Positions 1-64,000 of a stretch of 64,000 bases of DNA are shown here, in pieces. Position numbers and translations under genes: made by a program. Under the pieces are notes generated by a model, which was not told the DNA's origin, did no database searches, and worked only from the letters and a program-made list of their open reading frames with translations. The DNA lies in contig JASMHE010000008.1 of the NCBI GenBank assembly GCA_030750865.1, positions 62,001 to 126,000 of the forward strand, given 5' to 3'. This DNA comes from Alphaproteobacteria bacterium (GTDB taxonomy: Bacteria > Pseudomonadota > Alphaproteobacteria > Micavibrionales > Micavibrionaceae). Each line of letters opens with the position of its first letter. The stretch's first letter is position 1.

Positions 1-859
1 GCGTGCCTTCATTCAGGTGCAAAATGGCTGTAACCACCGCTGTACATTCTGCATTATTCCGTATGGTCGCGGTAATTCGCGCTCTGTCCCGATTGGCGAG
101 ATTGCACAGCAGGTGCGTAAACTGGTTGATCGCGGGTATAAAGAAATCGTCTTTACGGGCGTTGATGTGACGGATTATGGCCTTGATTTGCCGGGGAAAC
201 CAACACTTGGGCAGATGATCCGCCGTGTTCTGGCGCTTGTGCCTGAATTGCCGCGTTTGCGCCTGTCGTCTATTGATCCGGTCGAAATTGACGAGGATCT
301 CTGGACGCTTATTGCTGAAGAACCACGATTGATGCCGCATTTGCACCTGAGTTTGCAGGCAGGGGACGATATGGTTTTAAAACGCATGAAGCGCCGTCAC
401 TTGCGTCAGGATGTGATTGATTGTTGTAAGCGCGCGCGTAAATTGCGTCCCGATGTGGCCTTTGGTGCGGATATCATTGCGGGCTTTCCGACGGAAACAG
501 ACGCGATGTTTCAGAATACACTCGATATTGTCGAGGAATGCGATCTGACATTCCTGCATGTTTTTCCTTATTCCGAACGTGAGGGTACACCTGCGGCCCG
601 CATGCCACAGGTGCAACATGCTGTACGTACGGAACGCGCGGCAAAGTTGCGCGAGGCAGGGGAAAATCAGCTCTCTAAATTCCTGAGAAATCATATTAAT
701 AAAACACGTCAAGTTGTTGTTGAAAAAGAAAAATATGGCCATACAGAACATTTTGCGCCTGTGGTGCTTGATAAAGCGTATGATGCGGGTGCATTATTAA
801 CTGTACGTGTCACTGGGATTGAAAATAACAAGCTGACAGCAACGGAAATTTGGGAATAA
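1..859 (+). CDS. mtaB: tRNA t6A37 methylthiotransferase, 5' truncated
   Basis: Radical-SAM enzyme of the MiaB/RimO/MtaB family, which adds a methylthio group at C2 of N6-threonylcarbamoyladenosine-37 in ANN-decoding tRNAs. The reading frame is open from the first bases of the window, so the N-terminal UPF0004 domain lies upstream. What is visible starts just before the radical-SAM cluster motif CxxxCxxC (CNHRCTFC), followed by the 'IIPYGRGNSRS' segment typical of MtaB. The TIM-barrel follows (HLHLSLQAGDD, ADIIAGFPTE), and the last ~60 residues form a TRAM-like RNA-binding domain. MtaB is preferred over MiaB because of the IIPYGRG motif and the short C-terminus; this is a family judgement from memory. 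It stops three bases before riboflavin synthase, so the two may be cotranscribed. Confidence 0.85.
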   Translation, partial: RAFIQVQNGCNHRCTFCIIPYGRGNSRSVPIGEIAQQVRKLVDRGYKEIVFTGVDVTDYGLDLPGKPTLGQMIRRVLALVPELPRLRLSSIDPVEIDEDLWTLIAEEPRLMPHLHLSLQAGDDMVLKRMKRRHLRQDVIDCCKRARKLRPDVAFGADIIAGFPTETDAMFQNTLDIVEECDLTFLHVFPYSEREGTPAARMPQVQHAVRTERAAKLREAGENQLSKFLRNHINKTRQVVVEKEKYGHTEHFAPVVLDKAYDAGALLTVRVTGIENNKLTATEIWE

Positions 860-862
860 AAG

Positions 863-1453
863 ATGTTTACAGGTCTGATTCAGGATATCGGCACAATTCG
901 TACGATTGATGAACGTGATGGTTTGACGCGTGTTGAAATTGCGTGCGGTTTTGACATGAATGCCGTCGCACTGGGCGCATCCATTGCGTGTAACGGGTGC
1001 TGTTTGACGGCAGTCGAAATGTCGGATGACAGTTTTACCGTGGAAGCTTCGCTTGAAACACTGGATGTCACGAATTTGAAAGAATGGACAGAAGGCTTTC
1101 AGGTGAATTTGGAACCATCGCTGAAAATGGGCGATGAAATGGGCGGGCATATTGTGTCCGGCCATGTCGATGCGTTGGCCGAACTCTTATCGGTGACGCC
1201 GGAGGGGGAAAGCTATTGTCTGCGTCTGTCTGTGCCACAGGATTATGCGCATTATATCGCGCCGAAGGGCTCTGTTGCGCTTGATGGCATATCTTTGACG
1301 GTTAATCAGGTCGAAGGCAATGAATTTACCGTGATGATTATTCCGCACACATGGGACCATACAAACCTTTCAAGCCGCAAAGTGGGCGATAAGCTCAATT
1401 TCGAAGTGGATGTGATTGCGCGTTACGTTGCGCGCATGACGGGCAAAGAATAA
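863..1453 (+). CDS. ribE: Riboflavin synthase, alpha chain
   Basis: Converts two molecules of 6,7-dimethyl-8-ribityllumazine to riboflavin and the pyrimidinedione substrate, the last step of riboflavin synthesis. The 196-residue length is normal for the trimeric enzyme. Two lumazine-binding barrels are visible: the first opens with MFTGLIQDIG and has the CNGCCLT segment, the second opens at HIVSGHVDA and has the matching SVALDGISLTVN segment. It follows mtaB by three bases. The FMN riboswitch and ribB-ribH come after it, so riboflavin synthase itself is not behind the switch. The gene is also called ribC in some species; no doubt on function. Confidence 0.95.
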   Translation: MFTGLIQDIGTIRTIDERDGLTRVEIACGFDMNAVALGASIACNGCCLTAVEMSDDSFTVEASLETLDVTNLKEWTEGFQVNLEPSLKMGDEMGGHIVSGHVDALAELLSVTPEGESYCLRLSVPQDYAHYIAPKGSVALDGISLTVNQVEGNEFTVMIIPHTWDHTNLSSRKVGDKLNFEVDVIARYVARMTGKE

Positions 1454-1508
1454 GTTTTTCCGTATTGCTTGCAATCAGAACGATTCAGCCTTATATCATA
1501 GATATTAA

Positions 1509-1632
1509 ATTCTCAGGGCGGGGTGTAATTCCCCACCGGCGGTTACAGCCCGCGAGCGGCCTTATATTATGAGGTGTCAGCAGATTTGGTGAAATTCCAG
1601 AGCCGACGGTTAAAGTCCGGATGAGAGAGAAT
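1509..1632 (+). promoter_or_regulatory. FMN riboswitch (RFN element)
   Basis: The conserved RFN core blocks are readable in order: AGGGCGGGGTGTAATTCCCC, ACCGGCGGTTACAGCCCGCG, GTCAGCAGATTTGGTG, AATTCCAGAGCCGACGG and TTAAAGTCCGGATGAGAGA. The closing P1 helix is ATTCTC (1509-1514) with GAGAAT (1627-1632). FMN binding normally shuts off the downstream gene, here ribB (and ribH). No strong terminator with a T-run lies between the aptamer and ribB. A hairpin of AGC..ACAT with ATGTGCT (about 1638-1666) is possible in the expression platform. Control of translation start is therefore more likely than attenuation, but this is inference. Confidence 0.95.
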
Positions 1633-1716
1633 ATCTAGAAGCAACACATTGCCGTAATGGTATGTGCTCTCGCGTCTTTATATTGTGCCCTGTTTTAACG
1701 AAAGTTGTTGAAAAGC

Positions 1717-2382
1717 ATGATGGCACATAAAGAAACCGATCCTAATATCATTTCAATTCGCGCAGAGCGTTCTGTGCCGATTTCCTCCATAGAAGATATC
1801 ATCGCCGATATTGTAATCGGCAAGCCGGTGCTGATGGTGGATGATGAAGATCGTGAAAATGAGGGCGATATCATCATTGCCGCAGACAGAATATCACCGG
1901 AAGCCATTAATTTTATGATTACATGGGCGCGCGGCCTTGTCTGCATGCCGATGCATCCCGATATGATTGATCGTCTGGAATTGCCGATGATGACGCAAAG
2001 TAATTCCTCAAAATTCGGTACGGCGTTCACGGTGTCTATTGGCGCAAAAGAAGGGGTGACAACAGGCATTTCTCCCGCCGATCGTGCAAAGACGGTACAA
2101 GTGGCTGTTGACCCGCAATCAACGGCGGATGATATCACAACGCCGGGGCATGTTTTTCCGTTGCGGGCGCAGGCTGACGGCGTTCTGGCGCGGGCAGGGC
2201 ACACGGAAGCTGCGGTTGATCTGGCGCGTCTTGCCGGGTTTCAACCCGCCGCTGTGATTTGTGAAGTGATCAAGGATGACGGTGAAATGGCACGTTTGCC
2301 GGATTTGCAGAAATTTGCGGCCAAGTACGATATCAAGGTCGGTACAATTGCCGATTTAATCGCTTATAGAAAGAAAGGATAA
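1717..2382 (+). CDS. ribB: 3,4-dihydroxy-2-butanone-4-phosphate synthase, stand-alone
   Basis: Makes the four-carbon lumazine precursor from ribulose 5-phosphate. Signature segments are present: the acidic metal loop DDEDRENEGD, then TGISPADRA, and the C-terminal HTEAAVDLARLAG. Many alphaproteobacteria carry a RibBA fusion. This protein ends at the linker (KVGTIADLIAYRKKG), exactly where the GTP cyclohydrolase II domain would begin, so RibA must be encoded elsewhere. Start: ATG 1717 or 1720 is preferred over an in-frame TTG at 1705 because the latter has no usable ribosome binding site. The leader carries the FMN riboswitch, and ribH follows six bases after the stop. Confidence 0.93.
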   Translation: MMAHKETDPNIISIRAERSVPISSIEDIIADIVIGKPVLMVDDEDRENEGDIIIAADRISPEAINFMITWARGLVCMPMHPDMIDRLELPMMTQSNSSKFGTAFTVSIGAKEGVTTGISPADRAKTVQVAVDPQSTADDITTPGHVFPLRAQADGVLARAGHTEAAVDLARLAGFQPAAVICEVIKDDGEMARLPDLQKFAAKYDIKVGTIADLIAYRKKG

Positions 2383-2388
2383 CCAATC

Positions 2389-2817
2389 ATGACCAAAGTT
2401 CTGGTGATTGAAGCACGTTTTTACGATGATCTGAATGACATGTTGCTCGACGGTATTGGTGAAACACTTTCTGCGCAGGAGGTGGCGTATGATGTGCTGA
2501 CCGTGCCGGGTGCACTGGAAGTTCCTGCGGCGCTGAATATGGCTGTGAAAAGTATTCAGGATTATGATGCCTATGTCGTGGCCGGCGTGATTATTCGCGG
2601 TGAAACGGGGCATTATGATGTTGTTGTCAATGAAAGTGCACGCGGCGTGTATGATTTGGTTGAAAAACATCAACTGGCACTGGGGAATGTTATCCTGACG
2701 GTGGAAGATTACGCGCAGGCCGAAGCGCGCGCGAACAAAGCCAAAAAGAACAAAGGCGGGGAGGCGGCCGAAGCGGCTTTACGCATGCTGGAAATAAAGC
2801 GGCAATACGCTGTTTAG
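2389..2817 (+). CDS. ribH: 6,7-dimethyl-8-ribityllumazine synthase
   Basis: Condenses the RibB product with the pyrimidine intermediate to give the substrate of riboflavin synthase. The 142-residue length fits the pentameric (type I-like) lumazine synthases. Visible motifs: VIEARFYDDLND near the N-terminus, VPGALEVP (substrate-binding loop), GVIIRGETGHYD with the catalytic His, and the C-terminal NKGGEAAEAAL segment. The AGAAAGGAT just before the start is a good ribosome binding site. It shares a transcript with ribB and is therefore very likely under the FMN riboswitch. No nusB follows, unlike in many proteobacteria; ftsY comes instead after a 140-base gap. Confidence 0.94.
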   Translation: MTKVLVIEARFYDDLNDMLLDGIGETLSAQEVAYDVLTVPGALEVPAALNMAVKSIQDYDAYVVAGVIIRGETGHYDVVVNESARGVYDLVEKHQLALGNVILTVEDYAQAEARANKAKKNKGGEAAEAALRMLEIKRQYAV

Positions 2818-2826
2818 CGTGTTTTG

Positions 2827-2854
2827 AAGAAATCCGCTGTATTTCTTGTGTTTT
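2827..2854 (+). terminator. Possible weak terminator after ribH
   Basis: AAGAAAT (2827-2833) pairs perfectly with ATTTCTT (2841-2847) around a 7-base loop and is followed by GTGTTTTT. The stem is A/T-rich and short, so strength is doubtful. Its place 10 bases after ribH is right for an operon end. Confidence 0.35.
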
Positions 2855-2957
2855 TCTGTTCCTCCCTCTGTTTTTTTGGAGAATTAGTGCTACATTGAAA
2901 ATCACTTATTGCGATCAGGCGTGAAGGGCACGCATTGTCGGATAAAAAGGGTTTATA

Positions 2958-4403
2958 ATGTTTTGGCGTAAAAAGAAAAAAGACAAGCAGGATAAGGCGC
3001 AGCCCGCAGAGGAAGACAAAGCGCTCGAAGCGGACGAGGCTCAATCGCCCGCACCCGCAGAAGAAAAGCAGGCGGCCGCGTCTGAGGAGGTCGCGCGCGC
3101 GCCGGAGCCGGAAGAGGTGCACGAAGAAGCACCTGAAAATACACGCCCAGAAAATACACGCGAAGACATCACCGAAGAAACAACCGCCGAAAAAACACCG
3201 GTACAAACATCTGTCCCGGTATCTGCGCCGGATATGTCCGAACAAACGGCTGTCGGCACATCATCTATTAATATTCTGAAAGACGATGAAACACTTGGCG
3301 AAACGGAGCCTGTCTCTGTCCCGATGGCCGAGGAAAAAGATGAAGAAAAAGATGAAGAAAAAGATGATGATGCGGAAGAGGGCGCGGAAGATAAACTTGA
3401 CGATCATGTCGATGCCGATGATGTGCCACCGGCAGAGGATACGCCAAAGGTAGAAGACGCGCCGCAAGAAGAGAAAAAGGGCTGGCTGAAACGTCTTGGT
3501 GGCGGCCTATCCAAATCAACAACGAAAATCACACAAGGGATCAGCGATCTTGTTACAAAGCGCAAGCTGGATCAGGATTTGCTTGATGAACTGGAAGATG
3601 TGTTGATTATGGCTGATCTGGGGCCGAAAACGGCTAGCAAGCTTGTTGAAGAGTTCGGTAAGAACCGTTTCGGCAAAGAAATCAGCGACGAAGAAATCAA
3701 AGAAGCGTTTGCGGCGCAAATCGAAGCGATTTTAGCTCCTGTTGCAAAGCCGTTTGGCATTGATGCACCGGATGGTGGCGGTACGCGTGTCGTGCTGGTC
3801 AGTGGCGTGAATGGTGTCGGGAAAACGACAACGATTGGCAAGATGGCAAACCGTTACCAGACTGAAAATGGTAAAAAGGTGATGATGGCGGCAGGCGATA
3901 CATTCCGCGCGGCGGCCGTTGAACAGCTAAAGGTCTGGGCCGGACGTGTCGGATGTGACATCACGGCAAAAGATATTGGCGCCGATGCGGCGGCGGTTGC
4001 ATACGAAGCGCTTGAAACCGCACAAAATAACAATGTTGATTTGCTGTTTATTGATACGGCGGGGCGTTTGCACAATAAGTCGAATTTGATGGCCGAGCTT
4101 GAAAAAATTGTACGTGTTTTGAAAAAGAAGGACGAGAGCTGCCCGCATGATGTGTTGCTTGTGCTGGATGCAACGACAGGCCAGAACGCATTTGAACAAG
4201 TACGGATTTTCAGTGAAATGGTCAATGTCACGGGGCTTATCATTACAAAGCTGGACGGTTCGGCAAAGGGCGGTGTTGTCGTCGGGCTGGCGGACCAGTT
4301 CGGTTTACCGATCCATTTGATCGGGGTGGGCGAGACGATTGACGATTTACAGCCTTTCAAGGCGCGTGATTTTGCGCGGTCATTGATGGGATTGTCGTCA
4401 TGA
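2958..4403 (+). CDS. ftsY: Signal recognition particle receptor FtsY
   Basis: SRP GTPase at the inner membrane that docks ribosome-SRP complexes for co-translational insertion. The NG domain starts near residue 180 (KGWLKRLGGGLSKST, the amphipathic membrane-targeting helix). Then come the P-loop GVNGVGKTTT (~282), DTFRAAAVEQL, the DTAGRLHN G3 motif (~365), TKLDGSAKGG, and the C-terminal GVGETIDDLQPF closure. The first ~175 residues are a low-complexity, strongly acidic E/D/A/P-rich arm opening with the basic patch WRKKKKDKQD. Such acidic A domains occur in FtsY but vary in length. ATG 2958 is the only credible start. The stop overlaps the next start (ATGA), so an ABC transporter gene is translationally coupled to it. 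Confidence 0.95.
   Translation: MFWRKKKKDKQDKAQPAEEDKALEADEAQSPAPAEEKQAAASEEVARAPEPEEVHEEAPENTRPENTREDITEETTAEKTPVQTSVPVSAPDMSEQTAVGTSSINILKDDETLGETEPVSVPMAEEKDEEKDEEKDDDAEEGAEDKLDDHVDADDVPPAEDTPKVEDAPQEEKKGWLKRLGGGLSKSTTKITQGISDLVTKRKLDQDLLDELEDVLIMADLGPKTASKLVEEFGKNRFGKEISDEEIKEAFAAQIEAILAPVAKPFGIDAPDGGGTRVVLVSGVNGVGKTTTIGKMANRYQTENGKKVMMAAGDTFRAAAVEQLKVWAGRVGCDITAKDIGADAAAVAYEALETAQNNNVDLLFIDTAGRLHNKSNLMAELEKIVRVLKKKDESCPHDVLLVLDATTGQNAFEQVRIFSEMVNVTGLIITKLDGSAKGGVVVGLADQFGLPIHLIGVGETIDDLQPFKARDFARSLMGLSS
3330..3365 (+). repeat. 12-bp tandem repeat inside ftsY
   Basis: Three adjacent copies of a 12-base unit, GA(A/G)GAAAAAGAT, encode a repeated Glu-Glu-Lys-Asp unit in the acidic arm of FtsY. 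The copies differ only at one position in the first unit. The repeat is in frame and could change copy number without disrupting the gene. Confidence 0.85.
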
Positions 4404-6181
4404 ATGCGGCGGTCGAAACAAACCTTCCGAAAAATATAAAAGAATATCTTGTCTATTTGTGGCGTTTTAACCCGTGGAAATGGACGTTTTTGATGCTGCT
4501 TGATTTGCTGCATTTCAGCCGTTATGCGTTTGCCTTCATTTTTGTCGGATTGGGCATTGATCAGTTGGTCGGGCGAGACCCGAGCGAGGGGATTCCCGAT
4601 ATGGCGTGGCTTATGGCGCTTTGCGTGTTTGCGACGTTGGCAATCGGCGAGGGCGCGCATATCTGGGCATCATATATGGTGCGCTATTTTCAACCGAAGT
4701 TACGCGAATTCGTGCGCCGCGACTTTTTCGAATATGCGCTGGGGCATAGCCATGCCTATTATCAGGATCATTTCGCAGGATCGATTGCCCGCCGCGTCAC
4801 GGAGATTGCAGAAAGCAGTGCGCGGTTACATGATTCATTGCGGATCAATATCTTTGGTGCGTTATGTGCGATGTTTGCCGCTGCGGTCGGAATGCTTGTT
4901 GTGTCGCCGCTTTATGCCGGGCTTGTATCATTGTTCCTTATTGCCATGATGGTGCCGGTGTTCGTGCGTTTGCGGCGTTTGTCCGAACGGGCGCAAAGCT
5001 ATTCCGAAGCCCGTGCCAATGTAACGGGCGCGATCGTTGATATTTTTACGAACATCACAGCGATGCGTAATTTTGCCCATGAACGGTATGAACGCAGTGA
5101 ACATGAATATGTATCCGGACGGGAACGCAACGCAGATCAGAAACGCATGCTGACCTTGATCCAGATCGAGAATTTCAGACGGTTGTTCCTTGTTTTGATG
5201 GGCGCAACAACCATGAGCGCTTTGTTAATAGGTTGGTCGTACGGTCATGTCAGTCTGGGGCAGATGAGTGCCATTATGGGGCAGACCTTTGCCCTGACCG
5301 GTGCGGTCTGGATGTTCGGGTTCGGTGTAATTCTGAGCGCGGCAGAACTTGGTTATGTCGATGATGCGATCAAGATGATTACACCGCACCATGATGTGAA
5401 TGATGCGGCAGACGCAAAACCGCTGACGGTGTCGCAAGGTGAAATTGAAATAGAGGCCGTTGATTTTAATTATGAAGATAAGCCTGTGTTCAAATCATTA
5501 TCCTTCCGCGTGGAGGCCAAACAGAAGATCGGGCTTCTGGGGCCGTCAGGCGCAGGGAAGACAACGCTGGTGGCGCTTTTGTTGCGGCTGTTTGATATTA
5601 ATGGCGGCCGCATTTTGATTGACGGACAGGATATCGCGCAGGTGACACAGGAAAGTTTACGGCGCTCTGTCGCGGTCATTCCGCAGGATACTTCGCTCTT
5701 TCATCGTGAAATCATGGAAAATATCCGTTATGGCCGGTTGGATGCAACGGATGAAGACGTTATCGCGGCCGCCAAGAAGGCGCACGCCCATGATTTCATC
5801 ATGGAAACACCACATGGTTACGGCACGGTTGTCGGGGAACGCGGGATCAAACTGTCCGGTGGCCAGCGCCAGCGCATTGCGATTGCGCGCGCGATTTTGA
5901 AAGACGCACCGATTTTGATTTTGGACGAAGCGACCAGTGCGCTTGATAGTGAAAGTGAAAAATTGATACAGGATTCTCTGGTCGAGTTGATGAAAGGGAA
6001 AACGGTGATTGCCGTGGCGCACCGTTTATCGACAATCGCACATCTGGATCGTTTGCTTGTGATGAAGGATGGCGAGATTATCGAGGATGGAACGCATAGC
6101 AGCCTGATCCACAAGAAAGGGCTATATGCGAAATTGTGGGGCATGCAATCAGATGGATTTTTAACGGATATAACAGAGTAA
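4400..6181 (+). CDS. ABC exporter half-transporter (permease-ATPase), first of a tandem pair
   Basis: A 593-residue MsbA/Atm1-type half-transporter: about six membrane helices in residues ~25-325, then a nucleotide-binding domain. Walker A is GPSGAGKTT (~381), the Q-loop region is IPQDTSLFHREIMENIRYG, the signature is LSGGQRQR (~484), Walker B is ILILDEATSALD and the H-loop is VAHRLSTIA. All catalytic residues are intact. It overlaps ftsY by four bases and the second half-transporter by one, so the two ABC genes are probably expressed together and may form a heterodimer. The substrate cannot be told from sequence; lipid, peptide or glutathione-metal export are all possible for this class. Confidence 0.9.
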   Translation: MNAAVETNLPKNIKEYLVYLWRFNPWKWTFLMLLDLLHFSRYAFAFIFVGLGIDQLVGRDPSEGIPDMAWLMALCVFATLAIGEGAHIWASYMVRYFQPKLREFVRRDFFEYALGHSHAYYQDHFAGSIARRVTEIAESSARLHDSLRINIFGALCAMFAAAVGMLVVSPLYAGLVSLFLIAMMVPVFVRLRRLSERAQSYSEARANVTGAIVDIFTNITAMRNFAHERYERSEHEYVSGRERNADQKRMLTLIQIENFRRLFLVLMGATTMSALLIGWSYGHVSLGQMSAIMGQTFALTGAVWMFGFGVILSAAELGYVDDAIKMITPHHDVNDAADAKPLTVSQGEIEIEAVDFNYEDKPVFKSLSFRVEAKQKIGLLGPSGAGKTTLVALLLRLFDINGGRILIDGQDIAQVTQESLRRSVAVIPQDTSLFHREIMENIRYGRLDATDEDVIAAAKKAHAHDFIMETPHGYGTVVGERGIKLSGGQRQRIAIARAILKDAPILILDEATSALDSESEKLIQDSLVELMKGKTVIAVAHRLSTIAHLDRLLVMKDGEIIEDGTHSSLIHKKGLYAKLWGMQSDGFLTDITE

Positions 6182-8013
6182 TGACTGACGCAATGACAAC
6201 AGATAAACAAACGACAACACAGAATAAACCGCTTGTTTCGCCGTGGGGCTTTGCCTTTGGCATTTTGATGCAGTTCAAATGGCTTGTGCTGGGTGTGTTT
6301 ATATTTGAAACGTTACAGGCCATTGCGGTTGTGATGATGCCGTTTGCCATACGCGGAGTGATTGATGCGCTCGAATCCTATAACAGTGCATCCGGTCAAC
6401 CGGTGTGGGACAGTTTGCGCGAACCGTTTTTGTATTTTGTGACCATTGCCGTGGCGGCGGCATTGATTTCGCGCATTGCGGGCACGTTATTTATGCTGCT
6501 TGATCCGAAGATCAGAATTCCCGTCCGGCGTCAGCTGTTCCGGCAACTCCAGTTCCAGAGTATTGATTATTTCAGCAATCGCATGGGCGGCAGTTTTGGC
6601 AACAAGATTAACGAAGTCGCCAGCGGCGTGGCCGCATCGTTCTGGACGTTCATGTTTTCCATCTGGTCGCTTTTGATCGTGTTCACAACAGGGATCGCGC
6701 TGACATATTCGATCCATCCGATGATCGCGAATATTATCGTTGTGTGGGGCGTGATCTATACCGGATTTTCTGTTTTTGTGGCGTTTCCGAGTGCGCGCCT
6801 GTCTGAATCGTTATCGCGGGAACGGTCGTATATTGCCGGGCGCATTATTGATGTGGCATCGAATATCGTGTCGATGAAAGCTTTCGCATCGGATAAACGC
6901 GAACAGGACAATCTGGAAAAAGATATGCAGCGCGAGATGAAATATACTTATAAGTTTCGTTTGCTGCGCGAAGTTGTGAACTGGATGCATTTTATCCTGA
7001 GTTACGGCTTGCTGATTATCTGCATGTATTTTGCTGTCGATTTCTTCCAAAGCGGTGACCTGACTGTCGGGGCGGTGGCGTTTATTTTTACAATGTTGCT
7101 GACCATGATTGAAAAGGCACGTATGCTCGGATTCCGTACGGTGGAGCTGTTTGATTATATGGGGCAAATCCGTAATGGTGTAAAAACCATCATGACACCG
7201 GTGTCCGTTGAAGATAAACCGGATGCGAAAGATTTGACGGTCACAAAAGGCCGTATTCTGTTGGATCATGTCGGTTTTAAATATCCGTCCGCGGAAAGCG
7301 GCCCGTTCTTGCAGGACTTTACGCTTGATATCAACGGCGGCATGAAAATCGGGCTGGTCGGTTCGTCTGGCGCGGGGAAAAGTACACTTGTGAACCTGCT
7401 GTTGCGCTTTTACGACATTCAGAGCGGTAAAATTTGTATCGACGGGCAGAATATCGCCGATGTGACCCAGAATTCTCTGCGTGAACAGATTGCCTTTATC
7501 CCGCAGGATACGGCGCTGTTCCACCGTAGCCTGCTTGAAAATATCCGCTACGGCAAACCGGATGCAAGCGATGAAGAGGTGATCGAGGCGGCGAAAAAGG
7601 CCTATATTCATGACTTTATTGATGAACTGCCTGAAAAATACCATACCTATGTCGGGGAGCGCGGTGTGAAGCTGTCCGGCGGGCAGCGGCAGCGTATTGC
7701 GATTGCGCGTGCGATTTTGAAAGATGCGCCGATTTTGATTTTGGATGAAGCGACAAGCGCGCTGGATAGCGAAAGCGAAAAACTGATACAGGCAGCCCTT
7801 GCGGATTTGATGAAAGACAAAACGGTGATTGCTATCGCGCACCGTTTATCAACGATTGCATCTCTGGATCGTTTGCTTGTGATGCACAATGGTGCAATCA
7901 CCGAAGATGGCACGCATGCAGAGCTGTTGAAAAAAGACGGGCTTTATGCGCGGCTATGGGGGATGCAGTCGGACGGATTTCTGCGCGAGGAACGCGAAGA
8001 AGATGCCGCTTAA
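6181..8013 (+). CDS. ABC exporter half-transporter, second of a tandem pair
   Basis: A 610-residue protein with the same architecture as its upstream neighbour. ATG 6181 (MTDAMTTDK) is chosen over an in-frame GTG at 6136 because it sits in a TAATG stop-start overlap. Walker A is GSSGAGKST (~393), the Q-loop region IPQDTALFHRSLLENIRYG, the signature LSGGQRQR (~497) and Walker B ILILDEATSALD. The membrane halves of the two proteins are clearly diverged, but the ATPase halves share a run of about 40 identical residues around the signature/Walker B, and both end in the same WGMQSDGFL motif. This suggests an old duplication with a homogenised ATPase segment. A heterodimeric exporter is the simplest reading. 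Confidence 0.9.
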   Translation: MTDAMTTDKQTTTQNKPLVSPWGFAFGILMQFKWLVLGVFIFETLQAIAVVMMPFAIRGVIDALESYNSASGQPVWDSLREPFLYFVTIAVAAALISRIAGTLFMLLDPKIRIPVRRQLFRQLQFQSIDYFSNRMGGSFGNKINEVASGVAASFWTFMFSIWSLLIVFTTGIALTYSIHPMIANIIVVWGVIYTGFSVFVAFPSARLSESLSRERSYIAGRIIDVASNIVSMKAFASDKREQDNLEKDMQREMKYTYKFRLLREVVNWMHFILSYGLLIICMYFAVDFFQSGDLTVGAVAFIFTMLLTMIEKARMLGFRTVELFDYMGQIRNGVKTIMTPVSVEDKPDAKDLTVTKGRILLDHVGFKYPSAESGPFLQDFTLDINGGMKIGLVGSSGAGKSTLVNLLLRFYDIQSGKICIDGQNIADVTQNSLREQIAFIPQDTALFHRSLLENIRYGKPDASDEEVIEAAKKAYIHDFIDELPEKYHTYVGERGVKLSGGQRQRIAIARAILKDAPILILDEATSALDSESEKLIQAALADLMKDKTVIAIAHRLSTIASLDRLLVMHNGAITEDGTHAELLKKDGLYARLWGMQSDGFLREEREEDAA

Positions 8014-8058
8014 CAATTTTAGAACGATATATTAACCTGTTGAAAACAAATAGAGTTG

Positions 8059-8064
8059 TATAAT
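8059..8064 (+). promoter_or_regulatory. Possible -10 box of amn
   Basis: A perfect TATAAT ends six bases before the amn ATG (8071). If used, transcription would start at or next to the A of the start codon, giving a leaderless mRNA. The -35 region is unconvincing: TTGAAA at 8040-8045 is only 13 bases away. No good ribosome binding site precedes the ATG, which agrees with a leaderless start. Confidence 0.4.
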
Positions 8065-8070
8065 AAAGCC

Positions 8071-9576
8071 ATGACACAAAAAGATAAAAACGCCCAGACG
8101 TTCCGCGACCCGCACGCCGCAATCGATGAAATCATCCGTCTTTATGATGAAAGTGTCACATCGCTGGTGACGCAGTTCGAAGAGTATGCCGCAGGCACGG
8201 AATTCAAGGCGCGTGTACGGGCGTTTTATCCTTATGTCCGGATCGACGTCAACGCCGCCGCCCGCACGGATTCGCGGCTGTCTTACGGTTTTGTCCCAAA
8301 GCCCGGTATATATGAAACCACCGTGACGCGGCCGGGCGATATTTTTTATCATTATTTGAAGGAACAAATCAGGCTTTTACTGATGAACCATGATTGCGGG
8401 ATTGAGGTCGGGCTCAGCGATACGCCAATCCCGCTGCATTTCGCATTGGGGGAAGATTACCATCTCGAAGAAAGTCTGTCGCCGGAACAAATTGATCGTT
8501 TGCCCGATCTGTTCGATCAACCGCATCTGGATCATCTGGATGACCGCGTCCCGAACTGCCGTTTTGTGCCCAAAGACGGTGAAGCGTCGCCGCTGGCACT
8601 TTTTGATGGCCCGCGGACAGATTTCAGTTTGATGCGCCTGAAACATTATACCGGAACCTATTCAAAGCATTTTCAGAACTATGTCATCTTCACGAACTAC
8701 CAGTTCTATATTGATGAGTTTATAAAAATCGGCCATGACTTGATGACCGACACGCCCGATAAGGCGTTAAAGCCGTTGCAAAAAGATTACACGGCGTTTG
8801 TTGAACCGGGAAATAAAGTAACGGTGAACCGGAACATAGAAGACAATGATGAAAAAGCGCAGGAGGGCGTTTCTTTGTCCCGTATGCCGCAAATGCCGGC
8901 CTATCACCTGAAACGCGCGGACGGGTCCGGTATCACGATGGTGAATATCGGGGTTGGTCCGTCAAATGCCAAAACCATCACGGACCATATCGCTGTTTTG
9001 CGCCCGCATGCCTGGTTGATGTTGGGTCATTGTGCCGGATTACGGAATTCACAACAGCTTGGCGATTATGTGTTGGCACATGGATATGTGCGCGAAGATA
9101 ATGTGCTGGATTACGATTTGCACCCCAGTATTCCGATTCCGGCGCTGGCGGAAATACAAGTTGCGTTGCAGGATGCCGTTGCGAAGGTCACGGGATATAG
9201 CGGGTATGATTTGAAAAAGATTATGCGCACGGGCACGGTTGCGACGGTTGATGACCGTAACTGGGAATTACGTCCGGCCATTCGGAATAATATCCGCCTG
9301 AGCCAGAGCCGCGCGATTGCGCTGGATATGGAATCAGGCACGATTGCGGCGAACGGTTTCCGTTTCCGTGTCCCGTATGGCACATTGTTATGTGTGTCTG
9401 ATAAGCCGATGCACGGGCAGTTGAAGTTGCCGGGTATGGCAGAGAGTTTTTACCGCCAGCGTGTGGACCAGCATTTGCAAATCGGCTTGCTGACGATGTC
9501 CATCTTGCGTGATACGGGGGCGGCCAAGCTGCATAGCCGCAAATTGCGCAGCTTCAACGAAGTTGCATTCCAATAA
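8071..9576 (+). CDS. amn: AMP nucleosidase
   Basis: Hydrolyses AMP to adenine and ribose 5-phosphate, a valve on the adenylate pool. The 501-residue length is close to the E. coli enzyme (484). The N-terminal Amn-specific domain is followed by a nucleoside-phosphorylase-like catalytic domain. This carries the segments GVGPSNAKT, LAHGYVREDNVLD, LDMESGTIAANGFRF and YGTLLCVSDKPMHGQLKLPG, closely like E. coli Amn from memory. ATG 8071 (MTQKDKNAQ) is preferred to an in-frame TTG at 8056, which would put the -10-like TATAAT inside the gene. The gene stands alone, with 57 bases between it and the ABC gene. Confidence 0.93.
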   Translation: MTQKDKNAQTFRDPHAAIDEIIRLYDESVTSLVTQFEEYAAGTEFKARVRAFYPYVRIDVNAAARTDSRLSYGFVPKPGIYETTVTRPGDIFYHYLKEQIRLLLMNHDCGIEVGLSDTPIPLHFALGEDYHLEESLSPEQIDRLPDLFDQPHLDHLDDRVPNCRFVPKDGEASPLALFDGPRTDFSLMRLKHYTGTYSKHFQNYVIFTNYQFYIDEFIKIGHDLMTDTPDKALKPLQKDYTAFVEPGNKVTVNRNIEDNDEKAQEGVSLSRMPQMPAYHLKRADGSGITMVNIGVGPSNAKTITDHIAVLRPHAWLMLGHCAGLRNSQQLGDYVLAHGYVREDNVLDYDLHPSIPIPALAEIQVALQDAVAKVTGYSGYDLKKIMRTGTVATVDDRNWELRPAIRNNIRLSQSRAIALDMESGTIAANGFRFRVPYGTLLCVSDKPMHGQLKLPGMAESFYRQRVDQHLQIGLLTMSILRDTGAAKLHSRKLRSFNEVAFQ

Positions 9577-9610
9577 GCAAAAGACAGTCGAGTCGTCTTC
9601 CAGATGAATG

Positions 9611-9640
9611 TAAAAAAAGCACCCATTTATGCAGGGTGCT
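9611..9640 (-). terminator. Rho-independent terminator of the small minus-strand gene
   Basis: AGCACCC (9618-9624) pairs with GGGTGCT (9634-9640). Read on the minus strand the hairpin is followed by seven T residues, a classic terminator for the gene ending at 9679. On the plus strand the T-run is poor, though it may also help end amn transcripts. Confidence 0.85.
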
Positions 9641-9678
9641 TGTGATCGATGTTTTTATAAAATGTTTTTGCGGGCTGT

Positions 9679-9951
9679 TTAAACCGCAATGTCCACGAGG
9701 CTGCCGCGTTCGGCATCAGGGTTGGCGTTTGTATCGCTCGCTGTCAGAGAAAACTGGTCCTGACCATCTTGCAACTGCGCTTCGCTGCCCTGTGCCTGTT
9801 CAGGCGCGGCATTAATGCGCTGTGTCTGGTTTTCTGCAACATTGTTGATGTCTTCTTCGGATGTGCCGATTCGGTTTTGCTGTGTCTGATCTTGCTGATA
9901 AGCACTTTGACTGACAAATTGTGCGGCCGAATTGTTAACTGAACCAATCAT
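9679..9951 (-). CDS. Small Gln/Asn-rich protein of unknown function
   Basis: I do not recognise this 90-residue protein. It has no signal peptide, no cysteine and no predicted membrane helix. It is rich in Gln, Asn, Ala, Ser and Asp and is probably disordered, with a defined hydrophobic end (GSLVDIAV) and a defined start (MIGSVNNSAAQFVSQSAYQQ). It is likely real: a GGGA ribosome binding site lies upstream of the ATG, an excellent terminator follows it, and nothing else occupies this DNA. It is divergent from the DUF2336 gene across a 349-base regulatory region. Small proteins of this composition sometimes act as secretion substrates or flagellar accessory factors, but nothing here shows that. 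Confidence 0.6.
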   Translation of the reverse strand: MIGSVNNSAAQFVSQSAYQQDQTQQNRIGTSEEDINNVAENQTQRINAAPEQAQGSEAQLQDGQDQFSLTASDTNANPDAERGSLVDIAV

Positions 9952-10300
9952 GTTTATCCCAACCTTTTAATCTTGAACCACTTTATAGTGTAAATCCAAA
10001 ACCTTAATATTTCCTATATATTAAGACGCACTATACCGTTTTTAGAGGACGAAAGCCAGTATTTCCCGCCATTTTTCAATTTATATGCATTTTGTCGTAA
10101 ATTTTAACAAAATTGTTAATAGATTGGTAATAAATATGCTGTAAGTCTTAGTGTGCAGGCCATAGATGGGGGTTCTGGAAAAAGACAGGGGTTCTAGAAT
10201 TTATGTGTTTGTTAAGAGTTTAATAAGAAAGATCTTATATAGTTAAGAGAGTGGTTAAGATTTATTCGAGACCACAAAGTATAAGTGGGGTTATACAAAA
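9952..10300. promoter_or_regulatory. A/T-rich divergent intergenic region
   Basis: This 349-base gap separates the divergent small Q/N-rich gene and the DUF2336 gene and must hold both promoters. Visible structure: an inverted repeat TTAACAA-AA-TTGTTAA (10104-10119); two direct repeats GGGGTTCT(G/A)GAA at 10169-10180 and 10188-10199, 19 bases apart; and three copies of GTTAAGA at 10211, 10242 and 10254. No open frame longer than a few codons looks coding. Confidence 0.6.
10169..10199 (+). repeat. Paired 12-bp direct repeat, candidate operator
   Basis: GGGGTTCTGGAA and GGGGTTCTAGAA lie 19 bases apart start to start, about two helical turns. The TTCTAGAA part of the second copy is a perfect palindrome and the first differs at one base. 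The spacing fits two dimers bound on the same DNA face, about 100 bases before the DUF2336 start. Confidence 0.5.
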
Positions 10301-11431
10301 ATGAATTTGCGTGCTTTAGATAATTCGCCACATTTGGCAAAAATGCTCGTTAAGCTACACGATAAGTCGGTGCTTAACGACCTTCTTCATGCGGAAGACA
10401 ATCACGGAAAATTCGCAGAAATCGTTACAGGATTATTTGACAAAGATATCGCATCACATGAAAGAGAAGTGATTAGCGACTTTTTGATTACAGTGGTCCG
10501 CCGGGCCGAACGCGACATGCGCATGGCCTTATCATCACGTATTGCCGAAATTGACGAAGCGCCTTTGCGCTTGGTTTTGCATCTGGCGAACGAAGATATC
10601 GAGATCGCATCACCCGTGCTGGAGAAAAGCACTGTTCTGAGTGATACGGATCTGATTTACATTGTCAAAGGGCAGGGGCCGGATTATTGGCGCGCAATTG
10701 CAAAGCGTGAAAATCTGGGTGAACAGGTTATTGATGTTCTTGCCGATACAAAAGATGATGTGACGGCGATCACGCTGTCACAGAATGACCGCGCTGTTTT
10801 GACGAAACACGCGTTTCAGGTTTTCGAGAAAATGGCAAAGGACAATGATGATCTTGCCGGATCATTGCTTGAACGGAACGATTTGCCTGCGGGGTTTGTC
10901 TCCAGAATTTATAAACATGTATCGGAAGAGCTGAAAGGCTACATTCACGAACATATCAAGGATGAAATTCCTGAGCTGGACTTCGTGACCGAAGATGTAA
11001 CGCTTGATTTCACAGAGGCGACGAAAAAACCGGAGAATATGCCATCGTCGAAAGTTGTGACACAGGTCAAGACATTGCAGAATACAAAGCCTGTGAATAT
11101 CGAAAAGATGATGGAAACATTGACGCGCGGCGATGTTGACCGCTTTACGGCCATGTTTGCTGAATATACAGGCCTGTCTGTACGCCGCGTTCATGACTTT
11201 ATTCGCGAAGCTTGCCCGAAAGGGTTTGCCATTGCGTGCCGCGCATTCGGCATCCAGAAAGGCGACTTCTCGCGCATTTATTTACTGACGAACCGGTTGC
11301 GGGCTGAAAATGGTATTGTGAACCATAATGATATGATCAAAATCCTGACATATTTTGACAGTATCCGTCCGGATACGGCGCGCCGTGTTGTTGATCGTTC
11401 GATCAATAAGAAAAAGGAGCAAATGACATAA
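10301..11431 (+). CDS. DUF2336 family protein
   Basis: A 376-residue helical protein without signal peptide or membrane helix, so probably cytoplasmic. The N-terminal ~220 residues match the DUF2336 pattern common in alphaproteobacteria: VIEDFLITVVRRAERDMR-like opening helices, a short hydrophobic LRLVLHLANEDIEIASPVL repeat, then SDTDLIYIVKGQGPDYWRAIAKR. This is a HEAT-like array of two-helix units. A second helical part (residues ~265-370) holds FTAMFAEYTGLSVRRVHDFI. The molecular role of the family is not known to me. A bidirectional terminator follows. Its long upstream region with repeated motifs suggests regulated expression. Confidence 0.75.
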   Translation: MNLRALDNSPHLAKMLVKLHDKSVLNDLLHAEDNHGKFAEIVTGLFDKDIASHEREVISDFLITVVRRAERDMRMALSSRIAEIDEAPLRLVLHLANEDIEIASPVLEKSTVLSDTDLIYIVKGQGPDYWRAIAKRENLGEQVIDVLADTKDDVTAITLSQNDRAVLTKHAFQVFEKMAKDNDDLAGSLLERNDLPAGFVSRIYKHVSEELKGYIHEHIKDEIPELDFVTEDVTLDFTEATKKPENMPSSKVVTQVKTLQNTKPVNIEKMMETLTRGDVDRFTAMFAEYTGLSVRRVHDFIREACPKGFAIACRAFGIQKGDFSRIYLLTNRLRAENGIVNHNDMIKILTYFDSIRPDTARRVVDRSINKKKEQMT

Positions 11432-11444
11432 GGTAAAGAAAAAA

Positions 11445-11468
11445 CCGGACATATATGCCCGGCTTTTT
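11445..11468. terminator. Bidirectional terminator between DUF2336 gene and pgk
   Basis: CCGG (11445-11448) pairs with CCGG (11459-11462), extended inward by CAT/ATG after one mismatch. Six As precede it and CTTTTT follows, so it can stop transcripts on both strands: the DUF2336 gene on plus and pgk on minus. Confidence 0.8.
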
Positions 11469-11494
11469 GTTATGTGTTGTGAATGTGGCTGCCG

Positions 11495-12700
11495 TTAGGC
11501 GGCTTTTTTGTTGCTTTCAAGGGCGGCAACGCCGGGCAATGTTTTCCCTTCGAGCCATTCAAGGAACGCGCCACCGGCCGTTGAGATGTAGGTGAAATCA
11601 GAGGCAACACCGGCATTTTCAAGAGCAGATACCGTATCACCACCACCTGCGACAGAAACGACTTTGCCGTCTTTTGTCAGATCGGCGACGGTTTTTGCAA
11701 CGGTGTTTGTGCCGAAATCAAACGGGCTGATTTCAAAGACGCCAAGTGGTCCGTTCCACAGAACCGTTTTGCATTTTTGCAGTACTTCTGCGACATATTC
11801 GGCCGCGGCCGGACCGGCATCAACGGCTTCTTTGTCGGCGGGGATGGCCGTGCGGTCGACATATTCGTGATCGGCGCCCTCTTTGAGCTCACTCACGATA
11901 CAGACATCTTTCGGCAAAATAATTTCACAGCCATGTTCTTTGGCTTTGGCCATGATGGCCTTTGCTTCGTCTGCCATGTCTTTTTCGCACAATGACAGGC
12001 CGACATCTGTGCCGCTGGCATATGTGAATGTGTTCGACATGCCGCCGCCCAGTACAAGATAATCGACTTTTTGGACCAGATTGTTCAAAACGCTAAGCTT
12101 CGTTGACACTTTTGCGCCGCCGACAATCGCAAGAACAGGGCGTTCTGGTGCTTCCAATGCTTCGTTCAAGGCGTTTAATTCGGCTTCCATGCTCAGCCCT
12201 GCGCATGTTGGCAGATAATTTGTAATGGCTTCTGTGGACGCATGGGCGCGGTGCGCGGCCGAAAAAGCATCATTTACGAAAATATCGGCAAGGTCTGCCA
12301 GCTGTTTTGCAAAGGCCGGGTCATTTTGTTCTTCTTCGGCGTGGAAACGTACATTTTCCAGTAAACCGAATTCGCCTTCGGCCAGATTATCTGCCAGTGC
12401 TTTTGCCTGGGGGCCGACTGTATCAGCGGCAAAAGACACAGGCACGTCCCACTGTTTTGCCAGAACAGGGCATAGAAATTCCAATGATAATTCCGGTTTG
12501 ACCTGTCCTTTTGGGCGGCCGTAATGGCACAGGATTAATGTTTTTGCACCCTGTTCGCGTAAATAGGTAATGGTCGGCAAAATACGGTCAATGCGTGTTG
12601 TGTCTGTGACGGCGCCGTCTTGAACCGGAACGTTCAAATCGGCACGCAACAAAACGGTTTTACCGCGTAAGTCAAAATCTTTCAGTGTTTTATAGCTCAT
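11495..12700 (-). CDS. pgk: Phosphoglycerate kinase
   Basis: Glycolytic enzyme transferring phosphate from 1,3-bisphosphoglycerate to ADP. The 401-residue length is standard. Diagnostic segments in order: DLRGKTVLLRADLNVP, CHYGRPKG (usually SHLGRP), FVNDAFSAAHRAHAS, AIVGGAKVSTKL, LWNGPLGVFE, and the C-terminal GGGDTVSALE followed by STAGGAFLEWLEGK. An AAGGAAA ribosome binding site precedes the ATG. It stands alone with its own leader; no gap or other glycolytic gene is adjacent. It shares a bidirectional terminator with the convergent DUF2336 gene. Confidence 0.97.
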   Translation of the reverse strand: MSYKTLKDFDLRGKTVLLRADLNVPVQDGAVTDTTRIDRILPTITYLREQGAKTLILCHYGRPKGQVKPELSLEFLCPVLAKQWDVPVSFAADTVGPQAKALADNLAEGEFGLLENVRFHAEEEQNDPAFAKQLADLADIFVNDAFSAAHRAHASTEAITNYLPTCAGLSMEAELNALNEALEAPERPVLAIVGGAKVSTKLSVLNNLVQKVDYLVLGGGMSNTFTYASGTDVGLSLCEKDMADEAKAIMAKAKEHGCEIILPKDVCIVSELKEGADHEYVDRTAIPADKEAVDAGPAAAEYVAEVLQKCKTVLWNGPLGVFEISPFDFGTNTVAKTVADLTKDGKVVSVAGGGDTVSALENAGVASDFTYISTAGGAFLEWLEGKTLPGVAALESNKKAA

Positions 12701-12842
12701 GATGTTTCCTTTTTTCTATGCGCCGTGTTTTGTAAATATGTTTTTCTTTATTCTTTTGCTGTTGTTTTATTAAACGCGAGCAGTGGCTCGGGTCAAGTGC
12801 AGAATGCCCCGCGCCGGGAATGAGGGGGAAATCAGTTTCGTT

Positions 12843-13805
12843 TTAGTCATCGGTATGTGTGTCATCCTCTGTTTCTGCGGGATACTGCTGATCGGCCTGC
12901 GGCGGCAGGGTGGTGTCGTTGCGCTGTGGAGGTGTAATGTCCAGCCATGCGGCGTCTGTTAAGGTGATGGATGCGCCGTTATAGTCTTCCAGCCATCCAT
13001 GCACGCGCACGTGCTTGCCACCCAGATCAAGCGGGTTGATGTTGCGCTTTGCCAGATCGCGGCGGGTATCTGATGAAATGGAAATGGTGAAATCAGTGCG
13101 CCAGTTATCACCGAAATTCAAATAGATACGGTTTTTTACAGCGGCCGTTTTTTTGACCGTGCCATCGACGATGGCCCATTGTCCATAAACAGGGGCGGTG
13201 TTGAGCGTGCTTGCCTGCATGGGGTTATAACGGGCATCCAGCCATAGACCATGATGATTGGTGATGGCATATTGTTCAAAGATTTTCAGCGTATCGATAA
13301 CGTCCAGATTGTCGGTTGTCGGGTAAAGGCGGGCATATCCGTTCTCCAGCAGAATTTTTTGTAGCCAGATATCATGCGTTTCCCCGCTGTCTTTATCTGT
13401 GCCTTGCACGATAATTTGCGCCAGATCGTATCCCATGCGGTTTTTCCGTTGTGCTTTATCACGGCTTTGATAAAGCGTGACTTTTTGTCCGGTGAATGTA
13501 TCCAGTTTTGTTTTGACGGCCTGTGCGACGGGGCCGAAATCATGGACGGTAAAGTCCGGCACATCCAGATTGGCAAGCTGGACGATATGCTTTTTATCAA
13601 TCTCGATCCGTAACGGGTCCATAATACGTGTAATGCGGCCGCTGATTGTTTTTGACAGAGCGCTTTGATAGGCAGGCGCGGGGGTGTTTGTCGCAGAGGT
13701 CGCTGTATCTTGTGCGGCCGCGCTAATGTTGCTAAAACAAACAAGAAGAAAAAACATCACCATTGTGATGATTGGTGTATTTTTACAAAAGGTTGATATC
13801 CGCAT
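12843..13805 (-). CDS. Exported SNase-fold protein with degenerate active site
   Basis: A 320-residue protein with an N-terminal signal peptide (ITMVMFFLLVCFSNISAAAQD, cut after AAA) and a staphylococcal-nuclease (OB-fold) domain in residues ~45-175. The fold is suggested by GRITRIMDPLRIEI, the YDLAQIIVQG strand and WLQKILLENGYARL. A second beta-rich domain (RIYLNFGDNWRTDFTISI) follows, as in other bacterial thermonuclease-family proteins. The usual catalytic residues are not there: the R-x-x-GxDxPE region reads QLANLDVPDF, and the second Arg position in GRxLA is Tyr (GYDLA). It is therefore probably not an active nuclease. The chosen ATG interlocks with the start codon of the divergent protease gene (CATG); a later ATG at 13763 is possible. 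Confidence 0.7.
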   Translation of the reverse strand: MRISTFCKNTPIITMVMFFLLVCFSNISAAAQDTATSATNTPAPAYQSALSKTISGRITRIMDPLRIEIDKKHIVQLANLDVPDFTVHDFGPVAQAVKTKLDTFTGQKVTLYQSRDKAQRKNRMGYDLAQIIVQGTDKDSGETHDIWLQKILLENGYARLYPTTDNLDVIDTLKIFEQYAITNHHGLWLDARYNPMQASTLNTAPVYGQWAIVDGTVKKTAAVKNRIYLNFGDNWRTDFTISISSDTRRDLAKRNINPLDLGGKHVRVHGWLEDYNGASITLTDAAWLDITPPQRNDTTLPPQADQQYPAETEDDTHTDD

Positions 13806-15300
13806 GACTGTTTTCTCACAACACGTAAATGTTTTGTCTGCGTTCGGTACGCATGCGCAACGCGCTATATTCCTGTGTTTGGCCTGCATGGTCCTATTAT
13901 CGGCATGTTCAACCAATCCTGCAACAGGGAAAAGACAATTTACCGCATTAATGTCACCTGCGCAGGAACAAGCCGTTGGGGCGCAGGAGCACCGCAAGAT
14001 TGCAGCGGCGTACGGTATTGATTCTGTCGATCCTGACATTGTCGCCTATGTACGGGGGGTCGGTGAACGGGTGGCGCAGAATGTCGAACGCACGGATGTC
14101 ACGTATAAGTTTTATGTGCTGGATACGGAAATGGTGAATGCGTTTGCATTGCCGGGCGGCTATGTTTATGTAACGCGGGGCTTGTTGGCGCTGGCCAATA
14201 GCGAAGCGGAGCTGGCGGCAGTGCTGGGTCATGAGATCGGCCACATCACAGCCCGTCATTCGGCCGAGCGTTATTCACATGGCGTTCTGACCCAACTTGG
14301 CGCAACCATTTTATCAACGGCACTGGATAGTGGCATCGCATCACAGGCCATCGGTCTAAGCTCGAATGTGTATATGAGTTCTTATTCGCGCTCACAGGAG
14401 AGCGAAGCGGATGATCTTGGAATTCGTTATGCCTATAAGGCGGGGTATAAGCCGCAATCAATGGCATGGTTTTTGGAGAGTCTGGATCGGCATGCAGCCT
14501 TTGAAAGTAAGCTTGAAGGCGAAGAAGCGCCTGCATTCAGCTATTTCTCAACCCACCCGAGAACGGCAGACCGTGTGAAAAAAGCAACGGAAATTGCGCT
14601 GACATACCCACAAGATGCAACAAATGTTGGGCGCGGGCCTTATCTGGCATCGATTGATGGCCTTATTTATGGGCCGAGCGCGCGCGAAGGCTATGTGCGC
14701 GGACGGTATTTTTACCATCCTGAAATGGATTTCACTTTTGAAGCGCCCGAAGGGTTCGAGATTGAAAACCAGCCCGATCAAGTGGTTGCCAAAAATGATG
14801 ATAATGCTGTTATAATCTTTGATGTCGCGGCCAACGGTGCGGACCTCAGCGCTGAAAATTATCTGACCCAGATATGGATGAAGGGTGATGATATGGATAA
14901 TGTCGAGACCATTTCCATTCATGGGAAAAACGCGGCAACAGGCATGATCGAAGGGCGCGTGAATAACAGGCCTGTCACCATTCGTCTGGTGGCTGTGGAG
15001 TGGTCGCCTGCGCTGTTTTACCGTTTCCATGTTGCGTATCCGCGCGGATCATCAAGTCATTTTGTTGATGAGTTGAAACGCGCAACATACAGTCTGCGTA
15101 CCATGACGGATGATGAAAAGATGGAAATGCGGCCTTATATGATTGATATTATCACGGCGTCAAAAGGCAGCACGGTGCAATCCATTATTGCGCAGATGCC
15201 GTACCAGACCTATGTGGAAGAGCGCTTCCGCGCATTGAATGCACTGGCCGAGAACGAGCCGTTGCAGGTCGGGCAGCAATACAAAACCATTGACCGGTAA
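13804..15300 (+). CDS. M48 family metalloprotease lipoprotein (BepA/LoiP-like)
   Basis: A zinc protease anchored as a lipoprotein and probably facing the periplasm. The N-terminus has a hydrophobic stretch ending in the lipobox LLSAC (Cys ~35). The zinc site is HEIGH (~143-147) in LGHEIGHITARHSAE, with the third ligand in the downstream SQESEADDLG (~200). Beyond the ~240-residue peptidase domain lies a C-terminal region of ~250 residues without recognisable TPRs, containing repeated alpha/beta segments such as FTFEAPEGFEIENQPDQVV. BepA-type enzymes act in outer-membrane protein quality control; that role is inferred here. ATG 13804 has AAAGG upstream; a TTG at 13834 is the alternative. Confidence 0.85.
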   Translation: MTVFSQHVNVLSAFGTHAQRAIFLCLACMVLLSACSTNPATGKRQFTALMSPAQEQAVGAQEHRKIAAAYGIDSVDPDIVAYVRGVGERVAQNVERTDVTYKFYVLDTEMVNAFALPGGYVYVTRGLLALANSEAELAAVLGHEIGHITARHSAERYSHGVLTQLGATILSTALDSGIASQAIGLSSNVYMSSYSRSQESEADDLGIRYAYKAGYKPQSMAWFLESLDRHAAFESKLEGEEAPAFSYFSTHPRTADRVKKATEIALTYPQDATNVGRGPYLASIDGLIYGPSAREGYVRGRYFYHPEMDFTFEAPEGFEIENQPDQVVAKNDDNAVIIFDVAANGADLSAENYLTQIWMKGDDMDNVETISIHGKNAATGMIEGRVNNRPVTIRLVAVEWSPALFYRFHVAYPRGSSSHFVDELKRATYSLRTMTDDEKMEMRPYMIDIITASKGSTVQSIIAQMPYQTYVEERFRALNALAENEPLQVGQQYKTIDR

Positions 15301-15384
15301 ATGATGTGGAAAATCAAAGACGGTCTCATAGAGATAGTCTTATTGAGACAGCCTTATCGAGAATGACATATCAAAATGACTCAT

Positions 15385-15440
15385 AAAAAATGACCGGCCT
15401 TTTCGGGACTACTGAAGAGAGGGGGAAACGAAAAGACCGG
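15385..15440 (-). terminator. Terminator of rpoH
   Basis: On the minus strand a long hairpin closes with CCGG/CCGG and CTTTTCG/CGAAAAG (arms 15394-15405 and 15429-15440, one internal mismatch, loop about 23 bases). A run of six T residues follows (plus-strand A-run 15385-15390). It lies 30 bases past the rpoH stop. The large loop makes it less certain than the others. Confidence 0.6.
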
Positions 15441-15469
15441 CCATGTTAAAGGCAAATATGCTGTCATGC

Positions 15470-16360
15470 TTATACGTCAACCAGAATATCCCGGCTGTCT
15501 GTGACATGCTTGCCTAAAGATGTTTTCAATTTTTCCATTGCGCGGCTTTCAAGTTGTCGGACACGCTCTTTGCTGACGCCGAGCTGGTTGCCAAGCTCTT
15601 CCAGTGTCAGTGTGTCATAGACAAGGTGACGGTCGTGAATGATTTTTTGTTCCCGTTCACTCAGTTCACCGAGCGCACTTTTTAGCCAGTTGGATCGTGT
15701 TTCCATGTCCCGCATACCGACGACAACATCTTCGGGGTTCGGGCGTTCATCGGCCAGAAAACTCTGCCATTCATCCGCACCTTCTTCGTCTTTCAATGTT
15801 GCGTTGAGGGATTGGTCATTGCCGAAAATGCGGCTTTCCATCATTTCGACATCTTTCAAGGACACGCCAAGTTCCTCGGCAATTTCTTTTCTGTTCTTTT
15901 GGTTCAGAGTTGCCTTTTCGTCGCGGTTTTCGATTTTGGCGCGCAGGCGTCGCATGTTGAAGAAGAGGGACTTCTGCGCTGCTGTTGTGCCCGTCCGTAC
16001 GATCGACCAGTTGCGCAGCACGTAATCCTGAATAGAAGAACGAATCCACCATGACGCATATGTCGAAAAGCGGATATCGCGGGTTGGATCGAATTTTTCG
16101 GAGGCCTGCATCAGGCCGATATTACCTTCCTGAATCAGATCACCGATTGGCAAACCGTAATTTTTGAATTTCGATGCCATTGCAATCACAAGGCGCGTGT
16201 AGGAATTAATCAATTCATGCAGCGCTTTTTCATCGCGGTCTTCTTTCCAGCGTGTCGCAAGCGCAAGCTCGTGATCTTTTTCTAGCATCGGCGCGTCCAT
16301 CGCCTTGCGGATATAGTCCAAATTTGCCTTTTGTGTTTGTTCGTCATCAATGTGAGCCAT
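15470..16360 (-). CDS. rpoH: Heat-shock sigma factor RpoH (sigma-32)
   Basis: Alternative sigma factor directing RNA polymerase to heat-shock promoters. The 296-residue length and all regions fit: region 2 with LIQEGNIGLMQASEKFDPTR and FSTYASWWIRSSIQDYVLRN, the RpoH-box QKSLFFNMRRLRAKI that separates RpoH from RpoD and RpoS, and region 4 LTLEELGNQLGVSKERVRQLE as the -35 helix-turn-helix. GAGAGG precedes the ATG at a good distance. Its neighbours carD and fdxA, and heat-shock targets clpX and clpB in the same window, fit a stress context. Alphaproteobacteria often have two rpoH copies; which one this is cannot be told. Confidence 0.95.
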   Translation of the reverse strand: MAHIDDEQTQKANLDYIRKAMDAPMLEKDHELALATRWKEDRDEKALHELINSYTRLVIAMASKFKNYGLPIGDLIQEGNIGLMQASEKFDPTRDIRFSTYASWWIRSSIQDYVLRNWSIVRTGTTAAQKSLFFNMRRLRAKIENRDEKATLNQKNRKEIAEELGVSLKDVEMMESRIFGNDQSLNATLKDEEGADEWQSFLADERPNPEDVVVGMRDMETRSNWLKSALGELSEREQKIIHDRHLVYDTLTLEELGNQLGVSKERVRQLESRAMEKLKTSLGKHVTDSRDILVDV

Positions 16361-16474
16361 GATATACCTCTCTTCTTTGCAATTTTTGAACGCGTTTATC
16401 TTTCCCTTATATTCGCAGGGAATACGTTCGGGATTACTTTTTATTCAAAAAAAATACGAGGAGGACATAATACA

Positions 16475-16498
16475 AAAACACATCCGAAAATGTGTTTT
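16475..16498 (-). terminator. A/T-rich hairpin terminator of the phosphatase-fold gene
   Basis: AAAACACAT (16475-16483) pairs perfectly with ATGTGTTTT (16490-16498) around a 6-base loop, and the minus strand continues in T. It is 36 bases past the stop of the gene ending at 16534. The same DNA lies upstream of rpoH, so it also shields the rpoH promoter. Confidence 0.6.
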
Positions 16499-16533
16499 AA
16501 ATCAGTGCGTTAAATATATTAAGAAATCAAATA

Positions 16534-17403
16534 CTAGATATCGAGAATATCGATAACATTGGCCTCTTGATCAAATCCGGCAGCAACCAGAGAGCCACCG
16601 AACCCGCAACCGCCGTCAATGGTGGCGGTAACGCAGTTAATGTGCATGCCCTTATGTTTCGGATCGTAGCCGCGTATCACGCGTTTAAACGGATCATATT
16701 CACGTGTGATGTCCTGAAAATTATGGCGTGACCACCAGAAACTATCACCTTGTCGTTCCAGATTCTCGGATGGGTTAATGCCGGCATTCACGAACAGCAT
16801 CGGTGCAGGGGCATCGGGAATGGTTTCGGGGTGTGGTGTCGGCACGTTTGTATGTCCGGCACGTTTTAAATGCGTCTGGAATATTTCATGACCGGGTTTA
16901 CTGCGGATACGCTGGCGGATTTTTCCGGTCCAGCGGGCCAGTGCGACACAGCCTTCGCGTGCGGCTTCAATACCGTCATGCGCATCAAAGCCATAATCTT
17001 CGAGGGTCGAAGCAACACCATTACCCAGCATCCAGACGAAATCGTCCACCGGATTAGGCGAGAAATGGAGTTGTAATGTTTTTTGCCACATTTCTTCCTG
17101 ATTACCGCGCAGGTAAACAAGATCATCAACCAGCATGCCCGGCATAGCCAAAACCATACGGCGGAATGTCAGCAGTTCGTCGATGACGGCACATGGCGCG
17201 TTGCCGTGTCCGAGATAATTTCCCAGATAAATGATGCGGTCGCCGGGGCGGATACGCTCGAAAAGGTGATCGTGCAGCTTTTCAAGTCTGTTTAACTCGC
17301 CATGTATCGCAGAGACAGCCCATACGCGTCCGGGCGTACCGAGATGTGCGAAGCGAGAATCCGAGTCTGTTTTTATATTGGTGTGCGTCATACGCAAATG
17401 CAA
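16534..17403 (-). CDS. PPP-type phosphatase-fold protein, probable pseudoenzyme
   Basis: A 289-residue cytoplasmic protein whose layout follows the Ser/Thr phosphatase (PPP) metallophosphoesterase family, but with nearly every metal ligand replaced. Compared with the family motifs: GDxHG reads SAIHG (31-35); GDxxDRG reads GNYLGHG (61-67); GNHE reads GNQE (100-103); the later HAG reads NAG (FVNAGINPS); GHT reads GYD (VIRGYDPKH). Backbone residues around the motifs are kept (Gly, Asn, the C-terminal IDGGCGFGG turn), so the fold is probably intact and the gene is not decaying. A binding or regulatory role is likelier than catalysis. ATG 17403 or 17391 are both possible. It lies between carD and rpoH. 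Confidence 0.7.
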   Translation of the reverse strand: MHLRMTHTNIKTDSDSRFAHLGTPGRVWAVSAIHGELNRLEKLHDHLFERIRPGDRIIYLGNYLGHGNAPCAVIDELLTFRRMVLAMPGMLVDDLVYLRGNQEEMWQKTLQLHFSPNPVDDFVWMLGNGVASTLEDYGFDAHDGIEAAREGCVALARWTGKIRQRIRSKPGHEIFQTHLKRAGHTNVPTPHPETIPDAPAPMLFVNAGINPSENLERQGDSFWWSRHNFQDITREYDPFKRVIRGYDPKHKGMHINCVTATIDGGCGFGGSLVAAGFDQEANVIDILDI

Positions 17404-17535
17404 AAAAGATCAAGAAGTGTGTGTTTTAAAGAGAAGCGGCATAAAACCGGATTCTGTGAAGAAGTAATTACCAGAATCAATACCAGTATACAGTAAAATC
17501 AGGCGATTACAAATATATAGCGTGAAAAAAGTTTG

Positions 17536-17565
17536 CAATAAAAAAGCCCCGTCTGAACGAGGCTT
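17536..17565 (-). terminator. Terminator of carD
   Basis: AAGCCCCG (17544-17551) pairs with CGAGGCTT (17558-17565) with one internal mismatch and a six-base loop. On the minus strand a T-run follows (plus A-run from 17540). It lies 28 bases after the carD stop. Confidence 0.85.
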
Positions 17566-17593
17566 TGTTTATTCGTTTATAATGGGGCGCGTC

Positions 17594-18121
17594 TTACGCT
17601 GCGGCCGCTGTTGCTTCCTGCTTTTTACCCAGCATTGTTTCCAGCTGTTCAGCAGCTTGCAGTTCAGAGATATCCTCGACTGCGGCGACTTCGCGTGCCA
17701 GACGCTCAAGCGCGGATTGGTAAATCTGGCGTTCGCTGTATGATTGTTCGATCTCGTCGCTGTTGCGCTTCAGGTCGCGAAGCACTTCTGCGATTGAAAC
17801 AGGATCGCCTGAGTTGATTTTTGTTTCATATTCCTGTGCGCGGCGGCTCCACATTGCGCGACGAACTTTCGCTTTGCCTTTCAGTGTATCCATTGCGTCC
17901 TGAAGACGTGATTCTGTGCAAAGACGGCGCAGGCCTGAATTTTCCGCCTTCATGACAGGCACTTTAAGGCGCATACGGTCTTTTTCAAAAGAAATCGTGT
18001 AAAGCTTTACTTCCATACCACTGATAGACTGTGTTTCTACGCCTTCCACCTGACCAACACCGTGTGCTGGATATACTACATAATCGCCCGCCTGAAATTT
18101 AACGTTGTTATCGTTCGTCAT
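17594..18121 (-). CDS. carD: CarD/CdnL family RNA-polymerase-binding regulator
   Basis: Binds the RNA polymerase beta subunit and stabilises open complexes at many promoters, notably rRNA. The N-terminal Tudor-like RNAP-interaction domain opens with FQAGDYVVYPAHGVGQVEGVE. The C-terminal helical DNA-binding domain includes LCTESRLQDAMDTLKGKAKVRRAMWSRR-like helices with the expected Trp. Start: ATG 18121 (MTNDNNVKF) has AAGGTG nine bases upstream, so it is preferred to a GTG four codons earlier. The protein is 175 residues, normal for the family. The pairing of carD with fdxA is common in alphaproteobacteria, and rpoH close by makes this a transcription-control neighbourhood. Confidence 0.93.
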   Translation of the reverse strand: MTNDNNVKFQAGDYVVYPAHGVGQVEGVETQSISGMEVKLYTISFEKDRMRLKVPVMKAENSGLRRLCTESRLQDAMDTLKGKAKVRRAMWSRRAQEYETKINSGDPVSIAEVLRDLKRNSDEIEQSYSERQIYQSALERLAREVAAVEDISELQAAEQLETMLGKKQEATAAAA

Positions 18122-18327
18122 ATTATTTTTCACCTTTATTTGCGTTGAACTCGGTATATCACTCTCTCGCTCTTAACTATGAGGAGAAAAAAGGACCAAC
18201 ACACCCTCTGATGCGTAAGTATTTTGCCCCAGCAGAGGTATGGCTTCTTTTCAAAACCGTCCGTGATATGAAGATGTACCTTACCCCAATTTTCGTAAAA
18301 TTTCAACTTTTATTTTTTAGGGGTGCA

Positions 18328-18350
18328 TAAAAACCCTTGCTGGGCAATGG
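18328..18350 (-). terminator. Probable terminator of the phr-ldcA-fdxA operon
   Basis: CCTTGC (18335-18340) pairs with GCAATGG (18344-18350) around TGG with a one-base bulge. On the minus strand this is followed by GGGTTTTTATG. It lies 22 bases after the fdxA stop. The stem is short, hence moderate confidence. Confidence 0.5.
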
Positions 18351-18372
18351 ATACAGAAGGTTCTGTGTATGC

Positions 18373-18711
18373 TTAGTCACCTTCGCCAGGAGATTCGCTA
18401 AAGTGCTCTGGGTACTTGTTTTCAACGTCTTTAAACTCTTCCGCTTCGGGAAGCGGGTCTTTCTGGCGGGTAATATTCGGCCATTTTTCCGAATATTCGC
18501 GGTTCATCTCGATGAATTTGTCTGCGCCGTCCTCGACATCGGGAATGATAGCTTCGATTGGACATTCCGGTTCGCAGACACCGCAATCAATACATTCATC
18601 AGGATGAATGACGAGCATATTCTCGCCTTCATAGAAGCAATCTACCGGGCATACTTCTACGCAATCTGTGTACTTACATTTGATACAAACGTCTGTCACA
18701 ACAAAAGTCAT
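18373..18711 (-). CDS. fdxA: 7Fe ferredoxin (FdxA type)
   Basis: Small electron carrier with one [3Fe-4S] and one [4Fe-4S] cluster. The N-terminal half carries the cysteine pattern [18 protein letters not shown] and [12 protein letters not shown], typical of FdxA. The C-terminal ~50 residues are the acidic helical extension usual in this subfamily. AGGA sits eight bases before the ATG. It starts 17 bases after the LD-carboxypeptidase stop, so it is probably at the end of a photolyase-carboxypeptidase-ferredoxin transcript. carD follows downstream on the same strand after a gap of about 250 bases that must hold its own promoter. Confidence 0.95.
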
Positions 18712-18728
18712 GAAATTATCCTGCCTTT

Positions 18729-19643
18729 TTAGTGTTTAATCAGGGAGAGTTTTATCCTGTTGTCATCGACTTGTAAATTGCTTTGTGCGCCGATCGGGAA
18801 TGTAATCAGTTGATCACCATGTCCGAATGGCGCGTGTGTCACAACGGGATAGTCACGTTCTTGTGTCACGGCTTTGAAAAGGTCATGTATTGTATAACCG
18901 AATTTCTGCCGCCCTGTATCTTTTGTGTTGCTGAAATCACCGAGGATCAAGCCGTTGATCTTATCAAAGATTCCTGCATTGGATAATTGCAGGATCATGC
19001 GGTCATAACGGGATATTTCATCGCCGACATCTTCTAAAAATAAAAGCGCGCCGTCAAAGTCAGGTTGATAGGGTGTGCCCATCAGACTGATGAGCAAGCT
19101 GAGATTGCCGCCAACCAGATGTCCTGTGGCCTGACCATTTTGCATGGACCGGCTGCCGTTCATGTCAATATCCGTGATATCACCGTTGATCGTTTGCAAG
19201 GCAGCGTCCAGATAGCGCTCGTCTTGTACGCCTTCGCTTAGCCCCATCATCAACGGGCCGTGATAGGTGACAAAGCCGCAACGCTGCGCAATGACATTCA
19301 GTAATGGCGTGGTGTCGCTATAGCCGATGATGGGTTTTGGCGTTTTCTTGATCTGCGCGTAATCAAGATGCGGTAACATATATCCGGCGCGGTTCCCGCC
19401 GCGCGCTGCACAGATCGCTTTGATCTGCGGATCAGCGCACAAATCGTGGAAGGCATCGACTTTTTGCGAGGTGGTTCCGGCCGATTGATGTTCGCGGGCA
19501 TAGGTCTGTTCATGCACATAGGTTTGAAAGCCTCGCGCCTCGAGCATCTTGAGGGCACGATCAATCGCGCCGTGTTCTACAGCGCTTGAGGGCGAGAAGA
19601 TGCCGATCGTGTCACCGGACTGTAATGCGGGCGGGTAAATCAT
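18729..19643 (-). CDS. ldcA: LD-carboxypeptidase, peptidase family S66
   Basis: Cytoplasmic serine peptidase that removes the terminal D-Ala from murein tetrapeptides during peptidoglycan recycling; MccF self-immunity peptidases share the fold. The catalytic triad can be placed: nucleophile Ser109 in IIGYSDTTP, Glu204 in LFLEDVGDE, and His270/His275 in [10 protein letters not shown]. The 304-residue length is normal. No signal peptide. It begins 12 bases after the photolyase stop and is followed 17 bases later by fdxA. LdcA is the more likely role given no microcin genes nearby, but substrate assignment within S66 is uncertain. Confidence 0.85.
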
Positions 19644-19655
19644 TTCATATCTTTA

Positions 19656-21083
19656 TCAGAGTGATGAAAAACCATCAAGCGCGCGTTGGCGCGCGGCTTT
19701 GTGGTCAATAATCGGTTCGGGGTAATCTGTGCCGAGTGCAACACCGGCTTCGGCCAGAATGTGGTCCGGCGCGGCCCAGGGTTCAAACAGATATTTGTTC
19801 GGCAGGTCTTTTAATTCCGGTACATAGCGCCGTGTATAATGACCGTCCGGATCAAATTTTGTGCCTTGTGTGATGGGGTTGAAGATACGGAAATAGGGGG
19901 CAGCATCGGCGCCTGATCCGGCAATCCATTGCCAGCTGGCACTGTTATTGGCCAGATCCGCATCCAGTAACGTATCCCAGAACCAGTCTTCGCCATGCTT
20001 CCAGTGCAACATCAGATGTTTGACCAGAAAAGACCCGACAATCATGCGCACGCGATTATGCATATAACCCGTTTGCCATAGTTCACGCATGCCTGCATCG
20101 ACAATCGGGTATCCGGTTTGTCCTTTTTGCCAGCGCGCCAGATCATCGGGGCTGTCGCGCCACGGGAACTGATCGAATTTTGTTTGAAAGTTTTTGCTGG
20201 GCAGGGTCGGGAAGTGATACAGCAGATGATAGGAAAATTCGCGCCAGCCAAGTTCGCTGTGAAAGCAATCCGTATCTGTTTCAAGTCCTTTTGCGACCTT
20301 TACGGTTGCCGCGCGGTGCCAGACATCACGTGGCGATATTTCACCAAAATGTAAATGCGGGGAAAGGCGGGATACATTGGTCCGGTCAGGATGATCGCGT
20401 CCTGTCTTATACTGTTCCAACCCGTTTTCAAGGAAATCATCAAGGCGTTTTTGCGCGCCGTCTTCACCGGGAGTCCAGTGCGGCTCTATTTGCTTGTGCC
20501 ACGGGATATCGGGCAGAAGGTCAAGCGTATCGACCGCAGGGCGGTCAATATCACTGACATAAGACAGACGTGTCGGGGCAGGCAGCGGCTCTGCCGGTGC
20601 GCCGTAGCGTTCAACGCAGGCTTTTTTATAAAAGGGGGTGAAAACCCTGTATGGCGTGCCGTCATCTTTGCGGGTATCCCACGGTTCAAACATGAGGCCT
20701 GCATTGTAACTATGCACTGCGCGTCCGTCGTCTTTCAGGGTCGCTTTCAGGTCTTTGTCCCGCTTGAGGCGCCAGGGTTCGTAACAGCGATTCCAGTAAA
20801 TATCCTGCACGTCGTATTCTGCCGCAATCGCCGGAATAATATCGGCCGCACTGCCTGTGCGCAGGACGAGATTACCGTTCAGGCTGTCATTCAATGATTG
20901 AAGGCTGTGATGCAACCAGAGTTTACTCGCTGCGCCCATCGGCCAGTCTGACATTTGTTCGTCTTTGTCCAGAATGTAGAGCGGAATGATCGGACGACCG
21001 CTTTCATAAGCGTGATAAAGCGCCGGATTATCATTGCGGCGTAGATCGAGACGAAACCATACAAGCGCAGGTGATGATGTCAT
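19656..21083 (-). CDS. phrB: Deoxyribodipyrimidine photolyase (class I CPD type)
   Basis: Light-driven repair of UV-induced cyclobutane pyrimidine dimers. The 475-residue protein has the N-terminal antenna-binding alpha/beta domain (ALVWFRLDLRRNDNPALYHA) and the FAD-binding helical domain. The latter shows SRLSPHLHFGEISPRDVW, GWREFSYHLLYHFP, GQTGYPIVDAGMREL, TGYMHNRVRMIVGSFL, LLDADLANNSASWQWIAGSG and APYFRIFNP. These cover the FAD-contacting residues and the electron-transfer tryptophans. It is the first gene of the probable phr-ldcA-fdxA run. A cryptochrome-type function cannot be excluded, but every photolyase motif is intact. Confidence 0.95.
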   Translation of the reverse strand: MTSSPALVWFRLDLRRNDNPALYHAYESGRPIIPLYILDKDEQMSDWPMGAASKLWLHHSLQSLNDSLNGNLVLRTGSAADIIPAIAAEYDVQDIYWNRCYEPWRLKRDKDLKATLKDDGRAVHSYNAGLMFEPWDTRKDDGTPYRVFTPFYKKACVERYGAPAEPLPAPTRLSYVSDIDRPAVDTLDLLPDIPWHKQIEPHWTPGEDGAQKRLDDFLENGLEQYKTGRDHPDRTNVSRLSPHLHFGEISPRDVWHRAATVKVAKGLETDTDCFHSELGWREFSYHLLYHFPTLPSKNFQTKFDQFPWRDSPDDLARWQKGQTGYPIVDAGMRELWQTGYMHNRVRMIVGSFLVKHLMLHWKHGEDWFWDTLLDADLANNSASWQWIAGSGADAAPYFRIFNPITQGTKFDPDGHYTRRYVPELKDLPNKYLFEPWAAPDHILAEAGVALGTDYPEPIIDHKAARQRALDGFSSL

Positions 21084-21204
21084 GACTATTTATTCCGCCT
21101 TTTGTCGTGTATCTGCTGTGCAACGCGACAGCGAAGGCGCGTTTTTATGCCCGGTCTTTTCATGTTTGTTTTTATGCCCAGTCCTGAAGCGTAATCTTGG
21201 GGGC

Positions 21205-22170
21205 TTAATCTTTCAGGGCAGAGATGATCTCATCGCGGACTTCGTCTGCTTTCAGGTTGTCCACCTGACATGTTCCGGCCGCTTGGTGTCCGCCGCCGCC
21301 ATATTCCAGCATGAGATTGCCGACCTGCGTGTCTGACGTTTTGTTTAGAATGGATTTACCAACGGCAATAACCGTATTTTGTCTGTTGCGCCCCCACATG
21401 ATGTGCATAGACACATTACATTGCGGGAAGAGGGCATAGATCACAAAACGGTTTCCGGCCCAGATTGTCTCTTCGCGGCGCAGGTCCAGCACCACAACAT
21501 TTTTGTGAACCATAGAGCAACGCTGGATCTGTTCACGGAATTTGATTTCGTGCTCTTTGTAGATATCAACGCGTTCTTTAACATCGGGCAGGGCCAGAAT
21601 GTCGGATATGGATTTTTGCTGACGGCAATGGTCGATCAAATTCATCATCAAATTATAGTTGGAGATGCTGAAATCGCGAAAACGGCCGAGGCCCGTGCGC
21701 GAATCCATAATAAAGCTGAGAAGTTCCCACCCTTCGGGGTTCAGAATGTCATCCTTTGTGAAAGCGGCCGAATCGGCTTTGTCAACGGCATCCAGCATGT
21801 TTGGATGAATGTTTGATAGTTTCGGATTGTCTTTGCCGCCGAAATAATTATACACGACGCGCGCGGCTGACGGTGCGCTCGGGTCGATGATGTGGTTGTC
21901 GTGCGGTTGTTCCACACGCGTTTTTTCACTGTCGTGATGGTCGAAGCACAAGAAGATATTTTCATTATAGGGCAGGTTGGTTGAAATATCGTTTTGCGAT
22001 ACGTCGATACGTTTGTCCTGTAAATCTTTCGGATGCACAAACAGAATGTCATCTTCAATAATGCCAAGTTCTTTGAGGATGACACCGCAGACCAGACCAT
22101 CCATATCACTGCGTGTGATCAAGCGGTATTTTTTGTTCGGATCGGGCATCAGACGATTTTGTTCAGACAT
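21205..22170 (-). CDS. DHH-family phosphoesterase (nanoRNase/exopolyphosphatase-like)
   Basis: A 321-residue cytoplasmic DHH/DHHA1 phosphoesterase. The N-terminal metal site appears as ITRSDMDGLVCGVIL (in place of the usual xHxDxDG) and CFDHHDSE, the DHH-type motif. The C-terminal DHHA1 substrate domain ends with LMLEYGGGGHQAAGTC. Members cleave short RNA, cyclic dinucleotide products or polyphosphate; the substrate here is open. The first motif has Arg-Ser where many members have His, so metal binding may differ. Start: ATG 22170 (MSEQNRL) with GAGGT upstream; an ATG six codons earlier has no ribosome binding site. It is separated from clpX by 160 bases and a terminator. Confidence 0.8.
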   Translation of the reverse strand: MSEQNRLMPDPNKKYRLITRSDMDGLVCGVILKELGIIEDDILFVHPKDLQDKRIDVSQNDISTNLPYNENIFLCFDHHDSEKTRVEQPHDNHIIDPSAPSAARVVYNYFGGKDNPKLSNIHPNMLDAVDKADSAAFTKDDILNPEGWELLSFIMDSRTGLGRFRDFSISNYNLMMNLIDHCRQQKSISDILALPDVKERVDIYKEHEIKFREQIQRCSMVHKNVVVLDLRREETIWAGNRFVIYALFPQCNVSMHIMWGRNRQNTVIAVGKSILNKTSDTQVGNLMLEYGGGGHQAAGTCQVDNLKADEVRDEIISALKD

Positions 22171-22282
22171 GAAAGACCTCTTTTTCATTTGAAAACATTA
22201 CCTTAAAGGATAACGTATAATAGAACGTTAATAAAGATAGCATTTTCAGCTTTCTCGATTTGGCATTCTGTTTTGAGTGCAT

Positions 22283-22309
22283 AAAAAAAGCGGACAATCT
22301 GCCCGCTTT
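22283..22309 (-). terminator. Terminator of clpX
   Basis: AAAGCGG (22287-22293) pairs with CCGCTTT (22303-22309). On the minus strand a T-run of seven follows. It lies 22 bases after the clpX stop. Confidence 0.88.
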
Positions 22310-22331
22310 CTTTGTGATTTCTGTGTGACGA

Positions 22332-23702
22332 TTACGCTGACTTTTCGTCGCTGTCCTTGTCTTTTTTGTCTTTATCGTCGTCTTTATCTTTGGATTTTTC
22401 GTCATCATCATCCGAATCATTTTTCTCGTCCTTATCGTCTTTCTTAGACTTTTTCTTAGTCTTTTTCTTTTCTTTGACGAGTTTCGGCTGCTTGTCTTTT
22501 TTGACGGTGTCTGCTTCGACAACAACTTCGCTGACATCATCCATGTCAGGCACGTCGAACATGCAGTCCATCAACAGGTTCTCAACGATAGAGCGCAAGC
22601 CACGCGCGCCGGTTTTGCGTTCGATCGCTTTTTCGGCAATGGCTTTCAGTGCACCGTCCGTGAAGGTTAGCTGCACGCCTTCCATTTCGAACAAGCGTTG
22701 ATATTGTTTCACGATAGCGTTTTTCGGCTCTGTCAGAATTTGCACAAGGGCATCAACATCCAGATCACGCAAGGTTGCGAAAACAGGTACACGGCCGATA
22801 AATTCAGGGATCAGGCCATAACGCAACAAATCTTCCGGTTCAAGGTCGGCCAGTAACTCACCTGTGCTGCGCTTATCCAAGCCGCGTACATCGGCACCAA
22901 AACCGATTGTTGTGCCGCGTCCACGTTCAGCGATCACCTTATCAATACCGGCGAAAGCACCGCCGCAGACAAACAAAATGTCTGTTGTGTCAACTTGCAG
23001 GAATTCTTGTTGCGGATGTTTACGTCCACCCTGTGGCGGTACACTTGCAACCGTACCTTCCATCAATTTCAGCAAGGCCTGCTGCACACCTTCACCCGAT
23101 ACATCGCGTGTGATGGACGGGTTATCGGATTTACGGCTGATCTTGTCGATCTCATCGATATAGACAATGCCGCGCTGTGCGCGTTCAACGTTATAATCGG
23201 ATGCCTGTAACAATTTCAGAACGATGTTTTCAACATCTTCACCAACATAACCGGCTTCGGTCAATGTTGTTGCGTCGGCCATTGTGAACGGCACATCCAG
23301 AATACGGGCCAGTGTTTGTGCCAGCAATGTTTTACCGCAACCGGTCGGGCCGATCAGCAGGATGTTTGATTTTGTCAGCTCCACCTCGGAATCACTTTGG
23401 CTGTGTTCCATACGTTTATAGTGGTTATGGACGGCAACGGACAGCACACGTTTGGCTTCTTGTTGCCCGATCACATAATCATCAAGAACGGCTTTGATTT
23501 CGCTTGGTGCGGGAACGCCTTCACCTGAACGGACAACGGATGTCTCGCTTTCCTGACGAATGATATCCATGCAGAGTTCAACACACTCGTTACAGATAAA
23601 CACATTCGGACCAGCAATCAGCTTTCTGACCTCATGCTGGCTTTTGCCGCAAAAGGAACAATAAAGGGTGTTCTTACTATCACTGTTTTCGGATTTACTC
23701 AT
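22332..23702 (-). CDS. clpX: ATP-dependent Clp protease ATPase subunit ClpX, with charged C-terminal tail
   Basis: AAA+ unfoldase that feeds substrates to ClpP. The N-terminal zinc-binding domain has C15, C18, C37 and C40. Walker A is GPTGCGKT (118-125), Walker B is [10 protein letters not shown], the ClpP-contact loop is TIGFGADV, and [10 protein letters not shown]-like [14 protein letters not shown] is near the end of the core. The core finishes near residue 400. Then comes a ~55-residue tail almost entirely of Lys, Asp, Glu and Ser with alternating basic and acidic clusters, not present in E. coli ClpX (424 residues). No clpP or lon is adjacent, which is unusual since clpP-clpX-lon is common. 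Terminator follows. Confidence 0.95.
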
Positions 23703-23913
23703 AGAGATGTCCTTGTTGGAATGTCCTTTTCATTTACTACCGGATCGTCTAAACGACTCACCTTGTATCAATCTAGCGAAATCAAGAGGGGCTAGGCAAC
23801 CACTTTTGACACGAAAAAGAATACTAATACATGAGAATACTGTAATTTTTGTGAATGACAATGGCATAAATGACTTTTCTTATTATCTATCAAAGCTATA
23901 GTCTCTGGGTGGA

Positions 23914-24375
23914 ATGAATCACACACATGAAAAACAAACAGGTTTTGTGTTTATGGATTTTGAATCATTAGAAGAGTTGCGCGGCGCTTTTGCGCTTTTT
24001 GATGACTGGGAAGAGCGGTACCGTTTTTTGATTGAGCTGGGCGCTGTACTGCCCGATATGTCTGACGCGCTAAAGACCGATGGCGCGCTTGTGCCGGGCT
24101 GTACATCGCGTGTCTGGATGGTGCCGCGCGTTGTGGAAAATGATGCAGGGGACGCGGTTTTCCAGTTTATCGCGGATAGCGATGCCCAGATTGTGCGCGG
24201 GCTGGTCGCCATTTTGTTCGTTGCCTATAATGATTGTCCGGTCAAAGATATCGGTGATGTGGATATTGAAGCATTTTTCACGGATGTCGGCCTTGATAAA
24301 CATCTTAGCCCAAACCGTAGAAACGGCTTTTTCTCGATCGTGGAAAAAATAAAATCCTATGCGGCGGGTAATTAA
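23914..24375 (+). CDS. sufE: Cysteine desulfuration protein SufE
   Basis: Accepts sulfur from the cysteine desulfurase SufS on a conserved cysteine for Fe-S cluster assembly. The active Cys is in VPGCTSRVW (residue ~63). The rest of the fold is well matched: LRGAFALFDDWEERYRFLIELG at the start, and the C-terminal HLSPNRRNGFFSIVEKIKS helix. The 153-residue frame may start late: the first ATG (23914) has a GGTGG too close to it, and an ATG at 23953 (MDFESLEEL) would give the usual ~140 residues. No suf operon genes are adjacent; stand-alone sufE is common in alphaproteobacteria. Confidence 0.92.
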   Translation: MNHTHEKQTGFVFMDFESLEELRGAFALFDDWEERYRFLIELGAVLPDMSDALKTDGALVPGCTSRVWMVPRVVENDAGDAVFQFIADSDAQIVRGLVAILFVAYNDCPVKDIGDVDIEAFFTDVGLDKHLSPNRRNGFFSIVEKIKSYAAGN

Positions 24376-24502
24376 GCGCGTAATGAATACGCATTTGTTA
24401 TGAAAAAATTGTGTCTTGCTTCGCCTTGTGATATCTTTTGCAGCATAACGTAAGAATTATAAAAAATAACATATATACAGGGATAATCGGGAGGCAACGG
24501 CT

Positions 24503-25435
24503 ATGGCTGCATCCAAAGAACAGGTCAATCAGTTGGTTGAGGCATTTCTGGAGGTTCAAAATGAACGCGCGGAAATGCAAAAATATATCGTCGATGATTT
24601 GGAAAAACTGCGCGAAGAGAAAAAAGAAGCTATTCGCGTGAATATATTAAATCACCCTTCAATGAAAAATATCACGGCATGGGAAGATGATATTCCCGCT
24701 GATGCAACGGCAAAAGAAGTTGCGCTGGCGTGGGCGTATTATGATTTCGACCCCGAGGCAGCCAAGCTGAATATGATGGGGTATTTTGATGAAGCGTTGC
24801 GGGATTATATCGCCGATCTGTCAGCCCAGGACGATCATGACAGTAAAACAAGATATAACAGCATCATGTATTATTACGGCCTGCTGTCCAAGACAATCGG
24901 TGAGGTCGTGAACAAGATCAACGATACGATGTCTGTTTATCAGGAAAACGCACGGACATATTATCCGGGGCGTATTGGCCATTCCATTTTGTTCTGCGCA
25001 CCGGGCGAAGATGATCCGGACTGGACGGTTGTCAGCGCATTGTACCGGATCAATGATGACTGGACCGTTTCAATGCCCGATACCATAGACGGATATGGTC
25101 ACGCGTTGAAGCTTTCGATTGAAACGTTGGCTGAAGATGGAGAAACGACACTGACACAGGAATTTACAAATGCGACGATCTCTTGTGATGCTGGCGATAA
25201 AATCGAACCGATTGTTGTCAGTGCGCCGCACCTTAAAGACGCGCCGCAACGTGTATTGATGCAAGGGCATCTGGAATATCAAGGGGTGATGACACCTGTT
25301 AATCTTGGTTCGCAGTTACTGACAGCGGCAGAAAAGAAACGGCGTGATGATTACAATACGGCGATGGCCATTAGTCGCAGACATCTTCCCGCACCGAAAA
25401 TTAATCCGGATGATTTAAAGCCGCCGCAGCCTTAA
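24503..25435 (+). CDS. Protein of unknown function (310 residues)
   Basis: I do not recognise this protein. It is very probably real: GGGAGG lies ten bases before the ATG, the frame is long, and nothing overlaps it. Residues 1-50 form a charged helix likely to be a coiled coil (NQLVEAFLEVQNERAEMQ, DLEKLREEKKEA). Residues ~60-155 are helical (a Tyr-rich RYNSIMYYYGLLSKTIGEVV segment). Residues ~160-270 look beta-rich (HSILFCAPGEDDPDWTVV, INDDWTVSMPDTIDG). The end is a proline-rich tail. No signal peptide or membrane helix. It follows sufE by 127 bases and is convergent with a secreted protein gene. Confidence 0.65.
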   Translation: MAASKEQVNQLVEAFLEVQNERAEMQKYIVDDLEKLREEKKEAIRVNILNHPSMKNITAWEDDIPADATAKEVALAWAYYDFDPEAAKLNMMGYFDEALRDYIADLSAQDDHDSKTRYNSIMYYYGLLSKTIGEVVNKINDTMSVYQENARTYYPGRIGHSILFCAPGEDDPDWTVVSALYRINDDWTVSMPDTIDGYGHALKLSIETLAEDGETTLTQEFTNATISCDAGDKIEPIVVSAPHLKDAPQRVLMQGHLEYQGVMTPVNLGSQLLTAAEKKRRDDYNTAMAISRRHLPAPKINPDDLKPPQP

Positions 25436-25486
25436 TTGACGCTACCGCGGCTGTGATGGTCGCTGTTGTTGCGCTATTTATTTACA

Positions 25487-26329
25487 TTATTCAGATGCGT
25501 TGTCGCCGTCTGTGTCGTTGTCTTTTGCGAGATGGACGCTGCGCAGTATGGATGAGAGCATCTTGTCGGCATCTTCACGGCTTTGTCCGTTAATCTCGCT
25601 TTCAATGGTCATGATCGAATGTTGGCCGACCCATATTTGCGAGACATAGAGCTCTTCTTCACCGTTATATGTGTTTTTGCCGGATCCCATCAAGATGGCA
25701 ACGCGGGCCTTGCCCCCTTGCACTTCCTGATAGGCGCTTTCCGATGCATCCAGACGTGTGCCTGCGCGTGCAATCAGTGTGGTTTGCATGACATCTTGTG
25801 TGAATTGTTCTGCCACATCGGTGCTGACCGGTTTGCAGGAAATATAGAAATTTAATGTCGTGGACAGACCGAAAACTTGTGTGAAGCTGGTCATCAAATC
25901 ACATTTTTCGGGCATGTTCGGGTGGCAGCGCCGTGTCGTGTACGGCTCTTCGGGCAGGGCGATTGCAAATTCGCAATTTTCCGGTTGATAGATCACAACG
26001 TTCCGTTCTTGCGTGTCTTGTGTCGCGTTGTCTTGCGTAACATCTTTGTTTTCGACCGTATCGTTCTTTGCCATGTCTTTGGCGGATTCTGTATCGGAGG
26101 TTTCCGGCTGTGCTGCGTTGTCCTGCTCCTCTGTCTTTGCAGTGGAATCGTCGGCTGTTTTCTTCGTATTCTTGCTTGTATCCGTGATTGTCACGGTCTG
26201 TGTCGGTGTATCGGGTGTGTCTTCAGCCGCATAGAGCGCAGACGGACCGCATAGCAAAGTGCAGGCCAGTAAGGCGAAAAAGATGTATAAGCTGTGGTTA
26301 CGCAGTCCAGTTATCCGGTGATGTTTCAC
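25487..26329 (-). CDS. Secreted protein with acidic linker, unknown function
   Basis: A 280-residue exported protein. The signal peptide is RNHSLYIFFALLACTLLC...ALYA, cut before AEDTPD. Residues ~36-95 are a disordered Thr/Asp/Glu/Asn-rich linker. Residues ~97-265 form a compact domain of unknown family with four Cys (NCEFAIALPEEPY, RRCHPNMPEKCDLM, FYISCKPV), which could make disulfides in the periplasm. The start is a GTG with GGGAG upstream. This places the first 32 bases inside the end of hisS in another frame, so it is probably translated by coupling to hisS. Function unknown. Confidence 0.7.
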   Translation of the reverse strand: MKHHRITGLRNHSLYIFFALLACTLLCGPSALYAAEDTPDTPTQTVTITDTSKNTKKTADDSTAKTEEQDNAAQPETSDTESAKDMAKNDTVENKDVTQDNATQDTQERNVVIYQPENCEFAIALPEEPYTTRRCHPNMPEKCDLMTSFTQVFGLSTTLNFYISCKPVSTDVAEQFTQDVMQTTLIARAGTRLDASESAYQEVQGGKARVAILMGSGKNTYNGEEELYVSQIWVGQHSIMTIESEINGQSREDADKMLSSILRSVHLAKDNDTDGDNASE

Positions 26330-27599
26330 TTTGTTCTCCCGTGTTCATATCTTTGACTTCGTGCTTGCCGTCGTCGTCAAATGGTGGAAACCAAACGAAT
26401 GGAATGGCTTTCTTCTCGGCATAGGCAAGTTGTTTGCCGATCTTTTGCGGTGCGTGATATTGCTCGACCTTGAAGCCGCGGCGGCGTAACAGGCGCGCCG
26501 TTTCTGACGCATCGGCGCGGCGGTCTTCGGATGGCAGCACCATCAGAATGTCCGCTGGGCCTTTTCTGTGACCTTGTACTTTGCCGAAATTTTGCATGAC
26601 TTCAAACAGGCGCGTAAAGCCGATGGAAATGCCGACGCCGGGCAAGCGCTTATTGATGAAGCTGCCCGCCAGATCATCGTAACGCCCGCCGGAGCAGATC
26701 GAACTGGTGAATTCCGGGTGATCGAGTAATACGGTTTCATAGACAGTGCCCGTGTAATAATCCAGCCCGCGTACAATTGACAGGTCGGCTTTGATTGCGT
26801 GGTCTGGCAGGTGTGAGAGTTGATCCATGACGAAGTTGAGTTCATCAAGTCCTTCGCGCATTTGGTCGTTCAGCGGATCAATATCGGCCAGAACGCTATC
26901 TGTCGCCAGATCAAGAATTTGTATTATCTGCTCATCAGACAGGCCACATTCTTTGGCCAGAATAAGATGTACTTCATCGCGGCCGAGTTTTTCGATCTTA
27001 TCGACATTGCGCGTGACCGCGATTGTATCGTCGATGCCCAGATGTTCCAACAGGCCGAGCAAAATTTTGCGGTTTGAAATGCGGATCTGGAAACGCCCGA
27101 TATCAAGCCCGTCCAGTGCTTCGTAAATGACGGCAGGCATTTCGGCGTCAAAGTGTAAGGGCAGGTGATCGACATTGATCACGTCAATATCACATTGCAC
27201 AAATTCGCGGCTACGGCCCAGTTGCGGGCGTTCGCCGCGCCAGACGCGCTGCATTTGGTAGCGTTTGAACGGAAAGACGAGATCGTTGAAATGTTGCGCT
27301 GTGTAACGTGCCAGCGGTACGGTCTGGTCAAAATGCAGACCCAGACGTGCTTCTTTGTCATCGTCGGGGTCAGCCTGCAAACGGGTCAGGGTATAAATTT
27401 CTTTGTCGGTTTCACCCTTTGCCAGCAGAACGTCAATTTCTTCGACGGACGGTGTTTCAATCGATGTAAAACCGTAAGATTCAAAAACGCGGCGAATGTG
27501 ATCCAGCCATTGCTGTTCAATCATACGGATTTCAGGAAGCCATTCGGAAAACCCGCTGACTGGTTTTGGTTTATAAATCTTCTTCTTGTTCTTTGACAT
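26298..27599 (-). CDS. hisS: Histidyl-tRNA synthetase
   Basis: Class II synthetase charging tRNA-His. Motif 2 is RYQMQRVWRGERPQLG followed by SREFVQCDIDVI. The histidine-specific loops are RGLDYYTGTVYE and SICSGGRYDDLAG. The C-terminal anticodon-binding domain holds ILMVLPSEDRRADASE and GKQLAYAEKKAIPFVW. The 433-residue length is normal. Motif 2 (RGERP...REFVQCD) differs from the E. coli RHERPQKGRYRQFHQ form, as in many alphaproteobacteria. It follows cobT by 100 bases and overlaps the start of a secreted-protein gene by 32 bases. Confidence 0.95.
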   Translation of the reverse strand: MSKNKKKIYKPKPVSGFSEWLPEIRMIEQQWLDHIRRVFESYGFTSIETPSVEEIDVLLAKGETDKEIYTLTRLQADPDDDKEARLGLHFDQTVPLARYTAQHFNDLVFPFKRYQMQRVWRGERPQLGRSREFVQCDIDVINVDHLPLHFDAEMPAVIYEALDGLDIGRFQIRISNRKILLGLLEHLGIDDTIAVTRNVDKIEKLGRDEVHLILAKECGLSDEQIIQILDLATDSVLADIDPLNDQMREGLDELNFVMDQLSHLPDHAIKADLSIVRGLDYYTGTVYETVLLDHPEFTSSICSGGRYDDLAGSFINKRLPGVGISIGFTRLFEVMQNFGKVQGHRKGPADILMVLPSEDRRADASETARLLRRRGFKVEQYHAPQKIGKQLAYAEKKAIPFVWFPPFDDDGKHEVKDMNTGEQSETSPDNWTA

Positions 27600-27699
27600 G
27601 GCGTTCCATTATTTATCATTTTGAAATCGATGTTACGACATGAGTTTTACGTGAATTGCCGCTAAATCACAAGATGCTAACGCAGATTGTTCCGTGTTG

Positions 27700-29616
27700 T
27701 TACGCGCTTTCGAAAAGTTCCGATAGGCGTGTCGTTAACGCACTGGCCAGTTCCGATGCATCTGTAATGGTAATGGCCTTTTTATAGTAACGCGTGACGT
27801 CATGGCCGATGCCGATGGCCGTCAGTTCGATGTCGGTGCGTGTTTCAAGGAAGTGAATAACGGTACGCAGGTCGTGTTCCAGAATATTTGACGGATTGAC
27901 CGACAGGGTGGAATCATCCACGGGCGCGCCATCGGAAATCACCATCATGATTTTGCGTTGTTCGGGGCGTGTGGCGAGCCTGTTATACGCCCATGCCAGT
28001 GCTTCGCCGTCGATATTTTCTTTCAACAAGCCTTCTTTGAGCATCAATCCCAAATTTTTGCGGGTGCGTCGCCAGTTCACATCGGCTGATTTGTAAATAA
28101 TATGACGCAGGTCATTCAAACGGCCGGGATGTTCGGGGCTGCCTTCATTGATCCAGAGCTCACGTGACTTGCCGCCTTTCCATGCGCACGTGGTGAAGCC
28201 GAGAATTTCGACTTTGACATCACAGCGCTCCAGCGTGCGCGCCAGAATATCGGTACACATCGCGGCAATCGCGATGGGGCGGCCGCGCATGGAACCGGAA
28301 TTATCGATCAGGATGCTGACGACCGTATCTTTGAATTCGGTTTCTGTTTCCTGTTTGTACGCAAGCGGTACGGAAGGGTTTGCCACAATGCGGGCAAGGC
28401 GCGCCGTATCAATTAATCCTTCTTCCTGATCGAATTTCCACGAGCGCCTTTGCTGTGCCATCAGCTGGCGTTGCAGACGGTTTGCGAGCTTTGTAATCAC
28501 GCTTTGTATATGGCTGATCTGTTTATCCAATAGGGCACGTAACCGTTCCAATTCCTGCGGTTCGGCCAAGTCTTCTGCGTTGACAATTTCGTCAAACGAG
28601 GTCGTGAAAATTTGGTAAGACGGACTGATTTCGTTTTTGGTGTCTGACCGTGCGGGGCGCTGACGGTCTTCGGCGGCGTGGGATGTGCCTGACGGGTCCG
28701 GTTCTTCGTGCTGTTCGGTGACATCATCTTCGCCCATATCATCCATGTCGGCGCTGCCATCCGTGTCATCCTCGGATGCTGTTTCATCCTGATCGTCGGC
28801 GCTGTCCATGTCGTCTTGCAGGGCGCGGCCGTCTTGTTGCGCGTCTGTATCGGTGTCTGTTTCTTCTTCGGCGTTGTCCTGATCCTGCTGATCGGTCGTA
28901 TCATCATCATTGTCAAACGGGTGATCCGATCCGTCGGCAGGGGCAGCCGTCAGGTCCATTTTCTCCAGCAGGTGCGAGACTTTGCGGGCGAAGGTATTTT
29001 GTTCGTTGATATGCGGCAATAGGTCATGCAACGAGTCTTTGCCGAGCTTCGCGTCAAGCCAGGGTTTCCACAGATCGTAAAGATTGCGGGTCGTGCCGGT
29101 CGGTGGTTCGCCGGTCAGGGCAAGACGTGTGAACAGATGCATGGCATCGGCCAGATTACTGTCTTCGCGGTTTTCAAGTGTATCGTAGTGCAGCTTTTTG
29201 AACTTTTCATCAAGTGATGCGTTCAGGTTCTGTTTTACGCCACGCATTTGTGTCATGCCGATAGATTCGCAGCGTGCCTGTTCCATTGCATCCATAACGG
29301 CCTTTGCTGTCAGGTCCAGCGGCGCGTTTGCCAAATGTTCATGCGGGTTGTGATGCTTTAGGCGCAAGGCTTTTGCATCGGCGTGGGCGCGCACAAGCGT
29401 GCGGTTATTATCCGATAATGTCCTGTCGGGCAGGGGCAGGCGCACTTTTTCGGAATAATTGTTAATCTTGTCAATGATGGGCGCTTCGGTCGCGGTGAAG
29501 TGCACATCCAGCTCTTTTTCCCCCGATAAGGCTTTGAGCGTGCTGGAGAGCGCCGCTTTAAAGCTTTCATAGCGGCGCGAATCTTCGACTGTTGTGCGTT
29601 CATCGTTCGATGTCAT
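27700..29616 (-). CDS. cobT: Cobaltochelatase-type VWA protein CobT
   Basis: Partner of the AAA+ protein CobS in aerobic cobaltochelatase (CobNST), which inserts cobalt into hydrogenobyrinate diamide. The N-terminal ~215 residues are helical. A very acidic low-complexity linker (~215-320, Asp/Glu/Thr/Gln) follows. The C-terminal VWA domain starts near residue 425, with the MIDAS motif DNSGSMRG and the downstream [13 protein letters not shown] 29616 is 40 bases after the cobS stop. No cobN or other cobalamin gene is in the window, so whether this pair serves cobalt insertion or another metal- or client-remodelling task cannot be decided here. Confidence 0.88.
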
Positions 29617-29656
29617 GCAAGGGCTTTACGTTTATGTCCGTGTTTTGTGTGCCGGA

Positions 29657-30703
29657 TCAGATATCGACGCCGAAACAGCGCTGGTAATATTCCTGAATAA
29701 TATCTTTTTCGGCTTCGTCACACTTGTTGAAAAAGCTGTATTTAAAGGCTTGTTCCGTATCTCTGAAGATATGATCATTTTCAATCCAGCTCAGGACCGT
29801 GCGCGGTGACATAAGCGTAGAAAGGTCACCGGCGATAAAGCCTTTGCGGGTCATATCGGCCATGCGGATCATGGCGTCGACTTTATCTTTGCCTTCGCCG
29901 TTATCCATATCAGGATATTTGGCAAGCATGATGGCTTTCTCGTCTTCATGCGGCAGATAGTTGAGGGTCGCAACAATGTTCCAGCGGTCCATTTGGGCCT
30001 GATTGATTTGTTGTGCGCCGTGATACATGCCTGTCATGTCACCAAGACCGATGGTGTTCGCTGTCGCAAACAGACGGAACGCAGGGTGCGGACGGATCAC
30101 CGTATTTTGATCCAGCAAGGTCAGGCGGCCTTCGGCTTCCAGAACGCGCTGAATAACAAACATGACATCGGGGCGGCCTGCATCATATTCATCAAAGACG
30201 ATGGCGACAGGGTTCTGCAAAGCCCAGGGCAGAATACCTTCTTTATATTCGGTGACCTGTTTGCCTTCCTTCAGTGTGATCATGTCTTTGCCAAGTAAAT
30301 CAAGGCGGCTGATATGACTGTCGAGGTTGATACGTACGCACGGCCAGTTCAAACGTGCGGCGACCTGTTCGATATGTGTTGATTTTCCTGTGCCGTGATA
30401 GCCTTGCACCATGACGCGCCGGTTATGGGCAAAACCCGCAAGGATCGCCAGAGTTGTTTCTTTGTCGAATTGATATGTTTCATCAATATCGGGAATGTTG
30501 CTTTGTTCGTAACTAAAGCCCGGTACGTCCCAGTCAACGTCCAGACCGAAATGTTCGCGGACGTTGAATTTTGTATCGGGAATGCTGCGGTGGCCGTGTG
30601 CTTCATTGCGCAGCTTTGTGATGTCATAGGCCAGCGTTGACTTCCCGTCACTATAATTGATTTCTTCGTTCGGTTTTTCCGGTTTATCAGTCACGATGTT
30701 CAT
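29657..30703 (-). CDS. cobS: Cobaltochelatase-type AAA+ ATPase CobS
   Basis: MoxR-type AAA+ ATPase that forms a ring with CobT and powers metal insertion by CobN. The 348-residue length is typical. Walker A is GYHGTGKST (~99-107), Walker B is IVFDEYDAG (~166), and the sensor region is LFATANTIGLGD. The N-terminal segment FNVREHFGLDVDWDVPGF is characteristic of CobS. The ATG overlaps the end of the J-protein gene by 17 bases, so the two are translationally coupled. cobT follows 40 bases later. See cobT for doubt about the physiological substrate. Confidence 0.92.
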   Translation of the reverse strand: MNIVTDKPEKPNEEINYSDGKSTLAYDITKLRNEAHGHRSIPDTKFNVREHFGLDVDWDVPGFSYEQSNIPDIDETYQFDKETTLAILAGFAHNRRVMVQGYHGTGKSTHIEQVAARLNWPCVRINLDSHISRLDLLGKDMITLKEGKQVTEYKEGILPWALQNPVAIVFDEYDAGRPDVMFVIQRVLEAEGRLTLLDQNTVIRPHPAFRLFATANTIGLGDMTGMYHGAQQINQAQMDRWNIVATLNYLPHEDEKAIMLAKYPDMDNGEGKDKVDAMIRMADMTRKGFIAGDLSTLMSPRTVLSWIENDHIFRDTEQAFKYSFFNKCDEAEKDIIQEYYQRCFGVDI

Positions 30704-31325
30704 CCTGATCGTTGTCTTTGTCTCTTAATTTCTCGTATTTCTCATAGGATAGCTTCAATATTGTATAAGCCATATTGATGCTTTTGAGAAGGTCTTCGGC
30801 GGCTTTATCACCGCGATTCAGGTCGGGGTGATATTGCTTTGCCAGTTCTTTGTAACGCGCTTTGATGGTCTTTAAGTCCAGCGGCGGTTCCAGCCCCATA
30901 ATCAGCATGGCTTCATATTCAGGGGTGTTTGTATCAACAAAGTGCGCGCGGCGCTTTGCATCTTCTTTCGGGTCTTCTTTCGGATGGTCGTCAAATTCGA
31001 AGGTTCGCCAGACTTTTTGACGCAGGCTTTCTTCGAATTGTGCAAAGCTGTCATAGCGCCATGTCGGACGGTCGCCGAATTGACTGCGAATATAATGATC
31101 TTCGATCTCCGAGCGGGACATGCCGGAAAAATAATCCCATGCCTTGTTATATTCCTGTACATGCGTCAGGCAAAAATCATAATAGTCGTTTAATTCGCGA
31201 TCCTTCGGCGCTTTGTGTTCCGCACCTTCGTAGCAGCCGGGCATGTCACAAACGACAGACGGCTGTGCTTTATCCTCATCATCCAGAAATTCGGCGGAGT
31301 TCGGTTTTAAACGGATCTTAGGCAT
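30687..31325 (-). CDS. J-domain protein coupled to cobS-cobT
   Basis: A 212-residue cytoplasmic protein with a C-terminal J domain (about residues 145-205). It has the HPD tripeptide at 166-168 (KQYHPDLNRG) and the helix III AYTILKLSYEKY. The N-terminal half has Cys26, Cys31 and Cys52 plus His nearby (CDMPGC, DFCLTHV), a possible zinc site, and a WDYFSGMS helix seen in alphaproteobacterial relatives. J domains stimulate DnaK-type chaperones, so it may bring DnaK to CobS/CobT or to their client. ATG 31325 (MPKIRLKPN) is preferred; the open frame extends 60 codons further upstream without a convincing start. Confidence 0.85.
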   Translation of the reverse strand: MPKIRLKPNSAEFLDDEDKAQPSVVCDMPGCYEGAEHKAPKDRELNDYYDFCLTHVQEYNKAWDYFSGMSRSEIEDHYIRSQFGDRPTWRYDSFAQFEESLRQKVWRTFEFDDHPKEDPKEDAKRRAHFVDTNTPEYEAMLIMGLEPPLDLKTIKARYKELAKQYHPDLNRGDKAAEDLLKSINMAYTILKLSYEKYEKLRDKDNDQDEHRD

Positions 31326-31633
31326 ATCGGTATTTAGTCTACGTTCTTTTGCGCTGTCAAATAAGTTTTGATTACACCCTATCAAAATAGTGTCCACACA
31401 TATGTATTCAACCTGCGTGCGTGTGTTTTTGGCGATTTGCAAGGCGTTTCCGACAATGGTGACTCTCTGTAACCACGTGATATAAAAACAATATACACGC
31501 AAAGGTTGTGTTTTAAAAATAACTATATATTATGACGTGTACATACTTTGGCGTGAGAGCATAAGCTTGCGCGTATCTCTTTTGCATTAAACAGATTTAA
31601 GTGAAACAACATAAGAGTAAGGGGAAAATGCAT
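31326..31633. promoter_or_regulatory. Divergent intergenic region with inverted repeat
   Basis: About 308 bases between the J-protein-cobS-cobT operon (minus) and the RHH gene (plus). It holds a perfect 7-base inverted repeat TTTTGAT-8-ATCAAAA at 31366-31387, 41-62 bases upstream of the J-protein start, where an operator would sit. The stretch 31480-31540 is A/T-rich (TATAAAAACAATATAC, AACTATATATTATGAC) and probably carries the plus-strand promoter. I looked for a cobalamin riboswitch and did not find its conserved core. No coding potential. Confidence 0.5.
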
Positions 31634-32116
31634 ATGGATCACGGAGATATTGGAATCAAAAGCAGTTTGATAAGCCGTAATATAACGGTGTTGGGGCGAC
31701 GGACATCGGTGCGGCTCGAACCCGAAATGTGGGCTTCTTTGCGCGATATTGCAAAACGCGAGAAGTGCAAAATTCACGATATTTGTTCATTGGTGTATTT
31801 GCGGAAGAACAAGAAGACATCCCTGACAGCGGCAATTCGCGTGTTTATCATGTTGTATTATCGTGCGGCCGCGACCGAAGACGGACATTTACGCGCAGGG
31901 CACGGACGTTTCACGAACATGATCCAGCGTGCACGCATCGCCATCGAAGAAACCGGCGATGATTTGAAAAAGCTTTCTTTTGCGAATTTGAAAGAAAAGC
32001 ACCTTCAGCGTGTTGCTGTCATGGATGAAAATACAGCCCTCGGTGGACGGAATGACGATAAAGACGGAAACCGCAACTATAGTCATTTTGTTGTCTATGC
32101 AGGGACGAACGCGTGA
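31634..32116 (+). CDS. RHH_4 ribbon-helix-helix protein
   Basis: A 160-residue protein with an N-terminal ribbon-helix-helix domain of the RHH_4 type: ISRNITVLGRRTSVRLEPEM as the DNA-contacting strand and ribbon, WASLRDIAKREKCKIHDI as helix A, and SLTAAIRVFIMLYYRAAAT as helix B. The second half (residues ~85-160) is basic and charged, without a known domain. RHH proteins bind DNA as dimers, so a transcription-regulator role is likely. Start ATG 31634 has AAGGGG nine bases upstream; GTG 31601 and ATG 31628 are less well placed. It is divergent from the J-protein operon and could bind the inverted repeat between them. No toxin gene is adjacent. Confidence 0.75.
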   Translation: MDHGDIGIKSSLISRNITVLGRRTSVRLEPEMWASLRDIAKREKCKIHDICSLVYLRKNKKTSLTAAIRVFIMLYYRAAATEDGHLRAGHGRFTNMIQRARIAIEETGDDLKKLSFANLKEKHLQRVAVMDENTALGGRNDDKDGNRNYSHFVVYAGTNA

Positions 32117-32210
32117 CGATGGCTGCTTGACGGGCACTTGACGAATAGGGGCGTCTTCTCTATTTCTGATGATCTTTAATTATAGAGACATCAAAGGGGA
32201 CGAGAGCGGC

Positions 32211-32546
32211 ATGCCTATTACAATCGACGATTTTACCAAAGTAGATATCCGTACCGGAACGATTCAAGATGTGCTGGATTTTCCCGAAGCGCGGAAGCCC
32301 GCTTATAAATTGATTGTCGATTTTGGTGATGAAATCGGCATCAAGAAATCTTCAGCGCAAATTACAGTGCATTATAACAAAGACGACCTGGTCGGTCGGC
32401 AGGTGATGGCTGTTGTGAATTTTCCGCCCAGACAGATCGGCCCGTTCATGTCGGAAGTGCTTGTTCTGGGATTTGCCGACGAAAATGGTGACATCATTCT
32501 TGCCGGACCGGCCAGCAACGTGCCGAACGGTCAGCGTATGTGCTAA
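32211..32546 (+). CDS. csaA: CsaA-like tRNA-binding domain protein
   Basis: A 111-residue protein made of one tRNA-binding OB fold (as in CsaA, YgjH and the C-terminus of MetRS). Typical segments are FTKVDIRTGTIQDVLDFPEA at the start, KKSSAQITVHYNKDDLVGRQ, VMAVVNFPPRQIGPFMSEVL and the terminal GPASNVPNGQRM. The family binds tRNA or has been proposed as an export chaperone in Bacillus. ATG 32211 is chosen because AAAGGGGA lies ten bases upstream and the protein then has the family length. It stands alone between the RHH gene and the convergent accA. Confidence 0.88.
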   Translation: MPITIDDFTKVDIRTGTIQDVLDFPEARKPAYKLIVDFGDEIGIKKSSAQITVHYNKDDLVGRQVMAVVNFPPRQIGPFMSEVLVLGFADENGDIILAGPASNVPNGQRMC

Positions 32547-32665
32547 CCGGCCGGAAAACCCGGTACATCATGAAGTAATGTCATGAAATAATGGTTTTGC
32601 TGCGCGCGCGGTTGTCGCATGTGTGTGATGCGCTGGTCGGGCTTTCCGGTTCTTGTGCCCTGTGA

Positions 32666-33613
32666 TTACGCCGCACGTCCCATTGCCAGATATTTCTCCT
32701 GACGGTCCTTCAGAATTTTATCTGTATTCCACGGCATCAATTTGGCAAAGGCGTTTTCAATCGTATCAGCCACCAGATCAATGGTTTCTTCACGCTTGCG
32801 GTGTGCGCCGCCGAGTGGTTCGGAAATAATGCCGTCAATCAGTTTCAATTCTTTCATGTCCTGTGCGGTTAAACGCAGCGCTTCGGCTGCATCGCCTGCG
32901 TGCGAGGCGCTACGCCACAGAATAGAGGCACACCCTTCCGGTGAAATGACGGAATAGATAGAGTGTTCAAGCATGAAGACCTTATCAGCTGTGGCAATGG
33001 CAATCGCCCCGCCGGAACCACCTTCGCCGATAATGACGGATACGATCGGCACCTTGACGTTCAGGCATGTTTCGATTGATTTTGCGATGGCTTCGGCCTG
33101 ACCGCGTTCTTCGGCACCAACACCAGGGTAGGCACCGGCTGTGTCAACAAGCGTAATGACCGGAATTTGGTATTGTTCGGCCATTTTCAGCAGACGCTGA
33201 GCCTTGCGGTAGCCTTCCGGACGGGCCATGCCGAAATTATGCTTGATGCGTTCTTCGGTTGTCTGGCCTTTTTCATGGCCCATAATGACGCAGGATTGTC
33301 CGCGGAAACGGCCAAGACCGCCGAGAAGGGCCTGATCTTCGCCAAAACAACGTTCACCGGCCAGCGGTGTGAAATCGGTGATGATTTGGGAGGCATAGTC
33401 CTTGAAATGCGGACGGTCTTCGTGGCGAGCCACAAGAACCTTTTGCTGTGCGGTCAGCTTGTTATAAGTCTGCTTCAGCAGACGATCGACTTTTGCTGTC
33501 ATGCGGTCGATTTCTTCGGTGATGTTCAGGCTGTCATCACTGCTGACGTTATGAAGCTCATTAATTTTTGCTTCCAGTTCCAAAATCGGCTTTTCGAAGT
33601 CTAACTTGCTCAT
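32666..33613 (-). CDS. accA: Acetyl-CoA carboxylase carboxyltransferase, alpha subunit
   Basis: With AccD transfers CO2 from biotin to acetyl-CoA, the first step of fatty-acid synthesis. The 315-residue length is standard. Typical segments: FEKPILELEAKINEL at the start, GDRPHF-like HEDRPHFKDY, MGHEKGQTTEERIKHNFGMA, PEGYRKAQRLLKMAEQ, VDTAGAYPGVGAEERGQ, GEGGSGGAIAIATADKVFML, and SVISPEGCASILWRSA. It lies downstream of xerD on the same strand. A long perfect hairpin sits between the two and may set their relative expression. accD is not in the window. Confidence 0.97.
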   Translation of the reverse strand: MSKLDFEKPILELEAKINELHNVSSDDSLNITEEIDRMTAKVDRLLKQTYNKLTAQQKVLVARHEDRPHFKDYASQIITDFTPLAGERCFGEDQALLGGLGRFRGQSCVIMGHEKGQTTEERIKHNFGMARPEGYRKAQRLLKMAEQYQIPVITLVDTAGAYPGVGAEERGQAEAIAKSIETCLNVKVPIVSVIIGEGGSGGAIAIATADKVFMLEHSIYSVISPEGCASILWRSASHAGDAAEALRLTAQDMKELKLIDGIISEPLGGAHRKREETIDLVADTIENAFAKLMPWNTDKILKDRQEKYLAMGRAA

Positions 33614-33654
33614 ATTTCAATCTCTTTCATTCAACACGGGGATATCAAATAGCA

Positions 33655-33691
33655 AATCAGGCAAACATATTCAACAAATGTTTGCCTGATT
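33655..33691 (-). repeat. 14-bp perfect inverted repeat between xerD and accA
   Basis: AATCAGGCAAACAT (33655-33668) is the exact reverse complement of ATGTTTGCCTGATT (33678-33691), with a nine-base spacer. It starts 32 bases after the xerD stop. On the minus strand the stem is followed by TGCTATTTG, only moderately T-rich. It could be a weak terminator, an attenuator or an mRNA-stabilising hairpin. Confidence 0.8.
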
Positions 33692-33723
33692 ATCAAAATT
33701 TAAGGTGGGCGATTGGCCTATAA

Positions 33724-34716
33724 TTACGCGTCAGAGCCTGTTTTTGAAAGCGGGTGCTTTTCTTCGACAGTCTTCTTCGCGTTTTCGCCAATGATATGTG
33801 TGTAGATTTGCGTTGTTGCAATATCTGCGTGACCCAGCATTTTCTGAACAGAGCGCAAGTCCGCACCGTTTTTCAGAAGATGTGTCGCGAAAGCGTGACG
33901 CAGGATATGCGGGCTGACTTTGCCATCCGGCATGCCTGCTTCTTCGGACAAGTCTTTCAACAATTGCGCAAAACGCTGACGTGTCAGGTGGCCGCTTTGT
34001 GATGTGCGTGACGGGAACAGCCATTGTGCCTGTGACCCGTTATCATCTTCGGCGATAAACTTCTCGCGCACGGCAACATAGTCCTGCAACGCTTTTTGTG
34101 CCGGATCAGACATCGGAACCATGCGTTCACGGCCGCCTTTACCGACAACCATCAGGAATTGTGTGTCTTCGCCGATGGCTGACATCGGCAAGCCGACCAG
34201 TTCGGAAACACGCAAACCTGTTGCGTAGATCATTTCCAGCAGGCAAACCAGACGTTTGCTGTCTGCGCCGCCACCTTGTGCGGCTGTGCTGATCAATGTG
34301 TCAACTTCTGCTTCAGTCAATGTCTTCGGCAGTGTGCGTTCTTGTTTCGGGCTGTCGATCGTTGTCGTCGGGTCATCTTTGCGAACGCCCTCGGATACGA
34401 TGTAACGGAAGAACTGGCGCAAAGCGGAAAGGCGACGTGCAACAGTGCGTGTTGCAATCTGGCCTTTATTTTCCCCTTTGACATGAATCTTTTGTGCCAA
34501 ATCTTCCAGATATGATTTCAGTTGATCTGTTGATGCGTCAACAATCTCTACGCTGCATTCCGTGCGCAGGAAAAGGCTGCAATCAGCCAGATCGCGCCAG
34601 TATGCCTGACGTGTGTTATCTGCTGCCCCGCGCTCAGTTGTTAGCATGTCTAAAAAAGAATCAACCAAAGGGTGTAGATTTGGTTTCTCTTTTGGTGGAC
34701 GACCTGGACGTGCCAT
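33724..34716 (-). CDS. xerD: Tyrosine recombinase XerD (Xer family)
   Basis: Site-specific recombinase resolving chromosome dimers at dif with its partner XerC. All catalytic residues are visible: Arg169 (ATGLRVSEL), Lys193 (GKGGRER), His270 and Arg273 (HILRHAFATHLL), His296 (LGHADIATT) and Tyr305 (IYTHI). The 330-residue protein is about 30 longer than E. coli XerD. The extra part is at the N-terminus, with an AT-hook-like ARPGRPPKEKP. Start ATG 34716 has AAGGAG eight bases upstream, inside the tail of the preceding gene's stop region. XerD rather than XerC is a best guess. Not a phage integrase by context. Confidence 0.88.
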   Translation of the reverse strand: MARPGRPPKEKPNLHPLVDSFLDMLTTERGAADNTRQAYWRDLADCSLFLRTECSVEIVDASTDQLKSYLEDLAQKIHVKGENKGQIATRTVARRLSALRQFFRYIVSEGVRKDDPTTTIDSPKQERTLPKTLTEAEVDTLISTAAQGGGADSKRLVCLLEMIYATGLRVSELVGLPMSAIGEDTQFLMVVGKGGRERMVPMSDPAQKALQDYVAVREKFIAEDDNGSQAQWLFPSRTSQSGHLTRQRFAQLLKDLSEEAGMPDGKVSPHILRHAFATHLLKNGADLRSVQKMLGHADIATTQIYTHIIGENAKKTVEEKHPLSKTGSDA

Positions 34717-34729
34717 TATAGTTCTCCTT

Positions 34730-36490
34730 TTATTTACTTTTTTCTGCAAGCAGCGCTTCTCTTACGACAAGCCCTGCGGCATTTATTAACCCCACATCAT
34801 GAAAAACCTTCGCGGCTTCCCACAAAGACCCTGCGTTGATTTCTGTCGCCGGGATATCGCGAAATGCGATACAGCTAAGCAAAACAACTTTTCCGAGTTC
34901 CCTGTTCTCTATTGTTCTCTTCAAGCGATTTTGCGCACCATCAACATGCATTACATAATCGTAGGCCGAAGTCAATCCCTCGGGATTTTCATAATTCTTA
35001 TTGGCGTCACTATTCACGAAATCAGGGGCGGTGTCAAGTTTTTCATAATAACTTGTTTTTGTGTGGAATAGTTTTTTGGCGATATCGTCCTGAACCTTGA
35101 TTTTTCTCAAGATATAGTTTGTTTTTTCTGAAGAATGCTCTATGGAAAAAATATACGATAATACCGCGTTTGTAATCGCTTTATCGTCGATTTGGTCATT
35201 ATAGAGCTTGAAAAACGAATCCCACCATTTTTCTGTGAATGAAATTTGATTCTGCTTAGCGACCTGAAAAACAAGCTTTTCCAACGAATCATCCTTAAAT
35301 TGAATCAGTGTACTCACAGGCACATGTGGAAGAAATGTGGCTAACGGTAAGAAGCGGACAAGGGCATCGTCTTTTTGTGCCTGTGCTAATAAGGGCGCGT
35401 AGTCGTCATAGTGCGCGCTGTCTTTCGGATTGTCTGAAAGCGTTTTGTATAGCGTGACATAAGGGTCGTTTACACGGGCTTTTGCGTAGAATGTGCCAAG
35501 TTGTGCTGGCGTGCGCAGCCCGATACGCGTTGCGGCAACCATCAGCGCAAGGCGGTCTTGGTCGGTGACGGTTTTCGAGCGCAACCCCAACGAGATAAGA
35601 AATGGCCGGTCTATATCCGGTGCGATGTGGCTGAAATCAAGGCGGTCCATTGTCATCAATAATGCAAGATCGATTTGCGCAAGCGCTGACAAATCGTCGG
35701 GCGTGCCGGGTTTGAACATATAGGTTTCGTCATCAAAGGCCTGTTGCAGCGGCGTTGCGAAAGACGGGATGTTTTCTTGCTCTGCCTTGTTGTCCTGCTT
35801 GTTTTCCTGTTCTTTTGTCGCCCCGTTAGCACTGTTTTCGTCGGTGTCGTCCTTTTTTGCGCCGTTATCATGACCGGCGTGCGGATATGTACGGTCACAG
35901 AAGATGTTCAGTTTTTGTGCAAAGGCGGAAGTTTTCGCTTTCGTTGGCAAGGATTGTGCTTCAAGACAGGCCAGTGCGTTTTCGCTGTTAAGGACTAATG
36001 CTGTGATACCTGTTTGTGCCAGCGTGTGGTGATAAGGTTCTTCATACACTTTTTTATAGAGTGCGGCCGCATCGGCAAATAACCCCATATCAATCAGCTT
36101 TTGTATCCGCAGGGTGAACAGGTCATTGCCGGGGGCGGGATCTTTGTATCGGTGCATAGAAGCGATGGATGTTTCACCAAGCAAAATACGGCGCTGCATG
36201 TCGAAAAAGACAGGATTGCTGTGTTTGTCCGGCAATGCGCTGACAAACGTGCGTATGTCCTGCGCGTCGGAGCCTTGCCATATATTCAGGCCGAACGAGT
36301 CCTCATCCGACGGGGCGATCGTCCCCAGACCTTCCAGTTTGGCAAAATCAGGTGAGCCTAATCCGGAGAAATGGAAGGTAGGCCGGAATGTTGTGGCGTG
36401 TGTTCCGCCTGCCATACGGTCATTTGCCTGTAACGGTGAGGGCAGCAGAGCGGCACACGCGATAATGGCCAATATAAAGACGGCGCGCAT
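34730..36490 (-). CDS. Exported helical-repeat protein of unknown function
   Basis: A 586-residue protein with a signal peptide (MRAVFILAIIACAALLPSPLQA, cut before ND). The body is almost all helical with TPR-like pairs, for example MGLFADAAALYKKVYEEPYH and TGITALVLNSENALACLEAQ. Residues ~225-255 are an acidic/Asn-Gln-rich disordered insert. I do not recognise the family. A TTG at 36532 would extend it by 14 codons and sit directly after the stop of the upstream small gene. ATG 36490 gives a proper signal peptide and is preferred, though it lacks a clear ribosome binding site. xerD starts 13 bases after its stop, so the genes are cotranscribed. Confidence 0.7.
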   Translation of the reverse strand: MRAVFILAIIACAALLPSPLQANDRMAGGTHATTFRPTFHFSGLGSPDFAKLEGLGTIAPSDEDSFGLNIWQGSDAQDIRTFVSALPDKHSNPVFFDMQRRILLGETSIASMHRYKDPAPGNDLFTLRIQKLIDMGLFADAAALYKKVYEEPYHHTLAQTGITALVLNSENALACLEAQSLPTKAKTSAFAQKLNIFCDRTYPHAGHDNGAKKDDTDENSANGATKEQENKQDNKAEQENIPSFATPLQQAFDDETYMFKPGTPDDLSALAQIDLALLMTMDRLDFSHIAPDIDRPFLISLGLRSKTVTDQDRLALMVAATRIGLRTPAQLGTFYAKARVNDPYVTLYKTLSDNPKDSAHYDDYAPLLAQAQKDDALVRFLPLATFLPHVPVSTLIQFKDDSLEKLVFQVAKQNQISFTEKWWDSFFKLYNDQIDDKAITNAVLSYIFSIEHSSEKTNYILRKIKVQDDIAKKLFHTKTSYYEKLDTAPDFVNSDANKNYENPEGLTSAYDYVMHVDGAQNRLKRTIENRELGKVVLLSCIAFRDIPATEINAGSLWEAAKVFHDVGLINAAGLVVREALLAEKSK

Positions 36491-36534
36491 GAAGGATTCA
36501 TCACTTGTACGGAAAGGGGGCAAAATGCTCAAGA

Positions 36535-36672
36535 TCAGTTCGTTTCAAAGAATCGGTCATTCGAGATTTCAACGGTCTTCTCGGCTTGCGAGATATCGAC
36601 ATCACTAAACGAAACGTAGCCGAGGCCGCCTATGAGGGCGAGTAGGAGCAAAATCGGAAAGAATTTTTTCAT
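36535..36672 (-). CDS. 45-residue membrane or secreted peptide
   Basis: A short gene easily missed by length cut-offs. The product opens MKKFFPILLLLALIGGLGYV, a signal-anchor, followed by a short polar part (FSDVDISQAEKTVEI) ending NDRFFETN. An AAGG ribosome binding site lies seven bases before the ATG. The stop is 45 bases from the ATG of the exported repeat protein, or two bases from its alternative TTG. The 'hydrophobic helix + short VEK/IxNDRF' layout resembles small proteins I recall from other Rhodospirillales, but I cannot verify this. It heads the transcript that continues through the repeat protein to xerD. Confidence 0.75.
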   Translation of the reverse strand: MKKFFPILLLLALIGGLGYVSFSDVDISQAEKTVEISNDRFFETN

Positions 36673-36801
36673 CGCGAAACCTTAATCATATGCGTTGTTT
36701 GTCATTGTTATCTTGTCTAAGTAAAGCGGTATCGATGATCAAATTCAAGAATAACATATCACGAATTCACATTTCTTTCGAAATCATGTAAGACACTAGG
36801 C

Positions 36802-37389
36802 ATGAAAAAACACGATCAGAGTCAAAACGCATCAAAGGCTGGCGAAAAGCTGCAAAATATCAGGCAGCATTTGACCAAGCCTGTTGTGCTTGTCGGTTTG
36901 ATGGGCGCAGGGAAGACCCAGCTTGGCCGCATGCTGGCCGCCGCACTGGAAAAGCCGTTTGTTGATTCTGATGATGAAATCGTGAATGCCGCAGGCATGC
37001 CGATTGCCGATATTTTCGAAAAATTCGGGGAACCTTATTTTCGCGATGGTGAACGGCGCGTGATCAAACGGTTGATGGATGAAAATGCCGCCGTGATTGC
37101 CACGGGCGGCGGTGCTGTCACATCAACGGAAACAGCTGATTTGATTTGGCGTGATGCTGTTTCGATTTGGTTGCATGCGGATGTCGATACGCTCTATAAG
37201 CGGACGGCAGGGAATAAAAAGCGTCCGTTGCTGAATAATGATAATCCCAAAGGCGTTCTAAAAAATCTGGCAGAGAAGCGGAATCCGATATATAAAAAAG
37301 CCGATATCGCGATTAATACGGCGCAAGGCAATTTGCGCGAGATTTTGGACGTGATGATCGACGAGTTGGATAGATATCTGGAGCAATAA
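36802..37389 (+). CDS. aroK: Shikimate kinase
   Basis: Phosphorylates shikimate at the 3-OH in the aromatic amino-acid pathway. Walker A is GLMGAGKT (32-39). Other motifs are FVDSDDEI (the shikimate-binding Asp), FGEPYFRDGERRVI with the binding Arg, IATGGGAV, and the lid segment KKRPLLNNDNPKG. The 195-residue length is normal, with a ~25-residue polar N-terminal extension. It is followed at once by aroB, whose ribosome binding site begins just after the aroK stop. The two enzymes act in the same pathway, and this gene pairing is widespread. Confidence 0.95.
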   Translation: MKKHDQSQNASKAGEKLQNIRQHLTKPVVLVGLMGAGKTQLGRMLAAALEKPFVDSDDEIVNAAGMPIADIFEKFGEPYFRDGERRVIKRLMDENAAVIATGGGAVTSTETADLIWRDAVSIWLHADVDTLYKRTAGNKKRPLLNNDNPKGVLKNLAEKRNPIYKKADIAINTAQGNLREILDVMIDELDRYLEQ

Positions 37390-37447
37390 CGTGCATAAAA
37401 GCACAAGTAAGCACGCTAGCACGCAAAAGGAAGGGCTGGAGTCCGCA

Positions 37448-38575
37448 ATGAACGAAACACTGAACGCTGTTAAAGCCGTGAATGTCGGATTGGGGAACCG
37501 GTCCTATGACATTCTGATTGGTCGTGATTTGATTGCCGATATTGAAAACTATATGCCCTATGATCTGGATGGGCGGTCTGTTTTTATCCTGACAGATGAA
37601 AATGTGCAGGAACAGCACGCCCATAAATTGATGAATGCGCTTGAAACCGGTGCGGCCGCGTCGGTGCAATTATTATCCTTGCCAGCCGGAGAGAAAACAA
37701 AATCATGGCCGTTTGTACAGCAGGCAACGGAATGGCTGCTTGAAAACGGAGTGAACAGACAATCGGTTCTGTTTGCCGTTGGCGGTGGCGTGATCGGTGA
37801 TCTGGCCGGTTTTGTCGCATCAATTACGTTGCGTGGTATCGATTTTGTACAGGTTCCGACGACCTTACTGGCACAGGTCGATAGCTCCGTCGGGGGGAAG
37901 ACCGGCATTGATACGGCGCAGGGGAAAAATCTGGTCGGCGCATTTTACCAGCCGGTCCTTGTCCTCTGTGATTTTGACGTACTTGAAAGTTTGCCTGATC
38001 GTGAATTCCGCGCCGGATATGCCGAAGTTGTGAAATACGGTTTGCTGGGTGATCAGGAGTTTTACGCATGGCTGGATGACCATAAAGAGGCACTGTTCCG
38101 CAAAGAAGAAGAGGCGCTCGCGCATGCGATCGCTGCATCCTGCCAGAAAAAAGCGGATATTGTAAAAGCGGATGAAAAAGAGGGGGGCGTGCGTGCGCTG
38201 CTTAATCTGGGGCATACATTCGGACATGCGCTGGAGTTGTCTGCCGGATTTGATGGCGGTTTATTACATGGCGAGGCGGTGGCCATCGGTACGGTGCTGG
38301 CGTTTCGTTTGTCTGCGTGCATGGGATGTTGCGATGATAGCGATGTTGCCTTTGTGGTAAAGCATCTGGATGCGGTCGGATTGCCGACTTCAATCAAGCA
38401 GGTGGCTGACCATTTGCACCATACGCCGCAAGAGATTGTGGACTTTATGCGTAAAGACAAGAAGGTCTATAAGGGGCAATTAACATTTGTGTTGGTGCGT
38501 GGAATCGGGGCGGCTTATACCGAACGTGACGTTGATATTGATGATGTGATCGCCGTTGTCGCGGAGTCATATTAA
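37448..38575 (+). CDS. aroB: 3-dehydroquinate synthase
   Basis: NAD-dependent lyase making dehydroquinate, the first ring of the shikimate pathway. The 375-residue protein has SYDILIGRDLI near the start, VFILTDENV, GGGVIGDLAGFVASI (NAD site), FVQVPTTLLAQVDSSVGGKT with the metal and substrate residues, GAFYQPVLVLCD, EFRAGYAEVVKYG, LLNLGHTFGHALE with metal-binding His residues, and HGEAVAIG. ATG 37448 with GGAG six bases upstream is preferred over a GTG at 37391. It is transcribed with aroK and the CNNM/CorC-type gene. Confidence 0.96.
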   Translation: MNETLNAVKAVNVGLGNRSYDILIGRDLIADIENYMPYDLDGRSVFILTDENVQEQHAHKLMNALETGAAASVQLLSLPAGEKTKSWPFVQQATEWLLENGVNRQSVLFAVGGGVIGDLAGFVASITLRGIDFVQVPTTLLAQVDSSVGGKTGIDTAQGKNLVGAFYQPVLVLCDFDVLESLPDREFRAGYAEVVKYGLLGDQEFYAWLDDHKEALFRKEEEALAHAIAASCQKKADIVKADEKEGGVRALLNLGHTFGHALELSAGFDGGLLHGEAVAIGTVLAFRLSACMGCCDDSDVAFVVKHLDAVGLPTSIKQVADHLHHTPQEIVDFMRKDKKVYKGQLTFVLVRGIGAAYTERDVDIDDVIAVVAESY

Positions 38576-38643
38576 CGGAGTCATGTTAAAAGTCGCCGTG
38601 AATACTCAATATATAATTTAGGTTATAAAAAGGAAAAATCTCT

Positions 38644-39936
38644 ATGGATATAGAGCTACTTATTTCAATTGGTGTGGTCTTCTTTCTGTTGTGCTTGTCC
38701 GGTTTCTTTTCCGGATCGGAAACGGCTTTAACCGCTGTGTCGCTTGCGAAAATGCATGCGCTGGAAAAAGACGGAAACAAAAAAGCCAAACGTGTCATCA
38801 AGATTATCGAGAAAAGAGAAAAGATGATTGGCGCGTTGTTGCTGGGGAATAATCTGGTCAATATTCTGGCATCGGCCATCGCAACAAGTGTCTTTATCAA
38901 GCTTGTCGGGGAAGCGGGCGTTGTCTATGCCACATTGGTTATGACGATGCTGGTGCTGATCTTTGCCGAAGTCTTGCCGAAAACATACGCGATCCATTTT
39001 TCTGACCGGATGGCGATGGCTATTTCGCCGGTGATCCGGGTTGTGATTATCGTCTTTTCGCCGGTGACTGATCTGGTGTCCAAAATTGTGCGTCTTGTCT
39101 TGCGTATTCTGGGAGCGGATATATCGCTGGTTGCGGTCGGCGGGAATATGGAAGAATTGCGCGGCGCCATCGAATTGCACCGGAGCGAAGATGGCGATGA
39201 AACCGTGAATGCGGTTGATAAACAGCGCGCGATGCTGCGTTCCATTCTGGATTTGGAAGATGTCGAAGTCGAAGAAATTATGACGCACCGGAAAACGGTT
39301 GAACTGATTAATGCCGAAGGCGATCCGGAACAACAGGTGCAGGATATTCTGAACAGTCCATATACGCGCTTGCCGATTTATCAGGGGGAACAGGATAATA
39401 TTGTCGGTGTGATCAACGTCAAAAATCTGCTGCGGGAAATACATGCGCTGGATGGTGATCTCAAGAAAATCGATATCAAAAAGGTGATGTCTGAACCGTG
39501 GTTTGTGCCGGAAAGCACATCGTTAAGCGACCAGCTGCAGGCCTTCCGTGATCGACGGGAACATTTTGCGCTGGTTGTCGATGAATATGGCAGCTTCATG
39601 GGGGTTGTGACACTGGAAGATATTCTGGAAGAAATTGTCGGCGAAATCGAAGATGAAACAGATGAGGTTGTATCCGGTGTGCGTCGTCAGCCAAATGGCA
39701 GTTTGCTGGTTGAGGGGACGGTGACCATTCGTGATTTGAATCGTGAGTTTGAATGGGATTTACCGGACGAGCATTATTCGACCATCGCGGGGCTTATGCT
39801 GTATGAAACGCAAGCCATTCCGGAGCCGGGGCAATCTTTCACATTCTATGGATTCCGGTTTGATATCGTGCGCAAACAGCGTCATCAGTTGACGTTGATC
39901 CGCTTGACACCGCCCGACAAAGACATTCACGCGTAG
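38644..39936 (+). CDS. CNNM/CorC-type transporter (DUF21-CBS-CorC_HlyC)
   Basis: A 430-residue inner-membrane protein. The DUF21/CNNM domain (residues ~1-170) has about four hydrophobic helices and the motifs GFFSGSETALTAVSL and GALLLGNNLVNI. A paired CBS domain (residues ~200-330; MTHRKTVELI, VINVKNLLREI, DEYGSFMGVVTLEDILEEI) follows, then a CorC_HlyC domain to the end. The family handles Mg2+ (or Na+-coupled Mg2+) export and is often mislabelled 'hemolysin'. It follows aroB by 68 bases, a neighbourhood common in alphaproteobacteria. A bidirectional terminator follows. Confidence 0.9.
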   Translation: MDIELLISIGVVFFLLCLSGFFSGSETALTAVSLAKMHALEKDGNKKAKRVIKIIEKREKMIGALLLGNNLVNILASAIATSVFIKLVGEAGVVYATLVMTMLVLIFAEVLPKTYAIHFSDRMAMAISPVIRVVIIVFSPVTDLVSKIVRLVLRILGADISLVAVGGNMEELRGAIELHRSEDGDETVNAVDKQRAMLRSILDLEDVEVEEIMTHRKTVELINAEGDPEQQVQDILNSPYTRLPIYQGEQDNIVGVINVKNLLREIHALDGDLKKIDIKKVMSEPWFVPESTSLSDQLQAFRDRREHFALVVDEYGSFMGVVTLEDILEEIVGEIEDETDEVVSGVRRQPNGSLLVEGTVTIRDLNREFEWDLPDEHYSTIAGLMLYETQAIPEPGQSFTFYGFRFDIVRKQRHQLTLIRLTPPDKDIHA

Positions 39937-39970
39937 AAAGAAATGTTATCACATGATGTGATCGGCATAA

Positions 39971-40003
39971 AAAAGCGGCAGAGTTGAATGCTCCGCCGCT
40001 TTT
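39971..40003. terminator. Bidirectional terminator between CNNM gene and secA
   Basis: AAAAGCGGC (39971-39979) pairs with GCCGCTTTT (39995-40003), extended inward by GAG/CTC after one mismatch. A six-T run follows on the minus strand and TTTT on plus, so it serves both convergent genes. Confidence 0.88.
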
Positions 40004-40038
40004 ATTGTTGTCTGTTTCTATCGGGGGGACAGGCGGTA

Positions 40039-42789
<2,751 letters not shown>

Positions 42790-43004
42790 GTGGTCCGTTT
42801 CATGTGGTTTACAGTATCGTGTTTTTTGTATGGCATCATGATATAAGCCTCTGGATGCCGCTCGTCAATCCATCGTCGCATTTCTTGCGCGTAAATTTGT
42901 GCGCAGTATGAATTAAGCCCTTTATTCTTGATCGTGAACGGGGTAGTTTGTGTGCAGATTCACTGCAATTTTAGATGAGCGAACCTAGACTAGAGGAGGA
43001 CGGA

Positions 43005-44072
43005 ATGTCTGAGCTAAACAAAGAGAATAAAAAATCAACGGCCGGAAAGGTCCCTGTATGGGTTTTTGTACTGGTGTTGGTTGTGTTGCTGGGCGGCGCG
43101 TACATGCTGTCGGAACAGCGCATGGCAACAACAGATGATGAAAGCCGCACAGAGCCGGAAATGACATCGCTGCAAGAAGAGAAATCTCCGAAAATGCGCG
43201 AAGGTAACCCTGTCGTTGCTGTTGTAAATGGCGCGGAAATCAAACGTCAGGCCGTGCTTGATTTCATCAAGACATTGCCCGATCACGTTAAATCCATGCC
43301 GATCGAGAATCTGTTCCCGATGGCATTGGATCAGGTGGTAACGGATCATATTCTGGCACAGAAAGTCGAAACGGCGAATCTGGACGGTGATCCCGAAGTC
43401 ATTGACGCCCTTGCGCAGGTTGAAAAAGAAATTAAACGCAACATCTTCTTGCAACGTCAGTTGGACGACCTTGTGACGGAAGATAAGCTAAAAGCAAAAT
43501 ATGAAGAGTTTACAAAGCAATTTGACGGTGTGGAAGAAACACATGCACGCCACATCTTGCTGGAAAGCGAAGACGATGCCAAAGCGGTAATCGCTGAACT
43601 TAATGAAGGCGCTGATTTCGTTGAACTGGCCAAAGAAAAATCAGTCGGCCCGACCGCAGAACGTGGCGGCGATCTTGGTTACTTTAAAAAAGGTGATATG
43701 GTTGCAGAATTCGGCGAAGCCGCATTTGCATTGCCTGTCGGCGAATATTCAACAGAACCTGTGAAGTCACAATTCGGCTGGCATGTCCTGATGGTCGAAG
43801 ATCGTCGTAACATCGAGCCACCTGCCTACGAAGAAGTGCGTAGCAAGCTGGAACAGAAAATGCGTCAGGAAGAATTGTTCCTGCTGATGCAAAGCTGGCA
43901 AAAAGGTGCTGATGTTGAAAAATTCGACATTAACGGCGGATCTTTAGAGGTTGAGTACACACCGGATGAAGATGGTTCTGCCGATACAGCAGAACAAACA
44001 GTAGAAGAGACTGCTGAAGAGTCTGCGGCAGAGGTCAGTAAGCCAGCCGAGACACCGGAAGCGGCTGAATAA
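43005..44072 (+). CDS. Membrane-anchored PpiC-type peptidyl-prolyl isomerase
   Basis: A 355-residue protein with one N-terminal membrane helix ([20 protein letters not shown], ~16-35) and the rest in the periplasm. A SurA-like helical part (~65-160) precedes the rotamase domain (~165-265): [69 protein letters not shown]. The tail is acidic and low-complexity. Start ATG 43005 has a strong AGGAGG five bases upstream. It probably assists folding of exported proteins, consistent with secA next door. The Nudix gene follows four bases later. Confidence 0.88.
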
Positions 44073-44076
44073 TAAA

Positions 44077-44556
44077 ATGGTTACATTTCGTCAAAAAGAA
44101 ATGTCCTGCTATGAGGCGCTGGAACTTCCGGCGCCTTCTTTGCCTGATAAGCCCATTGTGTTGGTCGCCGCCGCAGCCATTATCGATCAGGACGGGCGCG
44201 TTCTAATCGCGCAGCGGCCGGAAGGCAAGGCAATGGCAGGTATGTGGGAATTTCCCGGCGGCAAGGTTGATGCCGGTGAAACACCCGAATATGCTTTGAT
44301 GCGCGAACTGGACGAAGAACTTGGCGTCACGGTCCGGCCGTGCTGTTTTTTGCCGATTGCATTTGCATCTCATGGCTATGATGATTTTCATCTTTTAATG
44401 CCGCTATTTATTTGCCGTGTCTGGAAAGGTATTCCACAGGCCAAAGAGGGGCAGACCCTGAAATGGGTTATGCCACTGTCATTATACGATTATGAAATGC
44501 CGGAAGCCGATCTTCCATTGATCGAAGAGTTGCTTGCGCATATGAACCATTTATAA
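44077..44556 (+). CDS. mutT: Nudix hydrolase, MutT-like (8-oxo-dGTPase)
   Basis: Hydrolyses oxidised nucleoside triphosphates to prevent mutation. The Nudix box is complete: GKVDAGETPEYALMRELDEE followed by LGV (Gly62 to Val84) matches GX5EX7REUXEEXGU. The upstream VAAAAIIDQDGRVLIAQRP and the downstream HLLMPLFICRVWKG are typical of MutT. 159 residues. The start is ATG 44077 or 44101 (MSCYEALEL); neither has a strong ribosome binding site, and translational coupling to the parvulin gene four bases upstream is likely. In many alphaproteobacteria mutT sits behind argJ; here it follows a parvulin. Confidence 0.88.
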   Translation: MVTFRQKEMSCYEALELPAPSLPDKPIVLVAAAAIIDQDGRVLIAQRPEGKAMAGMWEFPGGKVDAGETPEYALMRELDEELGVTVRPCCFLPIAFASHGYDDFHLLMPLFICRVWKGIPQAKEGQTLKWVMPLSLYDYEMPEADLPLIEELLAHMNHL

Positions 44557-44644
44557 TCAATATGAAATGAATGAATCGTACGGTTGTCGTAAAGGGCAGC
44601 GGATCATGTGATAATCAAAAACAAAATATGAAAAGCGGGCGTTT

Positions 44645-45394
44645 ATGGCGATTAGCGCATATGACTTTCGGGATTTTTACAAACGCCGGGCAGGGCGGTT
44701 GATTGCACGCCTGCTGACGGGGCATATCCGCGGCATGCTGTCACCTGTGAACGGAAAGACCCTGGTCGGGTACGGTTATGCCGCGCCTTATATGAGCCGT
44801 TTATATAAAGAAACAGAACGGGCCATTTGTATCAATCCCGGTAAAATCGGCGGATCACACTGGCCTGAAAACAAAAAAAATGCGCTTTGCCTGACCGATG
44901 ACGGTCTGTTGCCGCTGGAAACGGAAACGGTGGATTGTCTGTTTGTTGTGCATGGGCTGGAATTTACGGATTTCCCCGATGAATTGTTGAAAGAGTTCTG
45001 GCGCGTTTTAAAAGGGCATGGCCGTCTGGTTCTGGTTGTGCCGAACCGTCTGGGGTTGTGGGCGCGGGCGGATTGGACACCGTTTGGACATGGTGCGCCA
45101 TACAGTTTCAATCAAATTACCCAGCATTTGAAAGACAATCTGTTTGCAATCGAAAAGGCCGATCGAGCGCTTTTGATGCCACCGTTTCGCAGTTTTATCG
45201 TGTTAAAGGCGGCGTATTTTTATGAAAGTTTCGGCCGTTTTCTGTTCCCCGGATTGGCCGGTGTTCATTTGATCGAGGCAACGAAACAGATTTATGCAGG
45301 CTTGCCCGAAGGAAAGCGGGAACGGCTTGCCGGAAAGCGCCGTTATGCGATCCAGAACGCAATCCAGAATATTGTGAACGGGCGCGGCAATTAA
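44645..45394 (+). CDS. SAM-dependent methyltransferase, type 11-like
   Basis: A 249-residue class I methyltransferase-fold protein. The SAM-binding first strand is non-canonical (GKTLVGYGYAAPYMSRL instead of VLDxGCGxG). The domain shows later strands typical of Methyltransf_11: VDCLFVVHGLEFTDFPDELL, KEFWRVLKGHGRLVLVVPNR. The second half is a hydrophobic/aromatic cap (PFRSFIVLKAAYFYESFGRF). Related alphaproteobacterial proteins are common, often next to a glyoxalase gene; the substrate is unknown. It follows mutT by 88 bases. ATG 44645 is preceded by AAAGCGGGCG with no strong site. Confidence 0.8.
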   Translation: MAISAYDFRDFYKRRAGRLIARLLTGHIRGMLSPVNGKTLVGYGYAAPYMSRLYKETERAICINPGKIGGSHWPENKKNALCLTDDGLLPLETETVDCLFVVHGLEFTDFPDELLKEFWRVLKGHGRLVLVVPNRLGLWARADWTPFGHGAPYSFNQITQHLKDNLFAIEKADRALLMPPFRSFIVLKAAYFYESFGRFLFPGLAGVHLIEATKQIYAGLPEGKRERLAGKRRYAIQNAIQNIVNGRGN

Positions 45395-45476
45395 AGCTTG
45401 GCAATAGAGAGAGAGTTTACTATTACTACTAGCCTGTGTTTTAGAGGGCTTCTGTGTAAAAGGGATATGTGTATCA

Positions 45477-46340
45477 ATGTCACAAAAAGATCTGCAATTA
45501 TTACGACGGGAAATCGATCAGATTGACCAGCATATTCATGATTTGCTGGCAAAACGCGTTGATGTTGTTGATGAAATCGTCAAAGAAAAAAGAAAATCCG
45601 GCGGGCAGATCATTTTTCCGGCGCGCGAAGCCGATCTGGTGAAAAAACTTTTATCAATGCATCAGGGCAAGTTCCCGCGTAAGTCTGTGTTCCGGATATG
45701 GCGCGAGATTATCGGGGCGACCACAAAAATTCAGACCGGTGATGTCAGTGTTGTTGTCCCCGTCGGTGATAAGCCGGACAGCATTGTGTTCATGGAACTG
45801 GCAAAAGATTTCTTTAGCTCTGTTCTGTCCTTCAAAAAAGCCAGCAATCCGGTCAGTGCCCTGACCATGATCCGCGAGGGTGAAGCGACATTTGCTGTCA
45901 TGCCCTGGCCGGTGGACGGGGAACAGAAATGCTGGTGGCGTATGTTCAAAGATGAAATCGGTGAAGAGGGGCTGAATGTGATTGCGCGGCTGCCGTTCGC
46001 AGATGAAGAGATTGATCAGGGGCATTATGAACATCGCGCGGTTGTTGTGGCGCGGCTACCGTTTGATCCGTCTGAATCCGACCGCAGCTTTGTTGTGGTT
46101 GATTTGGATCAGGATATCAGTCGTGGCGGTCTGGTTGAAAAATGTAAGAAGGCCGAAATGCCGCCGATTTTTGTCTATACATCGCCGGGCGATTCTTATT
46201 TGCCGCCGCTGCACTTGGTGGAAGTCGAAGGCTATGTTGCACAGGATGATAAACGCCTCAGAGCGCTTGAAAAAGAAATTGGCGGTCCAATGACACGCTG
46301 TTACAGAATTGGTGGTTACGCAGAACCGCCTCAATATTAG
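45477..46340 (+). CDS. Chorismate mutase (AroQ) fused to a PheA-like second domain
   Basis: Residues ~1-85 are an AroQ-class chorismate mutase: LLRREIDQIDQHIHDLLAKR, KEKRKSGG and PAREADLVKKLL carry the expected Arg, Lys and Arg/Glu active-site positions. Residues ~95-285 resemble the length and order of a prephenate dehydratase or periplasmic-binding-like domain, ending in a small ACT-like tail. The dehydratase hallmark TRF and ESRP motifs are absent. I therefore call it a mutase with a degenerate PheA-type domain. It precedes tyrA by 20 bases, so the pair would convert chorismate to prephenate and on to a tyrosine precursor. AAGGGA is 11 bases before the ATG. Confidence 0.8.
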   Translation: MSQKDLQLLRREIDQIDQHIHDLLAKRVDVVDEIVKEKRKSGGQIIFPAREADLVKKLLSMHQGKFPRKSVFRIWREIIGATTKIQTGDVSVVVPVGDKPDSIVFMELAKDFFSSVLSFKKASNPVSALTMIREGEATFAVMPWPVDGEQKCWWRMFKDEIGEEGLNVIARLPFADEEIDQGHYEHRAVVVARLPFDPSESDRSFVVVDLDQDISRGGLVEKCKKAEMPPIFVYTSPGDSYLPPLHLVEVEGYVAQDDKRLRALEKEIGGPMTRCYRIGGYAEPPQY

Positions 46341-46360
46341 AACAGGTAGGCACACACAGA

Positions 46361-47314
46361 ATGTTCAAACGTGTTGCAATTATCGGATATGGCTTGATCG
46401 GCTCGTCTATCGGGCGGGCGATTATGCAGAAAAATCTGGCCGATCATATGGTCGCGGTGGATTTGTCTGATGATGTGTGCAAAACGGTTGTGGAAATGCA
46501 GCTTGCGCACGAAGCGACAAGTTCATTGCAGGACGGTGTCCGCGATTGTGATTTGGTCATTCTGGCGGTGCCGGTGTTGCAGACAGGTAATGTTGTCGCG
46601 GCCATTAAGGATCATTTGGCCGACGGCGTGATTATTTCAGATACAGGGTCGGTCAAGCAGTCTGTCATTGATGATGTGATGCCGCATTTGCCACCGCATG
46701 CGCATTTTATTCCGGCGCACCCGATTGCAGGGACGGAATATTCCGGTCCGGAAGCAGGCTTTCCTGAACTGTTCGAAAATCGTTGGTGTATTTTTACGCC
46801 GACCAAAGACACAGATGTGCGCGCCGTTGAAAAAGTGACGTTGCTGTGGGAACAGTTTGGCGCAGATATCGAGATTATGGATGCCAAGCGTCATGACCTT
46901 GTACTGGGGCTGACATCACATTTGCCGCATTTGATTGCCTATACGATTGTCGGTACAGCTGTCGATCTGGAAGATTTTATGGGCGAGGACGTGATCAGTT
47001 TTTCTGCGGGCGGTTTTCGTGATTTTACACGGATTGCGGCGTCCGATCCTGTGATGTGGCGCGATATCTTCCTGACGAACAAAGATGCCGTGCTGGATTT
47101 GTTACAACGCTTTAACGAAGATTTGACTGCGTTACAGCGTGCGATCCGTAATGATGATCCTGACTTTCTCGAAGATTTCTTTACGCGCACGCGTGATGTG
47201 CGGCGCAAGATTATTGACCGCGGGCAGGCGAGTTATCCGCGTTCGCCCATTGGATCAAATCGATATACCCCACGCGTACGGCCCCGAGACGCAGAGCCCG
47301 ATTCTGAAGCGTAA
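46361..47314 (+). CDS. tyrA: Prephenate/arogenate dehydrogenase
   Basis: Oxidative decarboxylation of prephenate or arogenate in tyrosine synthesis. The NAD(P) site is IIGYGLIGSS (residues 7-16). Other motifs are DLVILAVPV, SDTGSVKQSV, and the substrate-site HPIAGTEYSGPEAG with His120. The C-terminal helical dimer domain includes LGLTSHLPHLIAYTIVG. The 317-residue length is usual for the alphaproteobacterial type; cofactor and substrate preference cannot be read. Its last ~35 codons overlap the end of the convergent DUF2125 gene by 104 bases. This overlap falls in the basic, probably flexible tail PRSPIGSNRYTPRVRPRDAE. Confidence 0.93.
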   Translation: MFKRVAIIGYGLIGSSIGRAIMQKNLADHMVAVDLSDDVCKTVVEMQLAHEATSSLQDGVRDCDLVILAVPVLQTGNVVAAIKDHLADGVIISDTGSVKQSVIDDVMPHLPPHAHFIPAHPIAGTEYSGPEAGFPELFENRWCIFTPTKDTDVRAVEKVTLLWEQFGADIEIMDAKRHDLVLGLTSHLPHLIAYTIVGTAVDLEDFMGEDVISFSAGGFRDFTRIAASDPVMWRDIFLTNKDAVLDLLQRFNEDLTALQRAIRNDDPDFLEDFFTRTRDVRRKIIDRGQASYPRSPIGSNRYTPRVRPRDAEPDSEA

Positions 47315-48080
47315 TTGGCAGGTCGATATAAGGGCGGCCTGATGCTTCGTCTGTTTGTTGCATAGAGGCGACCATGAACCGCATCACTTTGTCTTCCTTG
47401 TCATTTAACAAATCATAGCGCGAGATCATCTCCAGCAGATGCGCGGGATTGAAAATGCGTATCTCGGATGTGATGTCAGGCTGTAAGGCCTCATCAAGTG
47501 CAATTACGCCGCTGCCTGTGATTTCGATGTCACCGGACCGGATCGTAAATTCTGTGAGCGGTATTTTGGCGTGGCCTTTTTCGTACCAGTTGCGGATTGC
47601 GCGCTCGGATATATTGCGCGGCAGGGATTTTACAATCTGCGTTTTGATGTGAACGGCATCAATAGACAGGCTTTGCAGCGCTTTTTTCGTTTTCTGGGAC
47701 GGTAAGACGGGCGTATCTGATAAGGCTTTGATCCGAAGGCCACGCGGCAAATCAATGGTGACGTCATGACCGGGAATGAAAAAGCTTTGTACGGTCAATG
47801 CGGGAATAGAAACAGCAATGCCATGTTCCGGCAGTGATTTGCGATAGGCAGCGCGCACTGTGTGCGGCGCGGGGAAACCTGTAACAGAGACATCCAGAAG
47901 CTGTTCTGTTGCGGGCAGGTGCTCTTGATAGGCCGTAATCTGTTTATTCAGGAAATGGCTGATCGTGAACCAGAACGCGGTGTAACAGCCAAAGACAATG
48001 ATGATCGTCCACAGCAGAATCGATTTGATATCTGATTTAAGAGATTTTTGTTTCGGTTTTTTGCTGTGCGGTGATGACAT
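47211..48080 (-). CDS. DUF2125 family membrane-anchored protein
   Basis: A 289-residue protein with one N-terminal membrane helix (ILLWTIIIVFGCYTAFWFTI, ~21-40) and a large beta-rich periplasmic part. The DUF2125 family pattern shows in LLDVSVTGFPAP, the repeated FTIRSGDIEITGSGVIALD, and the end IDLPITLQNRALRLGAVRVG. Folds of this type (AsmA-like lipid-channel proteins) may handle lipids, but no function is proven. It overlaps plsC by 44 bases upstream and the convergent tyrA by 104 bases downstream, so its reading frame is boxed in on both ends. Confidence 0.78.
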   Translation of the reverse strand: MSSPHSKKPKQKSLKSDIKSILLWTIIIVFGCYTAFWFTISHFLNKQITAYQEHLPATEQLLDVSVTGFPAPHTVRAAYRKSLPEHGIAVSIPALTVQSFFIPGHDVTIDLPRGLRIKALSDTPVLPSQKTKKALQSLSIDAVHIKTQIVKSLPRNISERAIRNWYEKGHAKIPLTEFTIRSGDIEITGSGVIALDEALQPDITSEIRIFNPAHLLEMISRYDLLNDKEDKVMRFMVASMQQTDEASGRPYIDLPITLQNRALRLGAVRVGYIDLIQWANADNSPARGQ

Positions 48081-48861
48081 GCTTTTGATGCTTGGCTTTT
48101 CTTTTATCGAACATTTTCTGCAAATAAGGATAAGATGTCATCGCTTCGTTTTGAAGGGCTGTTGTGGTTTCCTCCAGCGTTTTTTCAAGCTGTTTTAATC
48201 CTGTTGAAATATCGGTTTGGCGTTTCAGCGGGGGCAGGAATTCGAAAATAACCTTGCCCGGATATTTCATCCAGCCTTTGCGCGCCCAGTAAAGCCCCGT
48301 ATTCATGGCAAGTGGCACAATGTCCATATCGGTTTCGGATTGAATACGCATTGCACCGGCCTTATAGGGCTTTTCAGCAGATGTCTGCCACGGATAAACC
48401 CGCGTTCCCTGCGGAAAGATGATAATGGGGCGGCCTTGCTCTTTTACTCTGGCGGCGCCATCAATAACCTGTTTCATCGCTTCTTTTTTCTGGCTGCGGT
48501 CAATGGCGATGGGCTTGATCCGTGACAGGAACTTGCCCCAGATCGGGATATTCAGAAGTTCTTTTTTAAGCACGATGGCGGGGTCGTTGAACAGGTAATG
48601 CAGCTTGAGCGTTTCGTAAGGGGATTGGTGTTTTGCGGCAACGATGAACGCGCCGTCCGGCGGCAGATTTTCAAGGCCGCGCACTTCGTAATCAAGGCCC
48701 AGAATATATTTTTCAGCCATATAGACCATCCGCAGATAGGCGCGGATAATGCGGTATGTTCCTTTTTCTCCGAGAAACAGGCCGGGAACGCATAAAATAC
48801 AGGCCACGATTGTCAAACCGTAGAAGCTGAAATTGAAAAGCGATGCTCTGAGAAAAAGCAT
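48037..48861 (-). CDS. plsC: 1-acyl-sn-glycerol-3-phosphate acyltransferase
   Basis: Adds the second acyl chain to make phosphatidic acid. A 274-residue membrane protein with an N-terminal hydrophobic segment (FSFYGLTIVACILCVPGLFL). Motif I is HQSPYE (78-83): H-x4-E rather than the textbook H-x4-D. Motif III is FPQGTR (149-154) rather than FPEGTR. Both variants occur in proteobacterial AGPATs as far as I recall. The end is a basic, polar tail. It lies in the ftsE-ftsX-ydcF-plsC run and overlaps the DUF2125 gene by 44 bases. Confidence 0.88.
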   Translation of the reverse strand: MLFLRASLFNFSFYGLTIVACILCVPGLFLGEKGTYRIIRAYLRMVYMAEKYILGLDYEVRGLENLPPDGAFIVAAKHQSPYETLKLHYLFNDPAIVLKKELLNIPIWGKFLSRIKPIAIDRSQKKEAMKQVIDGAARVKEQGRPIIIFPQGTRVYPWQTSAEKPYKAGAMRIQSETDMDIVPLAMNTGLYWARKGWMKYPGKVIFEFLPPLKRQTDISTGLKQLEKTLEETTTALQNEAMTSYPYLQKMFDKRKAKHQKHVITAQQKTETKIS

Positions 48862-48896
48862 AGGAATAATACCTTGTTATTGTCGGAGGTTGCTTT

Positions 48897-49502
48897 TTAT
48901 ACGTCTTTGTTTCCGGATGCAAACAGAAGCTGTAATAAACTGTAGAAAGTCTTGTGATATTCTTCGAAGATCAGCCGCCAGTAATGCGTGTTTTTCAGCA
49001 TATCCGGCCCGCCTTTGACAACATAGGGTGAAACGGACAGATCGGACATTTCTTTGCGCAGTTCAATAACGGCACGCGGCATGTGGTAATCCGAAGTGAC
49101 CAGAATGATCGAGGCAATATGATTGTCGGATGCCCATTGTTTGGTTTCAATAGCATTGCCGATGGTGTTGGTGGCTTTTTTCCCCAGTTCGAAACAGCAT
49201 AATGTCTCTGCGCTGTCATCATCACTCCAGAGCTTGTAAACCGTATCGATATCAAGGTTCGGGCCGACACCGGAAATGAACAGGACTGGCGCGTGCTGTT
49301 CTTTCAGTAAGGTCAGGCCCGTTTCAATGCGTTTTGATCCGCCCGTAAAAACAATAATGGCGTCGGCCTGATCGCCTGTGGTGGTTTGCGGTTTATCCAT
49401 CGTCAGAATGAATGCGGCGAACAATAAAAGGCCGGCCAGCCACGTCAGAACCAGCGTGGCGGGGAGTAATATAAACGGTGATCGTAAAACGTGTTTCATC
49501 AT
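48897..49502 (-). CDS. YdcF-like DUF218 membrane protein
   Basis: A 201-residue protein with one N-terminal membrane helix (ILLPATLVLTWLAGLLLF) and a periplasmic DUF218 domain: ADAIIVFTGGSKRIETGL, APVLFISGVGP, GNAIETKQWA and VTSDYHMPRAVIEL. The family includes SanA and ElyC, linked to envelope integrity and lipid-carrier metabolism in E. coli. ATG 49502 (MMKHVLRSPF) is chosen because it starts 19 bases after the ftsX stop and begins the membrane helix. It is in one run with ftsE, ftsX and plsC, an arrangement I recall from related alphaproteobacteria. Confidence 0.85.
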   Translation of the reverse strand: MMKHVLRSPFILLPATLVLTWLAGLLLFAAFILTMDKPQTTTGDQADAIIVFTGGSKRIETGLTLLKEQHAPVLFISGVGPNLDIDTVYKLWSDDDSAETLCCFELGKKATNTIGNAIETKQWASDNHIASIILVTSDYHMPRAVIELRKEMSDLSVSPYVVKGGPDMLKNTHYWRLIFEEYHKTFYSLLQLLFASGNKDV

Positions 49503-49521
49503 GACAAGACCATTGATAACG

Positions 49522-50481
49522 TTATGGGAGCTTGCCCAGAGCACTCATGACAGTGTGGCGTGCGGTCATCATGGCAAAGAAACTGATGATGATCGGTACA
49601 CAGCACAGCAGCATGACTTGCCGGAATGACAGGTGAAAATCAGGTAATAAATTTGCGGCCATATCACCGAATAACATGCCGATAAAAAGCAGGAATACGC
49701 CGCATACGAGCGCGCCGATAATGCTGCCTTTCAGCGATACGAAAAAGCTGTATGTCTGGAATTGTTTGGCGATGTAACGGTCCGTTGCACCGATTAAATG
49801 CAGTAATTCGATTTGCTCGCCCAAAACGGCCAGACGTGCTTTGACCGCGCCGGCAATGGCGATGATGGTGGTGATCCCGACGATCAGGCTAATGAGAAAG
49901 GTTGTCAGCTGTAACGTCTTTGTAAAGCGTAGCAAGTGCAATAGCCAATCTTCGTGCGTATCAAGCCGTATGTTACCGGAGATATTTTTCAGCTTTACGG
50001 AAAGACTGTCGAGGTTTGCATCGTCGCTATTATGCGTTTCGATGGAGATCAGCGCGGGCAGGGGAATATCGGATAACGGTAAATCTTCGCCAAGCCACGG
50101 TTTTACCAATTCGGAGACATCGGCATCGGACAATGGTTCGATCGATTTGATATTCGGGATTTCTGCGAGCATCGCCTGAACTTGTTCTGATAAGGCCGTT
50201 AGCGTCTTTTTATCGCGCGGGTCGCCATTTGCGGTTTCGGCCGGAATTTCGATTGTGATTTTATTCTCAAGGCCCGACGACCAGCGTTCCGACATGGCGG
50301 ATAACGCAAAAGAAGCTGCCACGGCGATCATAACCAAAAAGCACATTAATCCGACAAGTAACGCCAGAAACCCTGTGCCCTGTGCGTTTTCAAGGGCAAT
50401 ATCGAACCGTCTTGACCGGCTGGCTTTGCCGATCATACGCTCTCTGCGGCGCCAAAATATGAGCTTTCCAAATCCGGCCAT
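49522..50481 (-). CDS. ftsX: Cell division protein FtsX
   Basis: Membrane partner of FtsE; the FtsEX complex controls periplasmic peptidoglycan hydrolysis at the division site. The 319-residue protein has a cytoplasmic N-terminus, a first helix (GFLALLVGLMCFLVMIAVAASFAL), a ~115-residue periplasmic domain, and three C-terminal helices (TTFLISLIVGITTIIAIAGAV; IIGALVCGVFLLFIGMLF; VMLLCCVPIIISFFAMM). The conserved LLHLIGATDRYIAKQFQ loop precedes the last pair. ATG 50481 shares one base with the ftsE stop (TAATG), so ftsX is translationally coupled. Confidence 0.93.
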   Translation of the reverse strand: MAGFGKLIFWRRRERMIGKASRSRRFDIALENAQGTGFLALLVGLMCFLVMIAVAASFALSAMSERWSSGLENKITIEIPAETANGDPRDKKTLTALSEQVQAMLAEIPNIKSIEPLSDADVSELVKPWLGEDLPLSDIPLPALISIETHNSDDANLDSLSVKLKNISGNIRLDTHEDWLLHLLRFTKTLQLTTFLISLIVGITTIIAIAGAVKARLAVLGEQIELLHLIGATDRYIAKQFQTYSFFVSLKGSIIGALVCGVFLLFIGMLFGDMAANLLPDFHLSFRQVMLLCCVPIIISFFAMMTARHTVMSALGKLP

Positions 50482-51179
50482 TAAAATACACCTTCGAGTT
50501 TCTTGCGAATCCATGATCCGTGTTTTTCAATGTGTAACGATCCGTCATCCAGAACCATGCGCGGATACCCGAACCGTTCGATCAAATGATGGTCGTGCGT
50601 GGCAATCACTGTGGTGGTGCCCATTTTATTGAGCTGTTCGAATAGGTTCAAAAGACGAATGCCGATTTCATCATCCAGATTGCCGGTCGGTTCGTCAGCC
50701 AGTAAAAGGCGCGGGCGGGTAATAACGGCGCGGGCGATCGCGACACGTTGCTGCTGGCCACCGGACATGGTGTTCGGCAGGGTATCCATATGATCGCCGA
50801 GGCCGACCCATTCCAGCAACTCGGTGACATCTTTTTTGATTTGCTTTTCGGGGGTGCCTTTAATGCGCAGTGGCAACGCCACATTGTCAAAGGATGACAT
50901 GTGGTTCAGCAAACGGAAATCCTGAAAAACCACACCGATTTTTTGGCGAATTTCAGACAAGGCGGCGCGGGGCGTTGTATTGATGGCATGGCCGAACATG
51001 TTGATCGCGCCACGTGTGGGTCTTTGTCCCAGATACATCAGGCGCATTAAGGATGTTTTCCCTGCGCCGCTTTGTCCCGTCAGGAAATGGAACGATCCCG
51101 GTTCCAGCGTGAAATTGATATCGGTCAGAACCTCCGGCCCAATGCCGTATCGCAACCCTATATGTTCAAACTTAATCAT
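50481..51179 (-). CDS. ftsE: Cell division ATP-binding protein FtsE
   Basis: ATPase of the FtsEX complex, 232 residues. Walker A is [18 protein letters not shown], the Q-loop region is [20 protein letters not shown], the signature is [14 protein letters not shown], Walker B is [13 protein letters not shown], and the H-loop is [10 protein letters not shown]. First gene of the minus-strand run ftsE-ftsX-ydcF-plsC-DUF2125. It is divergent from the zinc-ribbon protein gene; the 122-base gap between them is A/T-rich with an ACTATA/TATAGT repeat and presumably holds both promoters. Confidence 0.95.
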
Positions 51180-51301
51180 GTGGTTTTGTTTGGCTTTTTG
51201 AATTTATGAGCTACACTATAGTCAAGATACGTGTATTTTAGTATAGTTAGAAACTTATTGGTTTTATGGCCGCGCGTCCATTATTTATGTGATTTTATTC
51301 T

Positions 51302-52369
51302 ATGATTATTAACTGCAGTCAGTGTTCGTCCAGATATATCGTTCCGGATCATATGATCGGGGACGAAGGGCGTGCGATGCGGTGTAAAAATTGTGGTCAC
51401 GAATGGTTCCAGACCTTAAATGGTGAAGAAGAGTTGAAGGCGCATGCCGCGCCGGACGACGATGTGAGCGATGATCTGCAGGATGCCGGTGAAGACAACG
51501 GACAGACAGATGCGCCGGACGATATTGATTTTGATGAAGACCTTGATCTGGGCGCGTTCGATCCGGATGCCATTCCGGAACAGCCGGATGATGATGACGA
51601 TCTCGAAAATTTTTATACGGCCGACGATGATGATGCGGCAGATCAAAGCGACCAAGGTGAAGAAAACGCCGATGATTCCGATCTGCCGATTGACGACGAT
51701 TCGGCGGAATTGGACGCGGAAGACCCAGCGTCACCACAAGAAGATACACCATCCGGGGAAGCGGCCGCAGATGATGACGCAGCGGATGCGCAGGACAAGC
51801 CGAAAAAAGAGGTACGCGGAAAAAACGGCGGGACACTTTTCGGTGCAGAACCGGAAGAAGTCACGGCACATGTCTTTATGGCCAGTTATGGCGGCGCGGC
51901 CGTTATTTTTGTTGCGGTTCTGATTTTATTGATGGCTGTGAATCGTCCTGTGATGCATGTGTTTCCAGGGGCGGCAAGCTTTTACGGTTTGTTCGGTGTG
52001 CAGCCACCTTTGGAAGGGGAGCAGCTTATTATAAGCCAGTTGGAAGCTGTGACCGAAACAAATAACGACAATGTCCGTGTTCTGAATGTGCGCGGAGAGA
52101 TTCTGAATTTAGGGCAAGAAGACTCGGCCGTGCCTGCGATGCAGATATCGTCATCAAAAGACGGTCAGGAAGCGTTGGCGTGGGTTGATGTGACAAAGCA
52201 AGATACCATTGCCCCCGATGAAACCGTCCGGTTTCAAATGCAGCATGCAAACCCGCCTGCGGATTTGAGTGATCTGACCGTGACTTTTATTCCGGTTGGC
52301 GGTGAAAAGGCGTTGGGGCGGACTGTCGGCGTCGAAGATCATACGCAGAGCGTACATAGCGCCGATTGA
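51302..52369 (+). CDS. MJ0042 zinc-ribbon membrane protein (DUF3426-like)
   Basis: A 355-residue protein. The N-terminal MJ0042-type zinc ribbon has Cys5, Cys8, Cys28 and Cys31 (NCSQCSSRY, RCKNCGHEW). Residues ~45-180 are a very acidic Asp/Glu linker, followed by one membrane helix (YGGAAVIFVAVLILLMAV, ~195-215). The C-terminal periplasmic beta domain (VRVLNVRGEILNLGQ, DETVRFQMQHANPPAD) resembles DUF3426. The role of this family is unknown to me; the layout suggests a sensor or scaffold linking cytoplasm to envelope. It is divergent from ftsE and convergent with lysA, 17 bases apart. ATG 51302 has no clear ribosome binding site. Confidence 0.82.
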   Translation: MIINCSQCSSRYIVPDHMIGDEGRAMRCKNCGHEWFQTLNGEEELKAHAAPDDDVSDDLQDAGEDNGQTDAPDDIDFDEDLDLGAFDPDAIPEQPDDDDDLENFYTADDDDAADQSDQGEENADDSDLPIDDDSAELDAEDPASPQEDTPSGEAAADDDAADAQDKPKKEVRGKNGGTLFGAEPEEVTAHVFMASYGGAAVIFVAVLILLMAVNRPVMHVFPGAASFYGLFGVQPPLEGEQLIISQLEAVTETNNDNVRVLNVRGEILNLGQEDSAVPAMQISSSKDGQEALAWVDVTKQDTIAPDETVRFQMQHANPPADLSDLTVTFIPVGGEKALGRTVGVEDHTQSVHSAD

Positions 52370-52386
52370 GCCGCTTAACAGGCCGT

Positions 52387-53652
52387 TTAAATATCTATTT
52401 CAAGTGCAAGAATATCATCCACTGTCTGCCGTCTGCGGATCAGTTTATGTGTGTCGCCATCGACCAGAATTTCGGCAGGCAATGGCCGTGTATTATAATT
52501 GGAAGCCATGACAAAACCATATGCGCCGCTGGAAGTCATTGCGACGAAATCGTCTTCCTCCATAACCGGTAACGGAATATTTTTGCCGAATGTATCGCCT
52601 GTTTCGCATACCGGACCGACAATGTCATAGGCGATATGCTCTGCGGCTTTGTTTTCAAGCACGGGCATAACAGGGTGGTAGGCGTCATAAATGGAGGGGC
52701 GTGCCAAATCATTCATGCCGGCATCAAGGATCAGATAGTGCTTTTTCTCGCCCTGTTTGACGTGTACGACCTGACTGACCAAAATGCCGCAATTCCCTGC
52801 GATGAAACGACCGGGTTCCAGAATGATTTGTGTGCCGAGCGGCGCGATAATCTCGGCAACCATGCGTGCGTAATCATCCAGATCGGGCGGTGTTTCGTCC
52901 GTATAGGTGATGCCAAGCCCGCCGCCAATATCAATGCGTGTGACAGGCATATCCATTGCGCGCAGCATCTCAACCAGATCGCGCATACGGGTAAAGGCAT
53001 CTTTGAACGGCGTAACGGCGGTCAGCTGTGAACCGATATGGGATGTAATGCCCTTTGGTGCGATAAAGGCGTGTGCGTCCGCTTTCTGATACAGCGCAAT
53101 CAACGCGTCGCGGGTCAGACCGAATTTGTTCTCATGCTTGCCTGTTGTGATTTTGGCGTGTGTTTTGGCATCAACGTCGGGATTAAAACGAAAGGCAACA
53201 GGTGCGGTGATTTTGTGTTTTTCTGCAATGCGTGCAATGCGTTCCAGTTCGGGTTCGGATTCAACGTTGATCTGGTGAATGCCGTTTTTAAGAACCGTTT
53301 CAATTTCCGTGTCTGTTTTTCCCACCCCGGAAAAAACGATTTTATCCGGCGATATACCGGCCTGCCTTGCGCGTGTGTATTCACCGAGGGAGACAATATC
53401 CGTGCCTAAGCCTTCTTGTTTTAACAAATCAAGAACGGCGATATTGCTGTTTGCTTTGCAGGCAAAGCAGATCAGGGGGGCATTCGCATCTGCGGGCAAA
53501 TGCTGGGACAGGGTCGTTTTTAATTGACCGGCCTGTGTGCGCAGATGGGCGGCGCTGTAAACATACAGCGGCGTGCCGTATTGTTCGGCCAATGTTTTTA
53601 CGGGCACGTTTTCAGTGTAAAGTTCACCGTTTTTATAGTGAAAGTCGGACAT
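52387..53652 (-). CDS. lysA: Diaminopimelate decarboxylase
   Basis: PLP enzyme decarboxylating meso-diaminopimelate to L-lysine. The 421-residue length is standard. The PLP lysine is Lys66 in CFACKANSN. Other motifs are GLGTDIVSLGEYTRA, HIGSQL, DIGGGLGITYTDE (PLP phosphate site), EPGRFIAGNCGILVSQV, GPVCETGDTFGKN and GAYGFVMASNYNTRP. It follows the small lipoprotein gene lptM by 45 bases, a conserved arrangement in proteobacteria (lptM-lysA). lysC, the pathway's first enzyme, is 3 kb away. Confidence 0.96.
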   Translation of the reverse strand: MSDFHYKNGELYTENVPVKTLAEQYGTPLYVYSAAHLRTQAGQLKTTLSQHLPADANAPLICFACKANSNIAVLDLLKQEGLGTDIVSLGEYTRARQAGISPDKIVFSGVGKTDTEIETVLKNGIHQINVESEPELERIARIAEKHKITAPVAFRFNPDVDAKTHAKITTGKHENKFGLTRDALIALYQKADAHAFIAPKGITSHIGSQLTAVTPFKDAFTRMRDLVEMLRAMDMPVTRIDIGGGLGITYTDETPPDLDDYARMVAEIIAPLGTQIILEPGRFIAGNCGILVSQVVHVKQGEKKHYLILDAGMNDLARPSIYDAYHPVMPVLENKAAEHIAYDIVGPVCETGDTFGKNIPLPVMEEDDFVAMTSSGAYGFVMASNYNTRPLPAEILVDGDTHKLIRRRQTVDDILALEIDI

Positions 53653-53697
53653 CTTGAGATCCTTATATCGCGATTTGCGGGATATGTTTGTGGGGTA

Positions 53698-53835
53698 TTA
53701 TTCTTGCGGGTAGGTCTGCGGGAACGTCGTGTCTTCCGCGCCTGCCGGTGGATCAAGGTCTTGTGGTTTGATCCCGCATGCGGCGATGCCGAGAATACAT
53801 GTCATCGCAAAGCTTAAATAGATAATTCGTTTCAT
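53698..53835 (-). CDS. lptM: Small lipoprotein LptM (YifL-like)
   Basis: A 45-residue lipoprotein that length cut-offs miss. MKRIIYLSFAMTCILGIAAC is the signal peptide with lipobox GIAAC (Cys20). The mature part (GIKPQDLDPPAGAEDTTFPQ) has the Gly-x-Lys-x-x-L-x-P-P pattern and the closing Tyr-Pro of LptM. In E. coli LptM assists disulfide maturation of LptD in the LPS translocon. Its place directly before lysA matches many proteobacteria, which is strong support. No clear ribosome binding site is visible. Confidence 0.85.
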   Translation of the reverse strand: MKRIIYLSFAMTCILGIAACGIKPQDLDPPAGAEDTTFPQTYPQE

Positions 53836-53887
53836 ATGTATCGCGCCGTTTTTCTTTGTTTGAATTCGTGATATATTTTATCTGCCT

Positions 53888-53893
53888 TATAAT
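53888..53893 (+). promoter_or_regulatory. Possible -10 box before the pentapeptide gene
   Basis: TATAAT lies 80 bases before the pentapeptide-repeat start. TTGAAT at 53860-53865 is too far (22 bases) for an ordinary -35, and the 17-base position is poor. Listed only as a candidate. Confidence 0.3.
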
Positions 53894-53972
53894 GCATAAT
53901 ATTAAGGGTTTCGCAATATTCTTCGTGAATGATTGGGGAACAGGAATTTTTTATAAACCAGAAGGGTTTGTT

Positions 53973-55265
53973 ATGTCAGTAATGCAGCAGGGTACAAGCT
54001 TGCCGCGTATGACACAGGAGGAGCTGAATGAACTTCTCAAGTTGCATGCGATGTATATTACAGGACGTATGGGTGGCCGTCGCCTGATGTTAAAACAGGT
54101 CGATCTTTCGGGCCTGTCATTTTTCGGTCAGGACTTGCGGCAAGCGCACCTTGTTGCGTGCAACATGCAGGAAATGGATTTTTCCGGTGCGAATTTCAGG
54201 GAAGCCTCGCTGTATGCGTGCGATCTCAGGCGCGCTATTTTAAAAGATACATGTTTTATACGGGCTGATTTACGCGGTGCGCGTATTGAAAGTGCCGATT
54301 TGTCCGGCGCGAACCTGGAACAAGCCGATTTACGGCGCGGCGGGTTGTCCACCGATGGTGATTTCGGGCATCCGGGCTATGATGTCACGTTCAAAGGGGC
54401 GAATTTGTCGGGCGCGGAGTTGTCCGGTTCAATGGCTTCGAATGCTGATTTTTCAGACGCAATCATGGCAAAAACGAATTTACGGAATGCAAGTCTGCCC
54501 GGCGCGAAGTTTGAAGGGGCAGATATGACCGATGCCGAAATCATGGGGGCCAAGTTAAACGGCGCGTCCATGAAATCGACGATTCTGACGGGCGTGTCGC
54601 TCAGTGAAATCCGCAATAGCGGCGTTGATGTGTCCGATACGATCAATGATGAAAATGCGGGGAAATCGGTCGAGGATATCAGACATGAATTGGAAGATTT
54701 AATCAAAGAACACCGTGTCTGGGTGTCATCTGTCGGGAAACAGGGGAAACATCTGGATTTAAGCGGGTATGATTTGCGGCCGCTGATTACATTGGCGGAT
54801 CGTAAATTGACGGCTCTGAAAGCCGAAGGCGCACATTGGTGCGGAATGGATTTAACCAATATCGAATTGCAAAGCTGTAAAATGGACGGGGCTGATTTTC
54901 GGCGCTGTTATATGCAGAACTGTGACTTGCGGGCCAGTTCGTTCAAGGACGCGATGTTCATTCATGCCGATATGCGCGGGTGCAATCTTGATCCGCTGTT
55001 TTTCAGGGTCGGGGAAGAACGTAAGGCAAAGATCGTCAGCCTTGACGGTGCAAATATGCGCTATGCGAATTTTTCCGGCGGGTCTTTGCGGCAGGTTTCA
55101 TTCCGTGATGCGGATGTGTCATTTGCCGATTTTACGGACTGCAATCTATCCGGCGCGGATTTTCGCGGCGCGAAAACAGAAAATGCAATTTTCGATGGCG
55201 CAAAAACCGACCACACCAAGTTTGATTCCGGCACGGTGCCTGTCGTTGCTACTGGGTCAGAATAG
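53973..55265 (+). CDS. Two-block pentapeptide-repeat protein
   Basis: A 430-residue cytoplasmic protein built mainly of A(D/N)LxX pentapeptides, which fold as a four-sided beta-helix. Block one spans roughly residues 40-225 (e.g. LSGLSFFGQDLRQAHLVACN, SADLSGANLEQADL, GADMTDAEIMGAKLNGAS). A non-repeat helical linker (~226-275: VEDIRHELEDLIKEHRVWVS) follows, then block two (~280-425: LSGYDLRPL, ADFTDCNLSGADFRGAKTE). The N-terminal 40 residues are helical (MTQEELNELLKLHAMYITG). Some relatives mimic DNA and protect gyrase; many have no known role. Start ATG 53973 has AGAAGGG seven bases upstream. The end overlaps the convergent HIG1 gene by 17 bases. Confidence 0.88.
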   Translation: MSVMQQGTSLPRMTQEELNELLKLHAMYITGRMGGRRLMLKQVDLSGLSFFGQDLRQAHLVACNMQEMDFSGANFREASLYACDLRRAILKDTCFIRADLRGARIESADLSGANLEQADLRRGGLSTDGDFGHPGYDVTFKGANLSGAELSGSMASNADFSDAIMAKTNLRNASLPGAKFEGADMTDAEIMGAKLNGASMKSTILTGVSLSEIRNSGVDVSDTINDENAGKSVEDIRHELEDLIKEHRVWVSSVGKQGKHLDLSGYDLRPLITLADRKLTALKAEGAHWCGMDLTNIELQSCKMDGADFRRCYMQNCDLRASSFKDAMFIHADMRGCNLDPLFFRVGEERKAKIVSLDGANMRYANFSGGSLRQVSFRDADVSFADFTDCNLSGADFRGAKTENAIFDGAKTDHTKFDSGTVPVVATGSE

Positions 55266-55443
55266 CCAGCACAAAGAAGAGCAAAGTCAGCCCTTGCAGA
55301 TATACGCGCCAGCGCATCATTTTATTACTGTTCTGACTGCCTTTTTCCGTATCTTTCGTCATGAAGAAAATACCGGAGGCCATGCTGATAAAAACGGCCA
55401 GCATGCCAAGAAGCGTAAGCGCGAAGAAAAAGTGACTAACCAT
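55249..55443 (-). CDS. HIG1-domain twin-transmembrane protein
   Basis: A 64-residue inner-membrane hairpin: helix one HFFFALTLLGMLAVFISMAS, a polar loop (GIFFMTKDTEKGSQNSNK), and helix two after the conserved basic MMRWRVYLQG, LTLLFFVLAILTQ. The spacing and NK(L/M)MRxRVxxQ motif match bacterial relatives of the hypoxia-induced HIG1 family, whose eukaryotic members bind respiratory complexes. In this genome it follows ubiG (ubiquinone synthesis) by 26 bases, so a respiratory role is plausible. It overlaps the end of the pentapeptide gene by 17 bases. Confidence 0.75.
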   Translation of the reverse strand: MVSHFFFALTLLGMLAVFISMASGIFFMTKDTEKGSQNSNKMMRWRVYLQGLTLLFFVLAILTQ

Positions 55444-55469
55444 ATGCGTTGTCCTTGTTTGGTTGAAGC

Positions 55470-56213
55470 TTAGGAGGTTTGTGCTGCGTTGTGCGCAACG
55501 ATGAAATAATTCACATCCAGATCGGTTGCCGACATTTTGAAGGCATCTTTCAACGGGTTATAGATCAGCCCGTCCAGTGCCACAGGCGTACCGCCCGCCT
55601 GACGGATCGCGGCGGATAAAGCCGATGGTTTGATGAATTTGTGCCAATCATGTGTCCCGCGCGGAACCCAGCCAAGAATATATTCAGCCGCAACAATACC
55701 AAGTGCATAGGACTTGGCTGTTTTGTTGAGCGTTGAGAAGATCACAAGCCCGTTTTTCTTGCATAGGCGAAAACAATGTTCGACAAACAGGGCGGGGTTA
55801 TCGACATGTTCGAGGATTTCAAGCGCCAGAACGACATCATATTTCTTTTTCTTCTGCGCCAGCTCATCCGTGGATGTGTTCAGATAGGTGATTGATAAAT
55901 TTTGTTTTTCGGCGTGCTCTTTTGCAACGGCAATGGCGTTTGCATCGGCATCAAGACCTGTCGTGTTCGCGCCAAGACGTGCCATAGGTTCGGAGAGCAG
56001 GCCGCCACCGCAGCCGACATCCAGAATATTCAGTTTTTGGAAAGGGCGCAGGCCGCTCTGATCCAGACCAAAGTGATCGCAAACCTGATCGCGTATATAT
56101 TTTACCCGCACAGGATTAAGTTTATGTAGCGGCTTGAACGGGCCGTTTTCATCCCACCAGTGTGCAGCGTCTTTGCTGAAATTCTCAATTTCTTCTTTAT
56201 TGACAGTTTGCAT
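55470..56213 (-). CDS. ubiG: Ubiquinone biosynthesis O-methyltransferase UbiG
   Basis: Performs both O-methylations of ubiquinone synthesis. The 247-residue protein begins EEIENFSKDAAHWWDENGPF and HKLNPVRVKYIRDQV, a signature of UbiG/Coq3. The SAM site is ILDVGCGGGLLSEPMARLG, followed by VVLALEILEHVDNPALFVEH and FSTLNKTAKSYALGIV AAEYILGW; the end GLIYNPLKDAFKMS is also typical. Divergent from lysC across 110 bases, a pairing found in many alphaproteobacteria. The HIG1 gene follows. Confidence 0.95.
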   Translation of the reverse strand: MQTVNKEEIENFSKDAAHWWDENGPFKPLHKLNPVRVKYIRDQVCDHFGLDQSGLRPFQKLNILDVGCGGGLLSEPMARLGANTTGLDADANAIAVAKEHAEKQNLSITYLNTSTDELAQKKKKYDVVLALEILEHVDNPALFVEHCFRLCKKNGLVIFSTLNKTAKSYALGIVAAEYILGWVPRGTHDWHKFIKPSALSAAIRQAGGTPVALDGLIYNPLKDAFKMSATDLDVNYFIVAHNAAQTS

Positions 56214-56328
56214 AGATTTTTCTGGCCTTTTTTTTTATATATCATTATGTAAGTCTTTATCCGTTGTGCGGCAAGTTCTTTTCGTCAGACGTTGGATGGG
56301 ACGCCCGTAAAATAGAGAATGTGTGAAT

Positions 56329-57558
56329 ATGAAGATAGTTGTAAAATTTGGCGGAACATCAGTTGCAGATATCGCCTGCATCGAAAATGCAGCTGATAAG
56401 GTTGCCGCAGAAGTTCAGCGCGGAAATCAGGTTGCCGTGGTTGTGTCGGCGATGTCCGGCGTTACAAATCAGCTTGTTTCTTTCTGCGGTGATATTGCGC
56501 CGGATTTTGATGCGCAGGAATATGATGCGGTCGTATCCAGTGGCGAGAATGTCACCTCCGGTCTGATGGCTCTGGCATTACAGAAAAGAGGCATCTCGGC
56601 ACGTTCCTGGCAGGGGTGGCAAGTGCCGATCATTTGTGATGATGTGCATGGCAAAGCCCGTATCGCCGATATTCAGCCGGAAAAGATGAACGCAGCCCTT
56701 GATGGCGGACAGGTCGCCGTGCTTGCCGGATTTCAGGGGGTGACGTCGGATGGCCGTATTGCAACATTGGGGCGCGGCGGGTCTGATACAACAGCCGTGG
56801 CGCTGGCCGCCGCACTGGAAGCAGATCGTTGTGATATTTATACGGATGTAAACGGCGTCTATACCACAGACCCGCGAATTGTGCGCAAAGCGCAAAAGCT
56901 GGACCGGATTTCCTATGAAGAAATGCTGGAAATGGCTTCGCTCGGCGCAAAAGTTCTACAGACCAGATCAGTCGAAATGGCGATGAAACGTAATGTTCCG
57001 CTTCAGGTACTATCAACGTTTGAAGACGGAATCGGCAGTGATCTGCCCGGCACATTAGTGACAAGAGAGGAAGATATCGTGGAAAAGCAAATTGTAAACG
57101 GTGTGACATACCAAAAGGGCGAAGCAAAAGTAACGCTGTTGAACGTGCCTGATATTCCGGGCATGTCTGCGAAGATATTCGGGCCGCTGACCGATGCCAG
57201 CATCAATGTGGATATGATTGTCCAGAATATCTCGCAAAATGGTGAGTCGACCGATATGACATTTACCGTTCCGCGTGCCGATCTTGATTCGGCTTTGGAT
57301 GCGTTGCAAGCGTGTCCTGAATTGAAGGATACAGAAATACACACAGATAAAAATGTGGTTAAAGTATCGGTAATCGGGATCGGGATGCGTAGCCATGCCG
57401 GTGTTGCGCAAACAATGTTCCAGGCCCTGGCTGACAAGGGAATTAACATTCAGGTGATTTCGACATCAGAGATTAAAATCAGCGTTTTGGTGTCTGCGGA
57501 TTACACAGAATTGGCGGTTCGTGCATTACATAGTGCATATGGACTGGAATCTGAATAA
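56329..57558 (+). CDS. lysC: Aspartate kinase
   Basis: First enzyme of the aspartate family pathway (lysine, threonine, methionine, diaminopimelate). The kinase domain opens VVKFGGTSVADI and has VVVSAMSGVTNQLV, SSGENVTSGLMALAL, and TLGRGGSDTTAVALAAAL. Two ACT domains in the last ~150 residues (VTLLNVPDIPGMSAKIFGPL; VSVIGIGMRSHAGVAQTMF) indicate feedback control, probably by lysine and/or threonine. 409 residues from ATG 56329; a GTG two codons earlier is the other option. It is divergent from ubiG and 21 bases ahead of the RodZ-like gene. Confidence 0.95.
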   Translation: MKIVVKFGGTSVADIACIENAADKVAAEVQRGNQVAVVVSAMSGVTNQLVSFCGDIAPDFDAQEYDAVVSSGENVTSGLMALALQKRGISARSWQGWQVPIICDDVHGKARIADIQPEKMNAALDGGQVAVLAGFQGVTSDGRIATLGRGGSDTTAVALAAALEADRCDIYTDVNGVYTTDPRIVRKAQKLDRISYEEMLEMASLGAKVLQTRSVEMAMKRNVPLQVLSTFEDGIGSDLPGTLVTREEDIVEKQIVNGVTYQKGEAKVTLLNVPDIPGMSAKIFGPLTDASINVDMIVQNISQNGESTDMTFTVPRADLDSALDALQACPELKDTEIHTDKNVVKVSVIGIGMRSHAGVAQTMFQALADKGINIQVISTSEIKISVLVSADYTELAVRALHSAYGLESE

Positions 57559-57579
57559 GAATTGTCGTAATGTTGCGAC

Positions 57580-58593
57580 ATGGGGACAATAGAATCACAA
57601 CATAATCATGGGGATGGTTACGAATGGGCGCATCGGTTTGATCAGCCCGTTGGTACGGTATTGTCCAAAGCGCGCGAATATTACGGCCTGTCGATCACGG
57701 ATGTTGAACATGCCTTACATATTCGCGGCTCTTACCTTGAAGCTCTTGAAAGCGGAGATATGACGGCATTGCCCGGACGTGTTTATGCGGTTGGTTTTAT
57801 CCGGGCTTATTCAGATTTTCTACAGCTCGATAGCGACAAAATTCTCTATCTTTTCAAACAACAATATCTGGGGAATGCCGGACAGAAGCCCGTGTTGCAT
57901 TTCCCGATTGCCGCATCGGAAAGCAAAGCGCCGACGATGCCTGTGATTGCAGGATCGATTGTTGCGTTGGTTTTGATTTTGGGCGGGTTGCTGGCTGTTG
58001 CGCCATCGAAACATAGTTATGAAGTTCCTGCGGCAGAGCAGGTGATGGCAGCCAGTGATATCAAACAGAATGCCGGTGATGTCATGGAGATGGCAGAGAC
58101 AGCAGGCATTGTCGAAACAATTGAACCGGCTGCGGGCGATGCAACGGCCCCTGCAATGGATCGGCAGGCCGTGTCTTTGGTTTTTCATGAAAAAAGCTGG
58201 GTCGAAATTACGAATCAAAAAGGTGATGTCGTCTTGTCAAAGGTCTTTCAGCCCGATGAACAATATGACGTTGATCCGCATATTGAGAATCAGGTTCTGA
58301 ATACAGGTAATCTGGGCGGTTTTACCGTCATGATCGGGGGAACTGATCTGCCCGTGCTGGGGAAATCGGGCGATATTGGCCGGAATATTACGTTGGATGT
58401 TGCATCATTGCGTGAACGCACAATGCAGGATGCTGCAACGGAGCAAACAGATGTTGCTGATATGACGACGGCGGCCACACAGGCGGCGCAAGATCGTGCA
58501 GAACCTGCCGCATCGGTGCCCGCGCCGACAGAAAAGACAGAAAATAAGCCTGATAAACGTGAAAATCTTGTAAAATCATTTCTAAATGACTAA
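57580..58593 (+). CDS. RodZ-like helix-turn-helix membrane protein
   Basis: A 337-residue inner-membrane protein: an N-terminal Xre-type HTH_25 domain (residues ~24-85; [47 protein letters not shown]), one membrane helix (~119-141, [20 protein letters not shown]), then a periplasmic DUF4115 domain (~185-270; [17 protein letters not shown]). A Thr/Ala-rich tail follows. RodZ links MreB to the rod-shape machinery; alphaproteobacterial relatives upstream of ispG are usually annotated this way. It precedes ispG by 44 bases, a widely conserved neighbour pair. Confidence 0.85.
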
Positions 58594-58637
58594 ATAGTAG
58601 TCATACAGATTTGCATACAGGAATAATGAAGGCCGAT

Positions 58638-59786
58638 ATGTCACAGCAAAACCACACAACCGTTAGACCCTGGCGTCAGATTGAAAGACGTAAATCACGC
58701 AAGATTTATGTCGGTGATGTGGCTGTGGGCGGTGATGCACCGATTTCCGTGCAGTCCATGACAAATACGCTGACCAAAGATGCTGATGCAACGATTGCGC
58801 AGATCAAAGAGCTGGAAGCTGTTGGCGCAGATATTGTGCGCGTATCGTGTCCGGACGAAGAATCCAGTGCGGCGCTGAAACAAATCGTGCCGGCTGTGAA
58901 CGTACCGCTCGTGGCGGACATCCATTTTCACTATAAGCGTGGTATCGAAGCGGCAGAAAACGGCGCAGCATGTTTGCGTATCAATCCGGGAAATATCGGG
59001 TCTGATGATCGCGTGCGCGATGTGATTAAAGCCGCAAAAGATAATAATTGTTCAATGCGCATTGGCGTGAATGCTGGATCGCTGGAGCGTGATTTACTTG
59101 AAAAATACGGTGAACCATGCCCTGAAGCGATGGTTGAATCCGCACAGCGCCATATTCGAATTCTGGAAGATAATGATTTCTTCAACTTCAAAATCAGTTG
59201 CAAGGCATCCGATGTGTTTTTGGCTGTGGCGGCGTATATGCAGCTGGCCGATGTGTGTGATTACCCGTTGCATTTGGGGATCACAGAAGCAGGTGGCCTG
59301 AAAACGGGTACGGTCAAATCATCAATCGGCATGGGCAACATGCTCTGGGCGGGTATTGGTGATACAATCCGCGTGTCGTTATCTGCCGATCCGGTGGAAG
59401 AAATTAAGGCTGGCTTCGAGATTTTGAAATCGCTCGGCTTGCGTCATCGCGGTGTGAACGTGATTTCGTGTCCGTCTTGCGCGCGTCAGCAGTTTGATGT
59501 AATTGCAACCGTACAGGAACTGGAAGGTCGGCTTGAACATATTACAACACCAATGACCGTATCGATCATTGGGTGTGTGGTGAACGGCCCTGGCGAAGCG
59601 CTGATGACGGATATCGGTCTGACAGGCGGCGGGCGCGGGACACACCAGATGTATATTGGCGGCCAGACGGCCCATCGTCTGAAAGAAGGCGATGAAACGA
59701 TTGTCGATCATGTCGTGAAGATGGTCGAAGAAAAAGCCGCTGAAATTGAAGCCGCAGAAAAAGAAAAGTTGGAGGCGGCAGAATAG
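58638..59786 (+). CDS. ispG: 4-hydroxy-3-methylbut-2-enyl-diphosphate synthase
   Basis: [4Fe-4S] enzyme of the MEP isoprenoid pathway. The 382-residue protein has the TIM-barrel part ([71 protein letters not shown]) and the C-terminal cluster domain with SCPSCAR and [12 protein letters not shown] holding the three Cys ligands and Glu. ATG 58638 is preferred because AAGG precedes it; an ATG nine codons upstream lacks a site. The gene ends three bases before prfA. It is more often followed by hisS, which here is 32 kb away. Confidence 0.96.
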
Positions 59787-59789
59787 ACC

Positions 59790-60854
59790 ATGAGTCTGAT
59801 TGAAAAGTTAGGGCCGATCAAAGGCCGTCACGAAGAATTATCCGCATTAATGTCGTCCGGTGATTTATCCGGTGATGAATTTGTCAAATGTTCGACCGAA
59901 TATGCCGAGCTTGATCCGGTTGTCGAAGCGATTAACCGTTATGAGGCTGCATTACAGGAACAGGACGATTTGCAGGAATTGCTGGATGATCCTGAAATGA
60001 AAGCGATTGCCGAAGAAGATATGTATCGCCTGAAGCAGGAAATTCCTGCGCTGGAGCAGAAAATCCGTCTGGCGCTTATTCCGGCCGATTCTGCCGACAA
60101 GAAAAATGCCATTCTGGAAATCCGTGCCGGTACGGGCGGGGATGAAGCGGCGCTTTTTGCGGCGGATTTATTCGGCATGTACCGTGGCTATGCGGCGGCA
60201 CGCGGCTGGAAGATCGAAATTGTCGAAGCATCGGAAAGTGATATTGGCGGCTATAAAGAGATTATCGCAGAAATTCGCGGCGCAAGCGTGTTCGAACGCA
60301 TGAAATATGAGTCCGGCGTGCATCGTGTACAGCGCGTGCCGAAAACAGAATCCGGCGGGCGCGTGCATACGTCTGCGGCAACGGTTGCCGTGCTACCCGA
60401 GGCCGAAGAGGTCGATTTGCAGATCGATGAAAAAGATTTGCGCATTGATACATACCGTTCACAAGGCGCAGGTGGTCAGCACGTGAATACGACCGACAGT
60501 GCGGTGCGCATTACGCACATCCCGACAGGTATTTTTGCGGCGATTCAGGAAGAAAAATCGCAGCATAAAAACAAAGAAAAGGCGATGAACCTTTTGCGGA
60601 CCAAGCTTTATGATCTTGAACGCCAACGTCTTTTTGATGAACGGGCGGCAGATCGTAAATCGCAGGTTGGATCAGGTGATCGTTCCGAACGTATTCGTAC
60701 GTATAACTTCCCGCAAGGACGGGTCACAGACCACCGCGTGAACCTGACATTGTATAAAATCGAGGAAGTGTTGAGCGGTGAATCGCTTGATGAAGTCGTG
60801 GATGAACTGATTGCACAAGATCAGGCCGAAAAGCTTGCTGAACTTGATGCGTAA
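59790..60854 (+). CDS. prfA: Peptide chain release factor 1
   Basis: Recognises UAA and UAG and triggers peptide release. The catalytic GGQ is in [10 protein letters not shown] (residue ~228), the codon-recognition region contains [20 protein letters not shown], and downstream are [19 protein letters not shown] and [17 protein letters not shown]. The 354-residue length is normal. It starts three bases after ispG and precedes prmC, the methyltransferase that modifies its GGQ glutamine. The prfA-prmC pair is nearly universal in proteobacteria. Confidence 0.97.
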
Positions 60855-60961
60855 TATATTTCAAAGCCGTCAATATTGTGTGATAAAAAACGCTGTACGT
60901 GTGTGTAGCGCATATCTCCTGTGTCGGCCGTTTGCAGTATTTTCGGAGTGATGTGCGTAAA

Positions 60962-61834
60962 ATGGAACTAAAACAAACCTACTTGCATGTGAAAAAGACA
61001 TTGGCATCAGCCGCGATCGACAGTGCCGATCTGGAGGCGCGTATGATCCTGACGCATGTCACGGGTGTAAGTGTCGCTGATCTTATTCTTAACCCTGACC
61101 GTGCCGTACAGGATGATCATATGCAGACCATCAACGGAATCGTTGCGCGCCGTGTGCAGCACGAGCCGTTGAGCAAGATTTTGGGTGAAAAGGAGTTTTG
61201 GGGGCTTCCGTTTACTGTATCGGCCGATGTTCTTGACCCGCGTCCGGATACGGAAACCATTATTGAGGCAGCAATAAGGCGCTTTCGAGATAATCCCCCG
61301 CAACGTATTCTGGATTTGGGGACGGGAAGCGGCTGTCTGATTATATCGTTATTGCATGAATTTCCGGATGCGCATGGCGTGGCTGTTGATATCTCTGTGG
61401 ATGCATTGGGGATTGCGAAGACAAATGCCGATAAAAACGGTGTGTCGGATCGCTGTACGTTCCATGAAAGTGACTGGATTGAGTCCCTTTCCGCAGGCGA
61501 TGCAGATTCGGACACAGAAAAATATGACCTTATTGTGTCGAATCCGCCTTATATTCCGAATCAAGATATAGAGAATCTATCTGCCGAGGTGCAGAATCAT
61601 GATCCGATTCTGGCTTTGGACGGAGGAAATGACGGTCTGAATGCCTACAAAAAAATTATTCCCGCATTAAATTCACAGATGCATGCCGATGGAATTGCCC
61701 TGCTGGAAGTCGGGATTTCTCAAGCGGAAGATGTGGTGCGAATCGTGAAGGATACTGGTCTTTCGGTCCGTGGCGTTCACGCGGATTTGGGCGGTATCCC
61801 TAGAGTTGTGGAAATCTCTTTTGGGGAAAAATAA
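60962..61834 (+). CDS. prmC: Release factor glutamine methyltransferase
   Basis: Methylates the Gln of GGQ in release factors. A short N-terminal helical domain precedes the Rossmann SAM domain: RILDLGTGSGCLIISLLHE, VAVDISVDALGIAKTNA, the substrate-binding SNPPYIPN, and LEVGISQAEDVV near the end. The motif NPPY binds the target glutamine. ATG 60962 gives 290 residues; a GTG at 60953 with GGAG five bases before it is an equally good start. It is cotranscribed with prfA and followed by a terminator. Confidence 0.94.
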   Translation: MELKQTYLHVKKTLASAAIDSADLEARMILTHVTGVSVADLILNPDRAVQDDHMQTINGIVARRVQHEPLSKILGEKEFWGLPFTVSADVLDPRPDTETIIEAAIRRFRDNPPQRILDLGTGSGCLIISLLHEFPDAHGVAVDISVDALGIAKTNADKNGVSDRCTFHESDWIESLSAGDADSDTEKYDLIVSNPPYIPNQDIENLSAEVQNHDPILALDGGNDGLNAYKKIIPALNSQMHADGIALLEVGISQAEDVVRIVKDTGLSVRGVHADLGGIPRVVEISFGEK

Positions 61835-61895
61835 AAAAAATATGATTCCCTTTCTTGATCGTTTTGGAACTATCGAGCTACATTTCAATCATTCA

Positions 61896-61918
61896 ACGAC
61901 ACGGTCGTAGGTTTTTTT
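61896..61918 (+). terminator. Terminator of the ispG-prfA-prmC operon
   Basis: ACGAC (61896-61900) pairs with GTCGT (61904-61908) around a three-base loop, followed by AG and seven Ts. The stem is short but the T-run is strong. It is 61 bases past the prmC stop. Confidence 0.65.
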
Positions 61919-61960
61919 ATGTAGCGGAAAACATTGGATAACTTGTTTTCCGAAATACAT
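61919..61960 (+). repeat. Long inverted repeat between prmC and the DUF4167 gene
   Basis: CGGAAAACA (61925-61933) is the exact reverse complement of TGTTTTCCG (61944-61952), spacer ten bases. Outside it ATGTA (61919-61923) pairs with TACAT (61956-61960) across a small internal loop. No T-run follows, so it is not an ordinary terminator. It lies about 80 bases before the DUF4167 start and could be a leader hairpin or an operator. Confidence 0.7.
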
Positions 61961-62039
61961 CCCGCTGGCCAAGTGTACGTGAATCATATACTATTTTGTA
62001 CGTGCGTCATCACGTTTTGAAAAAACAGGTGAATTAAAA

Positions 62040-62489
62040 ATGAGACATGGGTCTACAAGCAGACGGTCTAGAAACCGTAATAAAAAGAGCAATAATAAAT
62101 CTCGCGTTTACGACAGTAATGGTCCGGATGTACGTATCCGTGGCACAGCGCATCAGATTTTTGACAAGTACGTAGCACTTGCCAAAGATGCGTCCGGTGC
62201 GGGTGATTATGTTCTTGCTGAGAGCTATCTGCAATACGCAGAACACTATCAGCGTATCATCACAGACTGGCATCAGATCGTACAGGATGCCGAGCGCGGT
62301 ATCGATATTGATGCCGAAGATTACAACGTCTATGGCGATAGTAAGCCAAGAAGACAGCAGCAATCTTCACAAAACCGTAGAGATGACAATGCAGGAAACA
62401 AGAAAGAGAGCAATAACAGCGATCTCGGCCTGCCTGGAAGCATCACAGGCGAAAAGGAAAAGCAGCAGGGACAGCTTGAAGACGCGTAA
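62040..62489 (+). CDS. DUF4167 family protein
   Basis: A 149-residue protein found in most alphaproteobacteria. The N-terminus is strongly basic (GSTSRRSRNRNKKSNNKSR), followed by the conserved core VRGTAHQIF-like IRGTAHQIFDKYVALAKDAS, AGDYVLAESYLQYAEHYQRI, which looks like one or two TPR-type helices. The rest is a disordered Gln/Asn/Arg-rich tail. Function unknown; the basic arm suggests RNA or DNA binding. It lies between prmC and clpB, a conserved spot in this class. A good terminator follows. Confidence 0.85.
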   Translation: MRHGSTSRRSRNRNKKSNNKSRVYDSNGPDVRIRGTAHQIFDKYVALAKDASGAGDYVLAESYLQYAEHYQRIITDWHQIVQDAERGIDIDAEDYNVYGDSKPRRQQQSSQNRRDDNAGNKKESNNSDLGLPGSITGEKEKQQGQLEDA

Positions 62490-62545
62490 GCGTTGTGTAC
62501 GTCTTTATAGTTTCTAATCCTGCACTTCAAAAATTGACGATTATC

Positions 62546-62570
62546 AAGGCGGCATTTTGCCGCCTTTTTT
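62546..62570 (+). terminator. Terminator of the DUF4167 gene
   Basis: AAGGCGGCA (62546-62554) pairs perfectly with TGCCGCCTT (62558-62566) around TTT, followed by TTTT. A strong, textbook Rho-independent terminator. Confidence 0.93.
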
Positions 62571-62604
62571 ATGCTTACACGGTGGGGATATTGCCTTAGG
62601 CGAT

Positions 62605-62634
62605 CTGGCACACTATTTTAATTAAGTGTATAAT
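62605..62634 (+). promoter_or_regulatory. Candidate clpB promoter
   Basis: TATAAT (62629-62634) lies 33 bases before the clpB ATG, with CTGGCA (62605-62610) 18 bases upstream as a weak -35. It looks more like a vegetative than a heat-shock promoter; I saw no clear alphaproteobacterial RpoH motif (CTTG with a CCTATAT-type -10). Confidence 0.4.
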
Positions 62635-62666
62635 GAAAAAATAATCGATACAGATTGAGGTATGTC

Positions 62667-64000
62667 ATGGATTTCGAACGCTTTACCGAAAAATCACGGT
62701 CTTATTTACAGCGCGCGCAGACATTGGCGATGCGTTCCAAGCATCAGTCGATGGAACCGGAACATATGTTGCGTGTCATGATTGATGACGAAGACGGTGC
62801 CATCCGCAAGCTTATTCAGGCGGCGGGCGGAGACGTACAGAAGTTGGGCGGCTTTGTTGACAAGTCTTTGGCTAAAATTCCAGCGGTTGACGGTCCGGGT
62901 GCGGGACAGCTTCGTTTCTCAACCGATTTCACAAAAATATTGAATAACGCATTGATTGTAGCGGAAAAAGCGGGTGACAAGTTTATCACCGGAGAGCGTA
63001 TTTTGCAGGCTATGATCGCGGCAAAAGCATCCGAAGTCGAAGATTCAATGACCAAGTCCGGTTTGACGCCGACATCGCTTAATCAGGCGATTAATGACAT
63101 GCGCAAAGGACGTACAGCCGATACGGAAACAGCAGAAGGGCAGTTTGACGCCTTGAAGAAATATGCACGTGATCTGACCGAAGATGCGCAGGAGGGCCGG
63201 CTTGATCCGGTCATTGGCCGTGATGAAGAAATCAGACGTACAGTGCAGGTTTTGTCCCGCAGAACGAAAAATAATCCGGTCCTGATCGGTGAGCCGGGTG
63301 TCGGTAAAACAGCCATTATCGAAGGACTGGCTCTGCGTATTGTGAATGGTGATGTGCCGGAGAGCCTGAAAGATAAGCGCTTGATGGCGCTTGATCTCGG
63401 CGCGCTTTTGGCCGGTGCGAAGTTCCGCGGTGAATTTGAAGAACGTCTGAAAGCCGTTATTGACGAAATCAAGGCGCACACAGGTGAAATCATCCTGTTT
63501 CTGGATGAATTGCATACATTGGTCGGTGCGGGAAAGGCCGAAGGCTCTATGGACGCGTCCAATATGTTGAAACCGGCGCTTGCGCGCGGGGAGCTGCATA
63601 TGGTTGGTGCAACGACACTGGATGAATATCGTAAATATATCGAAAAAGACGCGGCGCTTGCGCGGCGTTTCCAGACTGTGTTTGTGCAGGAGCCAACGGT
63701 TGAGGATACCATTTCGATTTTACGGGGCTTGAAAGAAAAATACGAAGCGCACCACGGTGTACGTATCCTCGATACGGCGATTGTGGCGGCGGCAACATTG
63801 TCGAACCGTTATATCACAGACCGCTTTCTGCCGGATAAAGCGATTGATTTGATGGATGAAGCATCATCGCGTTTGCGCATGCAGGTGGATTCAAAGCCCG
63901 AAGAAATTGACGAGCTTGACCGCCGTATTGTGCAGCTCAAGATTGAGCGCGAGGCCTTGAAGAAAGAAAAAGGCGATAAGGCCACAAAAGAGCGTCTCGG
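62667..64000 (+). CDS. clpB: ATP-dependent disaggregase ClpB, 3' truncated by window end
   Basis: AAA+ chaperone that with DnaK rescues aggregated proteins. The first 444 codons are visible. The N-terminal Clp-N repeat domain ([42 protein letters not shown]) leads to the first AAA+ domain with Walker [10 protein letters not shown] and Walker [15 protein letters not shown]. Then come [20 protein letters not shown] and the start of the middle coiled-coil domain ([20 protein letters not shown]). The M-domain start distinguishes ClpB from ClpA and ClpC. ATG 62667 has TGAGG six bases upstream. The frame is open to the last base of the window. Confidence 0.96.

Follow-up and report, generated by a model that had tools for sequence, protein, structure and literature searches.

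A carD-associated family of putative PPP-fold pseudophosphatases in alphaproteobacteria

In the window, by which we mean the whole 64,000-nucleotide stretch of alphaproteobacterial DNA that was analysed, a gene lies between carD and the sigma-32 gene rpoH whose product resembles a PPP metallophosphatase with most of its catalytic residues exchanged. This raises the question of what such a protein is kept for. An earlier note on this DNA had proposed a phosphatase fold with all metal ligands replaced and, as its function, a pseudophosphatase retained for binding, perhaps a regulator. The gene and its neighbours are as follows.

16534 to 17391, minus strand: coding sequence of the putative PPP-fold pseudophosphatase, 285 aa from the ATG at 17391 (alternative TTG at 17403)
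15470 to 16360, minus strand: sigma-32 gene (rpoH), downstream neighbour; NCBIfam NF005693 sigma-32 over cut-off, TIGR02392 RpoH below its cut-off
17594 to 18118, minus strand: carD/cdnL, upstream neighbour; Pfam CarD_C and CarD_TRCF_RID over cut-off; product ends Ala-Ala
18373 to 18711, minus strand: ferredoxin gene fdxA, upstream of carD; NCBIfam FdxA_Protbact over cut-off

The reading frame proved to be intact, as had been claimed for it, whether it is read from the ATG or from the TTG, in which case the product has 289 aa. The Pfam search of the protein returned zero families at E values up to 1, which leaves it outside the curated PPP families, and NCBIfam gave one match at E 0.034, far under the cut-off. 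Metallophos of Pfam matched 2 of 31 close relatives (best E 0.0013), and 4 of 20 PPP paralogues with intact motifs passed its cut-off. An automatic label of 'metallophosphoesterase' would mislead about the function of these proteins.

Structure prediction, which the earlier note had suggested as a check, upheld the phosphatase fold. The AlphaFold model of the protein, made from a 31-member alignment, reached pLDDT 91.9 and pTM 0.90. When Foldseek was run against the PDB, PPP phosphatases came out on top; the best match was 5vjv, Rhizobiales-like phosphatase 2 (E 9.2e-9, TM-score by query 0.59), and lambda phosphatase, PP5 and PP1 were among the further top matches. VIA gave Z 21.4 to 5vjv (rmsd 3.8, 229 residues aligned), 20.6 to 4j6o (Clostridium Pnkp phosphatase domain), 20.0 to 2qjc (ApaH-like) and 19.1 to 1g5b (lambda phosphatase). 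The nearest solved structure by sequence was again 5vjv, at E 0.0014 with the single protein and 5e-5 with the 31-member profile. Judged by this model, the protein has a PPP/calcineurin-like fold; a different fold was ruled out by the Foldseek and VIA matches to PPP phosphatases.

The active-site residues were compared in an alignment of 166 family members, the window protein included, with 20 intact-motif PPP paralogues that had been hand-picked from the best-scoring weak matches and are not a random sample. Bit scores parted the two groups cleanly, being at least 162.9 in the family and at most 64.1 in the paralogues. Five loci (L031 and L033 to L036) were excluded from the family set as repeats, duplicating L008, L005, L001, L015 and L026; strong matches in G026, G027, G038, G046, G050, G051, G054, G057, G362 and G762 lie outside the set, and one of the 166 members (L032) is labelled only Pseudomonadota. 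The two-arginine phosphate clamp was taken as defined for PPP phosphatases in a passage of PMC8249667, and its second arginine was assigned by us, from the paralogues, to column 222. The motifs of the window protein read as follows.

17299 to 17313, minus strand: motif I, SAIHG; A28 for an Asp ligand (Asp28 in 0/166 members against 20/20 paralogues), His ligand H30 kept (140/166)
17203 to 17223, minus strand: motif II, GNYLGHG; N58 (159/166) and G61 (165/166) for two Asp ligands, H62 for a clamp Arg
17095 to 17106, minus strand: motif III, GNQE; N97 kept here (7/166), Q98 (153/166; His98 2/166) for the catalytic His, E99 kept (166/166)
16780 to 16788, minus strand: motif IV, NAG; N202 for a His ligand (column 202 has His in 80/166 and Asn in 47/166)
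16726 to 16740, minus strand: FWWSR; family-specific W219 (160/166) beside the shared W220, column 222 being the presumed second clamp Arg
16663 to 16674, minus strand: motif V, RGYD; R240 family-specific (155/166), Y242 for a His ligand (His242 4/166)
16594 to 16617, minus strand: motif VI, DGGCGFGG, where paralogues read IDTGAY..G.L

The five motifs named in the earlier note (SAIHG, GNYLGHG, GNQE, NAG and GYD) were all present at the expected places, and the intact paralogues placed every one of them identically; mis-alignment of the motifs was ruled out, since the 20 sequences align unambiguously in all five. At the canonical ligands D28, D58, D61, H202 and H242 the window protein has A, N, G, N and Y, and it retains H30 and N97, two of the seven. 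The statement that all metal ligands had been replaced was thus right for positions 28, 58, 61, 202 and 242 and wrong for H30 and N97. Two losses that matter for activity had not been listed, namely that of the catalytic His (to Q98) and that of the motif II clamp Arg (to H62).

Across the family, Asp was found in none of the 166 members at column 58 or column 61, and Arg occurred at column 62 in 39. At column 222, Arg was present in a single member, namely the window protein (R222, combined with H62), against 19 of 20 paralogues. No member has both clamp arginines, and the two-arginine clamp is accordingly absent from the window protein. The complete PPP ligand set (D, H, D, D, N, H, H) was found in 20/20 paralogues, whereas at most three of the seven survive in any of the 166 members: none in 16 of them, one in 72, two in 75 and three in 3. 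When the set was thinned to at most 70% identity, leaving 131 members, the three Asp ligands were still present in 0/131. Since H30 and H202 occur together in 70 of the 166, a single weak metal site may be possible in some members. Having lost the ligands, the catalytic His and the clamp, these proteins should not catalyse metal-dependent phosphate hydrolysis, and from the sequence we hold with high confidence that the window protein is a pseudophosphatase without catalysis.

The distribution of the family was determined by searches at several ranges. Strong matches, of E 1e-50 or better, were obtained in 42 of 58 genomes of relatives, the window's own included. The family profile matched 134 of 385 genomes of the class at E 1e-47 or better, with the next match at 2e-16, and no strong match was obtained in the other 251 sampled; the gene is missing even from complete genomes of the window's own family. 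When 398 genomes from the phylum were searched with the profile, matches outside the class reached 2.6e-15 at best. A single-protein search of genome contigs found relatives in 2 of 23 stretches, the plasmid search yielded one weak match in Rhizobium sp. (27% identity, E 7e-4), and two peptide patterns, a shallow test, found zero relatives in viral contigs. In a FastTree analysis, for which nine motif columns were named for removal, one split with support 100 separated the 166 members from the 20 paralogues, and intermediates between intact PPP enzymes and the family were not seen in these class and phylum searches. The loss of the ligands is old and spread through many alphaproteobacteria. 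A lineage-specific accident was ruled out, at least four of the seven ligands being lost in all 166 members and none in the 20 paralogues; a single ancestral loss followed by selected repurposing would be the simplest history. Separately, relative L188 (G047:C1:367300-373600) gave two matches that overlap, covering query positions 3-183 and 123-283, in a 474-aa open reading frame, as if the domain had been partly duplicated.

The alignment of homologues, another check that had been proposed, revealed conserved replacements at N58, G61 and Q98, which together with R240 are among the most conserved columns of the family; the other lost positions (columns 62, 97, 202 and 222) are loose. Besides R240, the family-specific conserved residues are W24, W154 and W219. 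Median entropy was 1.12 in the 47 columns of the old motif segments, which were drawn after the conservation data had been seen, against 2.29 in the 220 columns elsewhere. The dN/dS ratio lay between 0.038 and 0.249 in 28 of the 30 closest pairs, some of which share members, and dS was saturated in the remaining 2. The conserved replacements and the low dN/dS argue for a selected pseudophosphatase and not for decay, and the conserved loops with their replacement residues suggest that the old site is still used. Homology to active enzymes, loss of catalytic residues in a conserved manner and purifying selection, all of which characterize pseudoenzymes, were found here. The pseudophosphatase of the earlier note is thereby supported, with a predicted PPP fold, metal site and clamp gone in 166/166 members and purifying selection, its inactivity being read from the residues. 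As the loss is common to relatives in many alphaproteobacteria, the protein has probably been kept for the binding of a ligand or partner and not for the removal of phosphate.

To what it might bind can be approached through its neighbourhood. Flanks of 1.3-2.5 kb were read at each locus, some of which stop at contig ends, 5 loci being too short downstream. On the same strand, carD lies upstream at 140 of 166 loci (and is absent there in 26) and fdxA upstream at 106, while rpoH lies downstream at 73; carD and rpoH are both present at 67. The tie of the gene is thus closer to carD than to rpoH. When the neighbours were clustered, carD, fdxA, rpoH and a peptidase were the only recurrent genes among the readable clusters, and many unlabelled clusters of open reading frames probably run antisense to these genes. 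Some further features of the window were observed. The open reading frames at 12843-14039 (minus strand) and 13684-15300 (plus strand) overlap tail to tail at 13684-14039, probably with over-extended starts. ClpX (zf-C4_ClpX and AAA_2) is encoded at 22332-23702 on the minus strand, about 4 kb from carD, and carries at its C-terminus a tail, several dozen residues long, in which Lys, Asp and Glu are abundant. At 21205-22188, minus strand, a 327-aa protein appears DHH phosphoesterase-like by eye (SDMDG, FDHH, GGHQAAG), with no Pfam match at 1e-3; it is another possibly divergent phosphoesterase near the pseudophosphatase gene. Around the gene itself, the following candidate transcription signals were found.

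17543 to 17566, minus strand: terminator-like hairpin in the gap between carD and the pseudophosphatase gene (-14.3 kcal/mol, z -4.61, 0/200 shuffles as good; in all, the terminator scan gave 4 sites where 3.6 were expected)
17485 to 17512, minus strand: promoter-like TTGTAA-16-TATACT, a possible own promoter, weak with 9/12 matches (the promoter scan of the region found 10 sites against 4.5 expected, sd 2.5)
16475 to 16498, minus strand: A/T-rich hairpin after the stop codon, a weak terminator candidate (-8.3 kcal/mol, z -1.80, 13/200 shuffles as good; missed by the terminator scan)

The gene had been credited with its own terminator. A hairpin does follow it, but it is the weak one, and the strong hairpin sits between carD and the gene. 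The distance between carD and the following start has a median of 144 bases and is 60 bases or less at 22 of 140 loci; a home-made scan, run with no chance control, placed a terminator-like hairpin in this gap at 53 of the 140. The strong hairpin and the wide gaps speak against a plain carD operon, and co-transcription with carD is unlikely in the window genome. Among 41 hand-picked genomes without a strong match, carD was kept in 38, so CarD does not need the pseudophosphatase. Furthermore, at 10 of 30 carD loci from genomes without the gene, rpoH came directly after carD with no PPP frame between them. Such pairing in the absence of the gene indicates that the neighbourhood is older than the gene, or separable from it, and weakens the functional argument from position. 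The proposal of a regulator on account of its place between carD and rpoH is plausible: the place is conserved, but the two neighbours also pair without the gene, and the gene is probably not transcribed together with carD in the window genome.

We propose the following explanation, which as a whole we consider reasonably probable. The alphaproteobacterial family would consist of PPP-fold pseudophosphatases that act as metal-free binding proteins and modulate transcription control, most likely through CarD or RNA polymerase. In an ancestor the dinuclear metal centre would have disappeared, along with the catalytic histidine and the pair of arginines that clamp phosphate, after which the fold, the old active-site loops and the fixed replacement residues would have been kept under selection. 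The remodelled pocket or the surrounding surface would hold a ligand or a partner protein, and this binding would modulate transcription control, most likely at CarD, whose gene adjoins, or at RNA polymerase. The parts of this explanation are not equally firm. Our confidence in a binding role is fairly high; the link to CarD or RNA polymerase is tentative, gene position making these the likeliest partners. If CarD or RNA polymerase is indeed its target, the protein would be a concrete candidate for tuning CarD-dependent transcription in alphaproteobacteria, a step whose control passages of PMC11034885 describe as unknown for Caulobacter CdnL.

The C-terminus of CarD offers one way in which such an action could be imagined. 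Starving Caulobacter cells dispose of CarD (CdnL) by ClpXP, for which a C-terminal Ala-Ala serves as the signal, according to passages of PMC11034885 that also raise the possibility of a (p)ppGpp-sensitive adaptor for CdnL turnover. We found CarD to end in Ala-Ala at 124 of 141 loci that have the gene and at 20 of 30 that lack it (Fisher p 0.010, a value that ignores relatedness). This difference is a lead and not evidence of a link, because the signal is common in both sets. A more specific version of our explanation, in which a metal-free sensor would use the remodelled pocket to bind an alarmone or nucleotide, would hand CarD to proteolysis or RNA polymerase, or shield it from them, and would be the (p)ppGpp-sensitive adaptor in lineages with the gene, is in our estimate quite unlikely.

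Other explanations were weighed against the same data. One of them, a sensor pseudophosphatase whose old pocket would bind nucleotides or alarmones and which would have no particular connection with CarD, seems unlikely to us, although several observations agree with it. The pocket loops stay conserved, carD is not upstream at 26 loci, and the nearest profiles are those of diadenosine tetraphosphatase and Pnkp phosphatase: 10 of the 31 close relatives weakly match the model of symmetrical bis(5'-nucleosyl)-tetraphosphatase (best E 2.4e-4) and 7 match bacter_Pnkp, with ApaH-type and Pnkp phosphatases also among the structure matches. However, this profile similarity is seen in intact paralogues as well, and so mirrors descent and not the ligand, and both clamp arginines are lost. 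The loss of the phosphate-clamp arginines speaks equally against another possibility, to which we would give very little weight: that the protein, like several eukaryotic pseudophosphatases, serves an active PPP paralogue as decoy or regulator, or reads the phosphosites of Hanks kinases. It is true that some class genomes hold the gene together with an intact PPP paralogue, as judged by second, weaker profile matches. In the window genome, though, the family profile finds only this pseudophosphatase, none of the three Metallophos proteins is of the PPP type by eye, and the sole Pkinase match has 22.5 bits against a cut-off of 31.7. A decoy for a PPP paralogue of the window genome was ruled out, none having been found by profile or Metallophos search. 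As neither a PPP paralogue nor a Hanks-type kinase above the cut-off was found in that genome, binding of a ligand or partner is preferred over a decoy or a substrate trap.

That the protein is still an active hydrolase, with a different or migrated metal site or with a single metal on H30, H202 and N58, is very unlikely. H30 is present in 140, H202 in 80 and E99 in all 166 members, and the conserved polar residues H40, D51 and D243 could serve as well; but a member retains three of the seven ligands at most, none of the 166 has any of the three bridging or terminal Asp, and H202 varies freely. In 153 members Gln takes the place of the catalytic His, and of the ligands the window protein is left with H30 and N97 alone. 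At the other extreme, a neutral remnant, a gene on its way out that persists in an ancient neighbourhood, would be consistent with the repeated loss of the gene even within the window's family (for example G003, G005, G007, G023 and G031) and with the in-frame TAG of relative L054. It is contradicted by the dN/dS of 0.038-0.249, an internal stop occurs in none of the matches listed from the relatives' genomes, and the replacement residues are near-invariant across the class; we regard a remnant as extremely improbable. The TAG of L054 (G394:C24) lies near the C-terminal end; its close kin L056 and L060 have intact frames, and carD is upstream in none of the three.

The preferred metal-free binding protein can finally be set beside known systems. 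With bacterial PPP phosphatases (the lambda PP type of 1g5b and the 20 paralogues) the family shares the fold, the motif order, the Gly frame of the motifs and the residues E99, W120, H168, Q214, W220 and D259. It differs from them in that the Asp ligands and the clamp Arg are lost, the catalytic His is replaced by Gln, and an extra helical region and the residues W24, W154, W219 and R240 are present. Rhizobiales-like phosphatase 2 (RLPH2, 5vjv) is the best match by sequence profile, Foldseek and VIA; it reads GDIHG and GDYCDRG where the family reads xAIHG and GNYxG in the profile alignment. The ApaH-type diadenosine tetraphosphatases and the Pnkp phosphatase domain are alike in structure, and their profiles were weakly matched by 10 and 7 of the 31 relatives, whereas the window protein is without the dinuclear metal ligands, is without a kinase or ligase domain, and scores far below the NCBIfam cut-off where bit scores are given (12.3 against 750 bits). 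Pseudophosphatases as a kind are already known, mainly from eukaryotes; one of them, PHLPP, is a eukaryotic member of the PPM family and not of PPP. In the open-licence PubMed Central literature we found neither an example of a bacterial PPP pseudophosphatase nor a description of the present family. The window protein resembles PHLPP2 in being a phosphatase relative with an altered active site, PHLPP2 being reported in PMC12002173 to lack detectable activity because of that alteration. What is added here is a putative PPP-fold pseudophosphatase, as yet without a Pfam model, that is encoded after carD and has members in one third of the genomes sampled from the class (134/385).
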